Shown: in pieces, positions 1-64,000 of the stretch | Layout: each line of letters starts with the position of its first letter | How positions within the stretch are numbered: position 1 is the stretch's first letter | Assembly: GCF_924101635.2 (NCBI RefSeq) | Contig: NZ_CAKMAA020000012.1 | Location: forward strand, 1 to 64,000 | Source: Candidatus Nitrotoga sp. HW29 | Lineage (GTDB): Bacteria; Pseudomonadota; Gammaproteobacteria; Burkholderiales; Gallionellaceae | DNA: 64,000 bases | Reading direction: 5' to 3' | Notes under the pieces: model-generated | What the model was told of the DNA's origin: nothing | The model's database searches: none | What the model saw: the letters and a program-made list of their open reading frames with translations, nothing else | Position numbers and translations under genes: made by a program

Positions 1-475
1 CATCCAGCACATCGTAGGCACCTTCGATCACCTGGCCGATCACGTCGCCCTTGTGCGGGATGCGCAGGTCGGCCACGGTGTCGCCGCACACCAGCCCATT
101 ACTGCAAACGAAACGGAACATTCCCGCCAGCATCTGATAGCTGCTGGTGCCGTCGTGCGAGTTCAGTAGAATGATTTCGTTGGCCTCAGCGCCGTTGATC
201 TGCGCTGCGTGGCGTAGCCGCAGCATGTGCTTGGTGTGTTCGCGCTTACCGGTATCGCGTACGCGCGTCTGGCAAACCATGAACGGCTGGAAGCCTTCCT
301 TTCGCAGGGCACCCAATACCTCCCCGGTCGGGATGTAGGTGTAGCGGTCGGATCGGCTCTGGTGCTTTTCTTCTGCGAAGATGGAAGGGGCTACGCTGCG
401 AATCTGATCATCAGACAGCGGATGGTCAGCGCGTAAGATGGGTGTAGCGTTTGCGAAACGGGAACTGAGTTGCAT
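1..475 (-). CDS. DUF932 family protein (3' end outside window)
   Basis: An open frame on the minus strand starts at ATG 475 and runs off the left edge without a stop. Upstream of the start is AGGAG about eight bases away, which fixes the start. The product begins MQLSSRFANATPILRADHPL and contains the DUF932 core with RYTYIPTGEVL, FMVCQTRVRD, HMLRLRH and ILLNSHDGTSSYQM, and MFRFVCSNGLVCG near the edge. DUF932 proteins are common on plasmids and integrative conjugative elements; their biochemical role is unknown. The adjacent radC gene and high GC fit ICE backbone or cargo. At least 158 residues are visible; the family is usually about 250-400. Confidence 0.85.
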   Translation of the reverse strand, partial: MQLSSRFANATPILRADHPLSDDQIRSVAPSIFAEEKHQSRSDRYTYIPTGEVLGALRKEGFQPFMVCQTRVRDTGKREHTKHMLRLRHAAQINGAEANEIILLNSHDGTSSYQMLAGMFRFVCSNGLVCGDTVADLRIPHKGDVIGQVIEGAYDVLD

Positions 476-1046
476 GGTATTTCTCCTGTGGTTGTAAGCT
501 GTGGGTTTGAAAACCGACCGGATTCCAAGATTCGAAGCCCGGTGTTGACTTCGGTTTTTTCGGCGCAGTGACCTGGGCTGGTCGCCGTTGCCGCCGTCTT
601 TCCTGAGTTCATCGCCCGCGAACAACCGGGTCAGCGAGGGTCTGGCGGTCAAGGAGGAAAGCGCAGGGTGGTGCGGCCCGCAGCCGCAGGCGAGGACACG
701 GCCCTGCGCGCCTTGACGGACAGGCACCGCTGGCTACGGTCGCGGAATTAGTGATGAAGGAGAGGGAAAGACGGATGACCGGCTAACGGCCAGATGATCG
801 ACGGACCAACGCCGCGCGGCGAGCGCTGCTGCGTGCCGCAGGCACGCCTTGATGGGAGTGGACAAAGCGCGCAGCGCGAAAACGGCAATGTGTACAGACC
901 GATCAGGCGCCGCCTGTTCGGCGGTCTTTCGGGGCGCCAAGCCTGCGCGGCGGGGTGGGCGTCAGCCGGCCCCTGGAGGCAAGCGCAGCGCGCAGCTTTT
1001 TCTCAAAACCAAGGGCACAGCAAAAAGGGGGCAAAGCCCCCTCGGG
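476..1046. other. GC-rich non-coding stretch between DUF932 and radC
   Basis: I see no convincing gene here; the open frames are GC-rich chance frames with biased composition. The stretch includes the leader of the DUF932 gene. It contains CCTTGACGG at 712-720, a motif that recurs in the region upstream of radC (1671-1679), and a related CCTTGATGG at 846-854. This suggests a repeated leader type typical of gene cassettes in such elements. No tRNA or clear terminator was recognised. Confidence 0.4.
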
Positions 1047-1553
1047 CTACAACAGCCCGCGTTCGGCAAACGACAGGATGGCGCTACCGGCGACGATCAG
1101 GTGATCCAGCACCCGCACGTCCACCAGCGCCAGCGCCGACTTCAGCGTCTGCGTCAGCATCTCGTCGGCGCGCGAGGGTTCCGCCACACCTGACGGGTGG
1201 TTATGAACCAGCAGCAGCGCAGCGCTGTTCCTGGTCAACGCTTCCTTGACCACCTCACGCGGATACACCGATGTCTGGCTCACCGTGCCACGGAACATCT
1301 CGACGTAGTCGATGACGCGGTTTTGTGCGTCCAGATGGATGACTGCGAATACCTCGTGCTCCAGCGCTCCCAGCTTGACCCGCAGGAAGTCGCGCACCAC
1401 CTGCGGCGAGTTCAGCGCTTCGCAGCCACGCATCTGTTCTGCGAGCACACGCTGCGCAGCCTGCAACACCTCGTCGGCATTAGCCGGACGGTAGTCGCCT
1501 GTGACATCGCGAACGAGAAGGGAAGTATCGAGAGAATGAGTAAGTTGTGACAT
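1047..1553 (-). CDS. radC: RadC/JAB-domain family protein
   Basis: A 168-residue protein if started at ATG 1553, which has GGAG seven bases upstream; a longer frame opens at 1604 without a good ribosome site. The C-terminal half has the JAMM metalloprotease-like signature HNHPSG followed by SRAD, that is H-x-H-x7-S-x2-D, preceded by the conserved FRGTVSQTSVYPREV segment. RadC-like proteins of mobile elements were once called DNA repair proteins; a role in repair is not established. Length and motif are typical of the short element-borne form, which lacks the N-terminal helix-hairpin-helix domain of chromosomal RadC. It is co-oriented with the DUF932 gene. Confidence 0.92.
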   Translation of the reverse strand: MSQLTHSLDTSLLVRDVTGDYRPANADEVLQAAQRVLAEQMRGCEALNSPQVVRDFLRVKLGALEHEVFAVIHLDAQNRVIDYVEMFRGTVSQTSVYPREVVKEALTRNSAALLLVHNHPSGVAEPSRADEMLTQTLKSALALVDVRVLDHLIVAGSAILSFAERGLL

Positions 1554-1946
1554 GATCGTGCTCCAGTCCGAATCGGGCGGAATTGCCCGGAACCGGAGGA
1601 ACACGGCGCAGCGCAGCAGTCAGGGGTCGCAGACGGCCGCATGGACGCAAGCGTGCAGGGCACGCGCAGCCCTTGACGGCGAGAACGGCGTGGTACGTTG
1701 AAGGGAACAGCAAGGCCGCCCCCCACACTCCACTGCTTTAACGGCAAGCGTCGCGCGCAGGCCCGAAGGACCGGAGGCGTCAGGGAATCAAAACCGCATG
1801 GCCGTGACTCGGCACGAGGCGTGGGGCAATGCCAGCGAGCTCGACGGCGGCAACGCCGGGACGCTATGCAGCTTGTGACAAAAAGTAAGTGACCTCATGG
1901 CGCAAATTAGTCACAATGTAGCTACAACCACTCTGAGCGTATTTAA
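1554..1946. promoter_or_regulatory. radC leader and antitoxin promoter region with GTGAC boxes
   Basis: This divergent gap holds the GC-rich leader of radC and the upstream region of the antitoxin gene. Three GTGAC-type boxes occur: TTGTGAC at 1873-1879, GTGAC at 1889-1893 and GTCACAA at 1910-1916. The first and third form a perfect 7-base inverted repeat. RelB/DinJ-type antitoxins usually repress their own promoter by binding such palindromes, so an operator is plausible. The assignment is inference. Confidence 0.35.
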
Positions 1947-2135
1947 ATGGCGAGTACCGATATTGTCCGTGCCCGGATTGACGGGCATATCGAAGAGGAA
2001 GCCACCAACGTCCTAGCCCAAATGGGATTATCCGTTTCGGATGCGATTCGGATGCTGCTCACTCGGGTCGCAGCCGATAAGGTGCTTCCCTTTGATGTCA
2101 ACCGTGCCACCCAACCGGATCACAAGAAACGATGA
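1947..2135 (+). CDS. RelB/DinJ family antitoxin, orphan
   Basis: A 62-residue protein with the ribbon-helix-helix layout of DinJ: an N-terminal strand MASTDIVRARID followed by EEATNVLAQMGLSVSDAIRMLLTRVAADKVLPFDV. Such antitoxins bind DNA and neutralise a YafQ/RelE-type toxin normally encoded just downstream. Here no toxin follows; the ATG overlapping the end (2132) opens only a 21-codon frame, and the ABC-3C gene begins 68 bases later. It may be a remnant of a TA pair, or it may now regulate the neighbouring defence operon. Family assignment is confident, function in this context is not. Confidence 0.85.
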   Translation: MASTDIVRARIDGHIEEEATNVLAQMGLSVSDAIRMLLTRVAADKVLPFDVNRATQPDHKKR

Positions 2136-2202
2136 CCTTGCGCTTACCCCTTACCACGGTGAAAGCGCCGGGCAACGTCATCCGGTCACGACCCTGAACT
2201 CC

Positions 2203-3123
2203 ATGGACCGCATCCAGCAACTCAATTACGAGAAAGATTTCCGCATTGCCTTTTTGGAATCGAAGGGCGACGGATTTCAATGCTTGTTTGAGAAGCTTAT
2301 GGCGAAGGCCCACTCCAACGATTTCATGGCCTGCCGACCATGGGGCAATGTCGGCGACCGGAAGAACGATGGGTACCTGCCTTCGGCGCGTACCTTGTTC
2401 CAGAGCTATGCCCCAAACGAATTGACGGCTGCGGAAGCGATCAAGAAGATCAATGAGGATTTCGAGGGCGCAAAAGAGCACTGGGAGAAATACTTCGATG
2501 AATGGACGTTTGTCCATAACGCGCCCGATGGCCGCTTGGGCCCCCACATCATCGAAGTGCTGGCCAAGCTCGGGCAAGAAAATCCGAAGATCAAGATTGG
2601 CCATTTCGGATATGAAGAAATGCTGGCGAAGTTTCGCGAGCTGAGCCTGCAAGACCTTGAGTCTTGGTTCGGCCCCTCGTTGACCATGGAAGCAAACGTC
2701 AATCTGGGCTACAGCGATTTGATGGCGGTGCTCACGCACATCAGTGTCGCCCCCGCACCGACGGCGAGTGAAGTCAAAGATGTGTCGCGCGGGAAGATCG
2801 AAGCAAACCTTTTGTCTCAGGCCGTCGCGGATTTCCTGAAAATCGGCATGCAGAAGTCACCGTTGGTTATGAAATTCTTCGACGACTGGAAGAATCCCGT
2901 CTACGGTGAGCAAATTGCCTCGGCATTTAAGAGCGAATATGTGGCCTTAAGAGATGCGACGCCCCAGCTCCATCCTGACGAAATCTTTGGACAGCTCGAA
3001 GCCTGGGCCGGGGGAATGGCAAATACGACGCCCACGCACAAGGCGGCAGTGTTGGCTGTCATGGCCTACCTGTTCGACAAGTGCGAGATTTTCGAAGACG
3101 CGCAGGCGGTGAGGCCAGCATGA
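2203..3123 (+). CDS. ABC-3C system effector-side component, nuclease-like
   Basis: A 306-residue protein if translation begins at ATG 2203 (MDRIQQLNYEKDF); the frame is open further upstream but that part overlaps the antitoxin gene and looks non-coding. The N-terminal 75 residues carry GFQCLFEKL, then GDRKNDGYL (51-59) and LFQSYAP (65-71), a pattern I read as a divergent PD-(D/E)xK nuclease core with E30, D56 and Q67. The remainder is helical and is probably the family-specific tail. The two genes after it are a small middle component and a DUF2326 ATPase, the organisation described for ABC three-component (ABC-3C) conflict systems. It overlaps the next gene by ATGA. Family by context strong; catalytic reading is inference. 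Confidence 0.75.
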   Translation: MDRIQQLNYEKDFRIAFLESKGDGFQCLFEKLMAKAHSNDFMACRPWGNVGDRKNDGYLPSARTLFQSYAPNELTAAEAIKKINEDFEGAKEHWEKYFDEWTFVHNAPDGRLGPHIIEVLAKLGQENPKIKIGHFGYEEMLAKFRELSLQDLESWFGPSLTMEANVNLGYSDLMAVLTHISVAPAPTASEVKDVSRGKIEANLLSQAVADFLKIGMQKSPLVMKFFDDWKNPVYGEQIASAFKSEYVALRDATPQLHPDEIFGQLEAWAGGMANTTPTHKAAVLAVMAYLFDKCEIFEDAQAVRPA

Positions 3124-3371
3124 TCCTGCCATCCAAGCATCTCCCGCAGGATCGCGCGTTACTGACCGTAGGCGGTCACATCCTGACTTTCCTCGCGCGC
3201 CCCAAGACAGTGTCCGCACTTTGGGAGGAATTGAACAGACAAGTCGGGGGGCTGGGTACAACCCTTCCTCGGCGGATCACCTATGACTGGTTTTTGCTCG
3301 CGCTTGATCTTCTGTACGCCCTTGAGGCCATCGAACTCGAAAGCGGCCTAGTGGCAAGGAGGACAGCTTGA
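3120..3371 (+). CDS. ABC-3C system middle component
   Basis: An 83-residue protein beginning MILPSKHLPQDRALLTVGG. The sequence predicts a winged-helix-like fold: GGHILTFLARPKTVSALWEEL followed by a WFLLALDLLYALEAIEL tail. It matches the small middle components (MC6 type, from memory) that bridge effector and ATPase in ABC-3C systems. The start overlaps the upstream stop (ATGA) and its own stop overlaps the TTG start of the ATPase, so the three genes are translationally coupled. Confidence 0.75.
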   Translation: MILPSKHLPQDRALLTVGGHILTFLARPKTVSALWEELNRQVGGLGTTLPRRITYDWFLLALDLLYALEAIELESGLVARRTA

Positions 3372-5089
3372 TTCATAACATTTTCAGCACGCTGCCCACG
3401 TTCAAAAATCTCAGTGATCTGAAGCCGGGACTGAATGTATTGCTGGCCCAAAAAACTGAGGGTGCGACCAACAAGCAAACACGCAATCGAGCCGGCAAGA
3501 CCAGCTTCATCGAAGTTGTGCATTTCCTGACGGGATCGGATGCTGGTACGGACTCCATTTTTCGCACGCCAGAACTGGCCGAATACACTTTCGGCATGGA
3601 CTTCGATTTGAAGGATGCGCGTACTGTTGTCGAACGCAGCGGCGGAGCCAAAGCGAAGATTTACGTGACGAGCCCGCCAGCTACCAAGATCAAGTTTTCG
3701 GCGACGGATTGGGTCAGTCTCCTCGGCGAACGCATGTTCGGCTTGAGCAGCCTGGAATCGGCGGGCAGCAAGCCACCGTCGTTCCGGTCGTTGTTCGCCT
3801 ATTTCGTGCGCCGGCAGTTGAGCGGTGCCTTCACAACGCCGGAAAAGCAGGCAGGCATGCAGCAAACTGGCGATATGCAGATGGCGCTGATGTTCCTGCT
3901 CGGGCTGGACTGGCAGATCGCACGCGACTGGCAAGCCGTCCGCGACCGAGAAAAGACACTGGATGAACTGAAGAAGGCGGCCGGGACAGGGGCGTTTGGT
4001 TCGATCATCGGTAAAGCGGCCGACTTGCGCACGCAGTTGACCCTGCAGGAAGCCCGCCTCAAGAAACTTTACGCAGAAATTGAGAGCTTCCAGGTACTGC
4101 CGGAGTACCGGGAGCTGGAAGTCGAAAGCGCCAAGCTGACCCACCAGCTCAATGAACTGGCCAATGCCAACACCATCGACTTCGCGGCCATCCGTGACTT
4201 GGAGGGCGCGCTGACCTCCGAGATTCCTCCTGACTTGGAAGACCTGCAAACAATCTATCAGGAGGCGGGCGTTGCGCTCCCCGGCTTGGTGAGGCGGCGC
4301 TATGAGGACGTGAAGAGCTTTCACGAATCGGTGGTGCGGAATCGGAAGGACTATCTGTCCAGCGAACTTGAAGCGGCAAAGCTGCGCATCGAGATTCGCG
4401 ATGGAAAGAAAGCCCAACTTGACCAGCGGCGCGCCGAAATCATGGGCATCCTCAAGAGCCATGGCGCGCTGGATCAATTCCTCAAGCTACAAGGGGAACT
4501 GGGACGGCTTGAGTCCGAGGTGGAATCCGTGCGGCAGCGCTTCGAAGCCGCTGAGCAGTTGGAGGGCACGAAGAACGAGCTGGAGATCGAGCGCAATCGG
4601 CTCACGATCCGGCTGCGGCGCGACTTTGCTGAGCAGAAAGACCGGCTGTCCGAAGCGATCGTTGCTTTCGAGGAAACGTCGCAGCGGCTCTACGAGGCGG
4701 CTGGCAGCATGACGATCGACGAAACCTCTAATGGACCTTCGTTCAAGTTTCAGATGCAGGGCCAGCGCAGCAAGGGCATCAAGAACATGCAAATTTTCTG
4801 CTTCGACATGATGCTCATGCGCTTGTGCGCCAAGCGTCAGATGGGACCCGGCTTCCTGATCCATGACAGCCACCTGTTCGATGGCGTTGACGGTCGGCAG
4901 GTGATCAGCGCGCTGCGCCTTGGCGCGGAGATTTCGGAGGAACTGGGCTTCCAGTACATCGTGACGATGAACGAGGACGATGCCTTCAAGGAAAGCATCG
5001 ATGGCTTCGACCTCAACGACTACGTGCTTCCCACGCGTCTGACCGACGCCACCGAAGATGGCGGACTGTTTGGTATTCGGTTTGGCTGA
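3368..5089 (+). CDS. DUF2326 ABC-3C ATPase
   Basis: A 573-residue SMC/RecN-like ATPase with start TTG at 3368 overlapping the preceding stop. Walker A lies at residues 40-46 (NRAGKTS); the middle third (about 200-440) is strongly charged coiled coil; the C-terminal lobe has GFLIHDSHLFDGVDG (from 495), the Walker B-like region typical of DUF2326, where H499-D500 replace the usual DE. Such ATPases are the power unit of ABC-3C systems, thought to sense invading nucleic acid and license the nuclease-like partner. A clean coiled-coil head arrangement and full length suggest it is functional. Confidence 0.85.
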   Translation: MIHNIFSTLPTFKNLSDLKPGLNVLLAQKTEGATNKQTRNRAGKTSFIEVVHFLTGSDAGTDSIFRTPELAEYTFGMDFDLKDARTVVERSGGAKAKIYVTSPPATKIKFSATDWVSLLGERMFGLSSLESAGSKPPSFRSLFAYFVRRQLSGAFTTPEKQAGMQQTGDMQMALMFLLGLDWQIARDWQAVRDREKTLDELKKAAGTGAFGSIIGKAADLRTQLTLQEARLKKLYAEIESFQVLPEYRELEVESAKLTHQLNELANANTIDFAAIRDLEGALTSEIPPDLEDLQTIYQEAGVALPGLVRRRYEDVKSFHESVVRNRKDYLSSELEAAKLRIEIRDGKKAQLDQRRAEIMGILKSHGALDQFLKLQGELGRLESEVESVRQRFEAAEQLEGTKNELEIERNRLTIRLRRDFAEQKDRLSEAIVAFEETSQRLYEAAGSMTIDETSNGPSFKFQMQGQRSKGIKNMQIFCFDMMLMRLCAKRQMGPGFLIHDSHLFDGVDGRQVISALRLGAEISEELGFQYIVTMNEDDAFKESIDGFDLNDYVLPTRLTDATEDGGLFGIRFG

Positions 5090-5157
5090 ACAGGAATCTG
5101 TGCGGTAGCAAAGGCAGCTATTCGCGCATTGAAGTTTGTGCTTTGTGGAGGAGACAT

Positions 5158-7224
5158 GTGCGTATTCATCACGTCAAAATAAAAAACTTCCGCCTGCTGG
5201 CAGATGTTGAGCTGGTTCTGGAAGAGCAGACGACAGTGATCGTCGGCCGGAACAACAGCGGCAAGACGTCGCTTTCCGAGGTGATGCGCCGACTTCTGAC
5301 CGATAGTTCCGCAACGTTCCAGCTCGAAGACTTTTCTAGCGCCTGCTACGACGATTTCTGTACGGCCCTTCACGCACGGAACCAAGGACTAGAGGACGAT
5401 GCCATCCGAGCCCTCGTTCCGGCGATTGAGTTTCGACTGAGGTGTCGCTACGACCCGGCACAACCGGAACTCGGTCCGTTGAGTCCTTTCGTGATTGATT
5501 TGGACCCTGCATGCTTCGAAGCGGTAGTTGTGGTTCGATACGAACTGAAGGATGGCAAGCTCGCTAGCTTGTTTGACGGTCAGCCAACCGAGCCGTTAAA
5601 CGACGAAACACGTACCGCTTTCTTCCGAGCACTGCGCGAGCGCATTCCCAACGAATTCGGCGTCAAGATATGGGCCGAAGATCCCAATGACACAGACAAC
5701 CGTCGGCAGATGCAGCCGAGCGCACTTCGCAACTTGGTCAAAACCGGGTTTATCAACGCGCAGCGCGGTTTGGATGATGTTACGTCACGGGAGTCAGACG
5801 TTCTCGCAAAGATCGTCGAAAGCCTTTTCGCGACGGCGACATCCCCTATGGCCGATGCCGGCGATCAGTTGGTCGCCGAAGCCTTGAAAACCGCTGTCAA
5901 GGACATTCAGACTCAGATCGATACGAGTTTCGGTGGACAGCTCAAAAGTTTGATCCCCACGTTGCAGAGCTTCGGTTACCCAGGTCTCGGTGGACAGGAC
6001 TTGCACACAGAAACGGTCCTTGATGTTCGCAGGCTGCTGTCGAATTTCACGAAAGTCCGGTACGCGGGCTACAGCGGCGTCGCGTTGCCGGAGTCCTACA
6101 ACGGGTTGGGAGCGCGCAATCTGATCTTCATCCTCTTACAGCTTGTCGGGTTCTACAAAGCATTCAAAGCTGAATCGACGGCCCCTGGTGTGCATTTGGT
6201 CTTCATCGAAGAGCCAGAGGCTCATCTACATCCTCAAATGCAGGAAGTGTTCATCCGACAACTGGCCAAGATCGCACAGCAATTGGTGGCTGGTAGCGAA
6301 GACAACACGCCATGGCCTGTCCAGTTCGTCGTGTCCACCCACTCATCGCATGTCGCCAACGAGACGGGTTTCGAAAGCATTCGCTACTTTCTTGGCGCGA
6401 GCGTACCGGGCGCCGCGGCGGGTGTTCGGCAAACCAAAATCAAGGATCTTCGCGAGGGCTTGAAAGGGAAGCCAGAGCCCGACAAGAAGTTTCTTCACCA
6501 GTACATGACGCTTACGCGGTGCGATTTGTTTTTCGCCGACAAGGCCGTGCTGGTTGAAGGACTGAGCGAGCGACTTTTGCTCCCCGTCATCATCGCGAAG
6601 CTGGAGGCAGCGGAGCCGACTGGCCCGAAGTTGTCGAGCCAGTACACAACGGTGATGGAAGTCGGCGGCGCCTACGCGCATCTGTTCTTCGATCTGCTCG
6701 ACTTTCTCGAACTTCGCAGCCTGATCATCACGGACCTTGATGCCGTCGAGAAGCCTGGCGGGAAGGCATGCGCGGTTCACCAAGGAATCGCTTCCAGCAA
6801 CGCCTGCCTGAAAGCCTGGTTCTCGAACGACGATCCGTTCACGCTCGCTGGTCTCGTCGCGAAGACCGACCCGGACAAGGTGAAGAGAAGAAACCGCATC
6901 GCCTACCAGTGCGCTGAAGTGGCGGATGGCCCTTGCGGGCGAACCTTTGAGGATGCGTTCATTCTTGCCAATGCGGCGCTGTTTGGCTTGACAGGGACGA
7001 CACGGGAAGCTTTGGAACTGGAGGCGCGAAGCAATGCTGCCGAGTTGAAGAAATCCGAGTTCGCGTTGAAGCATGCAATCGCCGAGACTGAGTGGACATC
7101 TCCAACGTACATCTTGGATGGCGTGCGCTGGCTGGCGGGCGGAGAGGTTCCTGTCCCCGATCTGGTGCTGGCCTTGGCGGCAGAGGCGTCCGTGGCGCAA
7201 GCTGAAGGAGGACATAGTGCCTGA
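5158..7224 (+). CDS. OLD-family ATPase/TOPRIM nuclease, GajA-like
   Basis: A 688-residue protein. I chose GTG 5158 (MRIHHVKIKNFRLL) because AGGAG lies at 5149-5153; TTG 5143 is an alternative. N-terminal ATPase: Walker A GRNNSGKTS at 30-38, Walker B VFIEEPEAH from 348, H-loop STHSSH. C-terminal TOPRIM nuclease: E467 in KAVLVEG, and LIITDLD with D526 and D528, then GRTFEDAF. It overlaps a UvrD-like helicase gene by eight bases, the gene pair of Gabija defence, where GajA cleaves DNA under nucleotide control. It is longer than typical GajA (about 580), so class 2 OLD or Gabija-like is the safe call. It follows the ABC-3C ATPase by 68 bases. Confidence 0.85.
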   Translation: MRIHHVKIKNFRLLADVELVLEEQTTVIVGRNNSGKTSLSEVMRRLLTDSSATFQLEDFSSACYDDFCTALHARNQGLEDDAIRALVPAIEFRLRCRYDPAQPELGPLSPFVIDLDPACFEAVVVVRYELKDGKLASLFDGQPTEPLNDETRTAFFRALRERIPNEFGVKIWAEDPNDTDNRRQMQPSALRNLVKTGFINAQRGLDDVTSRESDVLAKIVESLFATATSPMADAGDQLVAEALKTAVKDIQTQIDTSFGGQLKSLIPTLQSFGYPGLGGQDLHTETVLDVRRLLSNFTKVRYAGYSGVALPESYNGLGARNLIFILLQLVGFYKAFKAESTAPGVHLVFIEEPEAHLHPQMQEVFIRQLAKIAQQLVAGSEDNTPWPVQFVVSTHSSHVANETGFESIRYFLGASVPGAAAGVRQTKIKDLREGLKGKPEPDKKFLHQYMTLTRCDLFFADKAVLVEGLSERLLLPVIIAKLEAAEPTGPKLSSQYTTVMEVGGAYAHLFFDLLDFLELRSLIITDLDAVEKPGGKACAVHQGIASSNACLKAWFSNDDPFTLAGLVAKTDPDKVKRRNRIAYQCAEVADGPCGRTFEDAFILANAALFGLTGTTREALELEARSNAAELKKSEFALKHAIAETEWTSPTYILDGVRWLAGGEVPVPDLVLALAAEASVAQAEGGHSA

Positions 7225-8953
7225 TGCCGAATCGCCGGCAGAGGTCGCGAGCCGGCGTGCACTCGAAGCGATGTATGCCTGTCTTGAGGCCGGTGAAAGC
7301 TTTCGGCTGGAGGCCGGCGCAGGCGCGGGTAAAACGTACTCGCTGATCAAGGCGTTGCGGTTCTTGATAGAACGCAATCAGCGCGTGCTGCCGAGGCGGA
7401 GTCAGCAAATCGCCTGCATCACCTTCACCAACGTCGCAAAGGACGAAATCGCAGCACGCATCGACCGAAGTCCATTGGTCTTTTGCGAGACGAACCATGC
7501 GTTTTGTTGGTCGTTGATCAATGGATTTCAGAAGCCGCTTCGGACACTGGTGGAGGCCATGTCGGTATGGCAGGAACGCATTGAGGAGGTCGGCGGTAGC
7601 CTGGGCGGTAGAACAATCGAATACAGCCTCGGTCATCGCTCCATTCGCGAGGGGCGCGTCTCCCTCCATCATGACGATATCCTTCCCCTCACGATCTCCC
7701 TGATGGGGCATGCGAAGTTCCGCAGCATGGTCACGGATCGCTTCCCGATCATTCTGGTCGATGAGTACCAAGACACTGACAGTGATTGGGTCGAGGCGAT
7801 CAAGACGCATTTTTTGGGTCAACCCGGATCGCCGCTCTTTGGTTTCTTTGGAGACCATTGGCAGAAAATATATGGCAATGGTTGCGGAAAACTAGAACAT
7901 GCTGCCGTAACGGAGATCGGAAAAGAGGCCAACTTCCGATCAGTCAATACGATCGTTGAGTGCCTCAATCGTATGCGGCCGGAGCTTCGTCAGTTCGTTG
8001 AGGATCCGACGGCGGTGGGACGTGTGCGAGTGTTCCACACAGGGAACTGGACGGGGCAGCGTCAGACGGGAGCCCATTGGGCTGGTGATTTGCCTTCACC
8101 TGTAGGGCATGACGCACTTGAGCGCGTCAAGGCGATGCTTGTTGAAGATGGATGGGATCTGTCGCCAAGCCATACGAAGATCCTCATGCTGACGCATCGG
8201 CTGCTAGCAAGTGAGCAAGGCTATTCAAGCCTACCAGTCACGTTTCGATTCAACGAATCCTTTACGAAGAAAGAACATCCCCACATCGCCTACTTCGTCG
8301 ACGAATTGGAACCAGCGTGCGACGCTTTCGTCGCACGTAAATTTGGGGCGATGTTTGAGGCGTTGGGCGGCACTGCACCGTTGATGCGCAGCCACGCCGA
8401 CAAGGCCTCTTGGAGCGAAGCGATGACAGGCTTGATCGCTTTGCGCGAAACCGGCACGGTTGGTCAGATCGTTGACTATCTGCGTGCACAGCACCGACCG
8501 CGTCTTCCGGAGGCTATAGAGAAGCGCGAGCGGGAACTACGCACCTTCGACCGGACTGCGGGAATTGAGATGCTGCCGGCTCTTGCGGAACTGGAAAAAT
8601 TCCGCGAAGTTCCTTATGTCGAGATTAAGGCACTCCGCAGGTATCTTGACGGACATTCGCCTTTCGAGACAAAGCACGGAGTCAAAGGAGCAGAGTTCGA
8701 GAATGTCCTCGTGGTCATCGGTCGAGGTTGGAACCAATACAACTTCGGTGAAATGCTGGAGCTGGCCGGTGCGCAAGCTGTGCCCGCTGCGAAGCAGGCA
8801 GCATTTGAGCGGAACCGCAACCTGTTCTATGTCGCATGCTCAAGACCGAAGCGCCGGCTTGCGCTCCTTTTCACGCAGCAGTTGTCACCGGCTGCGCTGG
8901 GCACTCTTGAACAGTGGTTCGGAGTGGGTGTCCTTGAGTCGTTGCCACTTTGA
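7217..8953 (+). CDS. UvrD/Rep-like helicase, GajB-like
   Basis: A 578-residue superfamily 1 helicase. Start GTG 7217 is supported by AGGAGG five bases upstream and overlaps the end of the OLD nuclease gene. Motif I GAGAGKT at 34-40; motif Ia ITFTNVAKDEI; motif II LVDEYQD with D182-E183; motif III-like GFFGDHWQKIYG; C-terminal GVKGAEFENVLVVIG and NLFYVACSRPKRRLALL are motifs V and VI. In Gabija, GajB senses DNA ends or ssDNA left by GajA and depletes nucleotides. Coupling with the upstream gene supports joint function. All helicase motifs are present, so it should be active. Confidence 0.87.
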   Translation: MPDAESPAEVASRRALEAMYACLEAGESFRLEAGAGAGKTYSLIKALRFLIERNQRVLPRRSQQIACITFTNVAKDEIAARIDRSPLVFCETNHAFCWSLINGFQKPLRTLVEAMSVWQERIEEVGGSLGGRTIEYSLGHRSIREGRVSLHHDDILPLTISLMGHAKFRSMVTDRFPIILVDEYQDTDSDWVEAIKTHFLGQPGSPLFGFFGDHWQKIYGNGCGKLEHAAVTEIGKEANFRSVNTIVECLNRMRPELRQFVEDPTAVGRVRVFHTGNWTGQRQTGAHWAGDLPSPVGHDALERVKAMLVEDGWDLSPSHTKILMLTHRLLASEQGYSSLPVTFRFNESFTKKEHPHIAYFVDELEPACDAFVARKFGAMFEALGGTAPLMRSHADKASWSEAMTGLIALRETGTVGQIVDYLRAQHRPRLPEAIEKRERELRTFDRTAGIEMLPALAELEKFREVPYVEIKALRRYLDGHSPFETKHGVKGAEFENVLVVIGRGWNQYNFGEMLELAGAQAVPAAKQAAFERNRNLFYVACSRPKRRLALLFTQQLSPAALGTLEQWFGVGVLESLPL

Positions 8954-9044
8954 TGAATCAATGGCGGCCCCAGCTTGGCTGAAGGGCTCCACTTTCGAAG
9001 TGCGCCAAATTTGAGTCGAGGCTTACTGCTTTGATAGTGGCTTT

Positions 9045-9173
9045 CATGGACAGCCGCGTTCGTCGGCCGCGCATCATGCCCAGTCCGTATGCAAAACCCA
9101 GAGAGTTCTGTCGGTTTTTGCATATGGGTAGGGCGTTACTGGTGGGGGGCAGCCCCTACCTAGGCTGTCCATG
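9045..9173. repeat. 129-base element with nested inverted repeats
   Basis: CATGGACAGCC at 9045-9055 is the exact reverse complement of GGCTGTCCATG at 9163-9173. Inside, TATGCAAAACC (9088-9098) pairs with GGTTTTTGCATA (9113-9124) with one bulged base, and a short GGGGCAGCCCC-like hairpin lies at about 9146-9156. The layout could be a structured RNA closed by an 11-bp stem or a small MITE. No flanking target duplication is seen and no reverse transcriptase gene is near, so a retron is not supported. Confidence 0.5.
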
Positions 9174-9302
9174 CGAGACGACATTCGCAAAGCCGAGGTC
9201 GCCAGCCAGCGCATCAGGATGGGTGGAAGCATAGTTTGCCTACTTAGTTAGCCATTGATCTGTTTTGTGCCTATTATTTTCATCAATTACTATTTTTGTA
9301 AC

Positions 9303-9338
9303 TTGCGGAAAAATCATAACTTGCCTATTATAATGGGC
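9303..9338 (+). promoter_or_regulatory. hipB promoter with palindromic operator
   Basis: TATAAT at 9329-9334 is a good -10 box. It is embedded in GCCTATTATAATGGGC (9323-9338), a near-perfect palindrome with seven of eight base pairs matching. A partial copy, TGCCTATTAT, is at 9268-9277 and TGCCTA again at 9237-9242. TTGCGG at 9303-9308 could be a -35 but is 20 bases away. A HipB dimer binding across the -10 would give autorepression; this is inference from position and symmetry. Confidence 0.55.
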
Positions 9339-9363
9339 GTTAAGTTTAGATAAGCCCAAAATC

Positions 9364-9696
9364 ATGAGCAACTTCGCCATTCCGCTACATGTCTCCGAGC
9401 GGGTCGTCCAGCTAGGTCAGCGCATCCGTGTCGCGCGGATTCGTCGCGGCTGGTCGGTGGTGGACCTCGCCAGCAAAGCAGGGGTCAACCGCAACACCCT
9501 AACGGCCCTGGAACTCGGCAAGCCCGGCACGGCCATTGGCGTGTACTTCACCGTGCTGTGGGCGCTCGGCCTGGAAAAATCTCTGGACGCGGTGGCCGAT
9601 CCGGACACCGATGTTCACGGCAAGGCGCTCGAAGCCTCGCGTCGCCCCACCCGCGCGGGCAAGCCACGCAAGGCCGGCAACGACTATGACTTCTGA
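9364..9696 (+). CDS. hipB: HipB-type XRE-family antitoxin/regulator
   Basis: A 110-residue protein with an XRE helix-turn-helix: LGQRIRVARIRRGW, VVDLASKAGVNRNTLTALE and a third helix TVLWALGLEKSLDAV. The C-terminus is a basic tail (RRPTRAGKPRKAGNDYDF). HipB binds operator DNA and holds the kinase HipA inactive. The gene overlaps hipA by 11 bases. Its promoter region carries a palindrome over the -10 box, fitting self-repression. It leads a five-gene run on the same strand. Confidence 0.88.
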   Translation: MSNFAIPLHVSERVVQLGQRIRVARIRRGWSVVDLASKAGVNRNTLTALELGKPGTAIGVYFTVLWALGLEKSLDAVADPDTDVHGKALEASRRPTRAGKPRKAGNDYDF

Positions 9697-10948
9697 ACGC
9701 GAAGCCTACGTCTACGTCCAGCTCCCCGGCACCCTGGACACGGTGCCGGCGGCGCTGCTGAAAGTGCAGACCTTGCCCGACGGCACGCAGATCGGCCGCT
9801 TTCGCTATGGCGACCGTTATCTCCAGCGTGCCGACGCAGTCGCGCTCGACCCGTATCGTCTGCCGCTGGACAAAATCGTCCACGAATTCACCCAGCTCAA
9901 GGGCATTCCGGGCGCCGTACGCGATGCAAGCCCGGACGCCTGGGGGCGGCGGGTCATCGAACACAAGCTCGAACGCGCTGCCGGCGATCTGCATGAAATC
10001 GACTACCTGCTGCATGGCCCGCAGGATGGCGCGGGCTACCTGAGCTTTGGCCTCAAGGTCGAACCGCCCGCACTCAAGCGCCAATACAACCGTACTCATC
10101 AACTCGCCGAACTGGTCGCCGCAGCACAGGCCATCGAAGCGGGCAGTCCGATGCCGATGCACCTGCTGGAACAACTCGATCCAGGCACCAGCATGGGGGG
10201 TGCCCGCCCCAAAGCCACCATCGAGGATGCGCAGTGTCTGTGGCTGGGCAAGTTTCCGTCCAGGAATGATCGCTGCAACCTGCAGCGTATCGAGTACGCC
10301 ACGCTCGACCTCGCGCGCCGCTGCGGTCTGAACGTGGCACAGGCACGCCTGCAAGCGGTCGGCGACGGCGACGTGCTGATGCTGCAGCGCTTTGATCGTG
10401 AACACACGGACAAGGGCTATCTGCGCTTCGGACTGGTCAGCGGGCTGACTGTGCTCGACTGCGATGACAGCCATCTGGACCGTGAACGCTGGTCCTATCC
10501 GCTGTTGGCCGACAACCTGCGTCGCTGGTCCGACAAGCCCGAGGCCGATTGCGCCGAGTTGTTCCGGCGCATGGTCTTCAACGCAGCAGTGACGAATAAC
10601 GACGATCACCCGCGCAACCACGCGTTGCTGCGCCGGCCAAAAGGATGGCGCCTATCACCCGCCTACGACCTGGTGCCCGCACCGGTGGTTAGCCTGGAGC
10701 GACGCGACCTGGCACTGACAGTGGGCAACTACGGTCGCACGGCAAGCCTCTACAACCTGTTGTCGCAGGCTGGCCGCTTCGGGCTGTCGGCCGAAGATGC
10801 CCGCAAGGAAATTGATCAGATCGTCGCGGTGGCGCGTCAGTGGCGCGAGAGCTTCTTCGCGTGCGGTGTGTCGGCCCAGGATATGGACTACATCGCTCCG
10901 GCCATCCTGCCCGAGTGTTTCTTCTTCGAAAGCCCTCCTGGTGAATGA
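9686..10948 (+). CDS. hipA: HipA-type serine/threonine kinase toxin
   Basis: A 420-residue HipA. Start ATG 9686 (MTSEREAYVYVQLPG) lies inside the hipB end; the frame's longer upstream extension is a shadow of hipB. The N-terminal HipA_N region has GTLDTVPAALLKV. The kinase core has the phosphate-loop segment GTSMGGARPK (167-176), the catalytic loop NNDDHPRN (304-311) and the metal-binding AYDLVP (D328). HipA phosphorylates glutamyl-tRNA synthetase in E. coli; the target here is unknown. All key residues are intact. The stop overlaps the GTG start of a STAND nuclease gene by eight bases, which is unusual for hipBA and implies coupled translation. Confidence 0.9.
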   Translation: MTSEREAYVYVQLPGTLDTVPAALLKVQTLPDGTQIGRFRYGDRYLQRADAVALDPYRLPLDKIVHEFTQLKGIPGAVRDASPDAWGRRVIEHKLERAAGDLHEIDYLLHGPQDGAGYLSFGLKVEPPALKRQYNRTHQLAELVAAAQAIEAGSPMPMHLLEQLDPGTSMGGARPKATIEDAQCLWLGKFPSRNDRCNLQRIEYATLDLARRCGLNVAQARLQAVGDGDVLMLQRFDREHTDKGYLRFGLVSGLTVLDCDDSHLDRERWSYPLLADNLRRWSDKPEADCAELFRRMVFNAAVTNNDDHPRNHALLRRPKGWRLSPAYDLVPAPVVSLERRDLALTVGNYGRTASLYNLLSQAGRFGLSAEDARKEIDQIVAVARQWRESFFACGVSAQDMDYIAPAILPECFFFESPPGE

Positions 10949-13730
10949 GTCGCCGTATCAGGTGTTCGACGCACGCCAGATCAAACGTATCGAAGCGGTT
11001 CACGGCGGCTTTCTCTATCAGCACCTGTATGCCGTAGGTTGCCTGTTTCTGGCGGCGAAGGCGGGCGCTTCAGCGGTCGTGGTTGAACGCGACGAAGACA
11101 TCGAGATCGAGACAGGCGCGCAGCGCGTATACGTGCAAGTCAAGACGCGCTCGGTGCCCATCATGCCAAGCGATATCGATGATGTACTGCGGCGTTTCTC
11201 CCAACTGCGAATGGAGCACGTAGAAGGTCGACGCGAAGGTGGTGCGCGCTTTGTCATCATCGTGAACAGCTCGCCAAGCCCGGCACTCGGCGCGCAAATT
11301 CAATCGAATGGCATCCCCGACGACGTAAGCATTCAATGGCCGGGGCACACGATAGCCAATGCGCCTGCGGTGCTTCCGCCTGCATGGAGCGGGGTTCCGG
11401 AGGCTGTGCAGTGGTGTATTGCCGCAGCGGAAACCCTGCCTTTTGCGTTGCTGACGCCCGAGTCCCTCGTCTGGAAGCTGGCGGGCCGTGTGCTGCTCGC
11501 TGCCAGCGGTGGGGGGCCAAACGCCGATCACGCGTTTCGTGTGGAAAGTCTTCCAGAGCTGTTTGAGCAACTGTTGATCCAACTGCAGGACTTTCCTTCG
11601 CCACCTGTCCACTATCGCCCACAGACCGACGAGCCGAGTCTCGATGCCGATCAGCGCATGCGGATCATCTACGGTTTTTCAGGCGCGGGCAAAACGTCGT
11701 GGGCATCTCAGGCAGCGTTGCATACCAGCGAGAAGTGCGCATACTTCGACGTGGGTGACATGCCGGGACCGGCAATTGCCACCTCGCTGGTCAGAGAGCT
11801 GGCGGCGAGACTGGTTGAACAAGCACCTGGCAAGCTTCAACGGATTCTATTGCCCGGTGCTACGGGTGGCGAGTCGCTGCGTGCACTGGATACTTTCGTC
11901 GGGCAGCAAGGGCTTCGTCCCCTGATCGTTCTCGACAATGCGCATCGAGTTCCCGCTGATAGCTTGCGCGGCCTTGCAGACATCACGACGCACCTGCGCT
12001 TCGTGCTGCTTTGTCAGCCATCGCCGGCCGTGCAGGAATTGGAGGCCAGGCTGGGTATCGCACGCGAGTCCTTGCTGGGTTGGGATATCGATGCCGTTGC
12101 GGCTGAAGTCGACGGGGCCGGTGGTCGAGGCAGTGCGGGCACCTACGAGCGCCTGCGTATGTTGACGGCTGGACTTCCGCTGTACGTGCAGAGTGCAGCG
12201 AAGATCGCGACAAGCGAGTACGGCGGTGATGTCGCGCAGTTGTGCATCGAACTGGACGCACAGACCAACACGGTCGAGACCGCCCAGGAAATCATCCTTG
12301 CGCGCGTGTTTGATGCATTGCCGGTAACCATGCGAGACGTAGTGGCGGTCTTGAGCTTGTCGGATATTGCCCTCGAAAACCTCGAGCTGAAGGCGCTACT
12401 GAGTAATGCATTGGGGCTTCAGGAGGTGGCCATCACATCTGCGATACGCACCCTGCGGCCCTCCGGGGTGGTGCAGGTCTTCGGCAATCAGCACCTGAAA
12501 ATCCATGACGCCGTTCGTGTCCTCGGTCGGCGCCATTTCGCGACGCTTAATCCAACTGTCGTGAGGCTGGCGCAGGAGGCACTGAAGAACGTCCTGGTCG
12601 AGTCACTGTACGAGCGGCGCGATACATCGCGGTTCTCGCTCTACATCAGGATGTTGGTGACGCTCGGTGACATCAAGACGCTGGTCGCCTTGGCCGGCGA
12701 AGAGCTGTTTCACGAAATGGGCATCGGCGGCGAGATCTGGGCGAGCCTCGAAGTCGCCGCGGCATCGACTGACCTGGACCCGGAGCAACGATTCTGGGCG
12801 CTCGATGGCTTGGTATTTGCCGAGCTGAAGTCAGGTAAAGCGGACAAACTGCCACAGCGTTTCGCAGCCATGGAGCAGTTGCTGACGGCTTACCCATTGG
12901 GCGATGACGAAAAGCTCGCCTACATGATGAAGCGGATGCTGTATCAGTCAAACCTGGGGCAGGCAGACGAGGTGATGGCGAGCATTGCGGCAATGGCTGA
13001 AGCAATTCCGGACAAGCCTGGCCACCAGCGGATTTTTCGCTACAACGCTGGCTGTGCCCTTTGGCGCCTGGAGCGCTATGCCGAAGCAGAAGAGATCGCG
13101 CGCGAGGTGATCGCAGGCTATTTCGAAGTTCTTGGCATCAGCCCAGCCCAAGTCATTGGCAAAAATCCGCCCGCACTTTGGCCGCTCCTGGCGAAAACAC
13201 CGACGGTTCATGAAGACGTGAAGCACTTGGCGGATGCGCTGGAACTGTGCGCGATGACAGTCAACAAACAGGGGAGAGATTCGGGCCTGCTTCGCATCCA
13301 TGCAATGAAGTTTTACGACATGGCAGGCGCGATCGATTCGCTGGTTCGGGTGGGCCAGGACCTGGCCGATGAATTTGTCGGCCGAGGCGACTTCGAAGGT
13401 GCGCGGGAGGCCATCGAGAAGAACGTTCTTCCTTACGTGATCGCGCACAACATGATTGACCGCATCGTTGCAGTGCGGAGTCAGTACGCGGTCCTCCTAG
13501 CGTACTGTGGCGAGCATGACGCCGCCGATGCGGAAATGGCGTGTCTTGCACCGTATGCCAGCGGCTTTACTCAGCAACAGCGACGCGAGATTGAAGATCA
13601 GCGTGTTCTTGTCGCTCAACTTCGTCGTCGACTTGAGATGGCGCCTAGACCTGTAGGGCAGCGCAAGATTGGTCGCAACGACCACTGTCCTTGCGGCTCC
13701 GGTCTGAAGTACAAGAAGTGCCATGGGTAA
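10941..13730 (+). CDS. Cap4-like nuclease / STAND ATPase with C-terminal SEC-C motif
   Basis: A 929-residue protein with GTG start 10941 overlapping hipA. Residues 6-75 look like a Cap4/DUF4297-type PD-(D/E)xK nuclease: GGFLYQ (22-27), E49, D53 and QVK (66-68). Then a STAND NTPase: Walker [10 protein letters not shown] (245-253), Walker [10 protein letters not shown] (328-336), a GLPLY segment and an LxIHD-type winged-helix end. Residues about 520-900 are helical, TPR-like repeats, a probable sensor. The extreme C-terminus is a SEC-C zinc motif, C916-x-C918-x8-C927-H928. Nuclease-STAND-repeat architecture matches Avs-type antiviral proteins, where binding a phage protein triggers tetramerisation and DNA cleavage. 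SEC-C is not usual in named Avs groups. Domain calls are by eye. Confidence 0.75.
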
Positions 13731-13771
13731 TGCGGTGAGTTTCTTGCCCTTCAACCAAGGGCGTGCGTCCA

Positions 13772-14548
13772 ATGTCCATTGAACAGTACCGACGTTACAG
13801 GCGTGCCTTGAAAAGGACACCTTTCAGTGGCCGCCACATGGAGTACGCATGGGGTGGATTGCCGACAAAGCTGAACATCGGTTGGATGCCCTACAGCGAG
13901 ATGTTCGACGAATTATCAGGTGAGATTGCTAATGCGATCAACCAGTTGACGGATTATGCGCACCGCCTCAAGGCTTGGTACGGGCTCGTCGTGCATATGG
14001 ACGACAAACAGAAGATGGATATCGCCCACGAGTTTGTCGATTCGATCGCTACCGTCGCCTTGAATCTGCCGTATGTCATTCGGTCGAGATTCATATTCGC
14101 GTCGGCACATCTGTGCCATCAGGCAAACCACGCGCGGGAAAGGGCGTCGTGGAAGGATGACCTGCCGTTAGACAGCGAGATCTATTTCGACACGGCGGAC
14201 AAGTACGGGGCCAGTTGGCGTCGTTACAAGAGATTTAAACTGAGCGTCGAGAAGATCGGTGCGAAACACTATCAAACCGACACCGGAGACTTTCGGCATG
14301 CCTACAACCACCGTTTCTCGCGTCGTATCGTGATTGGCCAGACTCAGATCGTCACCCGCCAGGTCGACAAGCAGACCGGACTTGTGCGGTATGGGTTTGG
14401 TGGTGCACCGGCATTGACTGTGGAAGTGATTGCCCGGCTGCTGGCTGAGCAGTGCCAACACTGCTATCGGGCATTCGAGGCCTTCCAGCAGCTGATCAGA
14501 GAGCACGAGGGCTGTATTGCTTTGAATCAGAGCGAGCACGTCCTATAA
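13772..14548 (+). CDS. Unknown protein with HEPN-like motif
   Basis: A 258-residue protein starting at ATG 13772 (MSIEQYRRYRRALKRTPF). I do not recognise a named family with certainty. It is largely helical, and residues 175-181 read RHAYNHR within DTGDFRHAYNHRFS; R-x4-H in such a helix is the HEPN ribonuclease signature, and the context resembles Cthe_2314-type HEPN proteins. It sits 41 bases after the Cap4-STAND gene and 21 bases before the Mrr-STAND gene, on the same strand, so it probably belongs to the operon. It could be an RNase effector, or a HEPN-derived regulator. Function is inferred. Confidence 0.55.
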   Translation: MSIEQYRRYRRALKRTPFSGRHMEYAWGGLPTKLNIGWMPYSEMFDELSGEIANAINQLTDYAHRLKAWYGLVVHMDDKQKMDIAHEFVDSIATVALNLPYVIRSRFIFASAHLCHQANHARERASWKDDLPLDSEIYFDTADKYGASWRRYKRFKLSVEKIGAKHYQTDTGDFRHAYNHRFSRRIVIGQTQIVTRQVDKQTGLVRYGFGGAPALTVEVIARLLAEQCQHCYRAFEAFQQLIREHEGCIALNQSEHVL

Positions 14549-14569
14549 CAATGTTCGAGGCGCTTTGAA

Positions 14570-17500
14570 ATGGATATAGAAAAAAAGCAGATTGCCCCAC
14601 CGAACTCTTGGGACGATTTCGAGAGTCTGTGCTTGGCGCTTTTCCGGGAGATATGGTCCGACTCGAATGCTCAGAAAAACGGTAGGCGTGGACAAGTGCA
14701 ATGCGGCGTTGACGTGTTTGGTTCGCCGCTTGCGGATAGGTGCGCAGTCCATGGAGTGCAGTGCAAGGGGAAGGACCAAGGCTATGGGTCGGTACTCGAG
14801 TACCAAGAGGTACTGGCTGAGGCTCGTAAGGCTGAACGTTTCAAGCCAACTCTGAAGCACTTCATCATTGCCACTACGGCGCGGCGAGATGCGCGATTGC
14901 AGGAATGCACGCGAGAGTTATCAGCCGAGCGTGAGGCTAGCGGCCAATTCGGAGTCACAGTGCTGGCGTGGGAGGACTTGTTAAGCCTCATTGCTCGCCA
15001 CCGCCCAGTGTTGGAGCAGTTTTATCCAGAGCATTGTGCAGATGCTCAAGGGTTGATAAAACGATTGCTCACCATGCCCAGCGGAGACGAGGTGTCGCAA
15101 CTTCTCGCCTTGGCGCAGCGTTCGGTTGGCATCGGGGAATTGGATGCTTCGACCCCTTGGTTACCACTTCAGTTCGGGGAGGCGAGGGACCTCGGTCCGG
15201 CCTTGCTCGGACGGGACCTTGGCCCGGTGGATGCACTCGCGTGTCCTCGTCTGGTTGAAGCAAATGCTTTGCTGGAAGAACTGCATAGAGGATTCAGTGT
15301 CCGTTTGATTGGTGTGCCAGGTGCAGGGAAGTCTGTGTGTGCATACCAAGCCGCGAATACTTTGAGCGAAGCGGGATGGGCAGTCGTCCAGTTGCGCGAT
15401 GCAGGACTGCTCAACGTTCAGCTGCTCCGAGAATCGGGCGGTTCAACGTTGTTCATCATTGACAATGCCCACCGGATGTCAATGTCATTGCTGCAATCGC
15501 TTGAGCAGCAAGCAAGCCCCTCCAAATACCTCATTTCAACCCACAACGCGGGCAAGAATGAGACGAGCTACCGAGGCGCCGTGACGCTTGATGCTGGACG
15601 CGCCGTGCGGACGATCGCGAGTTCGCTGAGAGCCAATCTTGCCGCGACCCTAGCAGCGGTTAGACGGGTCGATGACCATGTGGGGGAAAGCCTGTTTGAC
15701 GAGGAGCTGGGTCGGCGAATCGATGCGGCCGAGGAAACGGCGCAATACCCGTGGCAATTCTGCTTTGTTCTTGGCGGCGGCTGGCGGCGTACGGCGAGAG
15801 TGGCGGATGCTTGCCGGGCAAACAATGCAGAGCTGGTCTTGGCAGCAGTGGCCGCGCTGCAGCTGGTATCTCGCGACGCGCCGACGACCGTTTCAGAACT
15901 CATGGAAGTTCTTGCCCCTGCCGGTTTGTCGCAGGTGCAGATTGAGGCCGCAATTCGCTGGCTGATTTCACAGAGGACACTGATCTCCCAAGAGGACTTG
16001 CGATGTCCACATCAGCGGTTTTCAGCCGCTGTTCTAGGCAAGATATTCGCGGGGCTCGACAAAAGCGGACGCGAGCACATGCAGCAACTTTGCCGTGATG
16101 CGTTAGCGAACCCGCGTTCTACCCTCGCAGGCTGTCGCATCTTGATTCACGAGCTGAACTACTCCGGACAGCCGGGGTTGGAGTCACAGCGCTGGGTCGA
16201 TTCGCCAACACTGAACTCGCTCTTGCAGCGCTGCTCCAACGCCTTCAGCGCAGAGGAGCGGATGCACGCGTGCTTGTTGCTCGCTGAGTTAGGTGGGGGT
16301 GGGGTTCGAGGAACCCCATGGAGGACACTCATCGGCAAGCTCGATGTCGAGCGGCTTGGGATCTGGATTTCGGCTGCAGAACATCCGCTGGGCTACGGAA
16401 TGCACAGACTCCTGAACGACATCTGGAATAACGATAAGGATCTAGCGCGAGAAATCGTCGAGTCTTCAGATGCTCGGTCCGTCGCACGAATTGCGTCGTC
16501 CGTGAATGCCGATACGGCCTATTCAGTTGGAGAAATGATCGATCGCATCGCCCTGACACGCAAGGAGGGTGATTGGCATCGGACTTTTCGGGAGTCACTC
16601 GATCGCGATCTGATTCTTGAGACCGTCGCGGAGTGGCCAGAAGATGCCTACTACCTCTCGACGTTGAGCAACTACTGCTGGGCTTTAGCGATGCACGATA
16701 GAGATCTCGCGTTCTCCATACTGGAGAAGACGACTCCACTGATTCAACGAGCGCTCGCCAAAGATCCAATCGAGGCCTTTCGATCGATTGATGACATTGT
16801 GGGTGCCTTCCTCGGTACGTGGGATATCTTGAGATTCCGTGGTACCCCCGGCCCGCGAGAGCGAGCAGCGACACAAAAATTGCTTCAACTGGTGAAGCCA
16901 GAGCGAGTTGCAGAGCAGCTGTCTGCTTCGACACTTCGAGAGCTGCAAGATGTGGCGCATTTCCTTGGTTTTCTCCACAGCATCGCCCCAGCGAAGGCAA
17001 AGAAAGTGCGGGCCGCACTCGATCTGTCCCGTGTTGGCGCCACTATTGGCGATCATTGGTCGAGACTCCCGCATGAAGCCGTGGTATTTCTATGCCAGGC
17101 GTCGCTGGACAAGTATGCGAAGGCGCGAGTGACTGCCCTTGTCAATGCGCAAGCGGTGTCCATCAAGTATTTACCTGCAAGGCTCGCGTTTGTTGCGCCA
17201 AGCGCGGCAATTACCGTGGTTGAGTCTGGCAACAATGTCGGTTTGGGCGAGTGCATGGCGTTGGAGTGGCCCCTTGTGGCATGCATCGTTCATCAAATGC
17301 ATCTGCGGCGCCCTGACCTCCTGGCGGAATTGCTTAGGCCTCATGTGCCTAAGGCTGTTGAAGCCATGCAAGGCCATCAGATGAACACTTATGAGGGGGT
17401 CGGTGACTTTGTATGTGTGATGACCGAGGCTGACCCAGTATTGCTCCGAGAAATCCTCGCGCAGTTAGATCCCGACAAGGCTGAGAAGCATTGGGCTGAG

Positions 17501-17674
17501 TGTCTCAAGAAGGGTGGTAAGCCAAGCCAGTCTGTCGCGCATCTGGTCGAGGCAAGCCTGCCGATTTCCGCTGGAATCGCGCAAGCCGCTGCGCGACTGA
17601 GAAAGCGATTCCCTCGCGCGTCGTCGCCCAAGGTCGTGAGTCCGGGACTACCGTTGCCCGTTGAGGTAGAGTAA
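14570..17674 (+). CDS. Mrr-like nuclease / STAND ATPase
   Basis: A 1034-residue protein, ATG 14570 with GAGG upstream. The N-terminal 110 residues form an Mrr-type restriction nuclease: WDDFESLCLALF, G46-V-D48 and VQCK (63-66), that is D...QxK. A STAND NTPase follows: Walker A GVPGAGKS (248-255) and Walker B LFIIDNAHR (294-302), then winged-helix-like sequence LSQVQIEAAIRWL and a long helical C-terminal array (about 490-1000), the likely sensor. This is the layout of Avs-type antiviral STAND nucleases with Mrr effectors. The Walker B DNAHR matches that of the upstream Cap4-STAND protein, suggesting related NTPase cores with swapped nuclease heads. Confidence 0.75.
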   Translation: MDIEKKQIAPPNSWDDFESLCLALFREIWSDSNAQKNGRRGQVQCGVDVFGSPLADRCAVHGVQCKGKDQGYGSVLEYQEVLAEARKAERFKPTLKHFIIATTARRDARLQECTRELSAEREASGQFGVTVLAWEDLLSLIARHRPVLEQFYPEHCADAQGLIKRLLTMPSGDEVSQLLALAQRSVGIGELDASTPWLPLQFGEARDLGPALLGRDLGPVDALACPRLVEANALLEELHRGFSVRLIGVPGAGKSVCAYQAANTLSEAGWAVVQLRDAGLLNVQLLRESGGSTLFIIDNAHRMSMSLLQSLEQQASPSKYLISTHNAGKNETSYRGAVTLDAGRAVRTIASSLRANLAATLAAVRRVDDHVGESLFDEELGRRIDAAEETAQYPWQFCFVLGGGWRRTARVADACRANNAELVLAAVAALQLVSRDAPTTVSELMEVLAPAGLSQVQIEAAIRWLISQRTLISQEDLRCPHQRFSAAVLGKIFAGLDKSGREHMQQLCRDALANPRSTLAGCRILIHELNYSGQPGLESQRWVDSPTLNSLLQRCSNAFSAEERMHACLLLAELGGGGVRGTPWRTLIGKLDVERLGIWISAAEHPLGYGMHRLLNDIWNNDKDLAREIVESSDARSVARIASSVNADTAYSVGEMIDRIALTRKEGDWHRTFRESLDRDLILETVAEWPEDAYYLSTLSNYCWALAMHDRDLAFSILEKTTPLIQRALAKDPIEAFRSIDDIVGAFLGTWDILRFRGTPGPRERAATQKLLQLVKPERVAEQLSASTLRELQDVAHFLGFLHSIAPAKAKKVRAALDLSRVGATIGDHWSRLPHEAVVFLCQASLDKYAKARVTALVNAQAVSIKYLPARLAFVAPSAAITVVESGNNVGLGECMALEWPLVACIVHQMHLRRPDLLAELLRPHVPKAVEAMQGHQMNTYEGVGDFVCVMTEADPVLLREILAQLDPDKAEKHWAECLKKGGKPSQSVAHLVEASLPISAGIAQAAARLRKRFPRASSPKVVSPGLPLPVEVE

Positions 17675-18129
17675 TTGCTGGAGACCACGTGCTTGGTGTA
17701 CTCGCTCGGCTTGCTGGGGCTGAGCAGGGTGGTTCGCTGCTAGGCTTGAAGCACTGGCGGGCGCCGGGACAGGATGAAGCAGAACGCTCAAAGCGTGTTT
17801 ACAAAGCCCGACGATAGTTGACGATTGATGCGCTGGAGTACCCGCCGCGCAAACCGAGTGCATCTCCCGCGCCAGCAAAAGCTGTCGTTTTTTGACGGTA
17901 TAAACGACGGTAAAACTGAATTATAACTACCAAGAAAGATAGCATTCATGCGGGTTTTAGAGCCTAGGAAACAATTGAGTGGGAGTAGATTGTCGTAATT
18001 ACTTGTTATTAAACAATAATTTTCATCTCATTGATATTGCATTCCAAATTATCAATGAGCTGAAAATACGCTGTAGCTCCAGTAAATACGTTGTTCGTGG
18101 GGTAGCATACCTATGGTAATGGTTGGCGG
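17675..18129. other. Gap with composition shift after the STAND operon
   Basis: No gene is supported. Composition changes abruptly near 17885 from GC-rich to AT-rich, suggesting a junction between modules of different origin. Near the change there is a repeated GACGGTA (17896-17902 and again around 17909) in a sequence with TATAAAC. No terminator of standard form was recognised after the STAND gene. Confidence 0.35.
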
Positions 18130-18149
18130 ATTCAACTCTGAAGTGCAAC
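18130..18149 (+). repeat. IS30-type left terminal inverted repeat (candidate)
   Basis: ATTCAACTCTGAAGTGCAAC lies 74 bases upstream of an IS30-family transposase start, the position expected for the left end of such an insertion sequence. A 17-of-20 match is found at 29279-29298 without a transposase. No right-hand copy was found near 18500. Confidence 0.45.
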
Positions 18150-18223
18150 TTTTGTAAGTGAATTTAGGTGGCGAGCTGCGTTAATATCGGAGCCACTTAA
18201 ACGACCAAGTAAAAGAAGCACAG

Positions 18224-18496
18224 ATGAATCAATATAAGCAGCTCACCAGCGGGCAACGATATCAGATTTACGGATTGAAACAAGCGGGTTTGAATCAAAC
18301 TCGGATTGCCCAAAAGATAGGCGTGGACAAATCGACGATTTCACGAGAGTTTGGACGAAACAAAGGTCATCGCAGCTGGCGGCCAAAGCAGGTGCAATCG
18401 ATACGTGATGAGCGCCGGCAAGCCTCTATCAATGGAAAGCAATTCTCATCGAATAGCTGGGCGGAAGTCGAAAACGGATTTCCAGCTTGGCCTTAG
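18224..18496 (+). pseudogene. IS30-family transposase, N-terminal remnant
   Basis: The first about 75 codons encode the IS30 DNA-binding region: YKQLTSGQRYQIYGLKQAG, then IAQKIGVDKSTISREFGRN, a helix-turn-helix. After about 18460-18480 the similarity ends and the frame runs for a few codons in unrelated sequence; the DDE catalytic domain (a full transposase is about 320-390 residues) is missing. The break coincides with the interrupted end of a toxin gene on the other strand, so the insertion and a later deletion probably removed both. Confidence 0.8.
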
Positions 18497-18578
18497 CCCG
18501 CGCATCACGCATTCCGGCAAGCCAGTCGGTCAACGGCACTTCGCCATCAATGCGCTGATATCGGCGCACTTCAATCAT
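18429..18578 (-). pseudogene. Truncated RelE/HigB-type (Gp49-like) toxin gene
   Basis: From ATG 18578, preceded by GGAGG, the minus strand encodes MIEVRRYQRIDGEVPLTDWL, continuing AGMRDARAKAKLEIR, the characteristic start of the phage-derived Gp49-like/HigB addiction-module killer family of about 95-110 residues. Similarity stops near 18470, where the frame enters the IS30 fragment and ends at 18429, giving 49 residues. The toxic C-terminal half and the antitoxin gene usually found after it are gone. It is a broken TA locus at the edge of the island. Confidence 0.7.
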
Positions 18579-18668
18579 GGTGCAGCCTCCTTTGTAACTT
18601 ATACTTCACAGAAGTCAAAGCTTGCGAAGTCCCGGTGAAAAGCCGTTGGACAGTCATGACACAGCAGA

Positions 18669-19985
18669 CTAGGTTGAAGTGCTGGCGGCCCGCTTGCTGC
18701 CAGGAGGCGTGGAGCGGTTTTTCCCCCTGCGGTGGCGGAAGGCTTGGTAAGCCGGCGTCGCTCCAGATGTGTCAGCGATAGGCTCAGGAATATCGTTCGG
18801 AGCAATTGGATGACTCTCCACAACGGCCTTGCGCCGATTGGCGACCAACTCTGCTGCGGCGCGAACTGGGTCGTCCTCGGTATGCACATAACGCATGAAC
18901 ATCGTAACCGTTTTGTGCGCGGTCAGCGCCATGCCTACCTTGACCGGAATGCCAGAGTTGGCTATGTCGGTGGCTGATCGATGGCGGATTCCGTGCGTCC
19001 CGACCGGGGGCACGCCGGCACGATCAAGGATGCGCCGCCAAGCCGTGTAGTACGAATTTCCGGTCAGTGGTTGCTTGCGATTGAAGATCGACGGGCACAC
19101 ATAGGGGGAGTTCTCGTAATGCGTAGCACTCGATAGAAGTCGGTAAGCCTCCTCGCTCATGGGTTTGGACATGTTGCCGGTCTTGCTGTCCGGCCAAACC
19201 ACACGCTTGTTGGGCAGGTCAATCCAGTCCCACTGCAACAGCAGGATTTCCGACATGCGGGCGGCAAACTCGAACTGCAGCCGGATAGCCAGAGTCAGTG
19301 TCGGATGCTCCAGGCCTTCGGTATCGGCCTTGTCGAGATAGGCGAACAGTTGCCCCATCTGCGCATCAGTGATCAGACGGGTCTTGCCTTTTTCTGGATA
19401 CTTCGGAACATGCCTGCAGGGGTTTGAGCCATCGGGCCGATAGCCCCACAGCTCGGCAAGGTTGAACATCTTGCGGATGCAGCCGAGCACACGATTGGCT
19501 TGTATGGGTGATTTCTCCTTGCGCTTCATCAGCGCAATCACGTCCATGCGCGTGATTTCAGGGACTTTTTTGCTGCCGAAGGCGGGAAGGATTGAGCGAT
19601 CGATTTGATGCTGGTAAGAGCGTTGGGTGCTCGGCTTGTTGCGGGTCTTGGAGTAGTCCTCCATGAATCGGGTACATAGCTCCTTGACGGTCGGTGCCTT
19701 GCGTGCATCTGCCTTCTCGCCGCCTGGATCACCGCCACGGCGAACCTCGGCCAGCCAGTCTTGCGCAAGCGCACGGGCCTGCTCGACGGTCAACTCGCCG
19801 AACAACCCAAGTGACGGTTTGCGGCGCTCGCCAGTGTTAGTGCGATACTGAATCATGAAGACCTTACGACCTGCCGGGGTGACCTTGCATAGAAAGCCCG
19901 GCACTAAGGTATCGCGTAGTTCAACGTCAGTGGATTGAGCTTGTGCTGCGTCAACAGCCGTTTTCGTCAATTTGATCTTAGCCAT
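18669..19985 (-). CDS. int: P4-type tyrosine integrase
   Basis: A 438-residue integrase with an N-terminal DUF4102 arm-binding domain (TKTAVDAAQAQSTDVELRD, VPGFLCKV, RKPSLGLFGELTVEQAR) and a tyrosine-recombinase catalytic domain: first arginine in FAARMSEIL, box II HGIRHRSA, then LTAHKTVTMFMRYVH with the nucleophilic tyrosine. It directs site-specific integration, here into tRNA-Leu(UAA), whose 3' part lies 176 bases from its start. The C-terminal 50 residues are a basic low-complexity extension. A strong hairpin covers its ribosome site (separate entry). It appears intact. Confidence 0.95.
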   Translation of the reverse strand: MAKIKLTKTAVDAAQAQSTDVELRDTLVPGFLCKVTPAGRKVFMIQYRTNTGERRKPSLGLFGELTVEQARALAQDWLAEVRRGGDPGGEKADARKAPTVKELCTRFMEDYSKTRNKPSTQRSYQHQIDRSILPAFGSKKVPEITRMDVIALMKRKEKSPIQANRVLGCIRKMFNLAELWGYRPDGSNPCRHVPKYPEKGKTRLITDAQMGQLFAYLDKADTEGLEHPTLTLAIRLQFEFAARMSEILLLQWDWIDLPNKRVVWPDSKTGNMSKPMSEEAYRLLSSATHYENSPYVCPSIFNRKQPLTGNSYYTAWRRILDRAGVPPVGTHGIRHRSATDIANSGIPVKVGMALTAHKTVTMFMRYVHTEDDPVRAAAELVANRRKAVVESHPIAPNDIPEPIADTSGATPAYQAFRHRRGKNRSTPPGSKRAASTST

Positions 19986-19989
19986 AAAT

Positions 19990-20018
19990 GCTCCTGGAAA
20001 TACCCGATTTCCAGGAGC
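19990..20018 (-). promoter_or_regulatory. Hairpin enclosing the integrase ribosome-binding site
   Basis: GCTCCTGGAAAT (19990-20001) and ATTTCCAGGAGC (20007-20018) are perfect 12-base inverted repeats around a 5-base loop. In the minus-strand mRNA the AGGAG of the integrase Shine-Dalgarno (complement of 19991-19995) is in the 3' arm and would be paired. It lies only four bases from the start codon region, so folding should limit int translation. It could also be a protein-binding palindrome in DNA. Confidence 0.6.
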
Positions 20019-20160
20019 CAGCTAGGAGCCAAGCGAAAGGGAACCGGGTCGATTTTGGTCGAACACCGTGGTATCATGGAACCTGATGCTTCGAGAGGAA
20101 ACCTGCTCAAGAGGTGTGTGTCGTAGCCCGGCGTACCTCGGTGTATTGCCTATAATCCGG

Positions 20161-20217
20161 CTTAAAATCCGTCGGGGAGAAATCTCTGTACCGGTTCAAG
20201 TCCGGTCCCGGGCACCA
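20161..20217 (+). repeat. attR: 3' part of tRNA-Leu(UAA) at island boundary
   Basis: From CTTAAAA at 20161 (an anticodon loop with TAA) the sequence continues as a leucine tRNA: long variable arm, T-arm ACCGG-TTCAAGT-CCGGT, acceptor CCCGGGC and ACCA ending at 20217. The required 5' half is absent: the bases before 20161 cannot form a D-arm or pair as anticodon stem. This is the typical displaced 3' end left when a tyrosine integrase recombines in the anticodon loop. The intact tRNA should lie at the far left end of the island. Confidence 0.8.
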
Positions 20218-20441
20218 TTAATCAATAAGTTAGAGCTAGATTTATACGTCAAAAATATTAGCTCTGCGCCGCAAAAAATCCCTTGCACATAAAATTTATT
20301 TTGGTTTCTGCTGTAATTTTGCTCAGCCCATCAAAACATTGCTGCTAATCCGATCTTTCTAATCTCTAAAATATTGCCGCAAATAACCATTTTCCTCAGC
20401 GTCAGCAGAAATAAAATTTAGATTTTCTTAGAGTTGCGCTA

Positions 20442-22430
20442 ATGCTAAGTAAACTTAATCCCTCACAATTCGAAGCAGTCAAATATCTGGATGGTCCGCT
20501 GTTAGTGCTGGCCGGTGCAGGCAGTGGGAAAACGCGTGTTATTACTCATAAACTGGCCTATCTCATTGAGCAATGTGGCTATGCACCGCGCAACATCGCC
20601 GCAATTACCTTCACTAACAAGGCTGCGAATGAAATGCGCGAGCGCGTGGGCAAACTGTTATCAGGGCGTAATACCAAGGGTTTAACCATTTGTACCTTCC
20701 ATGCGCTGGGTATGCAAATCTTGCGCGAGGAGGCTGGTCTACTCGGCTACAAAAAACAGTTCTCTATCTTCGATAGTGCTGATACAGCAAAGATTATTAG
20801 CGAGCTGTTGGGTGCACCGGACAAGCAAGATATTCGTATCGCACAAAGTGTCATGTCCAAATGGAAATCCTCTTTCACCTCGCCGGAACAGGCGTTAAGT
20901 CTGGTGGAAAATGAAGCAGAGCAACGCACAGCGTTACTTTATGCACGTTACCAGGAAACATTACGTGCCTATCAAGCAATGGATTTTGATGACTTGATTC
21001 GTTTGCCAGTGGATTTATTTCAGGATTTTCCTGAAGCCCTGCTGCGCTGGCAGCAACGTTTTCGTTATTTGTTGATCGACGAATATCAGGATACCAACGA
21101 TTGCCAATATCAAATGACTCGCTTGCTGGCGGGCAGTCGCGCAGCACTGACGGCAGTGGGCGACGATGATCAGGCAATCTATGCCTGGCGCGGAGCGAGC
21201 ACCGCGAATTTGCAGAACTTACAAAATGACCACATGAATTTACGCGTAATCAAGCTGGAACAGAACTACCGCTCTTCGCAACGCATTTTGACCTGTGCCA
21301 ATCATTTAATACGTAACAACACCAAGCTATTCGAAAAAAAACTGTGGAGTGACCATGGGCCGGGCGATCCTATCCGCGTATTCGCAGCCAGAGACGGGGA
21401 GAACGAAGCAGAGTCTGTCGTGATGCGTTTGCTGGCACATAAATTTGAACACAACGCGCGTTTTTCTGACTATGCCATTCTGTATCGCAGCAATCATCTA
21501 TCGCGTACTTTTGAGGAACAATTGCGTGGACAGAAAGTGCCTTATACCGTCAGTGGCGGCAGTTCCTTCTTCGATCGCGCGGAAATCAAGGATCTCACTG
21601 CCTATTTGCGCTTGATTGCAAACACGGATGACGATCCGGCCTTTATTCGCGCCATTACCACACCTAAGCGGGGTATTGGTAATCAGACACTGGAGAAACT
21701 TGCGGGCTATGCCGGTACACGCAACATTAGCCTGTTTGCAGCGGCTTTCGAAAGCGCCATGGCGCATCAACTTCCTGCCCGGCAACACGAAGAATTACTA
21801 ACCTTTTGTAATTTTATTAATCGCATGGAAGCGCGTGCAGACAAGGAAGAGTGTGCGACAGTGATAGCAGATTTAATGAGCGCTATCGATTATGAGGCAT
21901 GGCTGTTCGACAGTCATGAACCGCGTCAAGCGGAAAACAAATGGGCAAATGTTACCGATTTTGTCGGCTGGATCAATCGCAAATCGGAAGCCGACGACAA
22001 ATCGTTATTGGCGATGACACAAACCATCGCGCTAATGAACCTGCTCGAATCTCGCGAAGAAGAAGTGGATGCCGTCTCATTATCCACGCTGCATGCTGCC
22101 AAAGGTCTGGAATTCGGCCATGTGTTCATGGTTGGAGTGGAAGAAGGCACCCTGCCGCACCACCAAAGCGAGCAACCGGAACAGATTGAGGAAGAACGTC
22201 GCCTGATGTACGTGGGCATCACTCGCGCAGAGCGCTCACTGCAAATCAGCTACTGCACCAAACGCAAACACGGAAAAGAATGGCAGGTATGCGAAGCAAG
22301 CCGCTTCTTGAAAGAACTACCCGCAGATGAACTAATCTATTCCGGTGTATTACCAACAGGCAGTACATCCGAAGTAAGCAAAGATGCGGGGATGGCGAAA
22401 TTGGCGCGGTTGAAGGCGATGCTAGGGTGA
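20442..22430 (+). CDS. rep: ATP-dependent DNA helicase Rep
   Basis: A 662-residue superfamily 1A helicase that moves 3' to 5' on DNA and helps replication forks pass obstacles. Motif I LAGAGSGKT at about 23-31, Ia ITFTNKAANEM, II LLIDEYQDTN, III GDDDQAIYAWRGA, IV NYRSS, V STLHAAKGLEF, VI RLMYVGITRAE. The opening LSKLNPSQFEAVKYLDGPLLVLAG and length match Rep rather than UvrD. It is the first chromosomal gene after the island junction and is convergent with rlmB (51 bases apart). Confidence 0.95.
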   Translation: MLSKLNPSQFEAVKYLDGPLLVLAGAGSGKTRVITHKLAYLIEQCGYAPRNIAAITFTNKAANEMRERVGKLLSGRNTKGLTICTFHALGMQILREEAGLLGYKKQFSIFDSADTAKIISELLGAPDKQDIRIAQSVMSKWKSSFTSPEQALSLVENEAEQRTALLYARYQETLRAYQAMDFDDLIRLPVDLFQDFPEALLRWQQRFRYLLIDEYQDTNDCQYQMTRLLAGSRAALTAVGDDDQAIYAWRGASTANLQNLQNDHMNLRVIKLEQNYRSSQRILTCANHLIRNNTKLFEKKLWSDHGPGDPIRVFAARDGENEAESVVMRLLAHKFEHNARFSDYAILYRSNHLSRTFEEQLRGQKVPYTVSGGSSFFDRAEIKDLTAYLRLIANTDDDPAFIRAITTPKRGIGNQTLEKLAGYAGTRNISLFAAAFESAMAHQLPARQHEELLTFCNFINRMEARADKEECATVIADLMSAIDYEAWLFDSHEPRQAENKWANVTDFVGWINRKSEADDKSLLAMTQTIALMNLLESREEEVDAVSLSTLHAAKGLEFGHVFMVGVEEGTLPHHQSEQPEQIEEERRLMYVGITRAERSLQISYCTKRKHGKEWQVCEASRFLKELPADELIYSGVLPTGSTSEVSKDAGMAKLARLKAMLG

Positions 22431-22481
22431 CCCATATTGGCAATGCCAAATATTGGAACGCACAGCTAGTTTGCTGCTAAT

Positions 22482-23219
22482 TTACCCCATCCGTTGTCTT
22501 CTCGATTCAAACAAACACACTCCGGCGCTCACAGAAACATTCAAGCTTTCCACGCTGCCCAGCATTGGAATACGTACCAGCTGGTCGCAGGTTTCTTGGG
22601 TAAGCCGACGCAGGCCCTGTCCTTCCGCCCCCAGTACCCAAGCTAATGCGCCGGTATGCCGAAATCCATACAGATCAGTTTTGGCCTCACTATCCGCGCC
22701 GACTACCCATATATCACGCTCCTGTAGCTCGCGCAGGGTACGCGCAAGGTTAGTGACGGTAATATAGGGAACAGTTTCTGCCGCGCCACAAGCAACCTTT
22801 TCCACGGTCGCATTCAAACCAACGGCGCGATCTTTGGGAGCGATGACGGCATGTATGCCGAAAGCATCGGCACTGCGCAAACAAGCACCCAGATTATGCG
22901 GATCTTGTACACCATCCAGCACTAATAGCAACGCGGGTTCGGTGAGTGTATCCAGCACGTCGTCCAGATGCCGCACCTTTTGCGCGGCATCTACGCGAGC
23001 GGCGACCCCTTGATGGCGAGCATTGCCAGCCATACCATCAAGACGCTTGGCATCCACTGGAACCACGCGCACGTTGTTACTTTCCGCCAATTTCAACAAA
23101 TCACGAACACGTGGGTCACGGCGTTGGGTATCGACATAAAGTTCCAGTACGCTGTCAGATTGCTGGCGAATACGCGCAGTGACGGCATGAAAACCATGAA
23201 TTACACGAGTTTCAGTCAT
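22482..23219 (-). CDS. rlmB: 23S rRNA (guanosine-2'-O)-methyltransferase RlmB
   Basis: A 245-residue SPOUT methyltransferase that modifies G2251 of 23S rRNA. The start is ATG 23219 ([13 protein letters not shown]); the longer frame upstream lies inside rnr. N-terminal substrate-binding domain followed by the trefoil-knot domain: [34 protein letters not shown] and [10 protein letters not shown], with [18 protein letters not shown] at the end binding SAM. It overlaps the rnr stop by eight bases, the usual rnr-rlmB operon. Confidence 0.95.
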
Positions 23220-25446
23220 GGCGTGGTTTCGTTTTTTTGGATTTCTTGATTTTTGTTTCTTTAACCGGCGATTCCCCGGCTGGCAGATCCAGTACAAAAT
23301 CGAGTTTGGTACTCTCCATATCTACTCTTACGACTGTGACGCGTACGCGATCCCCCAAGCGATAGCGCTTGCCCGAGCGTTCGCCTAACATCTGGTGCTT
23401 GGCCGCATCGTAATGGAAATAATCCGTACCGAGTTCTGATACGTGCACCAGTCCTTCGATAAAAAGATCGTCCAGCGCAACGAACAGACCGAAACCCGTT
23501 ACTGAAGAGACCGTACCGTCGAAGCTATTGCCAAGATGATCCCGCATATAGAAACATTTCAGCCAAGCTTCAACATCACGTGTGGCATCATCAGCCCGAC
23601 GCTCTGTCATGGAACAATGTATGCCAAGTGCATCCCATTTTTCTTTTGGTTTATAGTGACTGTTATTTAATACAGCCTTGATAGCGCGGTGCACCAACAG
23701 ATCGGGATAACGACGAATGGGCGAGGTAAAATGTGTATAGGCATCATAACCAAGACCAAAATGCCCCGTATTTTCAGGGCAATAACGCGCTTGGCGCAAT
23801 GAGCGTAACATCACTGTTTGCAATAAGGCGGCATCAGGTCGTCCCTTGACCTGATTGAGCAGCTTGGAGTAATCGCCAGCCTGAGGTTTATCGCCGCCCC
23901 CAAGTTCCAGGCCGAATTCCTTAAAGAATTCACGCACTGCTTCCAGTTTTTCAGGAGTGGGGCCTTCATGCACACGATATAACACCGGGTGCTTGCGTTC
24001 GCTAAGAAAATTGGCGGTACAAACGTTGGCCGCCAACATACATTCCTCGATCAAGCGATGCGCATCATTGCGTACCAAGGGTACGATGCGCTCAATCTTG
24101 CCTTGATCAGTAAATATCATCTGAGTTTCTATGGTTTCAAAGTCAATCGCGCCACGTTTCTCACGGGCTTGCAGCAAAGTCTTGAATAAGGTGTGCAAGT
24201 GATTGATTTGCGGCAGCACGGCGACGAACTTTTGTGCCATTTCGCCTTGTGGGTGAACCAGCATATCAGCTACCTGATTGTAGGTCAGACGAGCCTGCGA
24301 GAACATAACCGATGGATAAAAGCGATAAGCTTCAATATCACCGTGAGTGCTGATCTGCATATCACATACCATGCACAAGCGTTCAACATGGGGATTAAGC
24401 GAACAAAGGCCATTGGAAAGCTCTTCCGGTAACATTGGAATAACGCGTCGAGGAAAATATACCGAGTTACCCCGATTCAACGCTTCTTTATCCAGCGCAC
24501 TCCCGGGCTTTACATAATGACTTACATCGGCGATTGCCACTACCAGACGGAAGCCATTGGCATTCGGCTCGCAATATACCGCATCGTCAAAATCCCGCGC
24601 CGTCTCACCGTCTATGGTGACAAGCGGCAACTGACGTAAATCTTCACGCCCTGCATAATCTTCCGGTAGTACTTGGGGCGCAATTTTTTCAGCTTGATGT
24701 TTCGTGTCGACTGGAAATTCATATGGCAGGTCATGCTTGCGTAACGCAATTTCAATTTCCATACCCGGGTCGGCATAATTGCCCAAAATTTGTACGATGC
24801 GACCTATAGGTTGTGTATTTTTGCTGGGTTGCTGGATAATTTCCAGCATCACCACTTGTCCTGCCTTTGCCCCGATATGCTCACCGGGAGCAACAAGAAT
24901 GTCTTGACTAATACGACGATTTTCCGCTACCACGAACTGAATGCCATGCTCTTCATATACACGCCCGACCAGACGCTGGGTAGCGCGCTCCAGCACTTCC
25001 ACGATACCGGCTTCACGGCGTCCGCGCCGGTCGATACCCGTTTCGCGTACCATGACAGTATCGCCATGCAACACTTTATGCATTTCCTTGGCACTCAATA
25101 CCAAATCGGTGCTGCTATCATCAGGAATCAAAAAACCAAAGCCATCGGGATGGCCTTGCACCTTACCCTTAATCAGGTCAAGTTTATCCATCACGCAGAT
25201 GGCCCGCTTGCGGTTACGCATTATCTGACCATCGCGTTCCATCGCGCGCAGACGGCGCGTAAATAATTCAGCCTCATGCTCATCAATATGCAATATGTGG
25301 CATAACTCTTCTTCAGCAACCGGTACACCTCGTTTTTCCAGTAATTGCAGAATGTACTCGCGGCTGGGTAGCGGATGATCGTACTGGGCACGCTCACGTT
25401 CCAGAAATGGATCGAGCTCACGAATGTTGTTTTTCTTATTTGTCAT
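23212..25446 (-). CDS. rnr: Ribonuclease R
   Basis: A 744-residue 3'-5' exoribonuclease of the RNB family that degrades structured RNA. Order: N-terminal helix-turn-helix ([20 protein letters not shown]), two cold-shock domains (around GFGFLIPDD and [18 protein letters not shown]), RNB domain with [15 protein letters not shown] (metal-binding aspartates) and [11 protein letters not shown]1 domain near 640-720 ([29 protein letters not shown]) and a lysine-rich tail. Start ATG 25446. It is co-transcribed with rlmB. Confidence 0.96.
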
Positions 25447-25507
25447 TGACAGAAAATCCTATAACGATTAACTTGTGCGCCCTCAAGCAGCAAAGTTTTG
25501 TTTTATT

Positions 25508-25592
25508 GCCCAGATGGCGGAATTGGTAGACGCGCACGGTTCAGGTCCGTGTGCCGCAAGGTGTGGAGGTTCGAGTCCTCTTCTGGGCACCA
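25508..25592 (+). tRNA. tRNA-Leu(CAG)
   Basis: GCCCAGA at 25508 pairs with TCTGGGC before ACCA ending at 25592. D-arm GGCGGAATTGGTAGACGC, anticodon stem CACGG/CCGTG around loop TTCAGGT (anticodon CAG), variable arm TGCCGCAAGGTG, T-arm GAGGTTCGAGTCCTC. The encoded CCA is present. It is transcribed divergently from rnr. Confidence 0.95.
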
Positions 25593-25630
25593 TAAAATAA
25601 ATTATCAATTTTATTCATCATGTTATAAAG

Positions 25631-25649
25631 TGCCCATCGGGGCATTTTT
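25631..25649 (+). terminator. Rho-independent terminator after tRNA-Leu
   Basis: TGCCC (25631-25635) and GGGCA (25640-25644) form a stem with a 4-base loop followed directly by TTTTT. It lies 39 bases after the tRNA end on the same strand and should end its transcript. Confidence 0.75.
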
Positions 25650-26289
25650 CATTTATTTTCATATTATCCAGTGTAATTGTTTTCTTGGAAATGCTTCCGG
25701 GAGCTTTACGGGCATTTACACGATACGATGCCGTCATAGCATTTTTGATCAAACCCAAAATAATTACAGTGGAGCTCCCGATAGTCTGATACAAAGCATC
25801 GCAGCTTATTAAATTTTATATTTAAATACATCATATTAATGAATAATATTTGTTTCTAACAATTTTGCGGCATGATGTGCATGCTTTGTTCGGTAAATAA
25901 CAATATGAAGAAGGGGTCGCAATTGGCCCGTCAGAATTAAGATCTTGCAGAACAAAAAATCAAGCGCAAGTTTCGATATACAAAAATACAAAATTCAACT
26001 AAAAAGAATAAGCTACAGCTAAATTCTATAAAGTTCTACTATTTTTAATGATAGCAGGAAAGCTTGATGTCCTGTGAAAAGGCATCGATTCTATTAGTGA
26101 AATGGCTAAGTAATAAATTTATTGATCGCGGAAAATATGAATCGTTGCCCCTGAACAACATACTAACGCGGGATGCTATTTATTTTCCAAGGCTAATCAA
26201 ATACTGAATTATTTGTAAAACTTGACAAGTCAGCTTTACTGGCTTCAAAGCAGAAGTACAACTATATTTAAACAGGAACAAAGCTTGAC
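25650..26289. other. AT-rich intergenic region before cysG
   Basis: No gene, RNA or repeat could be supported in this 640-base AT-rich stretch; the open frames are short and lack ribosome sites. It holds the promoter region of cysG, but no box stands out clearly. Two short related pieces, GGGAGCTTTACGGG and GTGGAGCTCCCG, could pair partly. Confidence 0.4.
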
Positions 26290-27669
26290 ATGGATTTTTT
26301 CCCCATTTTTCTAAATCTCAAGGAAAAAAAATGCCTCGTTGTGGGTGGTGGTGACGTTTCCTTTAGAAAAGCCTCCGTACTGATGCAAGCGGGCGCATTA
26401 GTAAAGATAGTATCACCAGAATTGTGTGAGGCTTTTAAGAATCTTTCCAATATTGAATATGTTCCAGACCGGTTTCAAGCTGCACATCTAAATGACATTG
26501 CACTTGTGATTGCCGCCACAGATGAAATTGAGACCAATGAAAAAATCTCGACCGAAGCAAAAAAAAGAAACATACCCGTCAATGTGGTCGACAATCCCGA
26601 TCTCTGTACCTTCATTATGCCCGCAATACTGGACCGTTCTCCGCTCATGGTCGCTTTTTCCACCGGAGGGGCATCCCCCGTTCTGGCCAGGATTTTAAGA
26701 GGCAAGCTGGAAACGCTGATACCGCCAGCATATGGCCAGCTAACTGCCTTCGCCGCCAAATTCAGGCAAACAGTCAAAACACATATCAGCAATTTTAGTA
26801 AGCGTCTGATATTTTGGGAAAACGTGCTGGAAGGCCCGATTGCCGAGAAAGTATTTTCAGGTAACAACCAATCTGCCGAAGCCATGCTGCTGGCTATGTT
26901 GCAAGATAATAATCATGATTCAGTCGGTGAAGTATTCCTGGTAGGCGCAGGCCCGGGCGCACCCGATTTGCTCACCTTCAGAGCACTACGGTTGATGCAA
27001 AAAGCGGATGTGGTGCTTTATGACAACCTTGTTTCCAAGCCAGTGTTGGAAATGACACGGCGCGATGCAGAGAGAATTTTTGTCGGCAAGATGCGCGGTC
27101 AACACACGATGCCGCAAGAAAATATAAATAATCTATTGGTAAGGCTAGCAAAAGAAGGTAAACGGGTCTTGCGGCTCAAAGGCGGAGACCCCTTTATTTT
27201 CGGCCGTGGCGGGGAAGAAATCGAGACGCTATCAGAGCACAAAATAAATTTTCAGGTTGTACCGGGCATCACCGCTGCCTCCGGTGTTGCAGCCTATGTC
27301 GGGATACCGCTCACGCACAGAGATCATGCACAGTCTTGTATTTTTGTAACGGGCCATCTGAAAGAGGGTGGCATGGACCTTGATTGGGAAATGCTGGCAC
27401 GTCCCAATCAGACCGTTGTGGTTTACATGGGCCTGCATGGTCTCGAAGTATTATGCTCCAAACTAATAACATATGGCTTGCCGGAATCCACCCCTGCCGC
27501 CATCGTACAACAGGGAACGACACAAAATCAGCGTGTAGTTTGTGGAACTTTGGCTACGCTACCAACAGTCGCAGAATCTGCCAAACTTAAAGCCCCTACC
27601 TTAATCATCATAGGCGGCGTGGTAAAACTCAGAGAGAAACTCTCTTGGTTCGAACCTGATAACACTTAA
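26290..27669 (+). CDS. cysG: Siroheme synthase (CysG)
   Basis: A 459-residue fused enzyme that makes siroheme from uroporphyrinogen III. N-terminal precorrin-2 dehydrogenase/ferrochelatase: MDFFPIFLNLKEKKCLVVGGG (dinucleotide-binding GGGDVSFRKA), NVVDNPDLCTFIMPAILDRSPL. C-terminal uroporphyrinogen methyltransferase from about 215: FLVGAGPGAPDLLTFRALRLM, RLKGGDPFIFGRGGEE and PGITAASGVAAYVGIPLTHRD. Siroheme serves sulfite and nitrite reductases, which fits the cys genes elsewhere in the window. Start ATG 26290. Confidence 0.95.
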   Translation: MDFFPIFLNLKEKKCLVVGGGDVSFRKASVLMQAGALVKIVSPELCEAFKNLSNIEYVPDRFQAAHLNDIALVIAATDEIETNEKISTEAKKRNIPVNVVDNPDLCTFIMPAILDRSPLMVAFSTGGASPVLARILRGKLETLIPPAYGQLTAFAAKFRQTVKTHISNFSKRLIFWENVLEGPIAEKVFSGNNQSAEAMLLAMLQDNNHDSVGEVFLVGAGPGAPDLLTFRALRLMQKADVVLYDNLVSKPVLEMTRRDAERIFVGKMRGQHTMPQENINNLLVRLAKEGKRVLRLKGGDPFIFGRGGEEIETLSEHKINFQVVPGITAASGVAAYVGIPLTHRDHAQSCIFVTGHLKEGGMDLDWEMLARPNQTVVVYMGLHGLEVLCSKLITYGLPESTPAAIVQQGTTQNQRVVCGTLATLPTVAESAKLKAPTLIIIGGVVKLREKLSWFEPDNT

Positions 27670-27694
27670 AAAACAAATATTTTTGTATGACGGA

Positions 27695-28357
27695 CTATTT
27701 GGATTTCAAGCGCTTGAACTCATCTGCTACTTGCCATAAATACCAGGCAGCGGTTGAACGATAAGGGCTCCAATCCAGCCCAATTTTAAACAACTCCTTG
27801 GGCAAAGGCTGCTTGGATAGTGACTTCATCACCCGCCAACCTTCACGCACGCCAAAATCGTCAACAGGCAAAACATCAGGGCGTTCCAGCGTGAAGATAA
27901 GAAACATCTCTACCGTCCAGCGACCAATACCGCGTAGCGAAATCAGCCGAGAGATCAATTCTTCATCCGTCATTGCCAACGTAGCGCTTCTGACAGGTAC
28001 AACCCCATCCAGAGTCCCCTCCGCGATTCCGCGAATTGTCATAACTTTGGTAGTAGAGAAGCCACAAGCGCGCAGTATATTTTCGTCGGTAGCGAGAATG
28101 CTCTTTGGTGGCGGAAAGGATACGTCCGGATAGAGTGCCAAAAAACGATTGAGTATTGCTTCGGCTGCCCGCGCATGAAGTTGCTGGTGAGCGACTGCCC
28201 TAATCAACGCCTCATAGGGCTCACGTTCTGATTTTGGCTGCAAGCCACATGGGCCAATGCGAGCAATCAAATTGGCCCAATCGGGATCTGTGACTGTCAG
28301 ATGCGCTACTGCAGGACCAAATGGATCAATAGTACTTGCTGTTGCCATAATATTCAT
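27695..28357 (-). CDS. alkA: DNA-3-methyladenine glycosylase II (AlkA type)
   Basis: A 220-residue HhH-GPD DNA glycosylase that removes alkylated bases. YEALIRAVAHQQLHARAAEAI is the glycosylase entry helix, LRGIGRWTVEMFLIFTL the helix-hairpin-helix and PVDDFGVREG contains the catalytic aspartate. It lacks the N-terminal domain of E. coli AlkA, as many short family members do. The ATG overlaps the alkB stop (ATGA), so the two alkylation-repair genes form an operon. Confidence 0.88.
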   Translation of the reverse strand: MNIMATASTIDPFGPAVAHLTVTDPDWANLIARIGPCGLQPKSEREPYEALIRAVAHQQLHARAAEAILNRFLALYPDVSFPPPKSILATDENILRACGFSTTKVMTIRGIAEGTLDGVVPVRSATLAMTDEELISRLISLRGIGRWTVEMFLIFTLERPDVLPVDDFGVREGWRVMKSLSKQPLPKELFKIGLDWSPYRSTAAWYLWQVADEFKRLKSK

Positions 28358-29007
28358 AAAGCCTTCCTGAACGTCAGGTTGATGCGCTTGCGACCGAGGA
28401 TAGGATGGTTTTCTTCCAAAAGTGGAGCAATGCCATGAAAATTAAATCTGGCGGGTCCACCCCAAACCACTACATCACCGTGTATAAGTTGATAGCGCTT
28501 TGGTCGAACGCTACGACTTGATCCACCGAACAAAAACACCGCAGGCAGACCAAGGGAAACTGAGACAATCGGTGCAGACTCGTCGCGCTCATTCATATCC
28601 TGATGCAGGGATAATCGGCTGCCTGGTTCATAACAGTTAATCAAACAGGCATCGGGCAAAAAATTTTCATACCCGGCGCGCATCGCTGCCCTCCTCGCCA
28701 TATCAATGAATATTTCTGGCAATGCTGGCCATGGATGTCCAGTTTCTGGATCGATAACTTCATAGCGATATCCGCTACGATCTGTTATCCAGCCGACCTG
28801 ACCGCAATTACTTATTGCCACCGACATTCGAAAACCTCCTGGGGTAATCATGTGACGAAAAGGCGATTGAGCAACGATCTTTTCTAGCGCACTCATCAAG
28901 TCAGCATCCACATTTTTGGCAAAGCCGCGCAACAAAAATGCGCCGTCATCAAGACAAACCTGTTGCAGATTGAGATCAGGCAAACCATCAAAAAGATCGG
29001 CATTCAT
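28354..29007 (-). CDS. alkB: AlkB-type 2-oxoglutarate/Fe(II) DNA dioxygenase
   Basis: A 217-residue oxidative demethylase that repairs 1-methyladenine and 3-methylcytosine. GGFRMSVAISNCGQVGW, then the metal triad: H-x-D in LHQDMNERDESAPIVSVSLG, a distal H in FNFHGIAPL, and the 2OG-binding arginines in GRKRINLTFR. The length matches E. coli AlkB (216). It is translationally coupled to the downstream glycosylase gene. Confidence 0.93.
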   Translation of the reverse strand: MNADLFDGLPDLNLQQVCLDDGAFLLRGFAKNVDADLMSALEKIVAQSPFRHMITPGGFRMSVAISNCGQVGWITDRSGYRYEVIDPETGHPWPALPEIFIDMARRAAMRAGYENFLPDACLINCYEPGSRLSLHQDMNERDESAPIVSVSLGLPAVFLFGGSSRSVRPKRYQLIHGDVVVWGGPARFNFHGIAPLLEENHPILGRKRINLTFRKAL

Positions 29008-29495
29008 ACTTTTTAAAAAAGCATCCTTCCTGAATTTTCAGTACGTGTTCCACAATTTTTTATTTTCCTGTTACAAAATCGTTAATTTATATGATTCTGG
29101 GTGATCGCAATTCTCCGATTGTAAAATCAGGCCTAAAGAAATTTTGTGTTGCTTCTGCGGGTTTTGCACTATGCGTATCTTCTGTTTCTTCAATCCAAAA
29201 TATCACGATGTGTGACATTCTGAAATAGAACTTTAGCGCAAAAATAGCGAATAAATTTTAGCTTTTTGAAGATCACGGATTCAAGTTCGAAGTGCAACAG
29301 CCAGTGGTTGCTTGATTTAGCGTAGTTTGGACAACAATTGCTCTCTGTAGTTTTCAATTGTTCTTGTCTTAATTTTTTAGTTTAAACTAGCATAGTTACG
29401 TGTGGCTCGGAGTAGCATATATCTCCTTTCACGAGAAATATAAGTCTGAAGTGTCAAGATTCATTAACAAAAAAAACGATAAGGATAATCAACCC
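29008..29495. other. AT-rich intergenic region with lone IS30-type end
   Basis: No gene is supported. A 20-base segment at 29279-29298 matches 17 of 20 bases of the candidate IS30 end at 18130-18149, so this may be a scar of an excised or decayed insertion. The rest is AT-rich and holds the promoters of the divergent alkB and the exosortase-substrate gene. Confidence 0.4.
29279..29298 (+). repeat. Lone IS30-type terminal repeat (candidate scar)
   Basis: ATTCAAGTTCGAAGTGCAAC matches the candidate IS30 end at 18130-18149 in 17 of 20 positions. No transposase or second end is nearby, so it may be a scar or chance similarity. Confidence 0.3.
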
Positions 29496-30074
29496 ATGAT
29501 TCGACATACTCAAAAATTAACATACATAACTCCCGCACTAGCCGCCATGCTGTCTGGCGCCGATGCCATAGCTGACGCGCCTATTGGAACCATTACCTAT
29601 GGGCCTGTAGCGCAATCGATTCCCACCCTGTCTGGATTTATGCTTGTGATTCTAGGATTGTTATTTGCAGTATTAGCTTTTCGTGTACTCAGAGCTCATT
29701 CGGCCAGTAAACCGCTTGCATCCACTGTGGCTGTGGGCGTTTTGGTCTTGGGTGCAGCCTCCGGAAATCAACTCATCCAGAATGTACAGGCAGTAATTCT
29801 TCCCCCACCTCCACCTTTATTCTTCAGTAACCCGACCGGTGGTATCCTCAACGTACTTTATCTCGGAGAGTTCCCGATTTTGAATAACAGCGGCCAGCCC
29901 CAACGAGTCACAAGCGTGACAGTATCTCCGCTATTCGTGGACATTCCAACTTCTCAACAACCTAGGTGTACCGTAGGGTTGTCAGTGCAGAATAACTCCA
30001 CCTGCTATATGAAATTTACTTTTGATGGACCTTCCCCTCCTTCTGGTCCTGGTGCTCCTGTTCCGCCAGCATAA
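29496..30074 (+). CDS. Midcut-by-XrtH type exosortase substrate
   Basis: A 192-residue exported protein. ATG 29496 with AAGGAT upstream gives MIRHTQKLTYITPALAAMLSG, a signal-like start. At residues 42-66 there is IPTL, then a transmembrane stretch SGFMLVILGLLFAVLAF and basic RVLR, the tripartite PEP-CTERM-like sorting signal, but in the middle of the chain rather than at its end. That is the hallmark of proteins processed by exosortase H. The C-terminal half has LNNSGQPQRVTSV and two cysteines (C178, C187 region) before a proline-rich end. XrtH itself is not in this window. Confidence 0.75.
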   Translation: MIRHTQKLTYITPALAAMLSGADAIADAPIGTITYGPVAQSIPTLSGFMLVILGLLFAVLAFRVLRAHSASKPLASTVAVGVLVLGAASGNQLIQNVQAVILPPPPPLFFSNPTGGILNVLYLGEFPILNNSGQPQRVTSVTVSPLFVDIPTSQQPRCTVGLSVQNNSTCYMKFTFDGPSPPSGPGAPVPPA

Positions 30075-30084
30075 CAGGCCCTGT

Positions 30085-30570
30085 CAGATATCATCATCGC
30101 CAACAGTGCCCATTTTATTGGGTACAGTATTTGGCGGTGTGGCGCTTGTAATGCTGATTGAATCCATGTCGCCGATGCGGGCTAAACCAAAAGCTCCGCT
30201 AATACGCTGGGTCAGCAACCTTACTCTGTCTATAGTGGGTTACATCATTCCCTTTCAGCATAGCTCCCTTGGTCTCCATTCTGATTGCCCAAACTATGGG
30301 CATTAGAGCTCGAACTTGTCGGCTACTGGCTACATCGTGCTTCCCATTCTGCACCGATGTTGTGGCGTATCAATGCCGTACATCATAGTGACGTGGAAAT
30401 GGATGCCACCACATCGCTTCGGCGCCATCCGCTGGAGCACGTAATCAGCGCTCTGGTATTCGTACCGACCTTGATTGCGCTGGGCCCCGACCCCTTTGTC
30501 TTGTTGGGCTACAACGTGCTGCCCGCCGCCGTGAGCGCGTTAAACCATGACAACTTTTCACTGGGGAAAT
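30085..30570 (+). pseudogene. Sterol desaturase / fatty acid hydroxylase pseudogene
   Basis: Coding similarity is spread over three frames: LLGTVFGGVALVMLIESMSP with RWVSNLTLSIVGYIIPF first, then SIAPLVSILIAQTMGI in another frame around 30260-30305, then ELVGYWLHRASHSAPMLWR, NAVHHSDVEMDATTSLRRHP and SALNHDNF in a third. HR-x2-H and HHSD are histidine boxes of the di-iron hydroxylase superfamily. At least two frameshifts and loss of the C-terminal third make it non-functional. It ends where the next fragment's coding begins, near 30560. Confidence 0.75.
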
Positions 30571-30876
30571 CAGAGGCCGCAGGCAGGACAGAATCTAGTT
30601 GTCATTGCTGTTGGACAAAATGTGCCTGGGCAGATTTCTCCTGATCCTGCTCCAGATGCACGAGTAGTTATTCCAACAACACCTCGGCAAGATCAACAAG
30701 CGCAACAGTGTATTGATACGCGGACACGGGAACAGCAGAATTACAACCTCTATCAAAACAACTGCGCTCAGTTTGTTGGTCAGTGCTTGAGTGCGGCAGG
30801 ATTGCAGGCGCCGAATATGCGTTATCCGCGAATACTATGTGACGATATCCAAGGCCGATTTGGCGGAGGTAGGTAA
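30547..30876 (+). pseudogene. C-terminal toxin-like fragment (orphan effector tail)
   Basis: A 109-codon frame ending TAATG into the next gene. The sequence QQNYNLYQNNCAQFVGQCLSAAG has the N-C-A-x-F/V signature seen in papain/NlpC-like or Rhs-type toxin tails, and the segment before it (AVGQNVPGQISPDPAPDARVV) is proline-rich, like the linker of a polymorphic toxin. Its start lies within the decayed hydroxylase gene, so the original N-terminal part is missing. Function is not known; toxin is inferred from the motif and the membrane-protein partner. Confidence 0.45.
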
Positions 30877-31259
30877 TGGGCTTCGCCTTCCAACTCGCGA
30901 TGCCGTATAAATATCTGACCTACTACATTATCGGAATGTCCATGTTGCGTGGCTTGGCTGTCCCGGATTTCCGCTATGGTTATTTCTCTGTAGCAGTTAT
31001 CCAGGTGGTGTACTCCATATTGCTTTTGCTACCCTTATTGATCGGGAAGGGTGTGCATCCAGGGTATTGGGGATATTTGCTTTTAGGCTTGGCTGGTATT
31101 GTTCTATCGCAGATTGTGGCGGTCAGCAGATACACCTTGGAGTCTGGGGTGGATGCCGTTCTTGATTCGGTAACAGGTGCTATCTTTATTTGGTCTCTTG
31201 CTGCGATGATTGTCTTGTTCGCAGTGATACTTAAGCTCTTTGTTTATTGGAAAAACTGA
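30876..31259 (+). CDS. Small integral membrane protein, possible immunity protein
   Basis: A 127-residue protein with four predicted membrane segments (around YLTYYIIGMSML, VIQVVYSILLLLPLLI, GYLLLGLAGIVLSQIVA and AAMIVLFAVILKLFVYW). It starts at ATG 30876, sharing one base with the preceding stop (TAATG), so the pair is translationally coupled. A membrane protein directly after a toxin tail is a common immunity arrangement, but I recognise no family. Confidence 0.5.
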   Translation: MGFAFQLAMPYKYLTYYIIGMSMLRGLAVPDFRYGYFSVAVIQVVYSILLLLPLLIGKGVHPGYWGYLLLGLAGIVLSQIVAVSRYTLESGVDAVLDSVTGAIFIWSLAAMIVLFAVILKLFVYWKN

Positions 31260-31403
31260 AGCAAGAGTAGCCTGGGCTACCATAGGTTGGTGCTGAGCTT
31301 GCAAAGCCCAACATCACAAGGGAGTGAATACATGAAGAGGTCTCAGAGTCTGTCCGAATTCTAAAACTTGGTTTTACAATTTATGCTTGAAGTAAGCCCA
31401 AAG

Positions 31404-32615
31404 CTACCACCCCGATTCGCGTTCCGGTGATGCCGTAATCTTGTGTATGCTTAAATCCGACCCATTGAATTCTTCTTCCGCACTTAGTCGAATACCGACG
31501 GTTTTCTTCAAAAGAAAATACACTAAAAATCCTCCGCCAAATGCAATAACGATTCCCAGCAGCGTACCGGTCATTTGCGCCATAAAACTGACTCCGCCAA
31601 GCCCTCCCAATGCCTTTAGCCCGAAGATGCCTGCTGCGATACCGCCCCATGCGCCACATAATCCATGAAGCGGCCAGACGCCAAGGACATCGTCGATTTT
31701 CCATCGGTTCTGCGTTAAAGTGAACATCCATACAAACAACCCACCCGCAATACCGCCGGTCACCAATGCGCCTAAGGGGTGCATTACATCCGAGCCAGCG
31801 CATACGGCCACTAGCCCAGCCAGCGGGCCGTTATGTACGAAGCCGGGGTCGTTCTTGCCAACAAAAAGCGCAACCAGTGTGCCACCCACCATCGCCATCA
31901 GCGAATTAACTGCAACCAGGCCACTAATCTTGCCTATTTCTTGCGCTGACATGACATTAAAACCGAACCAGCCAACTGTGAGTATCCATGCACCTAATGC
32001 TAAAAATGGAATGCTGGAAGGGGGATGCGCCGAGATGCGCCCTTCCTTGCTATAGCGTCCGCGCCTCGCACCAAGCAGTAAAACGGCTGCCAACGCTATC
32101 CAGCCTCCTACTGCATGCACTACAACAGAACCGGCAAAATCATGGAACTCCGCGCCAAAATTGGTTTGCAGCCAACTTTGCACACCAAAGCGATGGTTCC
32201 AGGCGATACCCTCGAAGAAGGGATAAATGAAGCCGACCAACAGAAAGGTGGCGGCTAGCTGTGGATTGAATTTGGCACGTTCTGCCATACCACCGGAGAT
32301 AATAGCGGGAATAGCGGCGGCAAAGGTAAGAAGAAAGAAAAATTTGATCAGTTCATAACCATTTTTCTGTGCCAATTGTTCCGCATCGGTAAAAAAATTA
32401 ACACCGTAGGCGATGCCATAACCGATAAAAAAATAGGCCAGCGTGGAAATACCGAAATCGGTGAGAATTTTCACCAATGCGTTCACCTGATTTTTCTTGC
32501 GCACCGTACCCAATTCAAGAAAAGCAAACCCTGCGTGCATCGCAAGAACCATGATAGCGCCGAGCAGAATAAATAACGCATCACTGCCCGTTTTCAGGCT
32601 TCCAATATTTTCCAT
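31404..32615 (-). CDS. amtB: Ammonium transporter (Amt family)
   Basis: A 403-residue protein with about 11 membrane helices that conducts ammonium/ammonia. Family signatures: AFLELGTVRKKNQVNALVKI, GGMAERAKF, DFAGSVVVHAVGGWIALAA with the first pore histidine, GWFGFNVMSA and GVWPLHGLCGAWGGIAAGIF with the second. There is no glnK next to it and the C-terminus (GSDLSIHKITASPERESGW) is short and lacks a clear GlnK-binding helix. Start ATG 32615. Confidence 0.93.
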   Translation of the reverse strand: MENIGSLKTGSDALFILLGAIMVLAMHAGFAFLELGTVRKKNQVNALVKILTDFGISTLAYFFIGYGIAYGVNFFTDAEQLAQKNGYELIKFFFLLTFAAAIPAIISGGMAERAKFNPQLAATFLLVGFIYPFFEGIAWNHRFGVQSWLQTNFGAEFHDFAGSVVVHAVGGWIALAAVLLLGARRGRYSKEGRISAHPPSSIPFLALGAWILTVGWFGFNVMSAQEIGKISGLVAVNSLMAMVGGTLVALFVGKNDPGFVHNGPLAGLVAVCAGSDVMHPLGALVTGGIAGGLFVWMFTLTQNRWKIDDVLGVWPLHGLCGAWGGIAAGIFGLKALGGLGGVSFMAQMTGTLLGIVIAFGGGFLVYFLLKKTVGIRLSAEEEFNGSDLSIHKITASPERESGW

Positions 32616-32810
32616 TTTTTATCCCATAGATGAACTAATCCAAAGGTTACATGCAAATTTCGTTCCAGTTTGCTCATGACTTGATTTGCATATGTATTTC
32701 TGTGGAATTGATATTCACACAGGAATATGTTCACCAATGTGGTGCATCAATAATCTATTTATGCTCCATATTGGCGCGTCATACAGTGCAATATGAAGGC
32801 TTTCGGCTGG

Positions 32811-33359
32811 TTAATATTTTTTCCAGTCGTTCAACACTTTTTCCAGCCAGAAAATGCCAATGATGGTTTTACTGTCATTGATTTTTCCTTGTCTGATCCA
32901 ATCCAGTGCATCGGAGAGTGATAGCTCAAATACTTCGAGAAACTCGCCCTCGTCAAGTTGTCTACCTTGGTAGGTCAGACCTCGCGCCAGAAAATATTCC
33001 ATGCGTTCATCGGCAAAACCAATACACGGCCAAGCCGTGGTCAAATGCGTCCACTGGCTGGCAATGTAGCCGGTTTCTTCCAATAATTCGCGTTGTGCGG
33101 TGCGCAAAATGTCTTCGCCATGATCAATTTTTCCGGCAGGTAGCTCGATGAATTCGCGTTGCGGCGCATAACGAAATTGTCGTTCCATTAATAAGTTGCC
33201 ATTATCCAAAATTGCCAATATCGCCACCGCCCCGGGATGAACGATGTGTTCACGGAAACCCACACTGCCATTTGGCAAGCGCACATTGTCTTTAAACACT
33301 TTAATAAAATCACCTTCATATACCACCATTGAATCAATACGCGTTTCTTTTAAATCCAT
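32811..33359 (-). CDS. nudF: NUDIX hydrolase, ADP-ribose pyrophosphatase type
   Basis: A 182-residue NUDIX hydrolase. The NUDIX box is GKIDHGEDILRTAQRELLEE followed by TGY, matching G-x5-E-x7-REUxEExGU. Preceding YAPQREFIELPAG and following PCIGFADERMEYFLA fit ADP-ribose pyrophosphatases, which cleave ADP-ribose to AMP and ribose-5-phosphate. Start ATG 33359 is preceded by GGGG. It is downstream of the YyaL-type gene with a 50-base gap and may be co-transcribed. Confidence 0.88.
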   Translation of the reverse strand: MDLKETRIDSMVVYEGDFIKVFKDNVRLPNGSVGFREHIVHPGAVAILAILDNGNLLMERQFRYAPQREFIELPAGKIDHGEDILRTAQRELLEETGYIASQWTHLTTAWPCIGFADERMEYFLARGLTYQGRQLDEGEFLEVFELSLSDALDWIRQGKINDSKTIIGIFWLEKVLNDWKKY

Positions 33360-33406
33360 AAATACCCCTTAAAATTTTATCAACGAATGTATGCGGCACG
33401 AGATGA

Positions 33407-35479
33407 CTAAATATTCAGTGTATTAATGCTGTCTGAGCCCGTTTCACCAGCCTTGCAAACATCTATCAATTTTTGGAAATCTTTAATTACCGGCAAACAT
33501 TGCACGCCCTGGCAGACCCAAGCGCTCACATCTTGTGTGTAAGGTTTCACCAGCGTTTGCGGCAATCCGGTCAACTCGCCTTCCAAAGCCAGAATCAGGG
33601 TATCTGGCCAATAATACTGGGATAATTGCCCGTACCACGCTGCGCTTGCTCCTGGAGTACTACGCAAAATAACGATTTGCGGTGGCATAAGATATTCTTG
33701 CAAAGTCATTAAAAGACTTGTGAAGCCCATTGGTTGTTTTGCAAAAAATGGATAATAAAGCGTCAACGTGCGCTCGGCGGCCTCAAGATAGCGCTGCTCT
33801 CCCAAAATATGGCCGAGGCGTTGTAATGCGAGCGCTGCGATACCATTACCGGAAGGCATCGCATTATCATGCTCCGGCTTTGAGCGATGAATGAGCTTTT
33901 CGTGATCATGGCTCGTGAAGAAAAATCCACCCGCTTGCTGATCTTCGAATTGTTCCAGTAGTACGTCGGCCAGCGCGCGGGCAAATTCCAGATCAACCGG
34001 ACGAAACTGCGTTTGCAGTAATTCCAACAACGCGTCCAACAGGAATGCATAGTCATCGAGATAGGCATTCAGATGCGCTTTGCCATCCTTGCTGGTAGCA
34101 AACAGACGATCATTTTTCCACATCGTGGCATGGATAAAATCCACTGCCCGCTGTGCCGACAATATCCACGCTGATTCGCCTAGTCTCCTGCCGGCACGCG
34201 CCATCCCTTTAATCATAAGAGCGTTCCAGCTGACCAATATTTTCTCGTCACGTCCCGGATGCACCCGGTTTTCACGTGCAGCGAACAATTTTTTTTGTGC
34301 ACTGGTAAGTTGCTGTGTGACTTGTTCAAGAGATAATTGGCGCACCTCTGCGATGGTGGTTAGCGGCTGGGCAACGATCAAATTCCAATGCCTATTTTCA
34401 AAATTGGGCGGGTGATCCAAGCCATAATGAGCCGCTACGACGGCATATTCTTCCACGCTCAGCAGGCTCGCGGCCTGTTCTGGCGTCCACACATAAAATT
34501 TTCCTTCCTCGTGTTCGGTATCTGCATCCAGGCTGGAATAATAACCGCCTTGCGGCGACTGCATCTCACGCATGACCCAACCCGAAATGCCTTGTATCAC
34601 ACGTTTGAATGATGCCTCGTCCGACAATATATACGCATCGGTATACAGTGCCAGCAGTGGGCCGTTGTCATAGAGCATTTTTTCAAAATGGGGAATTTCC
34701 CAGCGTTCATCCACACTGTAGCGACAGAAACCGCCACCTAGCTGATCGTAGATCCCGCCATCTGCCATTTTGCGCAAGGTGTGGAGCACCATGCGATGCG
34801 CATCAGGGTTGCCACCGTGCGCTGCATACCTTAATAAAAACTCCATTTCAGTCGGCAGCGGAAATTTAGGCGCACCGCCAAAACCACCGTGAACGGGATC
34901 AAACGATTGCTGCAATCCGCTGAATGCCTCTTCTATTGACGTTTTATTGAAGCTAACCTGGTCTTCTGCACTTGGCAGGCTAGTGCTAAATATTTGCAAC
35001 AGCGACGCATTTTGTTTGGCAATGTCATCCCGACGCGTGTGATAAAGATCAGCTACGCGCTCGAGTAAAGGTACAAAACCAGGCAGGTTGTAACGCGCCT
35101 CTTTTGGGAAATAGGTACCACCAAAAAACGGCACTTGATCGGGCATTAAAAATAAGGTGAGTGGCCACCCTCCATTACGTTGGGTCAACATATTATGGGC
35201 AGCCTGATAAATATGATCCAGGTCGGGGCGCTCTTCACGATCTACCTTAATATTAATGAAATGTTGGTTCATCACTGCGGCGACGTCTGTATCCTCAAAT
35301 GATTCATGTGCCATGACATGACACCAGTGGCAGGCCGAATAGCCAATGGATAGCAGGATCGGTTTATTCAGTTCACGAGCGAGTGTTAGAGCTTCCTCGC
35401 CCCACGGAAACCAGTCAACCGGGTTGTCGGCGTGCTGCTGCAAATAGGGGCTGGTCTCTTGGGCAAGACGATTAGGCAT
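33407..35479 (-). CDS. YyaL-type thioredoxin-domain protein (DUF255)
   Basis: About 690 residues if ATG 35479 is used ([20 protein letters not shown]); a TTG four codons earlier is the alternative. The N-terminal thioredoxin-like domain has [25 protein letters not shown] (CxxC motif) and [13 protein letters not shown]; the rest is an (alpha/alpha) barrel with [48 protein letters not shown] and [13 protein letters not shown]. It belongs to the conserved SPATA20/YyaL family of uncertain biochemical role. Confidence 0.9.
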
Positions 35480-36006
35480 ATTTAGACTCAATAAAAATAC
35501 TTCGATTAGGTCAGCATTGATGCTGGCTTGACGTCAAACTTACCGTTATACATCATTACCATCACCATAACTACGAGATGGGCACATTGTCTTTGTTAAT
35601 TATCCAGTTTTAAGAAATGAAGCCGTAGTATTAACAAATTCGCAGATATACAATTCAAGACAATCTTTACGGAAAGTGTTTTTCAACCCTAAATTTAAGG
35701 TCGAACGTTTCACGATATTTTATTGGATCGGCTATACTTAAAAAAGTATCGACGCTTTCCAGGTCACTCCTGAAATCCAATTTCTACCCAATATCGGTTA
35801 ACAAAATCTTGTTTGTATAGGCAGATAAATGCAGCGCCTTGGTATCATTTCCGTGATTTTTCTTTTGGCAAATTCCGAATTTCCAAAGGTACCCTCTGGA
35901 TTTGAGTTCGCCTAAATTATTCGGTGCAATTTTCGTTTGAATCCACTCATCTATTTTTCCACGAAGAACTCAACAAGTACTTCTCAATTATCCTGGTAGC
36001 TCAATC
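35480..36006. other. AT-rich divergent region upstream of PBP-like gene
   Basis: I see no gene here. The region carries the promoters of the divergent YyaL-type and PBP-like genes. A possible extended promoter for the latter is TATACT at 35741-35746 in GGCTATACTTAAAAAAG, but the leader would be long. Confidence 0.35.
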
Positions 36007-39000
36007 ATAAAGCGCACGCTCAAACTTTTTGCCCTTGTTGTTCTTATCTTGCTGCTTATTGTGCTGGCTCTCACCGCCTTCTTTATTTATCGAGAAACAG
36101 AAACTTCTGCATATCAGGCGCGCCGTCTGGCAAAACTGGCTAATGATCTTCGCTGGGAGGTGAAAAACGGTCCCAATGGGGGGCTGCATTTACCCCAAGC
36201 GGGGCCATACGATATACGCCTTGGATATAGTCGATTGCCAGTGTTTCTTCAGAATTTGACCGATCGTGGCTTTCATGTGCATGCTCAGGCAAGAATTTCT
36301 CCGCGTATGAAGGAACTCGTTGAACAGGGATTGTTCGTGCCCTACCGGGAAAAATCTCAAACGGGTCTCGAAATTGTAGACGGTAACGGTCAACCACTTT
36401 ACCGCACCGTTTTTCCAACTCGTGTTTATAAAAATTTTGAATCGGTCCCGTCATTGGTAACCAACAGCCTGCTGTTTGTCGAGAATCGTGAACTATTGGA
36501 TCCGGCCCAACCCAAAAAAAATCCGGCCGTCGAGTGGGGTCGACTTGGAAAGGCTGTGCTGGACAAGACGATTCAGTTTGTTCGCCCCGAGCATGATGTG
36601 CCGGGCGGTAGCACGCTTGCAACTCAAATTGAGAAATACCGGCATTCTCCCCACGGGATGACCCTCACCCCCAATGACAAGATACAACAGATCGCTTCTG
36701 CCTCTGTGCGCGCTTATCTGGATGGGGAAGAAACAATGCCTGCCCGCAAGCGTATCGTAGTAGATTATCTTAATACGGTGCCACTTGCCGCTGCCGCGGG
36801 CTTCGGAGAAACCAACGGACTGGGAGACGGCTTGTGGGCATGGTATGGCCTGGATTTCGAACGGACCAATCGCATCTTGAAAACCTGGTCTGTAGGCGAT
36901 ACGGATCTTGCCGAAACAGCGCGTTACTATAAACACGTGCTAAGCCTCATGATCGCCCAGCGCAGGCCTTCCAGTTACCTGATTGGTGAACGCAAAGCGC
37001 TCAATGAGCTGACAAATAGCCACTTGCGCGTGCTGGCACAAGCCGGCGTAATATCGTCCAAACTCAGTGTGGCCGCGATAAACGTACCACTTCGTTTTCG
37101 CTATGCTGCTGTGCCCGAGGAAACCAGAAATTTCTCTGCTTCGAAAGCCGCTAATGCAGTGCGGGTTCGTCTTGCTTCGCAACTGGAGGTACAGCGTTTG
37201 TATGAGCTGGATCGCCTGGATTTGTCGGTACAAAGCACGCTTGACGGCGAGTTGCAAAAAAAGACCACCGATATTTTGCGTCAACTTAAAAACCCGGAAT
37301 ATGCGCGCGCTGCGGGACTCTATGGCAATCGCCTGCTGGGCGATGCGGATCCGGGCAAAATCATTTACAGTTTCACGCTTTCCGAGCTGACGCCGCAGGG
37401 GGCGAAATTTAGAATTCAGGCTGATAATTTTGATCAACCCTTGGATATCAATAAAGGCACCAAGCTGGATCTTGGATCCACCGCAAAACTCAGGACGCTG
37501 GTAACGTATCTTGAAATTATCGAAGCACTGCATTACAAATATGCTGCACTCGCACCAGAGATATTGCATAAAGAAGAGAGTGATCCTAATGACGTCCTCA
37601 GTCGTTGGGCAGTCGAATATTTATTACAAAGCTCGGACAAAAGTTTGGCAGCCATGTTGGACGCTGCTCTGGAACGCAAATATTCGGCTAACCCGGATGA
37701 ACAATTTTTTACCGGGGGCGGAGCGCATTATTTTCAAAATTTCAAACATGAAGACGATAGCAAGATATTGAGTGTGCGCGAAGCGACGCTCAATTCCGTC
37801 AACCTCGTTTACATCCGCCTTATGCGCGATATCGTGCGCTACCATATGCTTCATATTCAAGGCTCATCTGCCAAGATACTCAAGGATGCTAATCATCCTG
37901 ATCGCGAGGTATATCTCAGGCGATTTGCGGACAAGGAAGGCACGGAATTCATTAACCGTTTTTATCTTAAATACAAGGGTAAAACGGTAAGCGAGATTGA
38001 CGAGTTATTTTTTGCCAGCTTCAGACATACGCCGCGCCGACTTGCCGCCGCTTACCGCTATATCCATCCTGAAGCGACACCCGCTCAATTCAATAAATTT
38101 ATGACATCACGTCTGCCTGGCCTCCAGGGGCCGGGCGAGCGTGTTCTCCAAGATCAGTATCAGCGTTATGCGCCAGGTAAATTCTCGCTGGCAGACCAAG
38201 GATATATCGTAGCCGTACACCCCTTGGAACTATGGCTCGTGCACTATTTGAATAACCACCCCAATGCGAAATATAAAGACGTGATCAAAGCCAGCGGTGA
38301 GGAGCGTATCGCTGTTTATCGTTGGTTATTCAAGACCATCCATAAAAATGCACAAGATATTCGAATCCGCAGCCTGCTGGAACTGGAAGCCTTTCTGGAA
38401 ATTCACCGCAGTTGGAAACGTCTCGGCTATCCTTTCGATGCCCTTGTACCCTCGCTGGCCACGGCAATAGGCAGTTCAGCGGATCGTCCTGCCGCACTCG
38501 CCGAACTGATGGGTATTATCCTGAATAATGGCGTTCGGGTTCCCACGATACTCATTGAACGCCTGCACTTTGCAGCAGGCACGCCCTTTGAAACTATTGT
38601 GGAACGTACCCCAGCCCGAGGCGAAAAAATGTTCTCCCCCGACCTGGCCGCTGTGGTGCGTAACGTGTTGACCGGAGTAGTTGAAAAAGGCACTGCATCA
38701 CGACTCGCCCATTCAATTGTGAAAGAAGAGGGTAGCTGGATCCCGATCGGCGGAAAAACGGGAACCGGTGATCATCGTTACGTCACTTTTTCTTCAGCCG
38801 GTGTTATCAAGGAATCCCATGCCGTAAATCGCTCCGCAACGTTTGTGTTTTTTATGGGGGACCGATTCTTCGGAACGTTGACGGCATTTGTGCCAGGTGC
38901 AGACGCAGCTAACTATCAATTTACTTCAGCGCTCTCTACACAAGTTTTAAAATATCTCTTGCCCACTTTGAAACCGCTCACGGATAAGATTCAACCTTTA

Positions 39001-39117
39001 CCAGAACAAACATTATCAAAATCAACCATCAAACCTGGCTCACCAAAAGAAAAAGGAGTCGATGAGGCTGTTAATTCCAGCCAACAACCCGCTCCGGTAG
39101 AAGATGAGCAGCCTTGA
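36007..39117 (+). CDS. Class A PBP-like transglycosylase/transpeptidase
   Basis: About 1036 residues. The first ATG/GTG/TTG in frame is TTG 36049, inside the signal anchor. The anchor starts at ATA 36007 (IKRTLKLFALVVLILLLIV), so the natural start seems altered (see findings). Numbered from 36049: glycosyltransferase 51 domain with VENREL (catalytic glutamate) and PGGSTLATQIEKYRHSP; transpeptidase domain with STAK at 477-480 (S-x2-K), NSVNL (S-x-N) and KTGTGD at 903. It should polymerise and cross-link peptidoglycan in the periplasm. It is longer than typical PBP1C and may be a special-purpose relative. It is convergent with the VanZ gene. Confidence 0.8.
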   Translation: MKRTLKLFALVVLILLLIVLALTAFFIYRETETSAYQARRLAKLANDLRWEVKNGPNGGLHLPQAGPYDIRLGYSRLPVFLQNLTDRGFHVHAQARISPRMKELVEQGLFVPYREKSQTGLEIVDGNGQPLYRTVFPTRVYKNFESVPSLVTNSLLFVENRELLDPAQPKKNPAVEWGRLGKAVLDKTIQFVRPEHDVPGGSTLATQIEKYRHSPHGMTLTPNDKIQQIASASVRAYLDGEETMPARKRIVVDYLNTVPLAAAAGFGETNGLGDGLWAWYGLDFERTNRILKTWSVGDTDLAETARYYKHVLSLMIAQRRPSSYLIGERKALNELTNSHLRVLAQAGVISSKLSVAAINVPLRFRYAAVPEETRNFSASKAANAVRVRLASQLEVQRLYELDRLDLSVQSTLDGELQKKTTDILRQLKNPEYARAAGLYGNRLLGDADPGKIIYSFTLSELTPQGAKFRIQADNFDQPLDINKGTKLDLGSTAKLRTLVTYLEIIEALHYKYAALAPEILHKEESDPNDVLSRWAVEYLLQSSDKSLAAMLDAALERKYSANPDEQFFTGGGAHYFQNFKHEDDSKILSVREATLNSVNLVYIRLMRDIVRYHMLHIQGSSAKILKDANHPDREVYLRRFADKEGTEFINRFYLKYKGKTVSEIDELFFASFRHTPRRLAAAYRYIHPEATPAQFNKFMTSRLPGLQGPGERVLQDQYQRYAPGKFSLADQGYIVAVHPLELWLVHYLNNHPNAKYKDVIKASGEERIAVYRWLFKTIHKNAQDIRIRSLLELEAFLEIHRSWKRLGYPFDALVPSLATAIGSSADRPAALAELMGIILNNGVRVPTILIERLHFAAGTPFETIVERTPARGEKMFSPDLAAVVRNVLTGVVEKGTASRLAHSIVKEEGSWIPIGGKTGTGDHRYVTFSSAGVIKESHAVNRSATFVFFMGDRFFGTLTAFVPGADAANYQFTSALSTQVLKYLLPTLKPLTDKIQPLPEQTLSKSTIKPGSPKEKGVDEAVNSSQQPAPVEDEQP

Positions 39118-39150
39118 TGGATGAAGCTGACTTAAAAATTAATTTGCATT

Positions 39151-39166
39151 ACCTGTCTATACAGGT
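39151..39166. terminator. Palindrome between convergent genes
   Basis: ACCTGT and ACAGGT form a perfect 6-bp stem around CTAT, located between two convergent stops. There is no long T-run on either side, so it is at best a weak or bidirectional terminator. Confidence 0.35.
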
Positions 39167-39192
39167 GAGCAAAGCTGGAGCCTGGGTAACCA

Positions 39193-41553
39193 TCAAACAG
39201 CTGGGCGTCTAGTTTTACTCATATGCAATAAAATAAAGTTACCCACAAATGGTGCCTGACTAGCAGCAATAACAACAAGCAATATTCCATGTGCGAAGCA
39301 ATAGCGCAATAGCAACTCTATTGGTGCCGCATAGTGAGCCCGATCCTGGCTTAAAAGAAACTGAAAAGCGGAAAAAACTTGGCCATATTTGATGATATAT
39401 GGCTCAAAACCAGCCTGTAATACAAGATATGTCAAAGGAAATGAGGCCACGCTCCATAGTACGCCCCGCATAACGCCGACTCGCATACCGGAGCCAAGCG
39501 CGCAAGCCAGTTGCGCACCAGCTAATGCAATCATGAACAAACCAGCGGTGAGCCATAAAAATGCCATTAGCGTTCCATCCCCGGCAAGCAGTTCGGTAAG
39601 GTTGTCTGTCGCCGCGTGCTGAATTACCACGACATTTGCAACCGGCAACAATACAAGTGCAATGGCTGCCCATACCCAAAGAAAGCTACCAGCTTTGGGT
39701 AGCCAGTACCACAATGTAAGGAATTCTGCCCCGAATGAAACCACAGACCAAAGAGCGAACAGGCAGATAAACCGCCCTATTAATTCCCATTCCCAAGGCC
39801 AACCGAGAATGGGTGAGCCAACAATGTCATAAATACTTTCAAGGGGTACTGCCACACGCAATAGAATCCAGGCAACGATACCGTGAAGCAGCAGGAATAG
39901 TAGTAGGTATGTCGGCTGGCGCGAGCCCGTAGCCATGCGAATGGCCGCCCAAGCCGGGAAACCAAATACCCATGCAATAGTACACGCGAGGGTTAACGCA
40001 GATAATATGGGATACCCTTGTGCGATCAGTTCGCGTACGTTGTAGGGTACCGCAGGAATATGTGTTGCCGCCAAGAGCAGCAACGCAAGTCCCAACACAA
40101 ACCCCCCTGCAAACAACCCTGGGCTATGTCGAGGTGCCGATATGACGGGCGCAACTTGTATGTGATGCATGGACAGAGCTCGCCATGAGAGTGCACATCC
40201 TGCCCAACCCCCTGCCATTTCCAATACCCAATCGGTCAGGTCGGCGAATTTGCCGGGCAGGAATAACTGGCCTACTTCCACTGAGCCCGCAACGATTCCA
40301 ACGCCTGCCAAGGCTGCCATTTTCCAGAGGAAAGGAGGGCCGAAGCGGAATCGGCCCATAAACAAAGCGAGCAGAATGCCCAGCGGGAAAAAGAACCCCA
40401 TCTTGTGTAGTACTTCTGTTGCCGCTCGATATTCAGTACCGAAGTAATAAAGAGCAAAGGGTACTCGGGTTGTAGCCTCGGCAAGTCGGCTACTTACGAA
40501 TGCTCTATCAGCCCGAAAATCGAAGGGATACCAGAACACTGCAAAAATCAAGGCTAGACAGAGGAGTATCCCGGCGATTAATCCACCTGTGTTACTCACA
40601 GTTTTTGCCTGTTCTGCGGCACGTTCTTTTGTTCGCCATCGAATAGCCAGCCATATCCCGACTGCGGATCCCAAACTGGCGGTAAGAATGGCCGATGTGT
40701 CTGTGACGCGGGTGTATACGAAAATTTGGAGAAACTCGATCAGCGCTGCGGCAGCAGTCAAGCGGAGCCAGATTTTCCTTCCATTGTGTTTGGCGGTAAG
40801 GCGCGCCAACATTCCGGCGGGAACCCAAATTAATACATCTATGAGATAGCCATAAAATCGTTGCGCAGGCTCGTCCTGGCCGTTGGTGAATGTGAAAGGG
40901 ATGAGAACAATTCTCCCTGCATGCCACTTGTGATAGATTTCTACCGGACTGATAGTCAGATCCAACGGTAGGAGACTGTAGCCGAATAACAGAAACAGAT
41001 AGCCGTAAAGAAGTTGTTGGGCAAGATCCATTGACCCTTTGGCTGTTCGCCAGCCCAAGTACCACCGGGTTACAGATGATCCCAATGCCCACCAAAGAGA
41101 CACTCCTATAAAAGTGCCAAGGATCTGTGCATATATATCGTTGAGCGAGGTAGTGCGTGGTGGGAAGAAAATCTGAGTGAACTCAATCATCACACTCAGG
41201 CCGGTGCAGGCAAGCAGTATGAATAGCGTTACTATGATACGCCAAACAACATTTTTTGAGTGCCAGAGTAAGCCAAGCCACACAAAAGCTAAAGGTACGA
41301 ACAAAAGAATGTTTGATACCCAGTCTATGCGGTTGCCAATTTTCAAATCGAGATAGCGAATATTGCTGAATGCCTCGAAAGCCTCCTGCAATGGATAAGG
41401 CTGGAAATTCAATGGTACAAGACTGCCGTAGATCACAAACAGCGTATAGGCGATGGCGATGGCCAGTATGGAAAAACGAGAGGTGGGGATACCGAGCGAG
41501 TCACCGTCTGACTTTGGCTGTGGATATTTCGGCGTTGCATGCAAGTCAGACAT
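39193..41553 (-). CDS. Membrane protein with three VanZ-like modules
   Basis: A 786-residue multi-pass membrane protein. The VanZ signature E-x2-Q-(I/L)-F with a following acidic residue and glycine-rich helix occurs three times: EFTQIF at 124, EFLQIF at 273 and EVGQLF at 426, each preceded by a hydrophobic N(I/V)LLF- or FFFPLG-type helix. The C-terminal 300 residues add about eight more membrane segments with no recognised motif. VanZ proteins are linked to teicoplanin resistance and envelope phenotypes; the function of long fused forms is unknown. Start ATG 41553. Confidence 0.8.
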   Translation of the reverse strand: MSDLHATPKYPQPKSDGDSLGIPTSRFSILAIAIAYTLFVIYGSLVPLNFQPYPLQEAFEAFSNIRYLDLKIGNRIDWVSNILLFVPLAFVWLGLLWHSKNVVWRIIVTLFILLACTGLSVMIEFTQIFFPPRTTSLNDIYAQILGTFIGVSLWWALGSSVTRWYLGWRTAKGSMDLAQQLLYGYLFLLFGYSLLPLDLTISPVEIYHKWHAGRIVLIPFTFTNGQDEPAQRFYGYLIDVLIWVPAGMLARLTAKHNGRKIWLRLTAAAALIEFLQIFVYTRVTDTSAILTASLGSAVGIWLAIRWRTKERAAEQAKTVSNTGGLIAGILLCLALIFAVFWYPFDFRADRAFVSSRLAEATTRVPFALYYFGTEYRAATEVLHKMGFFFPLGILLALFMGRFRFGPPFLWKMAALAGVGIVAGSVEVGQLFLPGKFADLTDWVLEMAGGWAGCALSWRALSMHHIQVAPVISAPRHSPGLFAGGFVLGLALLLLAATHIPAVPYNVRELIAQGYPILSALTLACTIAWVFGFPAWAAIRMATGSRQPTYLLLFLLLHGIVAWILLRVAVPLESIYDIVGSPILGWPWEWELIGRFICLFALWSVVSFGAEFLTLWYWLPKAGSFLWVWAAIALVLLPVANVVVIQHAATDNLTELLAGDGTLMAFLWLTAGLFMIALAGAQLACALGSGMRVGVMRGVLWSVASFPLTYLVLQAGFEPYIIKYGQVFSAFQFLLSQDRAHYAAPIELLLRYCFAHGILLVVIAASQAPFVGNFILLHMSKTRRPAV

Positions 41554-42226
41554 AAATTATTTTTTAATTGGATAGCGTTGTTATTTCAAAATAAGGCGCC
41601 ATTACGTTCACTCATCTGCTCGACGGACTGGGTGAACAGAGCTGAATGGCTGAAGGATTAGTTTCGAAATGGCTTCCTCGATTTCTATTGCATTCATGGA
41701 GCATCTTGCTCGTGTGATTTTCCCCGGCTCGTACCCGGTTAAGGTTCCGTGACTGACGTGGCACTGAGGGACACCATTGTAATGATTGTTTGTGAGACTT
41801 CGTAGTGTTTCGCAATCTGGCTAACCGGATGCCTGAGCGTACATCAGTCGCCCAGGCAGAGCTTAATGACACCGCGAGAGTAACATCACCTTGCGCCAGC
41901 ATGGTGTAAAAAGAAACCTGTACTCACCATCATCTTGAAAGAGTTGCTCAGTCTGTGGAGAAATTGTATCTGTCGTGAACTCTATTCATCAGATATTTGC
42001 ATACTAATGAATGCGTATTGGAAAACTGGGAACAAGGCCGAGCCAGTCCGAATGTCCAGGCTGCAATTTTGATCGGTGTGGTTGAATGCTACCCGGACAC
42101 GGTTTGATTGATATTTGCCCTAACGCTTTTGTTGTATGGGCACGGATAAGCGGCTCAATTTGCGGCTAAACAGTGTGCTGTGCCTGCGGGCTGGCAGGAC
42201 ATGTCACTGTGAAGCTACGAGCAGAT
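41554..42226. other. Intergenic region with no recognised feature
   Basis: A 96-codon minus-strand frame (41612-41902) has no ribosome site and no family resemblance. I see no RNA gene, repeat or terminator that I can support in these 670 bases. The composition is intermediate; it might be decayed coding sequence. Confidence 0.35.
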
Positions 42227-43825
42227 TCATGTTGCCACGCCCTGATCACGCAGATATTCTTCATACGTACCATGATAATCGGATATACCTTGTGGTGAAA
42301 TTTCGATAATGCGCGTGGCGAGTGACGTTACAAATTCGCGGTCATGGCTGACAAATATCAGCGTGCCTTTGTATTCAGTCAGCGCGGTATTGAGCGATTC
42401 GATGGATTCCATGTCAAGGTGGTTGGTTGGTTCATCCATCAACAATACGTTGGGTCTTTGCAGCATGAGTTTGCCGAACATCATGCGTCCCTTTTCGCCC
42501 CCGGACAGCACTTTTACGCTTTTTTTGACATCGTCGCCGGAGAACAGTAAGCGCCCGAGAACACTGCGGACCTTTTGGTCGTCATCTCCTTCGCGTCTCC
42601 AGCAGGTCATCCAATCGGTAAGAGCGTCATCTTTGGCGAAGTCATGTGCGTGATCTTGTGCGAAATATCCGACGTTGGCCTTGTCTGTCCATTTAATGGT
42701 GCCATTGTCTACTTCAAGATCGCCCGCCAGGCAGCGTAGTAACGTGGTTTTTCCAATCCCGTTGGGGCCGATGATGGCAACGCGCTCACCGGCCTCAACA
42801 CGGAAATTGAAATTAGAAAATAGTGGGCGATCAAATCCTTTGCTCATTTTTTGTACTTCCACCGCAACGCGATGCAATTTCTCGCGCTCATCATAGTCAA
42901 AACGGATGAAGGGATACTGACGGGTAGATGGTTTGATGTCTTCGATTTTGATTTTGTCGATCTGTTTCGCCCGGGATTGCGCCTGGGTTGATTTCGATGC
43001 GTTCGCCGAAAAACGGGCTACGAACGCTTTGAGTTCGGCAACCTTTTCTTTGGCGCGGGCATTGTCGGTAGCGAGTTGCGTGCGTACGGTCAAGGAAGCA
43101 AGCATGTAATTGTCATAATTGCCGGGGAAAGTGGTGATTTTTCCGTAGTCCAGGTCGGACATATGGGTACACACGCTGTTCAGGAAGTGACGATCATGCG
43201 AGATGATTATCATGGTGCTTTTTCGGGCGTTTAGTAAATCTTCCAGCCAACGTATGGTATTGATGTCGAGGTTGTTGGTCGGTTCGTCCAGCAACAAAAT
43301 TTCAGGATCGGCAAACAATGCCTGAGCTAACAGCACGCGTAATTTAAAACCCGGTGCTATCGCACGCATCGGCCCATTGTGCAGCTCCTGGGGGATTCCC
43401 ACACCGTTCAGTAATTCGCCCGCGCGTGCTTCGGCCGTGTAGCCATCGAATTCGGCAAATTTCGCTTCCAGGTTGGCGGCGTGCATGTAATCTTCTTCGC
43501 TGGCATCCGGGTTGGCATAGATTGCATCGCGTTCCACCATGACTTCCCACATTTCGGCGTGCCCCATCATCACTACTTCTGATACGGTATTATCCTCAAA
43601 GGCGAATTGATCCTGGCGCAGTTTGCCAAGGCGTTCGCCCTTGTCCAGCATCACATGACCGGAAGTTTGTGCCAGATCTCCACCCAAAATTTTCATGAAG
43701 GTGGATTTGCCGCAGCCATTTGCGCCGATCAGGCCATAGCGATTGCCATCGCCGAATTTTACAGAAACGTTTTCGAACAGTGGCTTGGCGCCAAATTGCA
43801 TAGTGATATTAGCGGTAGATAACAT
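42227..43825 (-). CDS. ybiT: ABC-F translation factor, YbiT type
   Basis: A 532-residue soluble protein with two ABC domains. First Walker [10 protein letters not shown] at about 34-42, first signature degenerate ([15 protein letters not shown], as in YbiT), Walker [14 protein letters not shown]; linker rich in lysine ([15 protein letters not shown]); second Walker [10 protein letters not shown], signature [15 protein letters not shown], Walker [17 protein letters not shown] proteins bind the ribosomal E-site and relieve stalled translation. No membrane domain is present or nearby. Confidence 0.92.
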
Positions 43826-43944
43826 GGTGTACTCAAAAAATTAAGGCGCATATTCTACCATGTGTGCGGCTCACACCGGTCAGGGTGGCTGGGCTACAAT
43901 GCCCGCCTTGTATTTCTTCTTAATCGTCCATATATAAAGACACT

Positions 43945-45216
43945 ATGATTCCACATCTAACTACCGCCTTAAATGGCCCACTGCTTGATCTTGAGCGGCG
44001 CATGCTCGATGCACAGCCCACTATCGAGCATTGGTTTCGCTCGCAATGGGCAGAGCGTACCATTCCGTTTTACACCTCGGTGGATTTGCGTAATAGTGGT
44101 TTTAAGCTGGCACCGGTGGATACCAATCTGTTTCCGGGCGGTTTTAACAACCTTAATCCGGAATTTTTACCGCTGTGTGTACAAGCAGCACAAAGTGCAA
44201 TTGAAAAAATTTGTCCGGAAGCGCGCGGTGTACTACTGATCCCCGAGAATCACACGCGCAACACGTTTTACCTGCAAAACGTGGCTCAGCTTGCCCTGAT
44301 TCTTAAACGGGCGGGTATGAATGTGCGTATTGGTACCATGTTGCCTGAAATCACCCAGCCCACCAAGTTGGCATTGCCCAATGGCAGCGCACTTACGTTA
44401 GAACCTTTGCAGCGTAAAGGAAATCGTTTGGTGCTGGACAAATTCGATCCCTGTGTGGTATTGCTCAATAATGATCTTTCCGCTGGCGTGCCGGATATAT
44501 TGAAAGATCTGGAGCAGACCACGCTTCCTCCGCTGGCGGCAGGTTGGACCACGCGACGAAAGTCGCAGCATTTTAGTGCCTATGACCTCGTTGCGGCCGA
44601 GTTTTCCAAGTTACTCGATATCGATCCGTGGCTGATTAATCCCTATTTTGCCAGCTGCGGTCAGGTTGATTTTAAGCAGAGCTCCAGTGAGGAATGTTTG
44701 GCTACGCACGTGGATAGCATTCTGCAGAAGATGCGCATGAAGTATGCTGAATATGGTGTCAAGGAAGCCCCGTTTGTTATCGTCAAGGCCGATGCCGGTA
44801 CTTACGGTATGGGTATCATGACGGTGAAGGACGCCAGCGAAGTACGGAGCCTCAACCGCAAACAACGCAACAAAATGGCCGTGGTGAAAGAGGGTATGCA
44901 CGTTTCCGATGTGCTGGTGCAGGAAGGCGTTTATACCTTTGAGAGCATAAATGATGCGGTAGCCGAGCCGGTGGTGTATATGGTAGATCATTTCGTGGTG
45001 GGTGGATTCTATCGCGTGCATACCGGGCGCGCCGTGGATGAGAATCTCAATGCACCGGGTATGCATTTTGTTCCGTTGGCATTCGATACCAGTTGTATTT
45101 TGCCTAACCCGGATTGTGCACCGGATGATATGCCGAACCGTTTCTACGCATACGCTGTCGTAGCCAGAATTGCACTGCTGGCCGCGGCATTAGAGCTGGA
45201 AGAAATGGAAGCTTGA
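43945..45216 (+). CDS. gshA: Glutamate-cysteine ligase (Acidithiobacillus/betaproteobacterial type)
   Basis: A 423-residue enzyme that joins glutamate and cysteine, the first step of glutathione synthesis. The opening LTTALNGPLLDLERRMLDA with SVDLRNSGFKLAPVDTNLFPGGFNNL and the ATP-grasp-like KADAGTYGMGIMTV segment are characteristic of the TIGR02049 GshA family. Start ATG 43945. In many betaproteobacteria gshB follows; here the PTS EIIA gene follows directly after 58 bases, so gshB must be elsewhere. Confidence 0.92.
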   Translation: MIPHLTTALNGPLLDLERRMLDAQPTIEHWFRSQWAERTIPFYTSVDLRNSGFKLAPVDTNLFPGGFNNLNPEFLPLCVQAAQSAIEKICPEARGVLLIPENHTRNTFYLQNVAQLALILKRAGMNVRIGTMLPEITQPTKLALPNGSALTLEPLQRKGNRLVLDKFDPCVVLLNNDLSAGVPDILKDLEQTTLPPLAAGWTTRRKSQHFSAYDLVAAEFSKLLDIDPWLINPYFASCGQVDFKQSSSEECLATHVDSILQKMRMKYAEYGVKEAPFVIVKADAGTYGMGIMTVKDASEVRSLNRKQRNKMAVVKEGMHVSDVLVQEGVYTFESINDAVAEPVVYMVDHFVVGGFYRVHTGRAVDENLNAPGMHFVPLAFDTSCILPNPDCAPDDMPNRFYAYAVVARIALLAAALELEEMEA

Positions 45217-45242
45217 TTCAAGTCTACTGATTGTTTTTCTTA

Positions 45243-45266
45243 TTTATGTCTAGGTTTATGTCTAGG
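45243..45266 (+). repeat. Tandem 12-base duplication at the EIIA ribosome site
   Basis: TTTATGTCTAGG occurs twice in direct succession (45243-45254 and 45255-45266); the second copy, followed by AG, supplies the TAGGAG ribosome site of the EIIA gene. It may change spacing or strength of translation. Confidence 0.7.
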
Positions 45267-45274
45267 AGTGTGAA

Positions 45275-45700
45275 GTGATCGGAATTTTATTGATAACCCA
45301 CAATGGCCTCGGTGATAGCCTGGTGGATTGCGTACGGCATGTCATGGGCGATGTGCCGCTTAATTTGAGGGTATTGTCGATTCTGGCAGATGACGATCCT
45401 CAGCGTAAAGAAAAGGAAGGACGGGAGCTCATGGTGCAATTGGATACAGGAGAAGGTGTATTGATGTTATCCGACTTGATTGGCGCGACCCCGTGCAATA
45501 TTGGACGGCGGTTGTTTCAGCCCGGCCGAACGGTCGGGGTGGCGGGCGTTAACCTGCCTATGTTGTTGCGCGCAGTCTGCTATCGCCACAAGCCACTGGC
45601 CGAAGTTGCCCAGAAGGCGTTGGAAGGGGGGCGTGAATGTATTGTTTTAATGGATACAGATGAGGGATGCCATGTTGAATCAAGATGCACTAATCATTAA
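45275..45700 (+). CDS. PTS EIIA-Man family protein (regulatory PTS)
   Basis: A 141-residue EIIA of the mannose class with its phosphorylated histidine at H9 in LLITHNGLGDSL, plus GVLMLSDLIGATPCNIGRRL and GVNLPMLLRA. GTG start 45275 with TAGGAG upstream. No EIIB or EIIC gene is present, and the following genes are HPr and enzyme I, so it likely acts as a phosphorylation-state sensor rather than in sugar uptake. A tandem 12-base duplication lies just upstream (45243-45266). Confidence 0.92.
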   Translation: MIGILLITHNGLGDSLVDCVRHVMGDVPLNLRVLSILADDDPQRKEKEGRELMVQLDTGEGVLMLSDLIGATPCNIGRRLFQPGRTVGVAGVNLPMLLRAVCYRHKPLAEVAQKALEGGRECIVLMDTDEGCHVESRCTNH

Positions 45701-45941
45701 CAAGCTGGGGCTGCATGCGCGTGCTTCGTCCAAGCTGACGCAACTTGCTTCAAAGTTTCCGTGTGAGGTGTGGATGTCACGTGCAGGTCGGCGTGTGAAT
45801 GCAAAAAGTATAATGGGCGTAATGATGCTGGCCGCTGCAAAAGGCAGTACCATTAATATTGAAACCAACGGTGAAAAAGAGAGGGAGGCGATGGATGCTA
45901 TTGTTGCCCTGATTAATGATTATTTCGGAGAAGGTGAATGA
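45672..45941 (+). CDS. ptsH: Phosphocarrier protein HPr
   Basis: An 89-residue HPr. ATG 45672 with GAGGG upstream is preferred to ATG 45660. H15 in LGLHARAS receives phosphate from enzyme I, and S46 in NAKSIMG is the regulatory serine that HPr kinase modifies. It overlaps the EIIA gene end and the ptsI start (4 bases), an operon of regulatory PTS genes. Confidence 0.95.
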   Translation: MLNQDALIINKLGLHARASSKLTQLASKFPCEVWMSRAGRRVNAKSIMGVMMLAAAKGSTINIETNGEKEREAMDAIVALINDYFGEGE

Positions 45942-47665
45942 GCTTTACCTTGCATGGCATTCCAGTTTCCAGTGGTATTGCCATCGGCCATGCTCATCTT
46001 CTTTCGCACACTGTGTTGGAAGTTGTGCACTATGTGATGCCCAAATATTTGGTGCCTGAGGAAATTGCGCGCTTCGACGCTGCAATGGAAAGTACGCGCC
46101 AGGAATTGGTCGGCTTGCGCAGCAATCGTCCGATACATGCCGCCGCCGAATTCGATGCTTTTCTCGATCTGCATTTGATGATTTTGGCCGATGAGCATAT
46201 TGACCTGGCGTCGCGCAAAATGATAGAGCGCGAACAATGCAATGCAGAATGGGCGCTCAAGATACAGATGGATGCGCTGGTAGCTCAATTTGAGGCATTT
46301 GATGATGTCTATCTGCGTGAGCGTAAAACCGATGTAGTACAGGTAGTGGAGCGCGTGCTTAAGAAGCTTACCGGCCAGCCGGGCTATATACCACCTGCCA
46401 CCGTGCCTGGCGTGAAAATGATTTTAGTCGCGCACGATATTAGTCCGGCTGATTTAATTCAACTCAAACCACACCAATTTTCCGCCATTCTTACCGATTT
46501 GGGCGGTGCTACCTCGCACACCGCCATTATAGCGCGTGGCCTGAGTACGCCCTGTGTAGTGGGTTTGCACCGTGCGCGCCAGTTGATGCGTGAAAATGAT
46601 CTGCTCATTGTGGATGGTGAGCAAGGTGTTGTTATTGTTAACCCGAATGAACAGGTTCTTGTTCAATACAAACAGCTTCAAAACCAATGGGAAGAAAAAC
46701 GCAAAAAACTTAAATGCCTTAAATCCACGCCTGCCAATACTCTGGATGGTACCGCTATCGAGCTGCACGCGAATATTGAACTTCCACACGACTTGGTGGA
46801 AGTTTATGAAAATGGGGCCACCGGTATAGGCTTATTTCGCAGCGAATTTTTGTTCCTGAATCGTGATGTCCTGCCGGATGAAGAAGAACAATTCCTAGCT
46901 TATCGTACTGTGGCAGAAGAAATGAAAGGACTGCCTGTCACTATTCGTACCTTTGATCTTGGAGCGGACAAGCAGCTTAATGGCGCCCAACGGGTTGCCA
47001 GCAACCCTGCATTGGGGTTACGCGCTATCCGACTGTGTCTGGCTGAGCCGCAATTGTTTCGTACCCAATTACGTGCCTTGTTACGTGCTTCGTATTATGG
47101 CAATGTAAAAATATTGATACCGATGCTTTCCGGTGTGTCGGAAATTAATCAGACCCTGCGATTCATCGGTTACGCCAAGCAAGGCTTGGATGACGAAAAT
47201 ATTCCTTATAATCGTGAAATACAAATTGGCGGCATGATTGAAATTCCTGCCGCTGCGCTGGTGCTGGACGTATTTATCAAGAAGCTGGATTTCCTTTCTA
47301 TCGGTACCAACGATTTGATTCAGTATACGTTGGCAATAGATCGCACAGATGAAGAGGTGGCCCATCTGTATGATCCGTTGCACCCCGCTGTTTTATACTT
47401 GCTGGCGCACATCATTGGTAGCGCCAACAAGGCAGGTATTCCAATTTCGGTATGCGGAGAAATGGCCGGTAATGCCGATTACGCTCGTCTGTTACTCGGC
47501 CTCGGCTTGCGCCAATTTTCCATGAACCCGGCGCAGCTGCTCAGTGTGAAACAGTGTGTACTCAACACAAGCCTGCCAGAGCTCGTTACGCTGACGGAAA
47601 GAATATTGCGTGCTAACGATCCTCTAAAAATACGTGAGTTGCTGGAAAAATTGAACGCCGCTTAA
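45938..47665 (+). CDS. ptsI: PTS enzyme I (phosphoenolpyruvate-protein phosphotransferase)
   Basis: A 575-residue enzyme I that transfers phosphate from PEP to HPr. H194 in GGATSHTAIIARGL is the active histidine; the C-terminal PEP-binding barrel has GIGLFRSEFLFLNRD, TIRTFDLGADKQ, FLSIGTNDLIQYTLAIDR and the cysteine of SVCGEMAGNADYA. Complete length. ATG 45938 overlaps ptsH by four bases. Confidence 0.96.
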   Translation: MSFTLHGIPVSSGIAIGHAHLLSHTVLEVVHYVMPKYLVPEEIARFDAAMESTRQELVGLRSNRPIHAAAEFDAFLDLHLMILADEHIDLASRKMIEREQCNAEWALKIQMDALVAQFEAFDDVYLRERKTDVVQVVERVLKKLTGQPGYIPPATVPGVKMILVAHDISPADLIQLKPHQFSAILTDLGGATSHTAIIARGLSTPCVVGLHRARQLMRENDLLIVDGEQGVVIVNPNEQVLVQYKQLQNQWEEKRKKLKCLKSTPANTLDGTAIELHANIELPHDLVEVYENGATGIGLFRSEFLFLNRDVLPDEEEQFLAYRTVAEEMKGLPVTIRTFDLGADKQLNGAQRVASNPALGLRAIRLCLAEPQLFRTQLRALLRASYYGNVKILIPMLSGVSEINQTLRFIGYAKQGLDDENIPYNREIQIGGMIEIPAAALVLDVFIKKLDFLSIGTNDLIQYTLAIDRTDEEVAHLYDPLHPAVLYLLAHIIGSANKAGIPISVCGEMAGNADYARLLLGLGLRQFSMNPAQLLSVKQCVLNTSLPELVTLTERILRANDPLKIRELLEKLNAA

Positions 47666-47687
47666 GAAGTTGAGCAAAAAGAGTCAA

Positions 47688-48629
47688 TCATCGAATTTCT
47701 TCAGCTTGAAGCGGTGCCACACCAGCTCGAATCACCGCTTCATCAAGGGCGGGAGAACACAGCTCGATGAAACGGTAGGCGAAGTTGCGCAGATAGTGCC
47801 CGTGCCGCAAAGCGATATAAGTAACATTCTTGCCGAACAAGTGTGTGCTGTCGAGTAATCGAAGCCCGGTATCCTTGGATGGATTGAATGCCATTGAGGC
47901 AATGATTCCAATACCCAGTCCCAGTTCTACATACGTCTTGATTACGTCCGCATCCAGTGCGGACATAACGATATCCGGCTCCAATCCTGCCGCCGCAAAT
48001 GATTGGTCTAAGCCAGCTCTCCCCGTTAGGCCGTCGTGGTAGGTGACGATGGGATAATCCGCAACCGCTTCCAGCGAGATCGGATGAGTATTGTCTAACG
48101 GATGTCCGACAGGCACAATGACCGCATGGTGCCAGGAATAAAAGGGAAATATATCGAGCCCGGTAACATCGGAAAGTGCTTCAGTGGCCACGCCTATGTC
48201 TGCCTGGCCATCCAGCAACATGGAAACGATTTCATTAGGGCTGGCCTGGTGCAGCTTTAGATGCACTTTGGGAAACGCTTTCTTGAATTCTGTCACCACT
48301 CGAGGCAGGGCATAGCGTGCTTGGGTATGCGTGGCAACCAGGGTAAGACGACCTTCATTACGTCCGCTATATTGGTTAGCCAAATTCGTTATATTTTTTG
48401 CATCCAATAGAATACGATTAACGATTCCTACAAGTTCACGCCCGGGCTCAGTTAATCCCAATAGTCGTTTGCCTTTGCGTACGAATAACTCAATGCCCAA
48501 CTCATCCTCCAAGTCTTTAATATGCTTGGAGACGCCTGATTGAGAAGTGAACAGCGCGTTAGCCGCCTCGGTGAGATTGAAATTGCTGGCGACCGTTTCG
48601 CGGATAATGCGCAATTGTTGAAAATTCAT
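47688..48629 (-). CDS. cysB: CysB-type LysR regulator
   Basis: A 313-residue LysR regulator. N-terminal winged helix MNFQQLRIIRETVASNFNLT followed by EAANALFTSQSGVSKHIKDLE; effector domain LTLVATHTQARYALPRVV matches CysB/Cbl, which respond to N-acetylserine or sulfate. It is the last gene of the cysT-cysW-cysA run (12 bases after cysA), so it likely controls the operon that includes itself. Confidence 0.9.
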   Translation of the reverse strand: MNFQQLRIIRETVASNFNLTEAANALFTSQSGVSKHIKDLEDELGIELFVRKGKRLLGLTEPGRELVGIVNRILLDAKNITNLANQYSGRNEGRLTLVATHTQARYALPRVVTEFKKAFPKVHLKLHQASPNEIVSMLLDGQADIGVATEALSDVTGLDIFPFYSWHHAVIVPVGHPLDNTHPISLEAVADYPIVTYHDGLTGRAGLDQSFAAAGLEPDIVMSALDADVIKTYVELGLGIGIIASMAFNPSKDTGLRLLDSTHLFGKNVTYIALRHGHYLRNFAYRFIELCSPALDEAVIRAGVAPLQAEEIR

Positions 48630-48640
48630 GACTTCCTCCG

Positions 48641-49654
48641 TTATGCTTCGAATACTTTAATCTGGCGGGGCCAGATGAATATTTCGTCATTCACAGCTAC
48701 TGGTGTGATGTTGAAGCGTTCGCGACTGAGCTCGATCTCCACCACTTCGCCGTCTTGCCCGATTGCCGCTTCCAGTCGTACCACCGACCCGATGGCGCGC
48801 ACTTGCTTCACCACTGCCGGCAGGGAAGATTGCTGCGGTATCAGACTGATGTCAATGTCATGCGGGCGTACGTAGGCCACGGCATCGCCCGGTTGTTGCG
48901 TCCAAAGAGCATGAGTCCGGCTGTGAAATAAATTTACATTGCCGATGAATTGATACACGAAAGGTGAGGTAGGATTGGCGTATACGTCATCGGGTGAGCC
49001 TACTTGCTCGATGTTGCCTTTGTTCATCACCACGATGCGGTCTGCCACTTCAAGGGCTTCTTCCTGATCGTGAGTGACGAATACGCTGGTGATATGAAGT
49101 TCGTCATGCAGGCGACGCAACCAACGGCGTAGTTCTTTGCGGACCTTGGTATCCAGCGCGCCAAATGGCTCATCCAGCAGCAGGATCTGTGGTTCAACCG
49201 CTAATGCGCGTGCTAATGCAATGCGTTGTCGCTGGCCTCCAGAAAGCTGTGCCGGATAGCGATCCGCCAGCCAATCGAGTTGCACCAGTTGCAACAGCTC
49301 ATGTACGCGGCGCTTGATCTCGGTTTCGGTGTGGCGTTCCTTTTTTGGCTTCACGCGGAGACCGAAAGCAACATTTTCGAACACGGTCATGTGGCGGAAC
49401 AGCGCATAATGCTGGAACACGAAACCAACGTTGCGCTCACGGGCATCGCGCTGTTCCACATCTGTGCCATGAAACAGTATTTTGCCGGAATTCTGTACGT
49501 CCAATCCGCCGATAATGCGCAGCAACGATGTTTTGCCACATCCGGAAGGGCCTAATAACGCAAGCAATTCGCCGCTATTTACTTCAAGATTGATGTTATT
49601 TAGCGCAGTAAAATTGCCGAACTGTTTATTCAAATTTTGAATCGTGATGCTCAT
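48641..49654 (-). CDS. cysA: Sulfate/thiosulfate ABC transporter ATPase
   Basis: A 337-residue ATPase: Walker [10 protein letters not shown], signature [15 protein letters not shown], Walker [14 protein letters not shown]-loop VTHDQEEAL. The C-terminal TOBE-like region ([15 protein letters not shown]) is that of CysA. It overlaps cysW by four bases and powers sulfate uptake with CysT and CysW. Confidence 0.95.
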
Positions 49655-50529
49655 TCCGTTTCTCCATGAGGAAGTCTGCTGCCATTGTTCATGACCTTAA
49701 ATTCCACGATCGACTTGGCGAGCAACGTAACCAACGCTAATAAGGCGAGTAGGGAAGCCACGCTGAAAGCTGCGACAAAGTTGTATTCGTTGTAAAGAAT
49801 TTCTACGTGCAGCGGTATGGTGTTGGTCATGCCTCGAATGTGCCCGGACACCACTGACACCGCGCCAAATTCACCCATCGCACGGGCATTACATAAAATT
49901 ACCCCATACAGCAGACCCCATTTAATGTTGGGCACGGTGACGCGCCAAAAGGTTTGCCAGCCGGAAGCGCCGAGCGATATCGCCGCTTCTTCTTCCTCTT
50001 TGCCTTGTGCCTGCATCAGCGGAATTAACTCTCGTGCAATGAATGGGAAGGTAACGAAAATAGTGACTAAAACAATACCCGGCACAGCAAAAATTAGCTT
50101 GATGTCATGTTCTTGCAGCCACGGCCCGAACCAGCCTTGCGCACCGAACAATAGTACATAGATCAGACCGGACACTACCGGGCTGACGGCAAACGGCAAA
50201 TCAATCAGTGTGATCAATACACTTTTTCCACGAAATTCGAATTTGGCAATGGCCCAAGCCGCCGCCACCCCAAACACCAGGTTGGCTGGCACCGCAATAG
50301 CGGCTGCAATCAAGGTTAATTCGATCGCCGACCAAGCATCCGGGTCTTGCAATGCAGCCCAGTAAAGCGCCCAGCCTTTGCCCAGCGCTTCGTAGAACAC
50401 GGCAAATAACGGTATGCCAAGAAAAAGCAACAAATAGAACAGTGCAACAGTGATGAGCACCAGCGTCACCGCTTTGGATTCATGTGTGGCGATTTTTCGA
50501 TTGTTAATCAATTGATGAGATGAAGACAT
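49651..50529 (-). CDS. cysW: Sulfate ABC transporter permease CysW
   Basis: A 292-residue permease with six membrane helices and the coupling EAA loop [51 protein letters not shown] is a CysW hallmark. It starts at ATG 50529, one base shared with the cysT stop. Confidence 0.95.
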
Positions 50530-51359
50530 TATCTAATTTCCCGGCGGTTGCTCCACCACTGCAAGCCATTGATAGCCAATAACAGGGTGAATGAAATGAT
50601 CAGCATGACCAAGGCAATTGCCGTGGCACCGGCATAATCGTATTGCTCCAGTTTGGCGACGATCAGCAATGGCGCGATTTCTGAAATGAACGGCATATTG
50701 CCCGCAATGAAAATGACTGAACCATATTCACCAATCGAGCGAGCGAAAGCTAATGCGAAACCCGTCAGCAAAGCAGGATATATAGAAGGAAAAATTACGC
50801 GACGGAATACATCCCAGCGACTTGCACCCAAGCTTGCGGCTGCCTCTTCTATTTCGACCTCAACATCAGCCAGTACTGGTTGTACCGTGCGCACCACGAA
50901 GGGCAAGCCGATGAAAGTGAGCGCCACCACTATGCCGAGCGGGGTGTACGCTATCTTGATGTTATGTTCGGCAAAGTACTGACCGATCCAGCCATTCGGT
51001 GCATACAGCATGGCTAGCGTGATGCCCGCTACGGCGGTAGGCAAGGCGAATGGCAAATCCACCAATGCGTCCACTATGCGTTTACCGGGGAAGGTATAGC
51101 GCACCAGTACCCATGCGACTATCAGGCCAAAAATGGCATTTAGTACCGCGGCAGCAAAGGAAGCAACAAAGGTAACACGCAGCGAGGCCAGCACCCGATC
51201 GCCTGTCGCTACTTCCCAAAAACCGTCCCAGCCTAGAATCGCTGTTTTGAAAAACAGGGAAGATAGCGGAATCAGGACGAGCAACGAGAGATACAAAAGT
51301 GTGAAGCCAAGTGCCAGATTGAATCCTGGTAGCACGCTGTGCGCTTTGAATGGCGCCAT
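50529..51359 (-). CDS. cysT: Sulfate ABC transporter permease CysT
   Basis: A 276-residue permease with six helices and the EAA loop [45 protein letters not shown] is typical of CysT (CysU). It is the first gene of the operon. No sulfate-binding protein gene (sbp or cysP) is present next to it, so the substrate-binding partner is encoded elsewhere. Confidence 0.95.
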
Positions 51360-51832
51360 TAAATTATCCTTTAATCAAATCAGCCGTGCAGTGTATAGAC
51401 GCCAGGAACATAGTAAAAATCATAAATTCAGCTTTGCTTATCGTATTTGAGAATAAGCACGATATGCAGAGATGCACACCTAACAGAATGTATGGGTGTC
51501 AGATATTTAATTTCCTGTTATTTTTATTAAAGATTGCTATTCTGCTTGCCAGTAAGTTGATTGGAATGAATGGTTTTGGAAATTTAATCTGGAATTGAAT
51601 GTGGCCGGGAACGAGCTGCAGCAACCAATATCTTGAATTTTGAATTCTTCCGTGCAGCCGCCCCGTCAAATAAACTGAGTACAATGTGATTGTGCTCGGA
51701 TTCACTCTTATCACCTTCGAGGTGCAGGTGTGACCTAGCCCGATAAGTTGATAAGCATGATCAATCATTCATAAATTGCTTGAGATAGTGAGTAGCTCTT
51801 CATCAAAATAAAAATAGATAAGGAGAAATATC
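51360..51832. promoter_or_regulatory. Divergent region upstream of cysT with CysB-like palindrome
   Basis: GCTTAT (51436-51441) and ATAAGC (51453-51458) are perfect inverted repeats 11 bases apart, a T-N11-A layout typical of LysR operators. They lie 77-99 bases upstream of cysT. ATCATA at 51419-51424 (TATGAT on the minus strand) could be the -10 box. No gene was recognised in the rest of the region. Confidence 0.45.
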
Positions 51833-52150
51833 ATGTCACCAGGAATTAAAATAAGACCATTGCAAGCCGCAGCAATTGCGGTGTTAGTAATGCTCGTTGA
51901 TATAAATTTTACACGCCCTGCAAATGCAGCAACCGAGACGAAAGATAGTCAGACCGAACTGCATATGAGCGATCTTCCTAAAAATAAAAAAAGTGGGCAG
52001 AGCTACTCGTCCTATGAATATGGAACGCATGGTAAGAGTCAATCACCAATAAAAATTACTGACCCTTATTCACCATATGGCAACCCTTACAGCAATACGC
52101 CGACTAACAATCCTTACGCCTTACAGGTACCTGTTAATAAGGCAAAATGA
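51833..52150 (+). CDS. Small exported protein of unknown function
   Basis: A 105-residue protein with ATG 51833 after AAGGAG. Residues 1-34 form a signal peptide (IKIRPLQAAAIAVLVMLVDI, cleavage near PANA-A). The mature part is short, polar and rich in Tyr, Pro, Asn and Ser (SYSSYEYGTHGK, YSPYGNPYSNTPTNNPYA), with no cysteine. I do not recognise a family. It is probably periplasmic or surface-located. Confidence 0.65.
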   Translation: MSPGIKIRPLQAAAIAVLVMLVDINFTRPANAATETKDSQTELHMSDLPKNKKSGQSYSSYEYGTHGKSQSPIKITDPYSPYGNPYSNTPTNNPYALQVPVNKAK

Positions 52151-52178
52151 ACCGTATATCGTTTGCACAGGAAATGTA

Positions 52179-52430
52179 ATGTCGCTTGAATTTATGCTTC
52201 AAGAAATGTTGCAACAAATTCGAGTTCGGGGTGGTGTAGAAACCCATGTTGATGCATATTTGATCGAGTGGCGTAGCGCTATTAAGAGTTTTGGGAAGCC
52301 TTTACCGTGTCCCGTTTGTTTTTTGAAAGGTGCGATTCAACGCCTAAATTATCTGGATGACGAAAAAGGCGTCGGTAAAGTCAGGTGTGCACGTTGTCGT
52401 AAGTATTTTGTGTTTATAAACACAATGTAA
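52179..52430 (+). CDS. Small zinc-ribbon protein
   Basis: An 83-residue protein from ATG 52179 (MSLEFMLQEMLQQIRVRGG), with AGGA upstream. The C-terminal half has CPVC and CARC about 28 residues apart, a probable zinc ribbon. The longer frame from 52077 overlaps the previous gene and is less likely. No family recognised; possibly a regulator or nucleic-acid-binding protein. Confidence 0.55.
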   Translation: MSLEFMLQEMLQQIRVRGGVETHVDAYLIEWRSAIKSFGKPLPCPVCFLKGAIQRLNYLDDEKGVGKVRCARCRKYFVFINTM

Positions 52431-52888
52431 CGATTTACGAGTAATTTAGTTAATCTCGGTTATTCTCATTAAAGATTTGTAATCTACTTCATCTCTGTCT
52501 AAAAAATAGAACTCCATTCATTTGCACGAAAACTTGAAGCTGTTTTCATCTATTATTAGAATCATTCATCTTTCAAATAAATAGGCATTTTATGAAAGAT
52601 TGGATCCCGGTATTTTTTGCGATATGCTCGGTTATCATTATTTTTCTACTGGTAATCGTTACTGCGGTTAAGCTCACCAATTAATCTTTTAGTGTTAAAT
52701 TTTCCCGTCGTTTTACGGATAAGTATTTTGAATAAGCGAACAGTTGTGGGATGGTGAATCTGAACGGAAGATTTTTAGCAAAATCGGTTGGGATACATAG
52801 AGGAACCATGATAGACAAGTACGTAAAGAATCAAGGCAATGAGTATTATAAATTGCATTCGAGCCATCAGCTTGGCCGGTTTTGAGAT
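52431..52888. other. AT-rich intergenic region with small frames only
   Basis: Besides the candidate 30-residue membrane protein at 52592-52684, a minus-strand hydrophobic frame at 52775-52864 encodes MARMQFIILIALILYVLVYH and ten more residues, but lacks a ribosome site. No other gene or RNA is supported. Confidence 0.4.
52592..52684 (+). CDS. Candidate 30-residue single-span membrane protein
   Basis: ATG 52592 opens a 30-codon frame: MKDWIPVFFAICSVIIIFLL continuing VIVTAVKLTN. It is one membrane helix with a charged start and end, and AGG lies seven bases upstream. Small proteins of this form are common but easily arise by chance in AT-rich DNA. Confidence 0.35.
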   Translation: MKDWIPVFFAICSVIIIFLLVIVTAVKLTN

Positions 52889-53716
52889 ATGTGCGAACTG
52901 CTCGGCATGAACTGCAATGTGCCTACTGATATTTGTTTTTCGTTTACTGGCTTTCAGAGACGAGGCGGAGGAACGAGTATACATGCCGACGGCTGGGGTA
53001 TCGCTTTTTTTGAAGGCAAGGGAGTGCGATTATTCCTGGATCCAAAACCTTCAGCCCAATCACCTATCGCTGAACTGGTGCGCAATTATCCCATTCAATC
53101 GCTTAACGCCATTGCGCATATTCGTAAGGCAACGCAAGGCTTGGTATCGTTGGAAAATACCCATCCTTTTGTGCGCGAGTTGTGGGGTCAGTACTGGGTG
53201 TTTGCGCACAACGGTAATCTGCCGCAATTTCAGCCGGAGTTATATGGCAGCTTTATTCCTGTGGGAAACACTGATAGTGAACGTATTTTTTGCTGGTTGC
53301 TGCAAAGTTTGAGAATTCGTTTCAATGATACACCGCCAACGCGTGACGTTCTGTTTGCCGCATTGCATGAGCTAACCGATCAGCTTGCTGGCATGGGCAT
53401 CTTTAACTATCTATTGTCTAACGGTGAATGCCTTTTTGCGCATTGTTCTACCGAACTAAACTATCTTATTCGCCATAGTCCATTCAATGTGGCGCATCTC
53501 AAGGATGAGGATATGACAGTCGACTTTAGCCACGTGACTACGCCTAATGATCGCGTGGCTATCATCGCCACCGTGCCGCTGACTGACAACGAACCGTGGC
53601 AAGTTATGGTGCCGGGCACATTGTGGATGTTCCATGAGGGTGAAGCGATCGCAAAACTTGTTACGACTCCTAGCCCGATAAAATCGCTGGCTGAAGATTT
53701 GCGTATCACTAATTAA
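52889..53716 (+). CDS. Class II glutamine amidotransferase (YafJ-like)
   Basis: A 275-residue protein of the Ntn hydrolase class. After removal of Met1, C2 (MCELLGMNC) becomes the nucleophile; HADGWGIAFFEG, AHIRKATQG and FAHNGNL are substrate and oxyanion-hole segments. No synthase domain is attached, as in YafJ/EgtC-like proteins, and the acceptor is unknown. Confidence 0.9.
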   Translation: MCELLGMNCNVPTDICFSFTGFQRRGGGTSIHADGWGIAFFEGKGVRLFLDPKPSAQSPIAELVRNYPIQSLNAIAHIRKATQGLVSLENTHPFVRELWGQYWVFAHNGNLPQFQPELYGSFIPVGNTDSERIFCWLLQSLRIRFNDTPPTRDVLFAALHELTDQLAGMGIFNYLLSNGECLFAHCSTELNYLIRHSPFNVAHLKDEDMTVDFSHVTTPNDRVAIIATVPLTDNEPWQVMVPGTLWMFHEGEAIAKLVTTPSPIKSLAEDLRITN

Positions 53717-53724
53717 TCAAGGGA

Positions 53725-54840
53725 TTAATCGAGAAAGTTTTCCGGTGTATGGGCAAGCATTCCGAATGCCTGCGCGACTGCGTGATGAGTGATTTTTCCA
53801 TTCATGATATTGAGTCCTTTGCGTAACGCAGCGTTATCTTTTAGTGCCTGTTTCCAGCCTTTATTTGCCAATTGCAGCACATAAGGCAACGTTGCATTGG
53901 TTAGCGCCAGCGTGGAAGTGCGGGGTAGGGCGCCGGGCATATTTGCCACAGCATAGTGAATGACCCCTTCGACCACATAAATCGGGTTCTCGTGTGTGGT
54001 GGGATGGGTCGTTTCAATGCAACCGCCTTGATCTACTGCAACATCCACGATCACCGAGCCTTGGCGCATGATCTTAAGATCATCGTAGCGTATCAACTTG
54101 GGTGCAATGGCCCCGGTGATTAGCACGCCGCCGATGACAAGATCGGCGGTGGCAATCTGTTCCAGCAGATTATAGCGATTGGAAAAAACCAACTGTACGT
54201 TAGCGGGCATGATATCGCTCAGGTAGCGTAGCCGCTCCAGTGAAATGTCGAGGATGGTGACACGTGCGCCCAGACCTGCCGCCATTTTGGCGGCATTCAT
54301 ACCCACTACGCCGCCGCCGAGAACGACAACATGCGCGGGTGGCACACCGGGAACGCCTCCTAACAAAACGCCCCGCCCCCCATATAATTTTTCAAGGTAT
54401 TTTGCCCCTTCGTGTATGGCCATGCGTCCGGCGACTTCAGACATGGGTGTAAGCAGTGGTAGTTCGCGTGTGGGCAATTCAATCGTTTCATAAGCGATGC
54501 AGGTTGCACCAGAACCCAGATGTGCCCGGGTTAGTTTTTCATTTGCGGAAAAATGAAAATAGGTGAACAGCGTTTGACCAGGCTTGATGTGCGGCCACTC
54601 TGACTCAATCGGCTCTTTAACTTTCACGATCAGATCGGCATCCGCCCATATTGTATGGACATCGGAAACGATGCGTGCCCCTACCGCAAGATACTGCTCG
54701 TCACTGAAACCACTACCAAATCCTGCACCAGCTTCGACCAGCACAGAATGCCCGGCCGCAATAAGTGATTCTGCGCCGGATGGAACCAGTGCGACACGGC
54801 TTTCGTTTGCTTTGATTTCTTTGGGTATGCCGATTTTCAA
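53725..54840 (-). CDS. ald: Alanine dehydrogenase
   Basis: A 371-residue NAD-dependent alanine dehydrogenase: MKIGIPKEIKANESRVALVP, ADLIVKVKEPIESEW, LFTYFHFSANE, Rossmann motif VVVLGGGVVGMNAAKMAAGLGA and VDVAVDQGGCIETTHPTTHENP. It interconverts alanine and pyruvate plus ammonia. Complete length; start ATG 54840. Confidence 0.96.
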   Translation of the reverse strand: MKIGIPKEIKANESRVALVPSGAESLIAAGHSVLVEAGAGFGSGFSDEQYLAVGARIVSDVHTIWADADLIVKVKEPIESEWPHIKPGQTLFTYFHFSANEKLTRAHLGSGATCIAYETIELPTRELPLLTPMSEVAGRMAIHEGAKYLEKLYGGRGVLLGGVPGVPPAHVVVLGGGVVGMNAAKMAAGLGARVTILDISLERLRYLSDIMPANVQLVFSNRYNLLEQIATADLVIGGVLITGAIAPKLIRYDDLKIMRQGSVIVDVAVDQGGCIETTHPTTHENPIYVVEGVIHYAVANMPGALPRTSTLALTNATLPYVLQLANKGWKQALKDNAALRKGLNIMNGKITHHAVAQAFGMLAHTPENFLD

Positions 54841-54859
54841 GTGATTACCTCATCCCAAT

Positions 54860-55687
54860 TTAATCTTGAGCAAACTCGATAATTTTTTGGGTTTGTTGAT
54901 CGGGTATGACTACCACATCATTCGCGGTTATTTTCTGAGTAATTTCCTGAAACATTTCAAAGCGCCTACCATCATTTTCGGTTGGCCCCTGCACCGGGAA
55001 CAGAATTCGATCCGGCAATAATTTCAAAGCCCGCAATTTTTCTACTTTTCCCAACCAGGCCCAGCCGTGATCGTAGATTTGCGCGGGGTCTTCGTGCGCC
55101 AGATGCAGGGGCTTAATCGCCTTCACTGCGCGCCCATTCTCTCGATGTACAAAGGGTAGGCGCGTATGATAGACGGCAGCATCCCCCAATGTCTCGGGGC
55201 GATATTGCTTGTCCAGCTTTGCGTCCGTCAAAATCCTACGCACATTTTTTTCCAGTAACTGTTCCTGATAAGCCTTGGTCGCAAAATTGCGTTCCACATA
55301 ATGACCGAACAATTCATCGAATTTTTGTACCGGATCGTCGGCCAGCACCACACGCACCGCATCAAAGCGCATCATGGCCTCGCGTGGGCGCGTCAGCTCG
55401 GCAAACAGTTGACGAGCCAAATCTGTATTTATCCGGTTCTCTTGTTTTGGATCAAGCCAGTTACGGATACGTTTTAGTTCTTGCTTGAAATCGTTGGTGG
55501 CGCGGCGATAGATGCCTGCATCTAATTCCTCGAAAAATGATGTGATGCGGCGGATATGCCGTAATAATCTGAACTCGAATAACCCGGCATCCGGGCACAA
55601 CATCACGATGCCCACATTGGCAAACTCGCCAGTTTCCAAATAAGGTAGGAAGCGGACGATAGCGTACTGACAGGCGTATTTATTCAT
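54860..55687 (-). CDS. DUF3037 protein partnered with HipA-like kinase
   Basis: A 275-residue protein; start ATG 55687 (MNKYACQYAIVRFLPYLETG) overlaps the stop of the kinase gene (TGATG). The opening with EFANVGIVMLCPDAGLFEFR is the DUF3037 signature. DUF3037 genes are repeatedly found next to short HipA-like kinases; the role is unknown. The pair is on the same strand with coupled translation. Confidence 0.85.
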   Translation of the reverse strand: MNKYACQYAIVRFLPYLETGEFANVGIVMLCPDAGLFEFRLLRHIRRITSFFEELDAGIYRRATNDFKQELKRIRNWLDPKQENRINTDLARQLFAELTRPREAMMRFDAVRVVLADDPVQKFDELFGHYVERNFATKAYQEQLLEKNVRRILTDAKLDKQYRPETLGDAAVYHTRLPFVHRENGRAVKAIKPLHLAHEDPAQIYDHGWAWLGKVEKLRALKLLPDRILFPVQGPTENDGRRFEMFQEITQKITANDVVVIPDQQTQKIIEFAQD

Positions 55688-56418
55688 CACGCTATCCTCC
55701 AAAAAGTATCATCGGTAAATCGGTTGAGAGTTTCACTTGCTGCATCACGGTTGAAATTGGCTGCGACTCCATCATCTTCCCACCACCACTCTGGAGGGAC
55801 ATTATCGCAAGCGAAATTGAATTCGACAATTGCATCCGCCAAACGATTGCGGTAGACATCGCGCTCCACCAAATCACCGATGATATTCAAAAGGCTGTTA
55901 TTGAATACATGAGTCTGCGTAAATTGTAGCGAATCAAAGTGCGGGTCGAATACCTGATTGTGGTCAATAACGGCTAATCTCGAATTTTTTTGATCCCACA
56001 GCAAATTTGGATTGCCGCCTTTCTCGCTCAAAGTACGATCCGCGTTATGCACCCACCAGTCGAACAGCACCACATCTTTGCGAACTTGCTCATCTACTTG
56101 GGTAATATGTGAAAAGGAAAACTCCTGTACATGTGGCAATGCCTTGGAGCCGAATACCAGCCCCGTACCCAGTTCGTTTGCATCTCCTCGGCTGCACCAC
56201 CGGATTAATTCAGGCGGAATTTCCATGATTTCAAAATCAGGGACCGGCAGGCCAAAGGCGCGCGCCAGCCGTCCACCCACGTACTCTGCAATCAAGCTTT
56301 GCCTGCCAGCCCCCCGGCCTTTGACAAAGTAAGCCTGCCCATCTTCGCAGCGGCAATAGAACGGTTTGGTGACGCCCTGAATCGAGCGGTCGAGAATTTC
56401 AACAATCTGGACAGTCAT
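55687..56418 (-). CDS. Short HipA-like kinase
   Basis: A 243-residue protein of the HipA-like kinase family without the HipA_N domain: KPFYCRCEDGQAYFVKGRG (nucleotide-binding strand with lysine), GRQSLIAEYVGGRLARAFGL, DWWVHNADRTLSEKGGNPNLL (catalytic loop, H-N-x-D) and RLAVIDHNQVFD (metal-binding D). ATG 56418 follows GGGGG. Coupled with DUF3037. No HipB-like gene is beside it, so control must differ from classical hipBA. Confidence 0.82.
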   Translation of the reverse strand: MTVQIVEILDRSIQGVTKPFYCRCEDGQAYFVKGRGAGRQSLIAEYVGGRLARAFGLPVPDFEIMEIPPELIRWCSRGDANELGTGLVFGSKALPHVQEFSFSHITQVDEQVRKDVVLFDWWVHNADRTLSEKGGNPNLLWDQKNSRLAVIDHNQVFDPHFDSLQFTQTHVFNNSLLNIIGDLVERDVYRNRLADAIVEFNFACDNVPPEWWWEDDGVAANFNRDAASETLNRFTDDTFWRIA

Positions 56419-56433
56419 GCAACCCCCATCAAA

Positions 56434-56640
56434 TCAAGCGCCGCTTCCGGCATCCGCCCCATAAATATCAAGCGCTGGCAGGCTGTTCACAATCTTCATC
56501 GTCTCCAGGCTTACTGTTACCACGTAAGTGGCTTCGTTGCGCAGGTAACACAGGACCGGCTCTTCAAAGTAGGTGCTTTTTTCTCGCTCTGTGACAGATG
56601 CTTGTCGAAAAGTTTCCAGCAGCTTTGGCAGAGCGGTCAT
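56434..56640 (-). pseudogene. Remnant of type ISP restriction helicase
   Basis: A 68-codon frame. Residues 1-38 (MTALPKLLETFRQASVTERE, KSTYFEEPVLCYLRNEATY) resemble the N-terminus of large type ISP restriction-modification/helicase proteins (over 1000 residues). Residues 39-60 (VVTVSLETMKIVNSLPALDI) resemble their C-terminus. The middle is gone, which suggests an in-frame internal deletion. Assignment from memory of the family. Confidence 0.5.
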
Positions 56641-56938
56641 ATTTGAAGTGTTTTAGTGGGCTAAGTTATTTTGCGGATTTAGCTTTGATAGCGATCGCGT
56701 TTGGCAGTATATCGCACCGATATGGGGTGTAACATCTTTGCATCACCCCAAAAAGTGTTTGAGGTAAGTTGAATCTGTTACACCTACGAAGAAATCGATC
56801 GCTTAGTAAGGGTGGTGCGACAGTTTGAACGTAACATATAGCTACTGTGTTTATGCTAGGGGATAGCGTCAGCCCATTGTTTACAAGATATTTTGCTGCT
56901 AGTGTGTGTTTTATGTCACCGCTGCTCCTTGAGGAATC

Positions 56939-57835
56939 ATGACAGCCCATAATCACTCGCATAGCCACACCGCAAACTACGGTCGAGCATTTGCCATCGG
57001 CATTGCACTGAATGTGATGTTTGTAGTCGTTGAAACGATTTTTGGCTGGCAAGCCGACTCGCTTGCGCTACTCTCCGATGCCGGGCATAACCTGAGCGAT
57101 GTGCTTGGCTTACTTGTGGCTTATGGTGGCTTATATCTGGCACGGCTGCGGCCCAATCAGAAACACACATACGGTTTGGGGCGCGCCACAATCCTTGCCG
57201 CGTTGTTTAATGCGATGATCTTGCTGATTGCGATAGGTGGAATCGTGTGGGAAGCCGCCGGCAGATTCACTCATCCGGTGCCGATTCAAGGTGGCATCGT
57301 TATGTGGGTTGCCGCCATGGGAGTCGTAATCAACGGCATCACTGCTTGGCTATTCATGTCCGGCAATAAAACAGATCTCAACCTGCGTGGAGCTTTTCTT
57401 CATATGGCGGCAGATGCGCTGGTTTCACTCGGTGTGGTCATCGCGGGCGCGATGTTTATCTGGACGGGTTGGGTTTGGCTCGACCCGGCCATCAGTATGG
57501 TCATTGCTATCGTGATATTGTGGAGTACGTGGGATTTGCTGCGCCAGTCGTTACATCTTTCTTTGGACGGTGTGCCGGCATCAATCCAATTAGACAAGGT
57601 GAAAAATTATCTGGTAGTTCAGCCCAACGTCATCGAAATACATGATTTGCATGTATGGGCGATGAGTACCTCAGAAATTGCGCTGACCGTTCATTTGGTC
57701 ATGCGTGACGGACATCCGGGGAATGACTTTCTGTGCCGTGTTGCGGAAGAGTTGCACGACAACTTTACTATTGGACACGTCACTATTCAGATTGAGCTGG
57801 ACAAACACCATTGTTCTTTATCCGGTCATACATAG
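56939..57835 (+). CDS. czcD: Cation diffusion facilitator (CzcD/ZitB type)
   Basis: A 298-residue proton/metal antiporter with six membrane helices. The start is histidine-rich (HNHSHSHTANYGRAF). Metal-site motifs H-x3-D occur in helix 2 (DAGHNLSD) and helix 5 (HMAADAL). The C-terminal cytosolic domain ends with HVTIQIELDKHHC. It exports Zn2+ and related metals. ATG 56939 follows GAGGA. Confidence 0.92.
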   Translation: MTAHNHSHSHTANYGRAFAIGIALNVMFVVVETIFGWQADSLALLSDAGHNLSDVLGLLVAYGGLYLARLRPNQKHTYGLGRATILAALFNAMILLIAIGGIVWEAAGRFTHPVPIQGGIVMWVAAMGVVINGITAWLFMSGNKTDLNLRGAFLHMAADALVSLGVVIAGAMFIWTGWVWLDPAISMVIAIVILWSTWDLLRQSLHLSLDGVPASIQLDKVKNYLVVQPNVIEIHDLHVWAMSTSEIALTVHLVMRDGHPGNDFLCRVAEELHDNFTIGHVTIQIELDKHHCSLSGHT

Positions 57836-58013
57836 TTGGCACTTAAAGAGGTAGATTGATCACACTGGAGTAATCGGGAACAGAAGATTGATCAGTCAAT
57901 ACATTAAATTAATTGGCCATGAGCGGACGAGTCAAGCGGTTTTTTAGCATTGGTGAGGAGAGAAAGTCCGTGCGCATATTCAAACTTGCGTCTTATTTTA
58001 TTAGACGAGAGTG

Positions 58014-59102
58014 TTATTGTTTCGCCTTCCTTCGGTTCCACCACATGATGTAGCCAGTGGTAAATAGAATGAGCGGTGACAAACCGATGATCACTTGTAA
58101 AAAGCGGGTAGGTGTCCCGCCTATTACACCGATATGTATCGGGTAAAGTGTGTTAAAAATGCGCGTGCCCAGAGAGGCCTTCAACGCGTTTTCCACCTGT
58201 AATACCTTTCCTGAATATTGATCAAAATAGACGAAATTTCTACCATTTGGATGAAATTCCTGGACAAATTTTTTTCGTACTACCAAGGGTGCCGTCGGTT
58301 TCTGGGGCAGGTTAATCCAGGTGGTGGAGGCAGGCAGTATATAGTCGGCTTGATGCAACATCATGTCGAGTGCAGGCCTCGGCATTTGTGCTTGACGTGG
58401 ATCGGAAAGCGGTGGGGCAGCCCGCGGTGGGCTTTGAGTGATTGCATTGATCAAGTTAATAACCGTTTTATTAAATACTAAAGATGTGCCTGTAGAAGCA
58501 ATGAGTAGAATAAAAAAAACGGCATAGATACCCGAGGCGCGGTGTATATCAAAATTTATTCTTTTCCATTGTGCGGCCCACTGAATTTTAAATCCCGGAG
58601 AAAATTTTCTGTTTCGCGGCCACCATAAAATAAGGCCGGTTATGCTCATGCCAATCAGTAGCAATGCACTTATACCAAGGATAATTTCGCCACGCTCGCC
58701 ATTTAAAAGTTCGGTGTGCAGAAGCGCAATCCATCCGGTAAATGTATCTTTTTGTTGGTGTTCGCCCAAGATCATGCCGTTATAAGGATCAACATAAATG
58801 AACAAATCATGCGCATTGTTCATCTTAATTAAATAGGCTTGCTCTGGAGTGCGCGGCATACGGATGAAAAACGGTTTATCTTCCGGATAGGCGTGCTGCA
58901 CTGTTTCCAGTGCCGCCTGTAAAGAAACACGCTCGTCACGCGGTATGGTGTTCATCAATTCGGGATATACCAGCGCCTCGATCTCTTCGCGAAATACCAA
59001 TATGCTACCGGTCAGCCCGCTTAATATCAGCAGCAATCCGATAGCCAAACCGGTATACAGATGTAATTGGAAAACAATTTTTCTGGTAGTCACGGCTGAC
59101 AT
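58014..59102 (-). CDS. PepSY-associated membrane protein (siderophore operon)
   Basis: A 362-residue inner-membrane protein with four helices: LHLYTGLAIGLLLILSGLTG, GEIILGISALLLIGMSITGLILWWP, FDIHRASGIYAVFFILLIASTG and IGLSPLILFTTGYIMWWNRRK, with conserved histidines and PepSY-like periplasmic segments. Relatives (PiuB/FegB-like) are thought to reduce or release iron from imported siderophores. It is the last gene of the siderophore operon, 18 bases after the SbnG-like gene. Confidence 0.88.
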   Translation of the reverse strand: MSAVTTRKIVFQLHLYTGLAIGLLLILSGLTGSILVFREEIEALVYPELMNTIPRDERVSLQAALETVQHAYPEDKPFFIRMPRTPEQAYLIKMNNAHDLFIYVDPYNGMILGEHQQKDTFTGWIALLHTELLNGERGEIILGISALLLIGMSITGLILWWPRNRKFSPGFKIQWAAQWKRINFDIHRASGIYAVFFILLIASTGTSLVFNKTVINLINAITQSPPRAAPPLSDPRQAQMPRPALDMMLHQADYILPASTTWINLPQKPTAPLVVRKKFVQEFHPNGRNFVYFDQYSGKVLQVENALKASLGTRIFNTLYPIHIGVIGGTPTRFLQVIIGLSPLILFTTGYIMWWNRRKAKQ

Positions 59103-59120
59103 CAGATTTTTTCTATCAAT

Positions 59121-59882
59121 TTACTTAAACCCCATCAAGTGAGCTTTGAGCGCCCGAAAGTTTACTCCCCGATCGTCTCCCAGCAAATAGGCTTGCACAC
59201 CGCGCTCCTTCCAGGCATGTAGTTGGTTTGCAGCACGCGGAATCGCGCAGAATTGGACATTACGCTCGAAGCAGGCAGTAGCAATTTTATCGATTGCGGC
59301 TTCCACGCTCGGATGTTGCGCTTGCCCCGGCAGACCATAAGATTGCGATAAATCGATCGCCCCTTCAAGCACCATGTCAATACCGGTGACCGATAGAATG
59401 GCATCCAGATTATCGATGCCTTCTTTATCCTCGATCATCGCTACTACCATGATTTCAGCATTGGCTCGCTCAAAATAGGTCGGCAGATCGAGAGTGCCAA
59501 AACCGGTGGTACGTCCCCCGCTGATGCCACGGCTTCCCAGCGGATAATACCGGCTGGCGGTGACTGCCTGTTCGGCATCGAAGCGGTTGCGTACATGCGG
59601 TATGACGATTCCTTGAGCGCCGCAATCCAATGCACGCAAGATGTTTTCCGGCGCGGCATTGGGCACTCTGATCAAGGGTGTCATGGCGGCGCATTCGGCG
59701 GCTCGCACCATGTTTTCAAGTGTTTCCGGATTTACGCAAACGTGCTCCATGTCCAGAATCACGAAATCGTAGCCCGCATAGCCAATCATTTCGACTACCA
59801 ACGGCGACGGAATCGAATTGAGCAATCCGAAAACAGTCTTGCCATTAACGAGCGCCTGTTTAAGTTGATTGGTTTGCAACAT
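59121..59882 (-). CDS. HpcH/HpaI-family citrate synthase, SbnG-like
   Basis: A 253-residue HpcH/HpaI aldolase-family enzyme: FVILDMEHVCVN, PLIRVPNAAPENILRALDCGAQGIVIPHVRN, YPLGSRGISGGRTTGFG and AMIEDKEGIDNLDAIL with the metal-binding glutamate. In staphyloferrin B clusters this family provides SbnG, which makes citrate from oxaloacetate and acetyl-CoA. The setting beside a decarboxylase and an IucA/IucC synthetase supports that role over a catabolic aldolase. ATG 59882 overlaps the decarboxylase gene end by 23 bases. Confidence 0.85.
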   Translation of the reverse strand: MLQTNQLKQALVNGKTVFGLLNSIPSPLVVEMIGYAGYDFVILDMEHVCVNPETLENMVRAAECAAMTPLIRVPNAAPENILRALDCGAQGIVIPHVRNRFDAEQAVTASRYYPLGSRGISGGRTTGFGTLDLPTYFERANAEIMVVAMIEDKEGIDNLDAILSVTGIDMVLEGAIDLSQSYGLPGQAQHPSVEAAIDKIATACFERNVQFCAIPRAANQLHAWKERGVQAYLLGDDRGVNFRALKAHLMGFK

Positions 59883-61098
59883 ATGGTTGCTCCTCTATTG
59901 GCAAATACCATTGCTGCGGATGTGGATGACGCAAAAAATCGTGATGGGATATATGCCAGGCATAGGCACCCGCATAAGGAAATACCAGCAAGTCGCCACA
60001 ACGCGCCGATTTGACTGACACGTCAAATGCCAGCAAGTCTTTCGGCGTGCATAATTGCCCCACAATATTCACTTTTTCGTTGGAAATTTCAGGGCGTGGA
60101 AATGGATACTGCCATTCATTGATCGGTATCACATGAAAGGGATGGCTGTGACCTTGCGCGTAAGGCGTGCGAAAGTGATGTGAGCCGCCTCTGCCGACTA
60201 TAAAGCTCTTGCCGTAGCTCCGCTTGATATCGATAATCTGCATCACATAGTAGCCGCAGGCGGCGGTGATATAACGGCCTAACTCAAAACGTACACGGAT
60301 CCCAGGCAAGCCGCTATTTTTTAATAATGCGGACAATCCGGCGCTAAAAACTGTCCAGTCGAATTGCTGTTGAGGTTGCCGATAATTAATACCAATACCG
60401 CCACCTACATTGATATGGTCGATTTCCAACTCGTATACATCGCACCATCGCCGGACCTGTCTTAGATATGACGCCACCAGTTGCAAATGGGCTTGGGCGT
60501 CGAGCTGATGTGATAACAAGTGAAAATGAAAGCCGCGCAGCCGAATTTCAGGATGAGCCCGTAACCATCGCATGCATTCCGGCAATTGCTGAATAGAAAT
60601 GCCAAATGGAGTTGGTTTTCCACCCATCATCAAGCTGGTTTCTGCCAAATTGTCGACTACCATGTTGAGACGTAACAGTATCGCCACCGTTTTATCTGTC
60701 TGGATGGCAATCCCGGCTAACCGCTGTAATTCGTTAAGACTTTCAACATGCAGACAATCGACATTTTGATCTATCGCCTCATCGAGTTCCTGATCCAATT
60801 TACCCGGGCCGCTAAAAATCACCGGCATATCTGCAAAGTGTTCACGCACCCAGGCTAGCTCGCCGCCCGAAGATACCTCAAAGCCATTTATGATGGGTGC
60901 CAGTGTCTGCAGAATGGGTAGATCAGAATTGGCTTTTATCGCGTAAAATAATTCATAGCCTTCAGGCAAAGTTTTGATCAAATTTGCCGCATGCCGCCGC
61001 AAGGCCGCCAAGTCATATACATAAGCACACAATGGCTCGTCGGTATCGGCCTGTGCAGCGCAAATGCTTTTAAATACTTCAGTTAATCTTAACTTCAT
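59860..61098 (-). CDS. PLP-dependent decarboxylase, SbnH-like
   Basis: A 412-residue fold-type III decarboxylase of the diaminopimelate/ornithine group. K55 in FYAIKANSD binds PLP; GFHFHLLSHQ, HINVGGGIGINY, FELGRY, QLCTPKDLLA (active-site cysteine) and GAYAWHISHHDFL follow. SbnH decarboxylates a citryl-diaminopropionate intermediate in staphyloferrin B assembly; by context the same role is likely here. ATG 61098 overlaps the synthetase gene (ATGA). Confidence 0.85.
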   Translation of the reverse strand: MKLRLTEVFKSICAAQADTDEPLCAYVYDLAALRRHAANLIKTLPEGYELFYAIKANSDLPILQTLAPIINGFEVSSGGELAWVREHFADMPVIFSGPGKLDQELDEAIDQNVDCLHVESLNELQRLAGIAIQTDKTVAILLRLNMVVDNLAETSLMMGGKPTPFGISIQQLPECMRWLRAHPEIRLRGFHFHLLSHQLDAQAHLQLVASYLRQVRRWCDVYELEIDHINVGGGIGINYRQPQQQFDWTVFSAGLSALLKNSGLPGIRVRFELGRYITAACGYYVMQIIDIKRSYGKSFIVGRGGSHHFRTPYAQGHSHPFHVIPINEWQYPFPRPEISNEKVNIVGQLCTPKDLLAFDVSVKSARCGDLLVFPYAGAYAWHISHHDFLRHPHPQQWYLPIEEQPYVANQST

Positions 61099-62927
61099 GT
61101 ACCATCCTCTCCCAGCGCACCCAGCGGGTTATTCACCGGTAAGTACGCTGAAGCGCGATCCGCCCGCTTGAAAAAACGGTTGATCAAATTTGCTTTTCCT
61201 GGAAGCGGCTCACCATTAAACAAGGCATTAATACACCGTGCTGAAACGTCGTCTCCATAGTGACGTTGATAAACATGCAGATGGTGTCGTACCATTGTCC
61301 ATAAGCGATTGTTTAATGCCGGTTTACCTGCACTGATCTGGCTGATTGCCTCGCAAAAATTGTTGACGAACAGGCAATAGGCAACTCGTTTCCATCCCTG
61401 ATCATTGCTATACCAGAGGGACTCGCGGGCGCGCGGACTTATGGTTTCCAGTTGATTTGTGCAATAGCGCTCTTTCACCAGCTTGACCCCCTCGAAATCG
61501 CGCAAGAAAACCTGTTGCGGTTCTCCTCCGGTCACGCCGATTATCACGTTTTGCAAGTGCGGCTCGAATATGACACCGTGAGCGAAATAGCAGTACAGTA
61601 CCGGATACATGATTTCGGCGACGTAACGCGAAAACCATTGTTCGGCGGCCTCCTCGAAGGGTATTTTTCTATGCTGCTCCATGTTCGCAAGCAATTCACG
61701 AATGCGAGCTTCTCCATAGACGTGGTTACCGAATAATGCACCGGCCAAAATAGGCGTTACACCGGTAAGCAGCACATCGGCGAAATTTTGCCGCAGGATC
61801 ATGCCGAAGCCTTCGGTTACCTCCTTGGCAAAGTGATCTTCCTGCTTTAAATCTACCGAGATGAATGCTGGCTCTTCCAATACTCGGATCCCCGGGAATT
61901 GCAGCTCCAAGCTTGGCATTAATGCGCGCATGATTTTGGTCACTTGCAGTGCACCCTCAAGTTCGTAAACCGCATTTTTGCGTACACAGTTGGTTATTCG
62001 AATGTTCAATGAACACTTGTAGAAATACGGATTGTCGGGATGGAACAGGGTGCGGATTGACGAGGTGGGGTAATAATTTGGTCCTTGTTGTCCCAGGTTG
62101 CGGATACGTCCGGTTCGGATTGCTGCCGCAACGCTTACATGGCCGAGCAGATAGCGTGCCTGCCACGGATGGGTCGGAATTAACGCAAACTCATCGTCAG
62201 CGGCGAGACCGGCAGGTGCCTGGGCCGTGACGATTTGATCGCACGACTCGGTAAGCATCGATTGCTGCAATAAGTATTCGCGGCGTACTGCGAAGTAATG
62301 CAGAGGGAAGTTTGCCCCTGTTTCTGGTGAATAGCGCAGCATATCTTCGTGGGAAACGCCTTGGCGGCTTTTCGGAGCGGGGTGAAACGGATGGCCAAAA
62401 ATCAGCGATTGTTCGGATTCAATAAATGCCTGTAATGGTTCCTGCGAAAAGCGTCCAGGGCGGGAAGCGCATAGCACGGCAGTGGTAACTGCAACGCTGT
62501 CGTGAATCTGTTGCATCAACTCATCGTTCACAGGTAGTTTATTCTTCAAAGACATCTCGCGTAGCAAAAGTCTCGCGAACACTTGCCAATCCAGCAAGGC
62601 CCAGGGTTTTCCAGGGGATTTGCAATAGAATGGTGATTGGTAGCGATAGTTGCTAGTGAGGGAAGCGCCGTCGACTACCGTGAGCAGACGATCTCCGGTA
62701 AGCGGCAGTCGAACGTGCATGATGCGGCCACCGCTACGCTGTAAAGCCAGTCGTATGGATACCGGATTATCGTTTTGGCCGAATAAAGGCCCCACGCTTA
62801 ATTGCCCTTCCGGGCCCGCCACCTCACGGCAATAGCAATTAAGCAAAGTTTCCATAGAGCGTCGACCGGCTTCCTGGTGAGCTATTTGTAGGGAGTCGAT
62901 GGCTTCCGCTAAATTGTTGGTATGCAT
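61095..62927 (-). CDS. IucA/IucC-family siderophore synthetase
   Basis: A 610-residue NIS synthetase that condenses a carboxylate with an amine after adenylation. ATP-binding motifs: SLIFGHPFHPAPKSRQGVS, LIPTHPWQ, TSSIRTLFHP, KCSLNIRITNCVRKN, FEPHLQNVIIGV and FLRDFEGVKL. It follows the MFS gene by 22 bases. Staphyloferrin B needs three such enzymes; only one is in view, so others may be beyond the right edge. Confidence 0.92.
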   Translation of the reverse strand: MHTNNLAEAIDSLQIAHQEAGRRSMETLLNCYCREVAGPEGQLSVGPLFGQNDNPVSIRLALQRSGGRIMHVRLPLTGDRLLTVVDGASLTSNYRYQSPFYCKSPGKPWALLDWQVFARLLLREMSLKNKLPVNDELMQQIHDSVAVTTAVLCASRPGRFSQEPLQAFIESEQSLIFGHPFHPAPKSRQGVSHEDMLRYSPETGANFPLHYFAVRREYLLQQSMLTESCDQIVTAQAPAGLAADDEFALIPTHPWQARYLLGHVSVAAAIRTGRIRNLGQQGPNYYPTSSIRTLFHPDNPYFYKCSLNIRITNCVRKNAVYELEGALQVTKIMRALMPSLELQFPGIRVLEEPAFISVDLKQEDHFAKEVTEGFGMILRQNFADVLLTGVTPILAGALFGNHVYGEARIRELLANMEQHRKIPFEEAAEQWFSRYVAEIMYPVLYCYFAHGVIFEPHLQNVIIGVTGGEPQQVFLRDFEGVKLVKERYCTNQLETISPRARESLWYSNDQGWKRVAYCLFVNNFCEAISQISAGKPALNNRLWTMVRHHLHVYQRHYGDDVSARCINALFNGEPLPGKANLINRFFKRADRASAYLPVNNPLGALGEDGT

Positions 62928-62949
62928 GGTTCCTCCTAATGGGTAATGA

Positions 62950-64000
62950 CTAAGAATTGTTTAGGTGTAAACGATATGCCGCTAAGCCAGCCAGATATAA
63001 GCCAGCAATGAATAGAGTGAATGCGCCAATAAAAAAAGGGGCGCGTAAATCGAGCATTTGAACCGCAGTACCGGCAATTAAACCGGCGATAACGGCGCCC
63101 CATTTGGAACTGCTTTCGAACCAGCCGAAAGTGCGTCCTGCATTGCCGCTGGTTACGATGCCCGCGATTAGCGTGTGCAATCCTATGAAGCCGATGGTCA
63201 TGCTGAATCCCATTACGATGCGCCAGGCAACCACGGCAGGTAGCGACGGAAATAGCGCTTGACCGAACAGTGATGCAGCTAGCAACAGATATGATATCGA
63301 CAGCATGAACATCAAGCTGCGCTGCTCCAGATAACGATTCAATGGTACTGCGCACAATAGATAGATCAAATGCGGGAGCCCAAACAGTAGCCCGGCTATA
63401 GCCGGTGTAACTGAGCTGAAATCAGCTTGAATAAAGGGAATAAAATAAGGAAACGTAATGACGGTGGCAAATATGAACGCGAACTGCAAGGCGTAGACTT
63501 GCTGAGACGAGGCTTCTCTCGCTTTACCCGTGGCCTGCATCGGTGTTTTAGTCGCCGTTTGTACTTGAGAAACAGGCAGCCATCCAATGAACAGCGCAGC
63601 GATTAGCGGTAACAGCGCCAGGTAACGGTATAGCTCAATAGGAGATTCGATAGTCATTAGCAGGCCTAATCCCGCCGGTGCGACCACCAATGCCGCCCGT
63701 GCCGACCATTGCATCAATGTCAGACTGCGGGTTAGGTCTGTGCCGTTTACTACCGTTGCCAAATAAGCATTGGAGGCGGCGAAGGTCCCGCCGAGCAAAC
63801 CTTGCAGTGATAAAGCAATGAAGAATACCCAGATATTTGGAGCAAATCCGGCGAGCAGAAAACTTCCCGCCAATCCCAGTTGAGCGCGCAGCAATAACGG
63901 CTTTTTGCCGTATTTATCCGCCAACTTGCCCCACCACGGACTGCTAATCGCGGTAAAAAAAGTTGGCATGACATATAACCATCCAGCCAGATAGGTGGCT
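62950..64000 (-). CDS. MFS transporter, siderophore exporter (5' end outside window)
   Basis: The frame continues past the right edge; at least 350 residues are visible. It begins in view with LAGWLYVMPTFFTAISSPWW, then GKLADKYGKKPLLLRAQLGL (the MFS motif A, DKYGKKP), and about ten membrane segments follow. The C-terminal half has GFSMTIGFIGLHTLIAG. It is the upstream partner of the synthetase gene and probably exports the finished siderophore (SbnD-like). Confidence 0.87.
   Translation of the reverse strand, partial: ATYLAGWLYVMPTFFTAISSPWWGKLADKYGKKPLLLRAQLGLAGSFLLAGFAPNIWVFFIALSLQGLLGGTFAASNAYLATVVNGTDLTRSLTLMQWSARAALVVAPAGLGLLMTIESPIELYRYLALLPLIAALFIGWLPVSQVQTATKTPMQATGKAREASSQQVYALQFAFIFATVITFPYFIPFIQADFSSVTPAIAGLLFGLPHLIYLLCAVPLNRYLEQRSLMFMLSISYLLLAASLFGQALFPSLPAVVAWRIVMGFSMTIGFIGLHTLIAGIVTSGNAGRTFGWFESSSKWGAVIAGLIAGTAVQMLDLRAPFFIGAFTLFIAGLYLAGLAAYRLHLNNS

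Follow-up and report, generated by a model that had tools for sequence, protein, structure and literature searches.

The right-hand end of the window, the whole 64,000-nucleotide stretch of Candidatus Nitrotoga sp. HW29 DNA analysed here, very probably belongs to a complete, and probably working, vibrioferrin-type siderophore operon. Five minus-strand genes run without interruption from 58014 to past 64000 and encode PepSY-TM, SbnG-like, PLP decarboxylase, IucA/IucC and MFS proteins. The PvsD and PvsE genes overlap by exactly 4 bases (61095–61098), and PvsE and the SbnG-like gene by exactly 23 (59860–59882). This consecutive arrangement, with overlaps of 4 and 23 bases, was described in the original prediction, with which the coordinates agree, as do the Pfam scores, all well over their cut-offs. 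Beyond 64000, contig C12 completes the operon with genes for an NIS synthetase, an ATP-grasp ligase, a receptor, FecR and FecI. The full order is thus PvsA (ATP-grasp), PvsB (NIS), PvsC (MFS), PvsD (NIS), PvsE (decarboxylase), SbnG-type citrate synthase and PepSY; a FecA-like receptor and FecI/FecR are encoded upstream of pvsA. The features are as follows.

58014–59102, minus strand: PepSY-TM inner-membrane protein, probably a periplasmic ferri-siderophore reductase (Pfam PepSY_TM, 232.1 bits)
59121–59882, minus strand: SbnG-type citrate synthase, HpcH/HpaI fold (HpcH_HpaI, 101.3 bits; 4tv5, 243 bits)
59860–61098, minus strand: PvsE, PLP type III decarboxylase of the SbnH/PvsE group (6knh, 355 bits)
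61095–62927, minus strand: PvsD, type A NIS synthetase, AcsD-like (IucA_IucC, 226.6 bits; FhuF, 127.6)
62950–64000, continuing to contig C12 64122, minus strand: PvsC, MFS exporter (MFS_1, 113 bits)
54853–64000, no strand: left part of the variable block holding the operon (whole block C12 54853–71718; blastn of unoccupied sites)
Contig C12 64119–65984, outside the window: PvsB, type B NIS synthetase
Contig C12 65966–67174, outside the window: PvsA, ATP-grasp ligase
Contig C12 67186–69555, outside the window: FecA-like receptor
Contig C12 69680–70891, outside the window: FecR
Contig C12 70791–71333, outside the window: FecI

The variable block is missing at the same junction in three relatives (G014, G015 and G010), whose unoccupied sites break at C12 54852 and 71719 every time in blastn comparisons.

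The identity of the pathway is indicated by gene order. The gene order and disruption of pvsABCDE are covered in passages of PMC5577590 and PMC4465626, and vibrioferrin production by Xanthomonas in a passage of PMC5130282. The same five-gene order (ATP-grasp, NIS, MFS, NIS, PLP decarboxylase), with PvsE fifth, was found here and in 70 of 80 named loci, including those of Xanthomonas and Azotobacter; it also occurs in Cupriavidus pHG1, Pantoea soli (where the ligase is annotated PvsA), Vibrio fortis and Piscirickettsia. Both NIS synthetases fall with the PvsB and PvsD of known producer genera by their motifs and in a quick tree with flagged long branches. PvsB lies within a 22-row PvsB set (SH-aLRT 99), and PvsD groups with the PvsD rows and acs1, and also with SbnE, whose branch is long; SbnF and SbnC lie separately. 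The motif E(S/A)NQQN has Asn in 20 of the 22 PvsB rows, whereas each of the 31 remaining NIS rows has His. The receptor is 40–45% identical to the pvs-adjoining receptors of Xanthomonas, Azotobacter and V. fortis. Identity of the synthetases to the loci of these producer genera is moderate (PvsB 38–43%, PvsD 35–38%), and the product could therefore be a close vibrioferrin analogue.

The operon was originally read as directing staphyloferrin B synthesis. The claim of a dedicated NIS siderophore operon stands, but the staphyloferrin B assignment does not, as both the ATP-grasp ligase and the order of the genes match pvsABCDE. That reading would call for three NIS synthetases, diaminopropionate made by SbnA and SbnB, SbnH and SbnG. 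SbnG-like and SbnH-like enzymes are indeed present, and the best solved match of PvsB is 7cbb, which we take to be SbnC. However, homologues of SbnG and SbnH are common to pvs and achromobactin-type loci. Two more synthetases and SbnA/SbnB-like enzymes had been expected to the right of 64000; one further NIS synthetase was found, bringing the whole genome to two, not the trio of SbnC, SbnE and SbnF. SbnB has no match in the genome, and the two best hits of the SbnA model (232 and 214 bits; cut-off 349.95) both pass the cut-offs of cysteine synthases A and B, leaving no SbnA–SbnB pair for diaminopropionate. The two NIS proteins reach 97 bits on the SbnC model and 89 on the SbnF model, whereas SbnC and SbnF encoded by the sbn operon of another Nitrotoga genome, G013, reach 320 and 464. 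The pathways cannot be told apart by NCBIfam scores alone, as the SbnE of G013 also reaches just 60 bits on the SbnF model. Gene content thus rules out staphyloferrin B, which retains almost no probability. SbnB-positive genomes number 2 of 399 in the host's order; both (L122 and L123) were rejected as staphyloferrin B yardsticks because none of the ten operon proteins has a relative in them (E 1e-4). An SbnG-like gene was found in 68 of the 70 ordered pvs loci of named genomes. Therefore, SbnG should not be taken as a sign of staphyloferrin B. Our literature search found no paper joining vibrioferrin with SbnG. An SbnG-like stretch also lies near a receptor on Acinetobacter pGFJ1, where the surrounding annotation includes no synthetase gene.

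Gene content likewise rules out an achromobactin-type pathway, with an AcsD-like synthetase, an SbnH-like decarboxylase and an SbnG-like citrate synthase, and we regard it as extremely improbable. PvsD is nearest to AcsD (294 bits, with IucA next at 142), and the clusters of Sodalis pSG1 and Thalassospira join AcsD-like, SbnH-like and SbnG-like proteins; yet these clusters encode three NIS synthetases along with a diaminobutyrate aminotransferase, and nothing in them matches PvsA. By contrast, Nitrotoga has an ATP-grasp ligase in the operon and two NIS synthetases in the genome, and a scan of the ten operon proteins showed no aminotransferase. A decaying remnant in which siderophore production has ended is very unlikely. 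Two Nitrotoga genomes do retain sequence of the receptor and PepSY but have no synthetases, and dN/dS of PepSY is raised (0.12–0.26 against four relatives), but in the window's genome the operon's reading frames are open, and purifying selection acts on the pvs genes, with dN/dS of 0.08–0.20 for PvsA–E and SbnG against four Nitrotoga relatives (SbnG alone, 0.088–0.117). N. fabula was excluded from this range because its synonymous sites are saturated. There is a modest chance that these same enzymes make a vibrioferrin relative in which alanine or serine is replaced by a different amino acid: PvsB and PvsD of betaproteobacteria form their own branches, and in two actinobacterial relatives, which retain most of the gene set, the PvsB motif has His. 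Against this, a comparison of five motif stretches in PvsB and PvsD shows close agreement with Xanthomonas and Azotobacter.

For the favoured vibrioferrin-type pathway, we infer the following reactions and regulation. Citrate would be supplied by the SbnG-type enzyme, dedicated to the operon; this agrees with the original prediction of the pathway's own citrate supply, and the protein is nearest to solved SbnG (4tv5, 243 bits; next aldolase, 129). The AcsD-like PvsD would then join citrate to the serine hydroxyl as an ester, and PvsE, whose match 6knh is SbnH according to a passage of PMC7139808, would decarboxylate this to the ethanolamine ester. PvsA would form the amide to alanine, PvsB would add 2-oxoglutarate and PvsC would export the siderophore. 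Passages of two reviews (PMC5577590, PMC6836290) give the ester step to PvsA, not PvsD, and PMC5577590 describes the biosynthetic steps as untested. The FecA-like receptor would take the Fe(III)-siderophore back up; its N-terminal signalling stretch (STN match 25.4, under the Pfam cut-off of 28.4) probably acts together with FecR and FecI in switching on the locus. PepSY probably reduces iron in the periplasm; the only solved relative found was 7abw (98 bits), presumably FoxB. The E. coli consensus Fur box was not found in four intergenic stretches, where the best scores were equalled by 440–499 of 500 shuffles.

The host is a nitrite oxidiser of the genus Candidatus Nitrotoga, consistent with the nitrifier-type betaproteobacterium considered in the original prediction. 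Among 19 Nitrotoga genomes, six have the complete pvs operon, two have receptor and PepSY sequence but lack synthetases, and in one (G013) a full sbnABCDEFGHI-type operon is flanked by a receptor gene and a PepSY gene of the same kind. None of these loci was found in ten, incomplete genomes counted in. PepSY occurs at 71–91% identity in all eight other genomes with siderophore genes or remnants. The copy on contig C27 of G010 is broken; those of SPKER, G008 and 1052 (contig C18), where a stop was flagged, are not called broken because the translated frames stay open to codons 365–367, beyond the match. The G013 staphyloferrin B locus contains a 128-base piece of pvsA, and a vibrioferrin locus was therefore replaced there. 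We consider it probable that the genus has one chassis (receptor 1, a second receptor and the PepSY reductase) with exchanged cores, vibrioferrin being overwritten by staphyloferrin B in one lineage and cores being lost elsewhere, and that receptor-only strains may use neighbours' siderophores. Within this single genus there are producers, one producer that has switched and genomes with the receptor only, and the replacement of one siderophore pathway by another is marked by a fossil.

The complete operon is present in SPKER, CP45 and LAW, which we take to be genomes of Boddicker and Mosier 2018, a study cited in a review. A passage of that review (PMC8494671), citing the study, gives river Nitrotoga iron-acquisition genes and no siderophores; the complete operon in these three genomes stands against this statement. 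The same source notes that nitrite oxidation requires iron-sulfur centres. With a full siderophore pathway, Nitrotoga may therefore feed neighbours iron or rob them of it. Vibrioferrin is photolabile and weakly binding (in a passage of PMC5577590), properties that would suit sharing in sunlit rivers. In one paper that mentions both vibrioferrin and Nitrosomonas, the vibrioferrin match belongs to another MAG.

Among known systems, the V. fortis plasmid pvsABCDE has the same gene order and PvsA–E enzyme families, and its adjoining TonB receptor is 41% identical over 80%. Its 19-kb stretch has a FecBCDE-like ABC importer and no SbnG-type gene, whereas Nitrotoga has SbnG, PepSY and FecI/FecR, and its operon encodes no siderophore ABC importer. 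The operon on C. necator H16 pHG1 has the same order with SbnG last (PvsA 62%, PvsE 65% and SbnG 69% identical; PvsC 61% over 87%), but its adjoining receptor belongs to a different group (29% over 19%) without full-length homology, and its 19-kb stretch has no PepSY or FecI/FecR match. Eleven Xanthomonas genomes share the PvsA–E order, an SbnG-like gene and a homologous receptor; identities are 36–50%, and the SbnG-like gene is upstream of the receptor. The one such SbnG-like protein tested is nearest SbnG by a smaller margin (130 versus 107 bits). These loci are taken here as the xss operon, and a passage of PMC5130282 reports that Xcc produces vibrioferrin. The G013 sbnA–I operon resembles that of the window in its flanking receptor and PepSY (both 78%), and less so in its SbnH-like (48%) and SbnG-like (42%) proteins. 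It has three other NIS synthetases (24–29% identity), SbnA, SbnB and an SbnI-like gene, and no ATP-grasp ligase among its ORFs. One siderophore pathway reportedly takes another's place in Salinispora too (Bruns et al. 2018); Nitrotoga differs in that both pathways are NIS, the host is a nitrite oxidiser and a pvsA fossil lies within the new locus.

The five genes named in the original prediction (MFS transporter, IucA/IucC synthetase, SbnH-like decarboxylase, SbnG-like citrate synthase and PepSY protein) are real, consecutive and all on the minus strand, and the overlaps of 4 and 23 bases claimed for them are exact. The contig, C12, is 81,991 nucleotides long (the genome comprises 2.99 Mb in 96 contigs) and the gene run goes on past position 64000.

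Gene run beyond the window (contig positions)
64122, start of the MFS gene
64119–65984, second IucA/IucC protein (PvsB)
65966–67174, ATP-grasp ligase (PvsA)
67186–69555, FecA-like TonB receptor (receptor 1), whose N-terminus includes an STN-like stretch scoring 25.4 bits, slightly below the Pfam cut-off of 28.4
69680–70891, FecR
70791–71333, FecI-type sigma factor

The order ATP-grasp ligase, NIS synthetase, MFS transporter, NIS synthetase, decarboxylase is that of the vibrioferrin operon pvsABCDE, for which gene order and disruption evidence are given in passages of PMC4465626, PMC5812596 and PMC5577590. The same order was found on plasmids of Cupriavidus necator (pHG1), Pantoea soli (where the ligase carries the annotation PvsA), Vibrio fortis, Piscirickettsia and Rhodococcus. 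The staphyloferrin B reading originally proposed fails on NIS count, SbnB and SbnA. Two more synthetases had been expected to the right of 64000; there is just one, and the whole genome holds only two. A model search for SbnB gave zero matches in this genome. The SbnA model gave four, the best scoring 232 bits where 349.95 are required, and also matched in 14 of 14 control genomes, each time under the cut-off; the two best HW29 matches are cysteine synthases A and B by those families' own cut-offs. The HW29 synthetases scored 97 bits with the NCBIfam model for SbnC and 89 with that for SbnF.

In a tree of 53 NIS synthetases, built by a quick method with long branches flagged, the HW29 PvsB fell inside a PvsB set of 22 rows (SH-aLRT 99), which connects with SbnC and acs3. 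Its PvsD grouped with PvsD, acs1 and the long-branched SbnE, distant from SbnF. The histidine of the E-x-H-x-Q-N motif is replaced by asparagine (E(S/A)NQQN) in 20 of the 22 PvsB rows, the exceptions being actinobacterial (Rhodococcus and Streptomyces), whereas all 31 other NIS rows have histidine. The asparagine is possibly a mark of the PvsB subfamily.

A PvsA profile of nine sequences, run against named genomes, matched at least 591 stretches, of which 559 were confirmed; the best 80 of the 559 were taken, being the loci closest to the query and no census. PvsA–E were ordered on one strand in 70 of these 80, and 68 of the 70 had an SbnG-like gene within the fetched stretch. Seven of the other 10 are cut off by the end of a contig, with one to three pvs genes missing (the SbnG-like gene is there in two); the remaining three (L077, L080 and L098) have a different layout and no SbnG-like gene. 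In L077 (Rhizorhapis) and L080 (Sphingomonas), the PvsA homologue and a set of PvsB, PvsC, PvsD and PvsE of weak similarity are on opposite strands. In the 70 of the best 80 loci that carry an SbnG-like gene, its position ranges from 19 bases within the pvs block to 2.6 kb outside it, at 41–95% identity. A profile of four of the SbnG-like proteins matched SbnG best (304 versus 161), and one low-identity Xanthomonas copy was also nearest to SbnG (130 bits versus 107 for the next). No SbnG-like gene was seen within the 19-kb stretches of V. fortis and Piscirickettsia. On Acinetobacter soli pGFJ1 an SbnG-like unannotated stretch (L121:9001–9741) lies immediately upstream of a TonB receptor, with no synthetase genes annotated nearby. 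SbnB-model genes above the cut-off occur in two genomes of the order (L117 and L118; L122 and L123). L122 and L123 have no relatives of the window's operon, and in L122 a 2151-codon ORF near the SbnB-model gene is perhaps a diaminopropionate-using NRPS.

Among solved relatives, PvsD matched AcsD (294 bits), which links citrate and serine, PvsB matched 7cbb (76 bits), which we take to be SbnC, and PepSY matched 7abw, presumably FoxB. PvsA matched carbamoyl phosphate synthase at 46 bits and L-amino acid ligases at 25–29 bits. The SbnG-like protein and PvsE matched SbnG (4tv5) and SbnH (6knh), names taken from a table in PMC7139808. Vibrioferrin has three bonds to form, corresponding to the three ligases PvsD, PvsA and PvsB. 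The AcsD-like PvsD would make the citrate ester with serine, which PvsE would then decarboxylate to ethanolamine; PvsA would form the amide with alanine and PvsB that with 2-oxoglutarate. Unlike this scheme, passages of PMC5577590 and PMC6836290 assign the ester to PvsA, the former calling the biosynthetic steps untested. The genome also encodes one ordinary citrate synthase; SbnG would then serve as a second, dedicated source of citrate. Compared with four Nitrotoga relatives (SPKER, CP45, LAW and 1052), dN/dS was 0.08–0.20 for PvsA–E and SbnG and 0.12–0.26 for PepSY, and 0.04–0.06 for two flanking genes where comparable.

No Fur box was found by the E. coli consensus in four intergenic stretches. 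FecI and FecR probably control the operon. Receptor 1 copies on other contigs of N. fabula (G005), 1052 (G010) and a further Nitrotoga genome, G013 (L168, L169, L125 and L164), lack the STN part, and FecI/FecR gave no match within the fetched stretches around them; regulation may therefore differ from site to site.

The guess of a nitrifier-type host was borne out by Candidatus Nitrotoga, a nitrite oxidiser. The ATP-grasp protein is 93–94% identical to those of SPKER, CP45 and LAW, 92% to that of 1052 and 77% to that of N. fabula. NIS synthetases occur in 7 of 19 Nitrotoga genomes: six have the full pvs set (HW29, CP45, N. fabula, SPKER, LAW and 1052) and G013 has three synthetases. Two genomes without NIS genes retain FecI, FecR and PepSY, G008 with receptors 1 and 2 (receptor 2 and PepSY as open frames) and G006 with a broken receptor. 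Such receptor-only strains may pirate siderophores. In the other 10, four of them <90% complete, searches found neither an NIS synthetase nor receptor 1 (at E 1e-150), and PepSY gave nothing above 26% identity. The G006 receptor (L165:3964–8118) is a chimera of the receptor 1 STN signalling part and a receptor 2 body, split by an IS110-family transposase gene; homology to the HW29 receptor 1 ends at C12 69167, a boundary shared by a G008 fragment.

In HW29, CP45, SPKER, G006 and G008 the genes sit between the same MFS and alanine dehydrogenase genes. LAW has the MFS gene and a cation-efflux gene, its fetched stretch stopping short of alanine dehydrogenase. The two flanking genes adjoin in G014, G015 and 1052, where the match breaks at HW29 positions 54852 and 71719, and likewise in N. 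fabula, judged by protein positions. G018 has the cation-efflux gene alone at the site and G017 has other genes. Cargo of this variable block (C12 54853–71718) includes a DUF3037 protein and a HipA_2 kinase-like protein with overlapping ends (54860–56418).

In G013 (L164, G013:C23:126500–146400) receptor 1 is followed by sbnA to sbnH and an sbnI-like gene, then by a second receptor and finally PepSY. Both SbnA (432.5) and SbnB (391.9) were above their cut-offs; on the NCBIfam models SbnC and SbnF scored 320 and 464 bits, with SbnE at only 60 on the SbnF model. By gene content this is a complete staphyloferrin B-type operon flanked by a vibrioferrin-type receptor and PepSY. Receptor 1 and PepSY are each 78% identical to those of HW29, and the synthetases 24–29%. 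In a tree where the 21 receptors outside Nitrotoga all came from pvs loci by row choice, the G013 receptor 1 fell within a nine-row Nitrotoga clade (100/100), sister to that of N. fabula (99/95). The gap from receptor 1 to sbnA contains a pvsA fossil, a 128-base match (approximately codons 11–54) colinear with the pvs loci. It scored 64.4 bits to LAW and G008, 60 to CP45, 55 to SPKER, 46 to 1052, 39 to HW29, and 27 to N. fabula, while Thiobacillus, Nitrosomonas and a Hydrogenophilales genome gave ≤25. Shuffling the gap 300 times in two-base blocks, first 60 bases excluded, yielded 31.9 at best. G008 fuses pvsA codons 1–86, sbnA codons 1–20 and sbnI codons 12–168, together with the second receptor and PepSY, and contig C18 of 1052 has a similar scar with different ends. 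These data indicate that a staphyloferrin B core took the place of a vibrioferrin core, with cores being lost afterwards. A straightforward history is complicated by second receptors beside full pvs operons: CP45 has an intact one, and LAW, SPKER and 1052 have scraps. This receptor may have come with sbn or be older. The HW29 locus has no second-receptor scrap. The exchange would concern the core of the block and does not imply the same chromosomal site, because the siderophore genes and the MFS gene are on different contigs in G013, as in N. fabula and 1052.

The SPKER, CP45 and LAW loci (L037, L038 and L039) each hold PvsA–E, SbnG and the receptor at 88–95% identity, and we take these strains to be among the genomes of the Boddicker and Mosier 2018 study. 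A passage of PMC8494671, citing that study, describes river Nitrotoga comparative genomics as finding iron-acquisition genes with siderophores absent; if these strains are among the cited study's genomes, the operon contradicts that statement. A text search of PMC6050957, which describes the N. fabula isolate, gave no mention of siderophore, iron uptake, TonB or vibrioferrin. The pathway family is an ordinary one; its host is reported to lack it, and a congener shows an unusual history of replacement.
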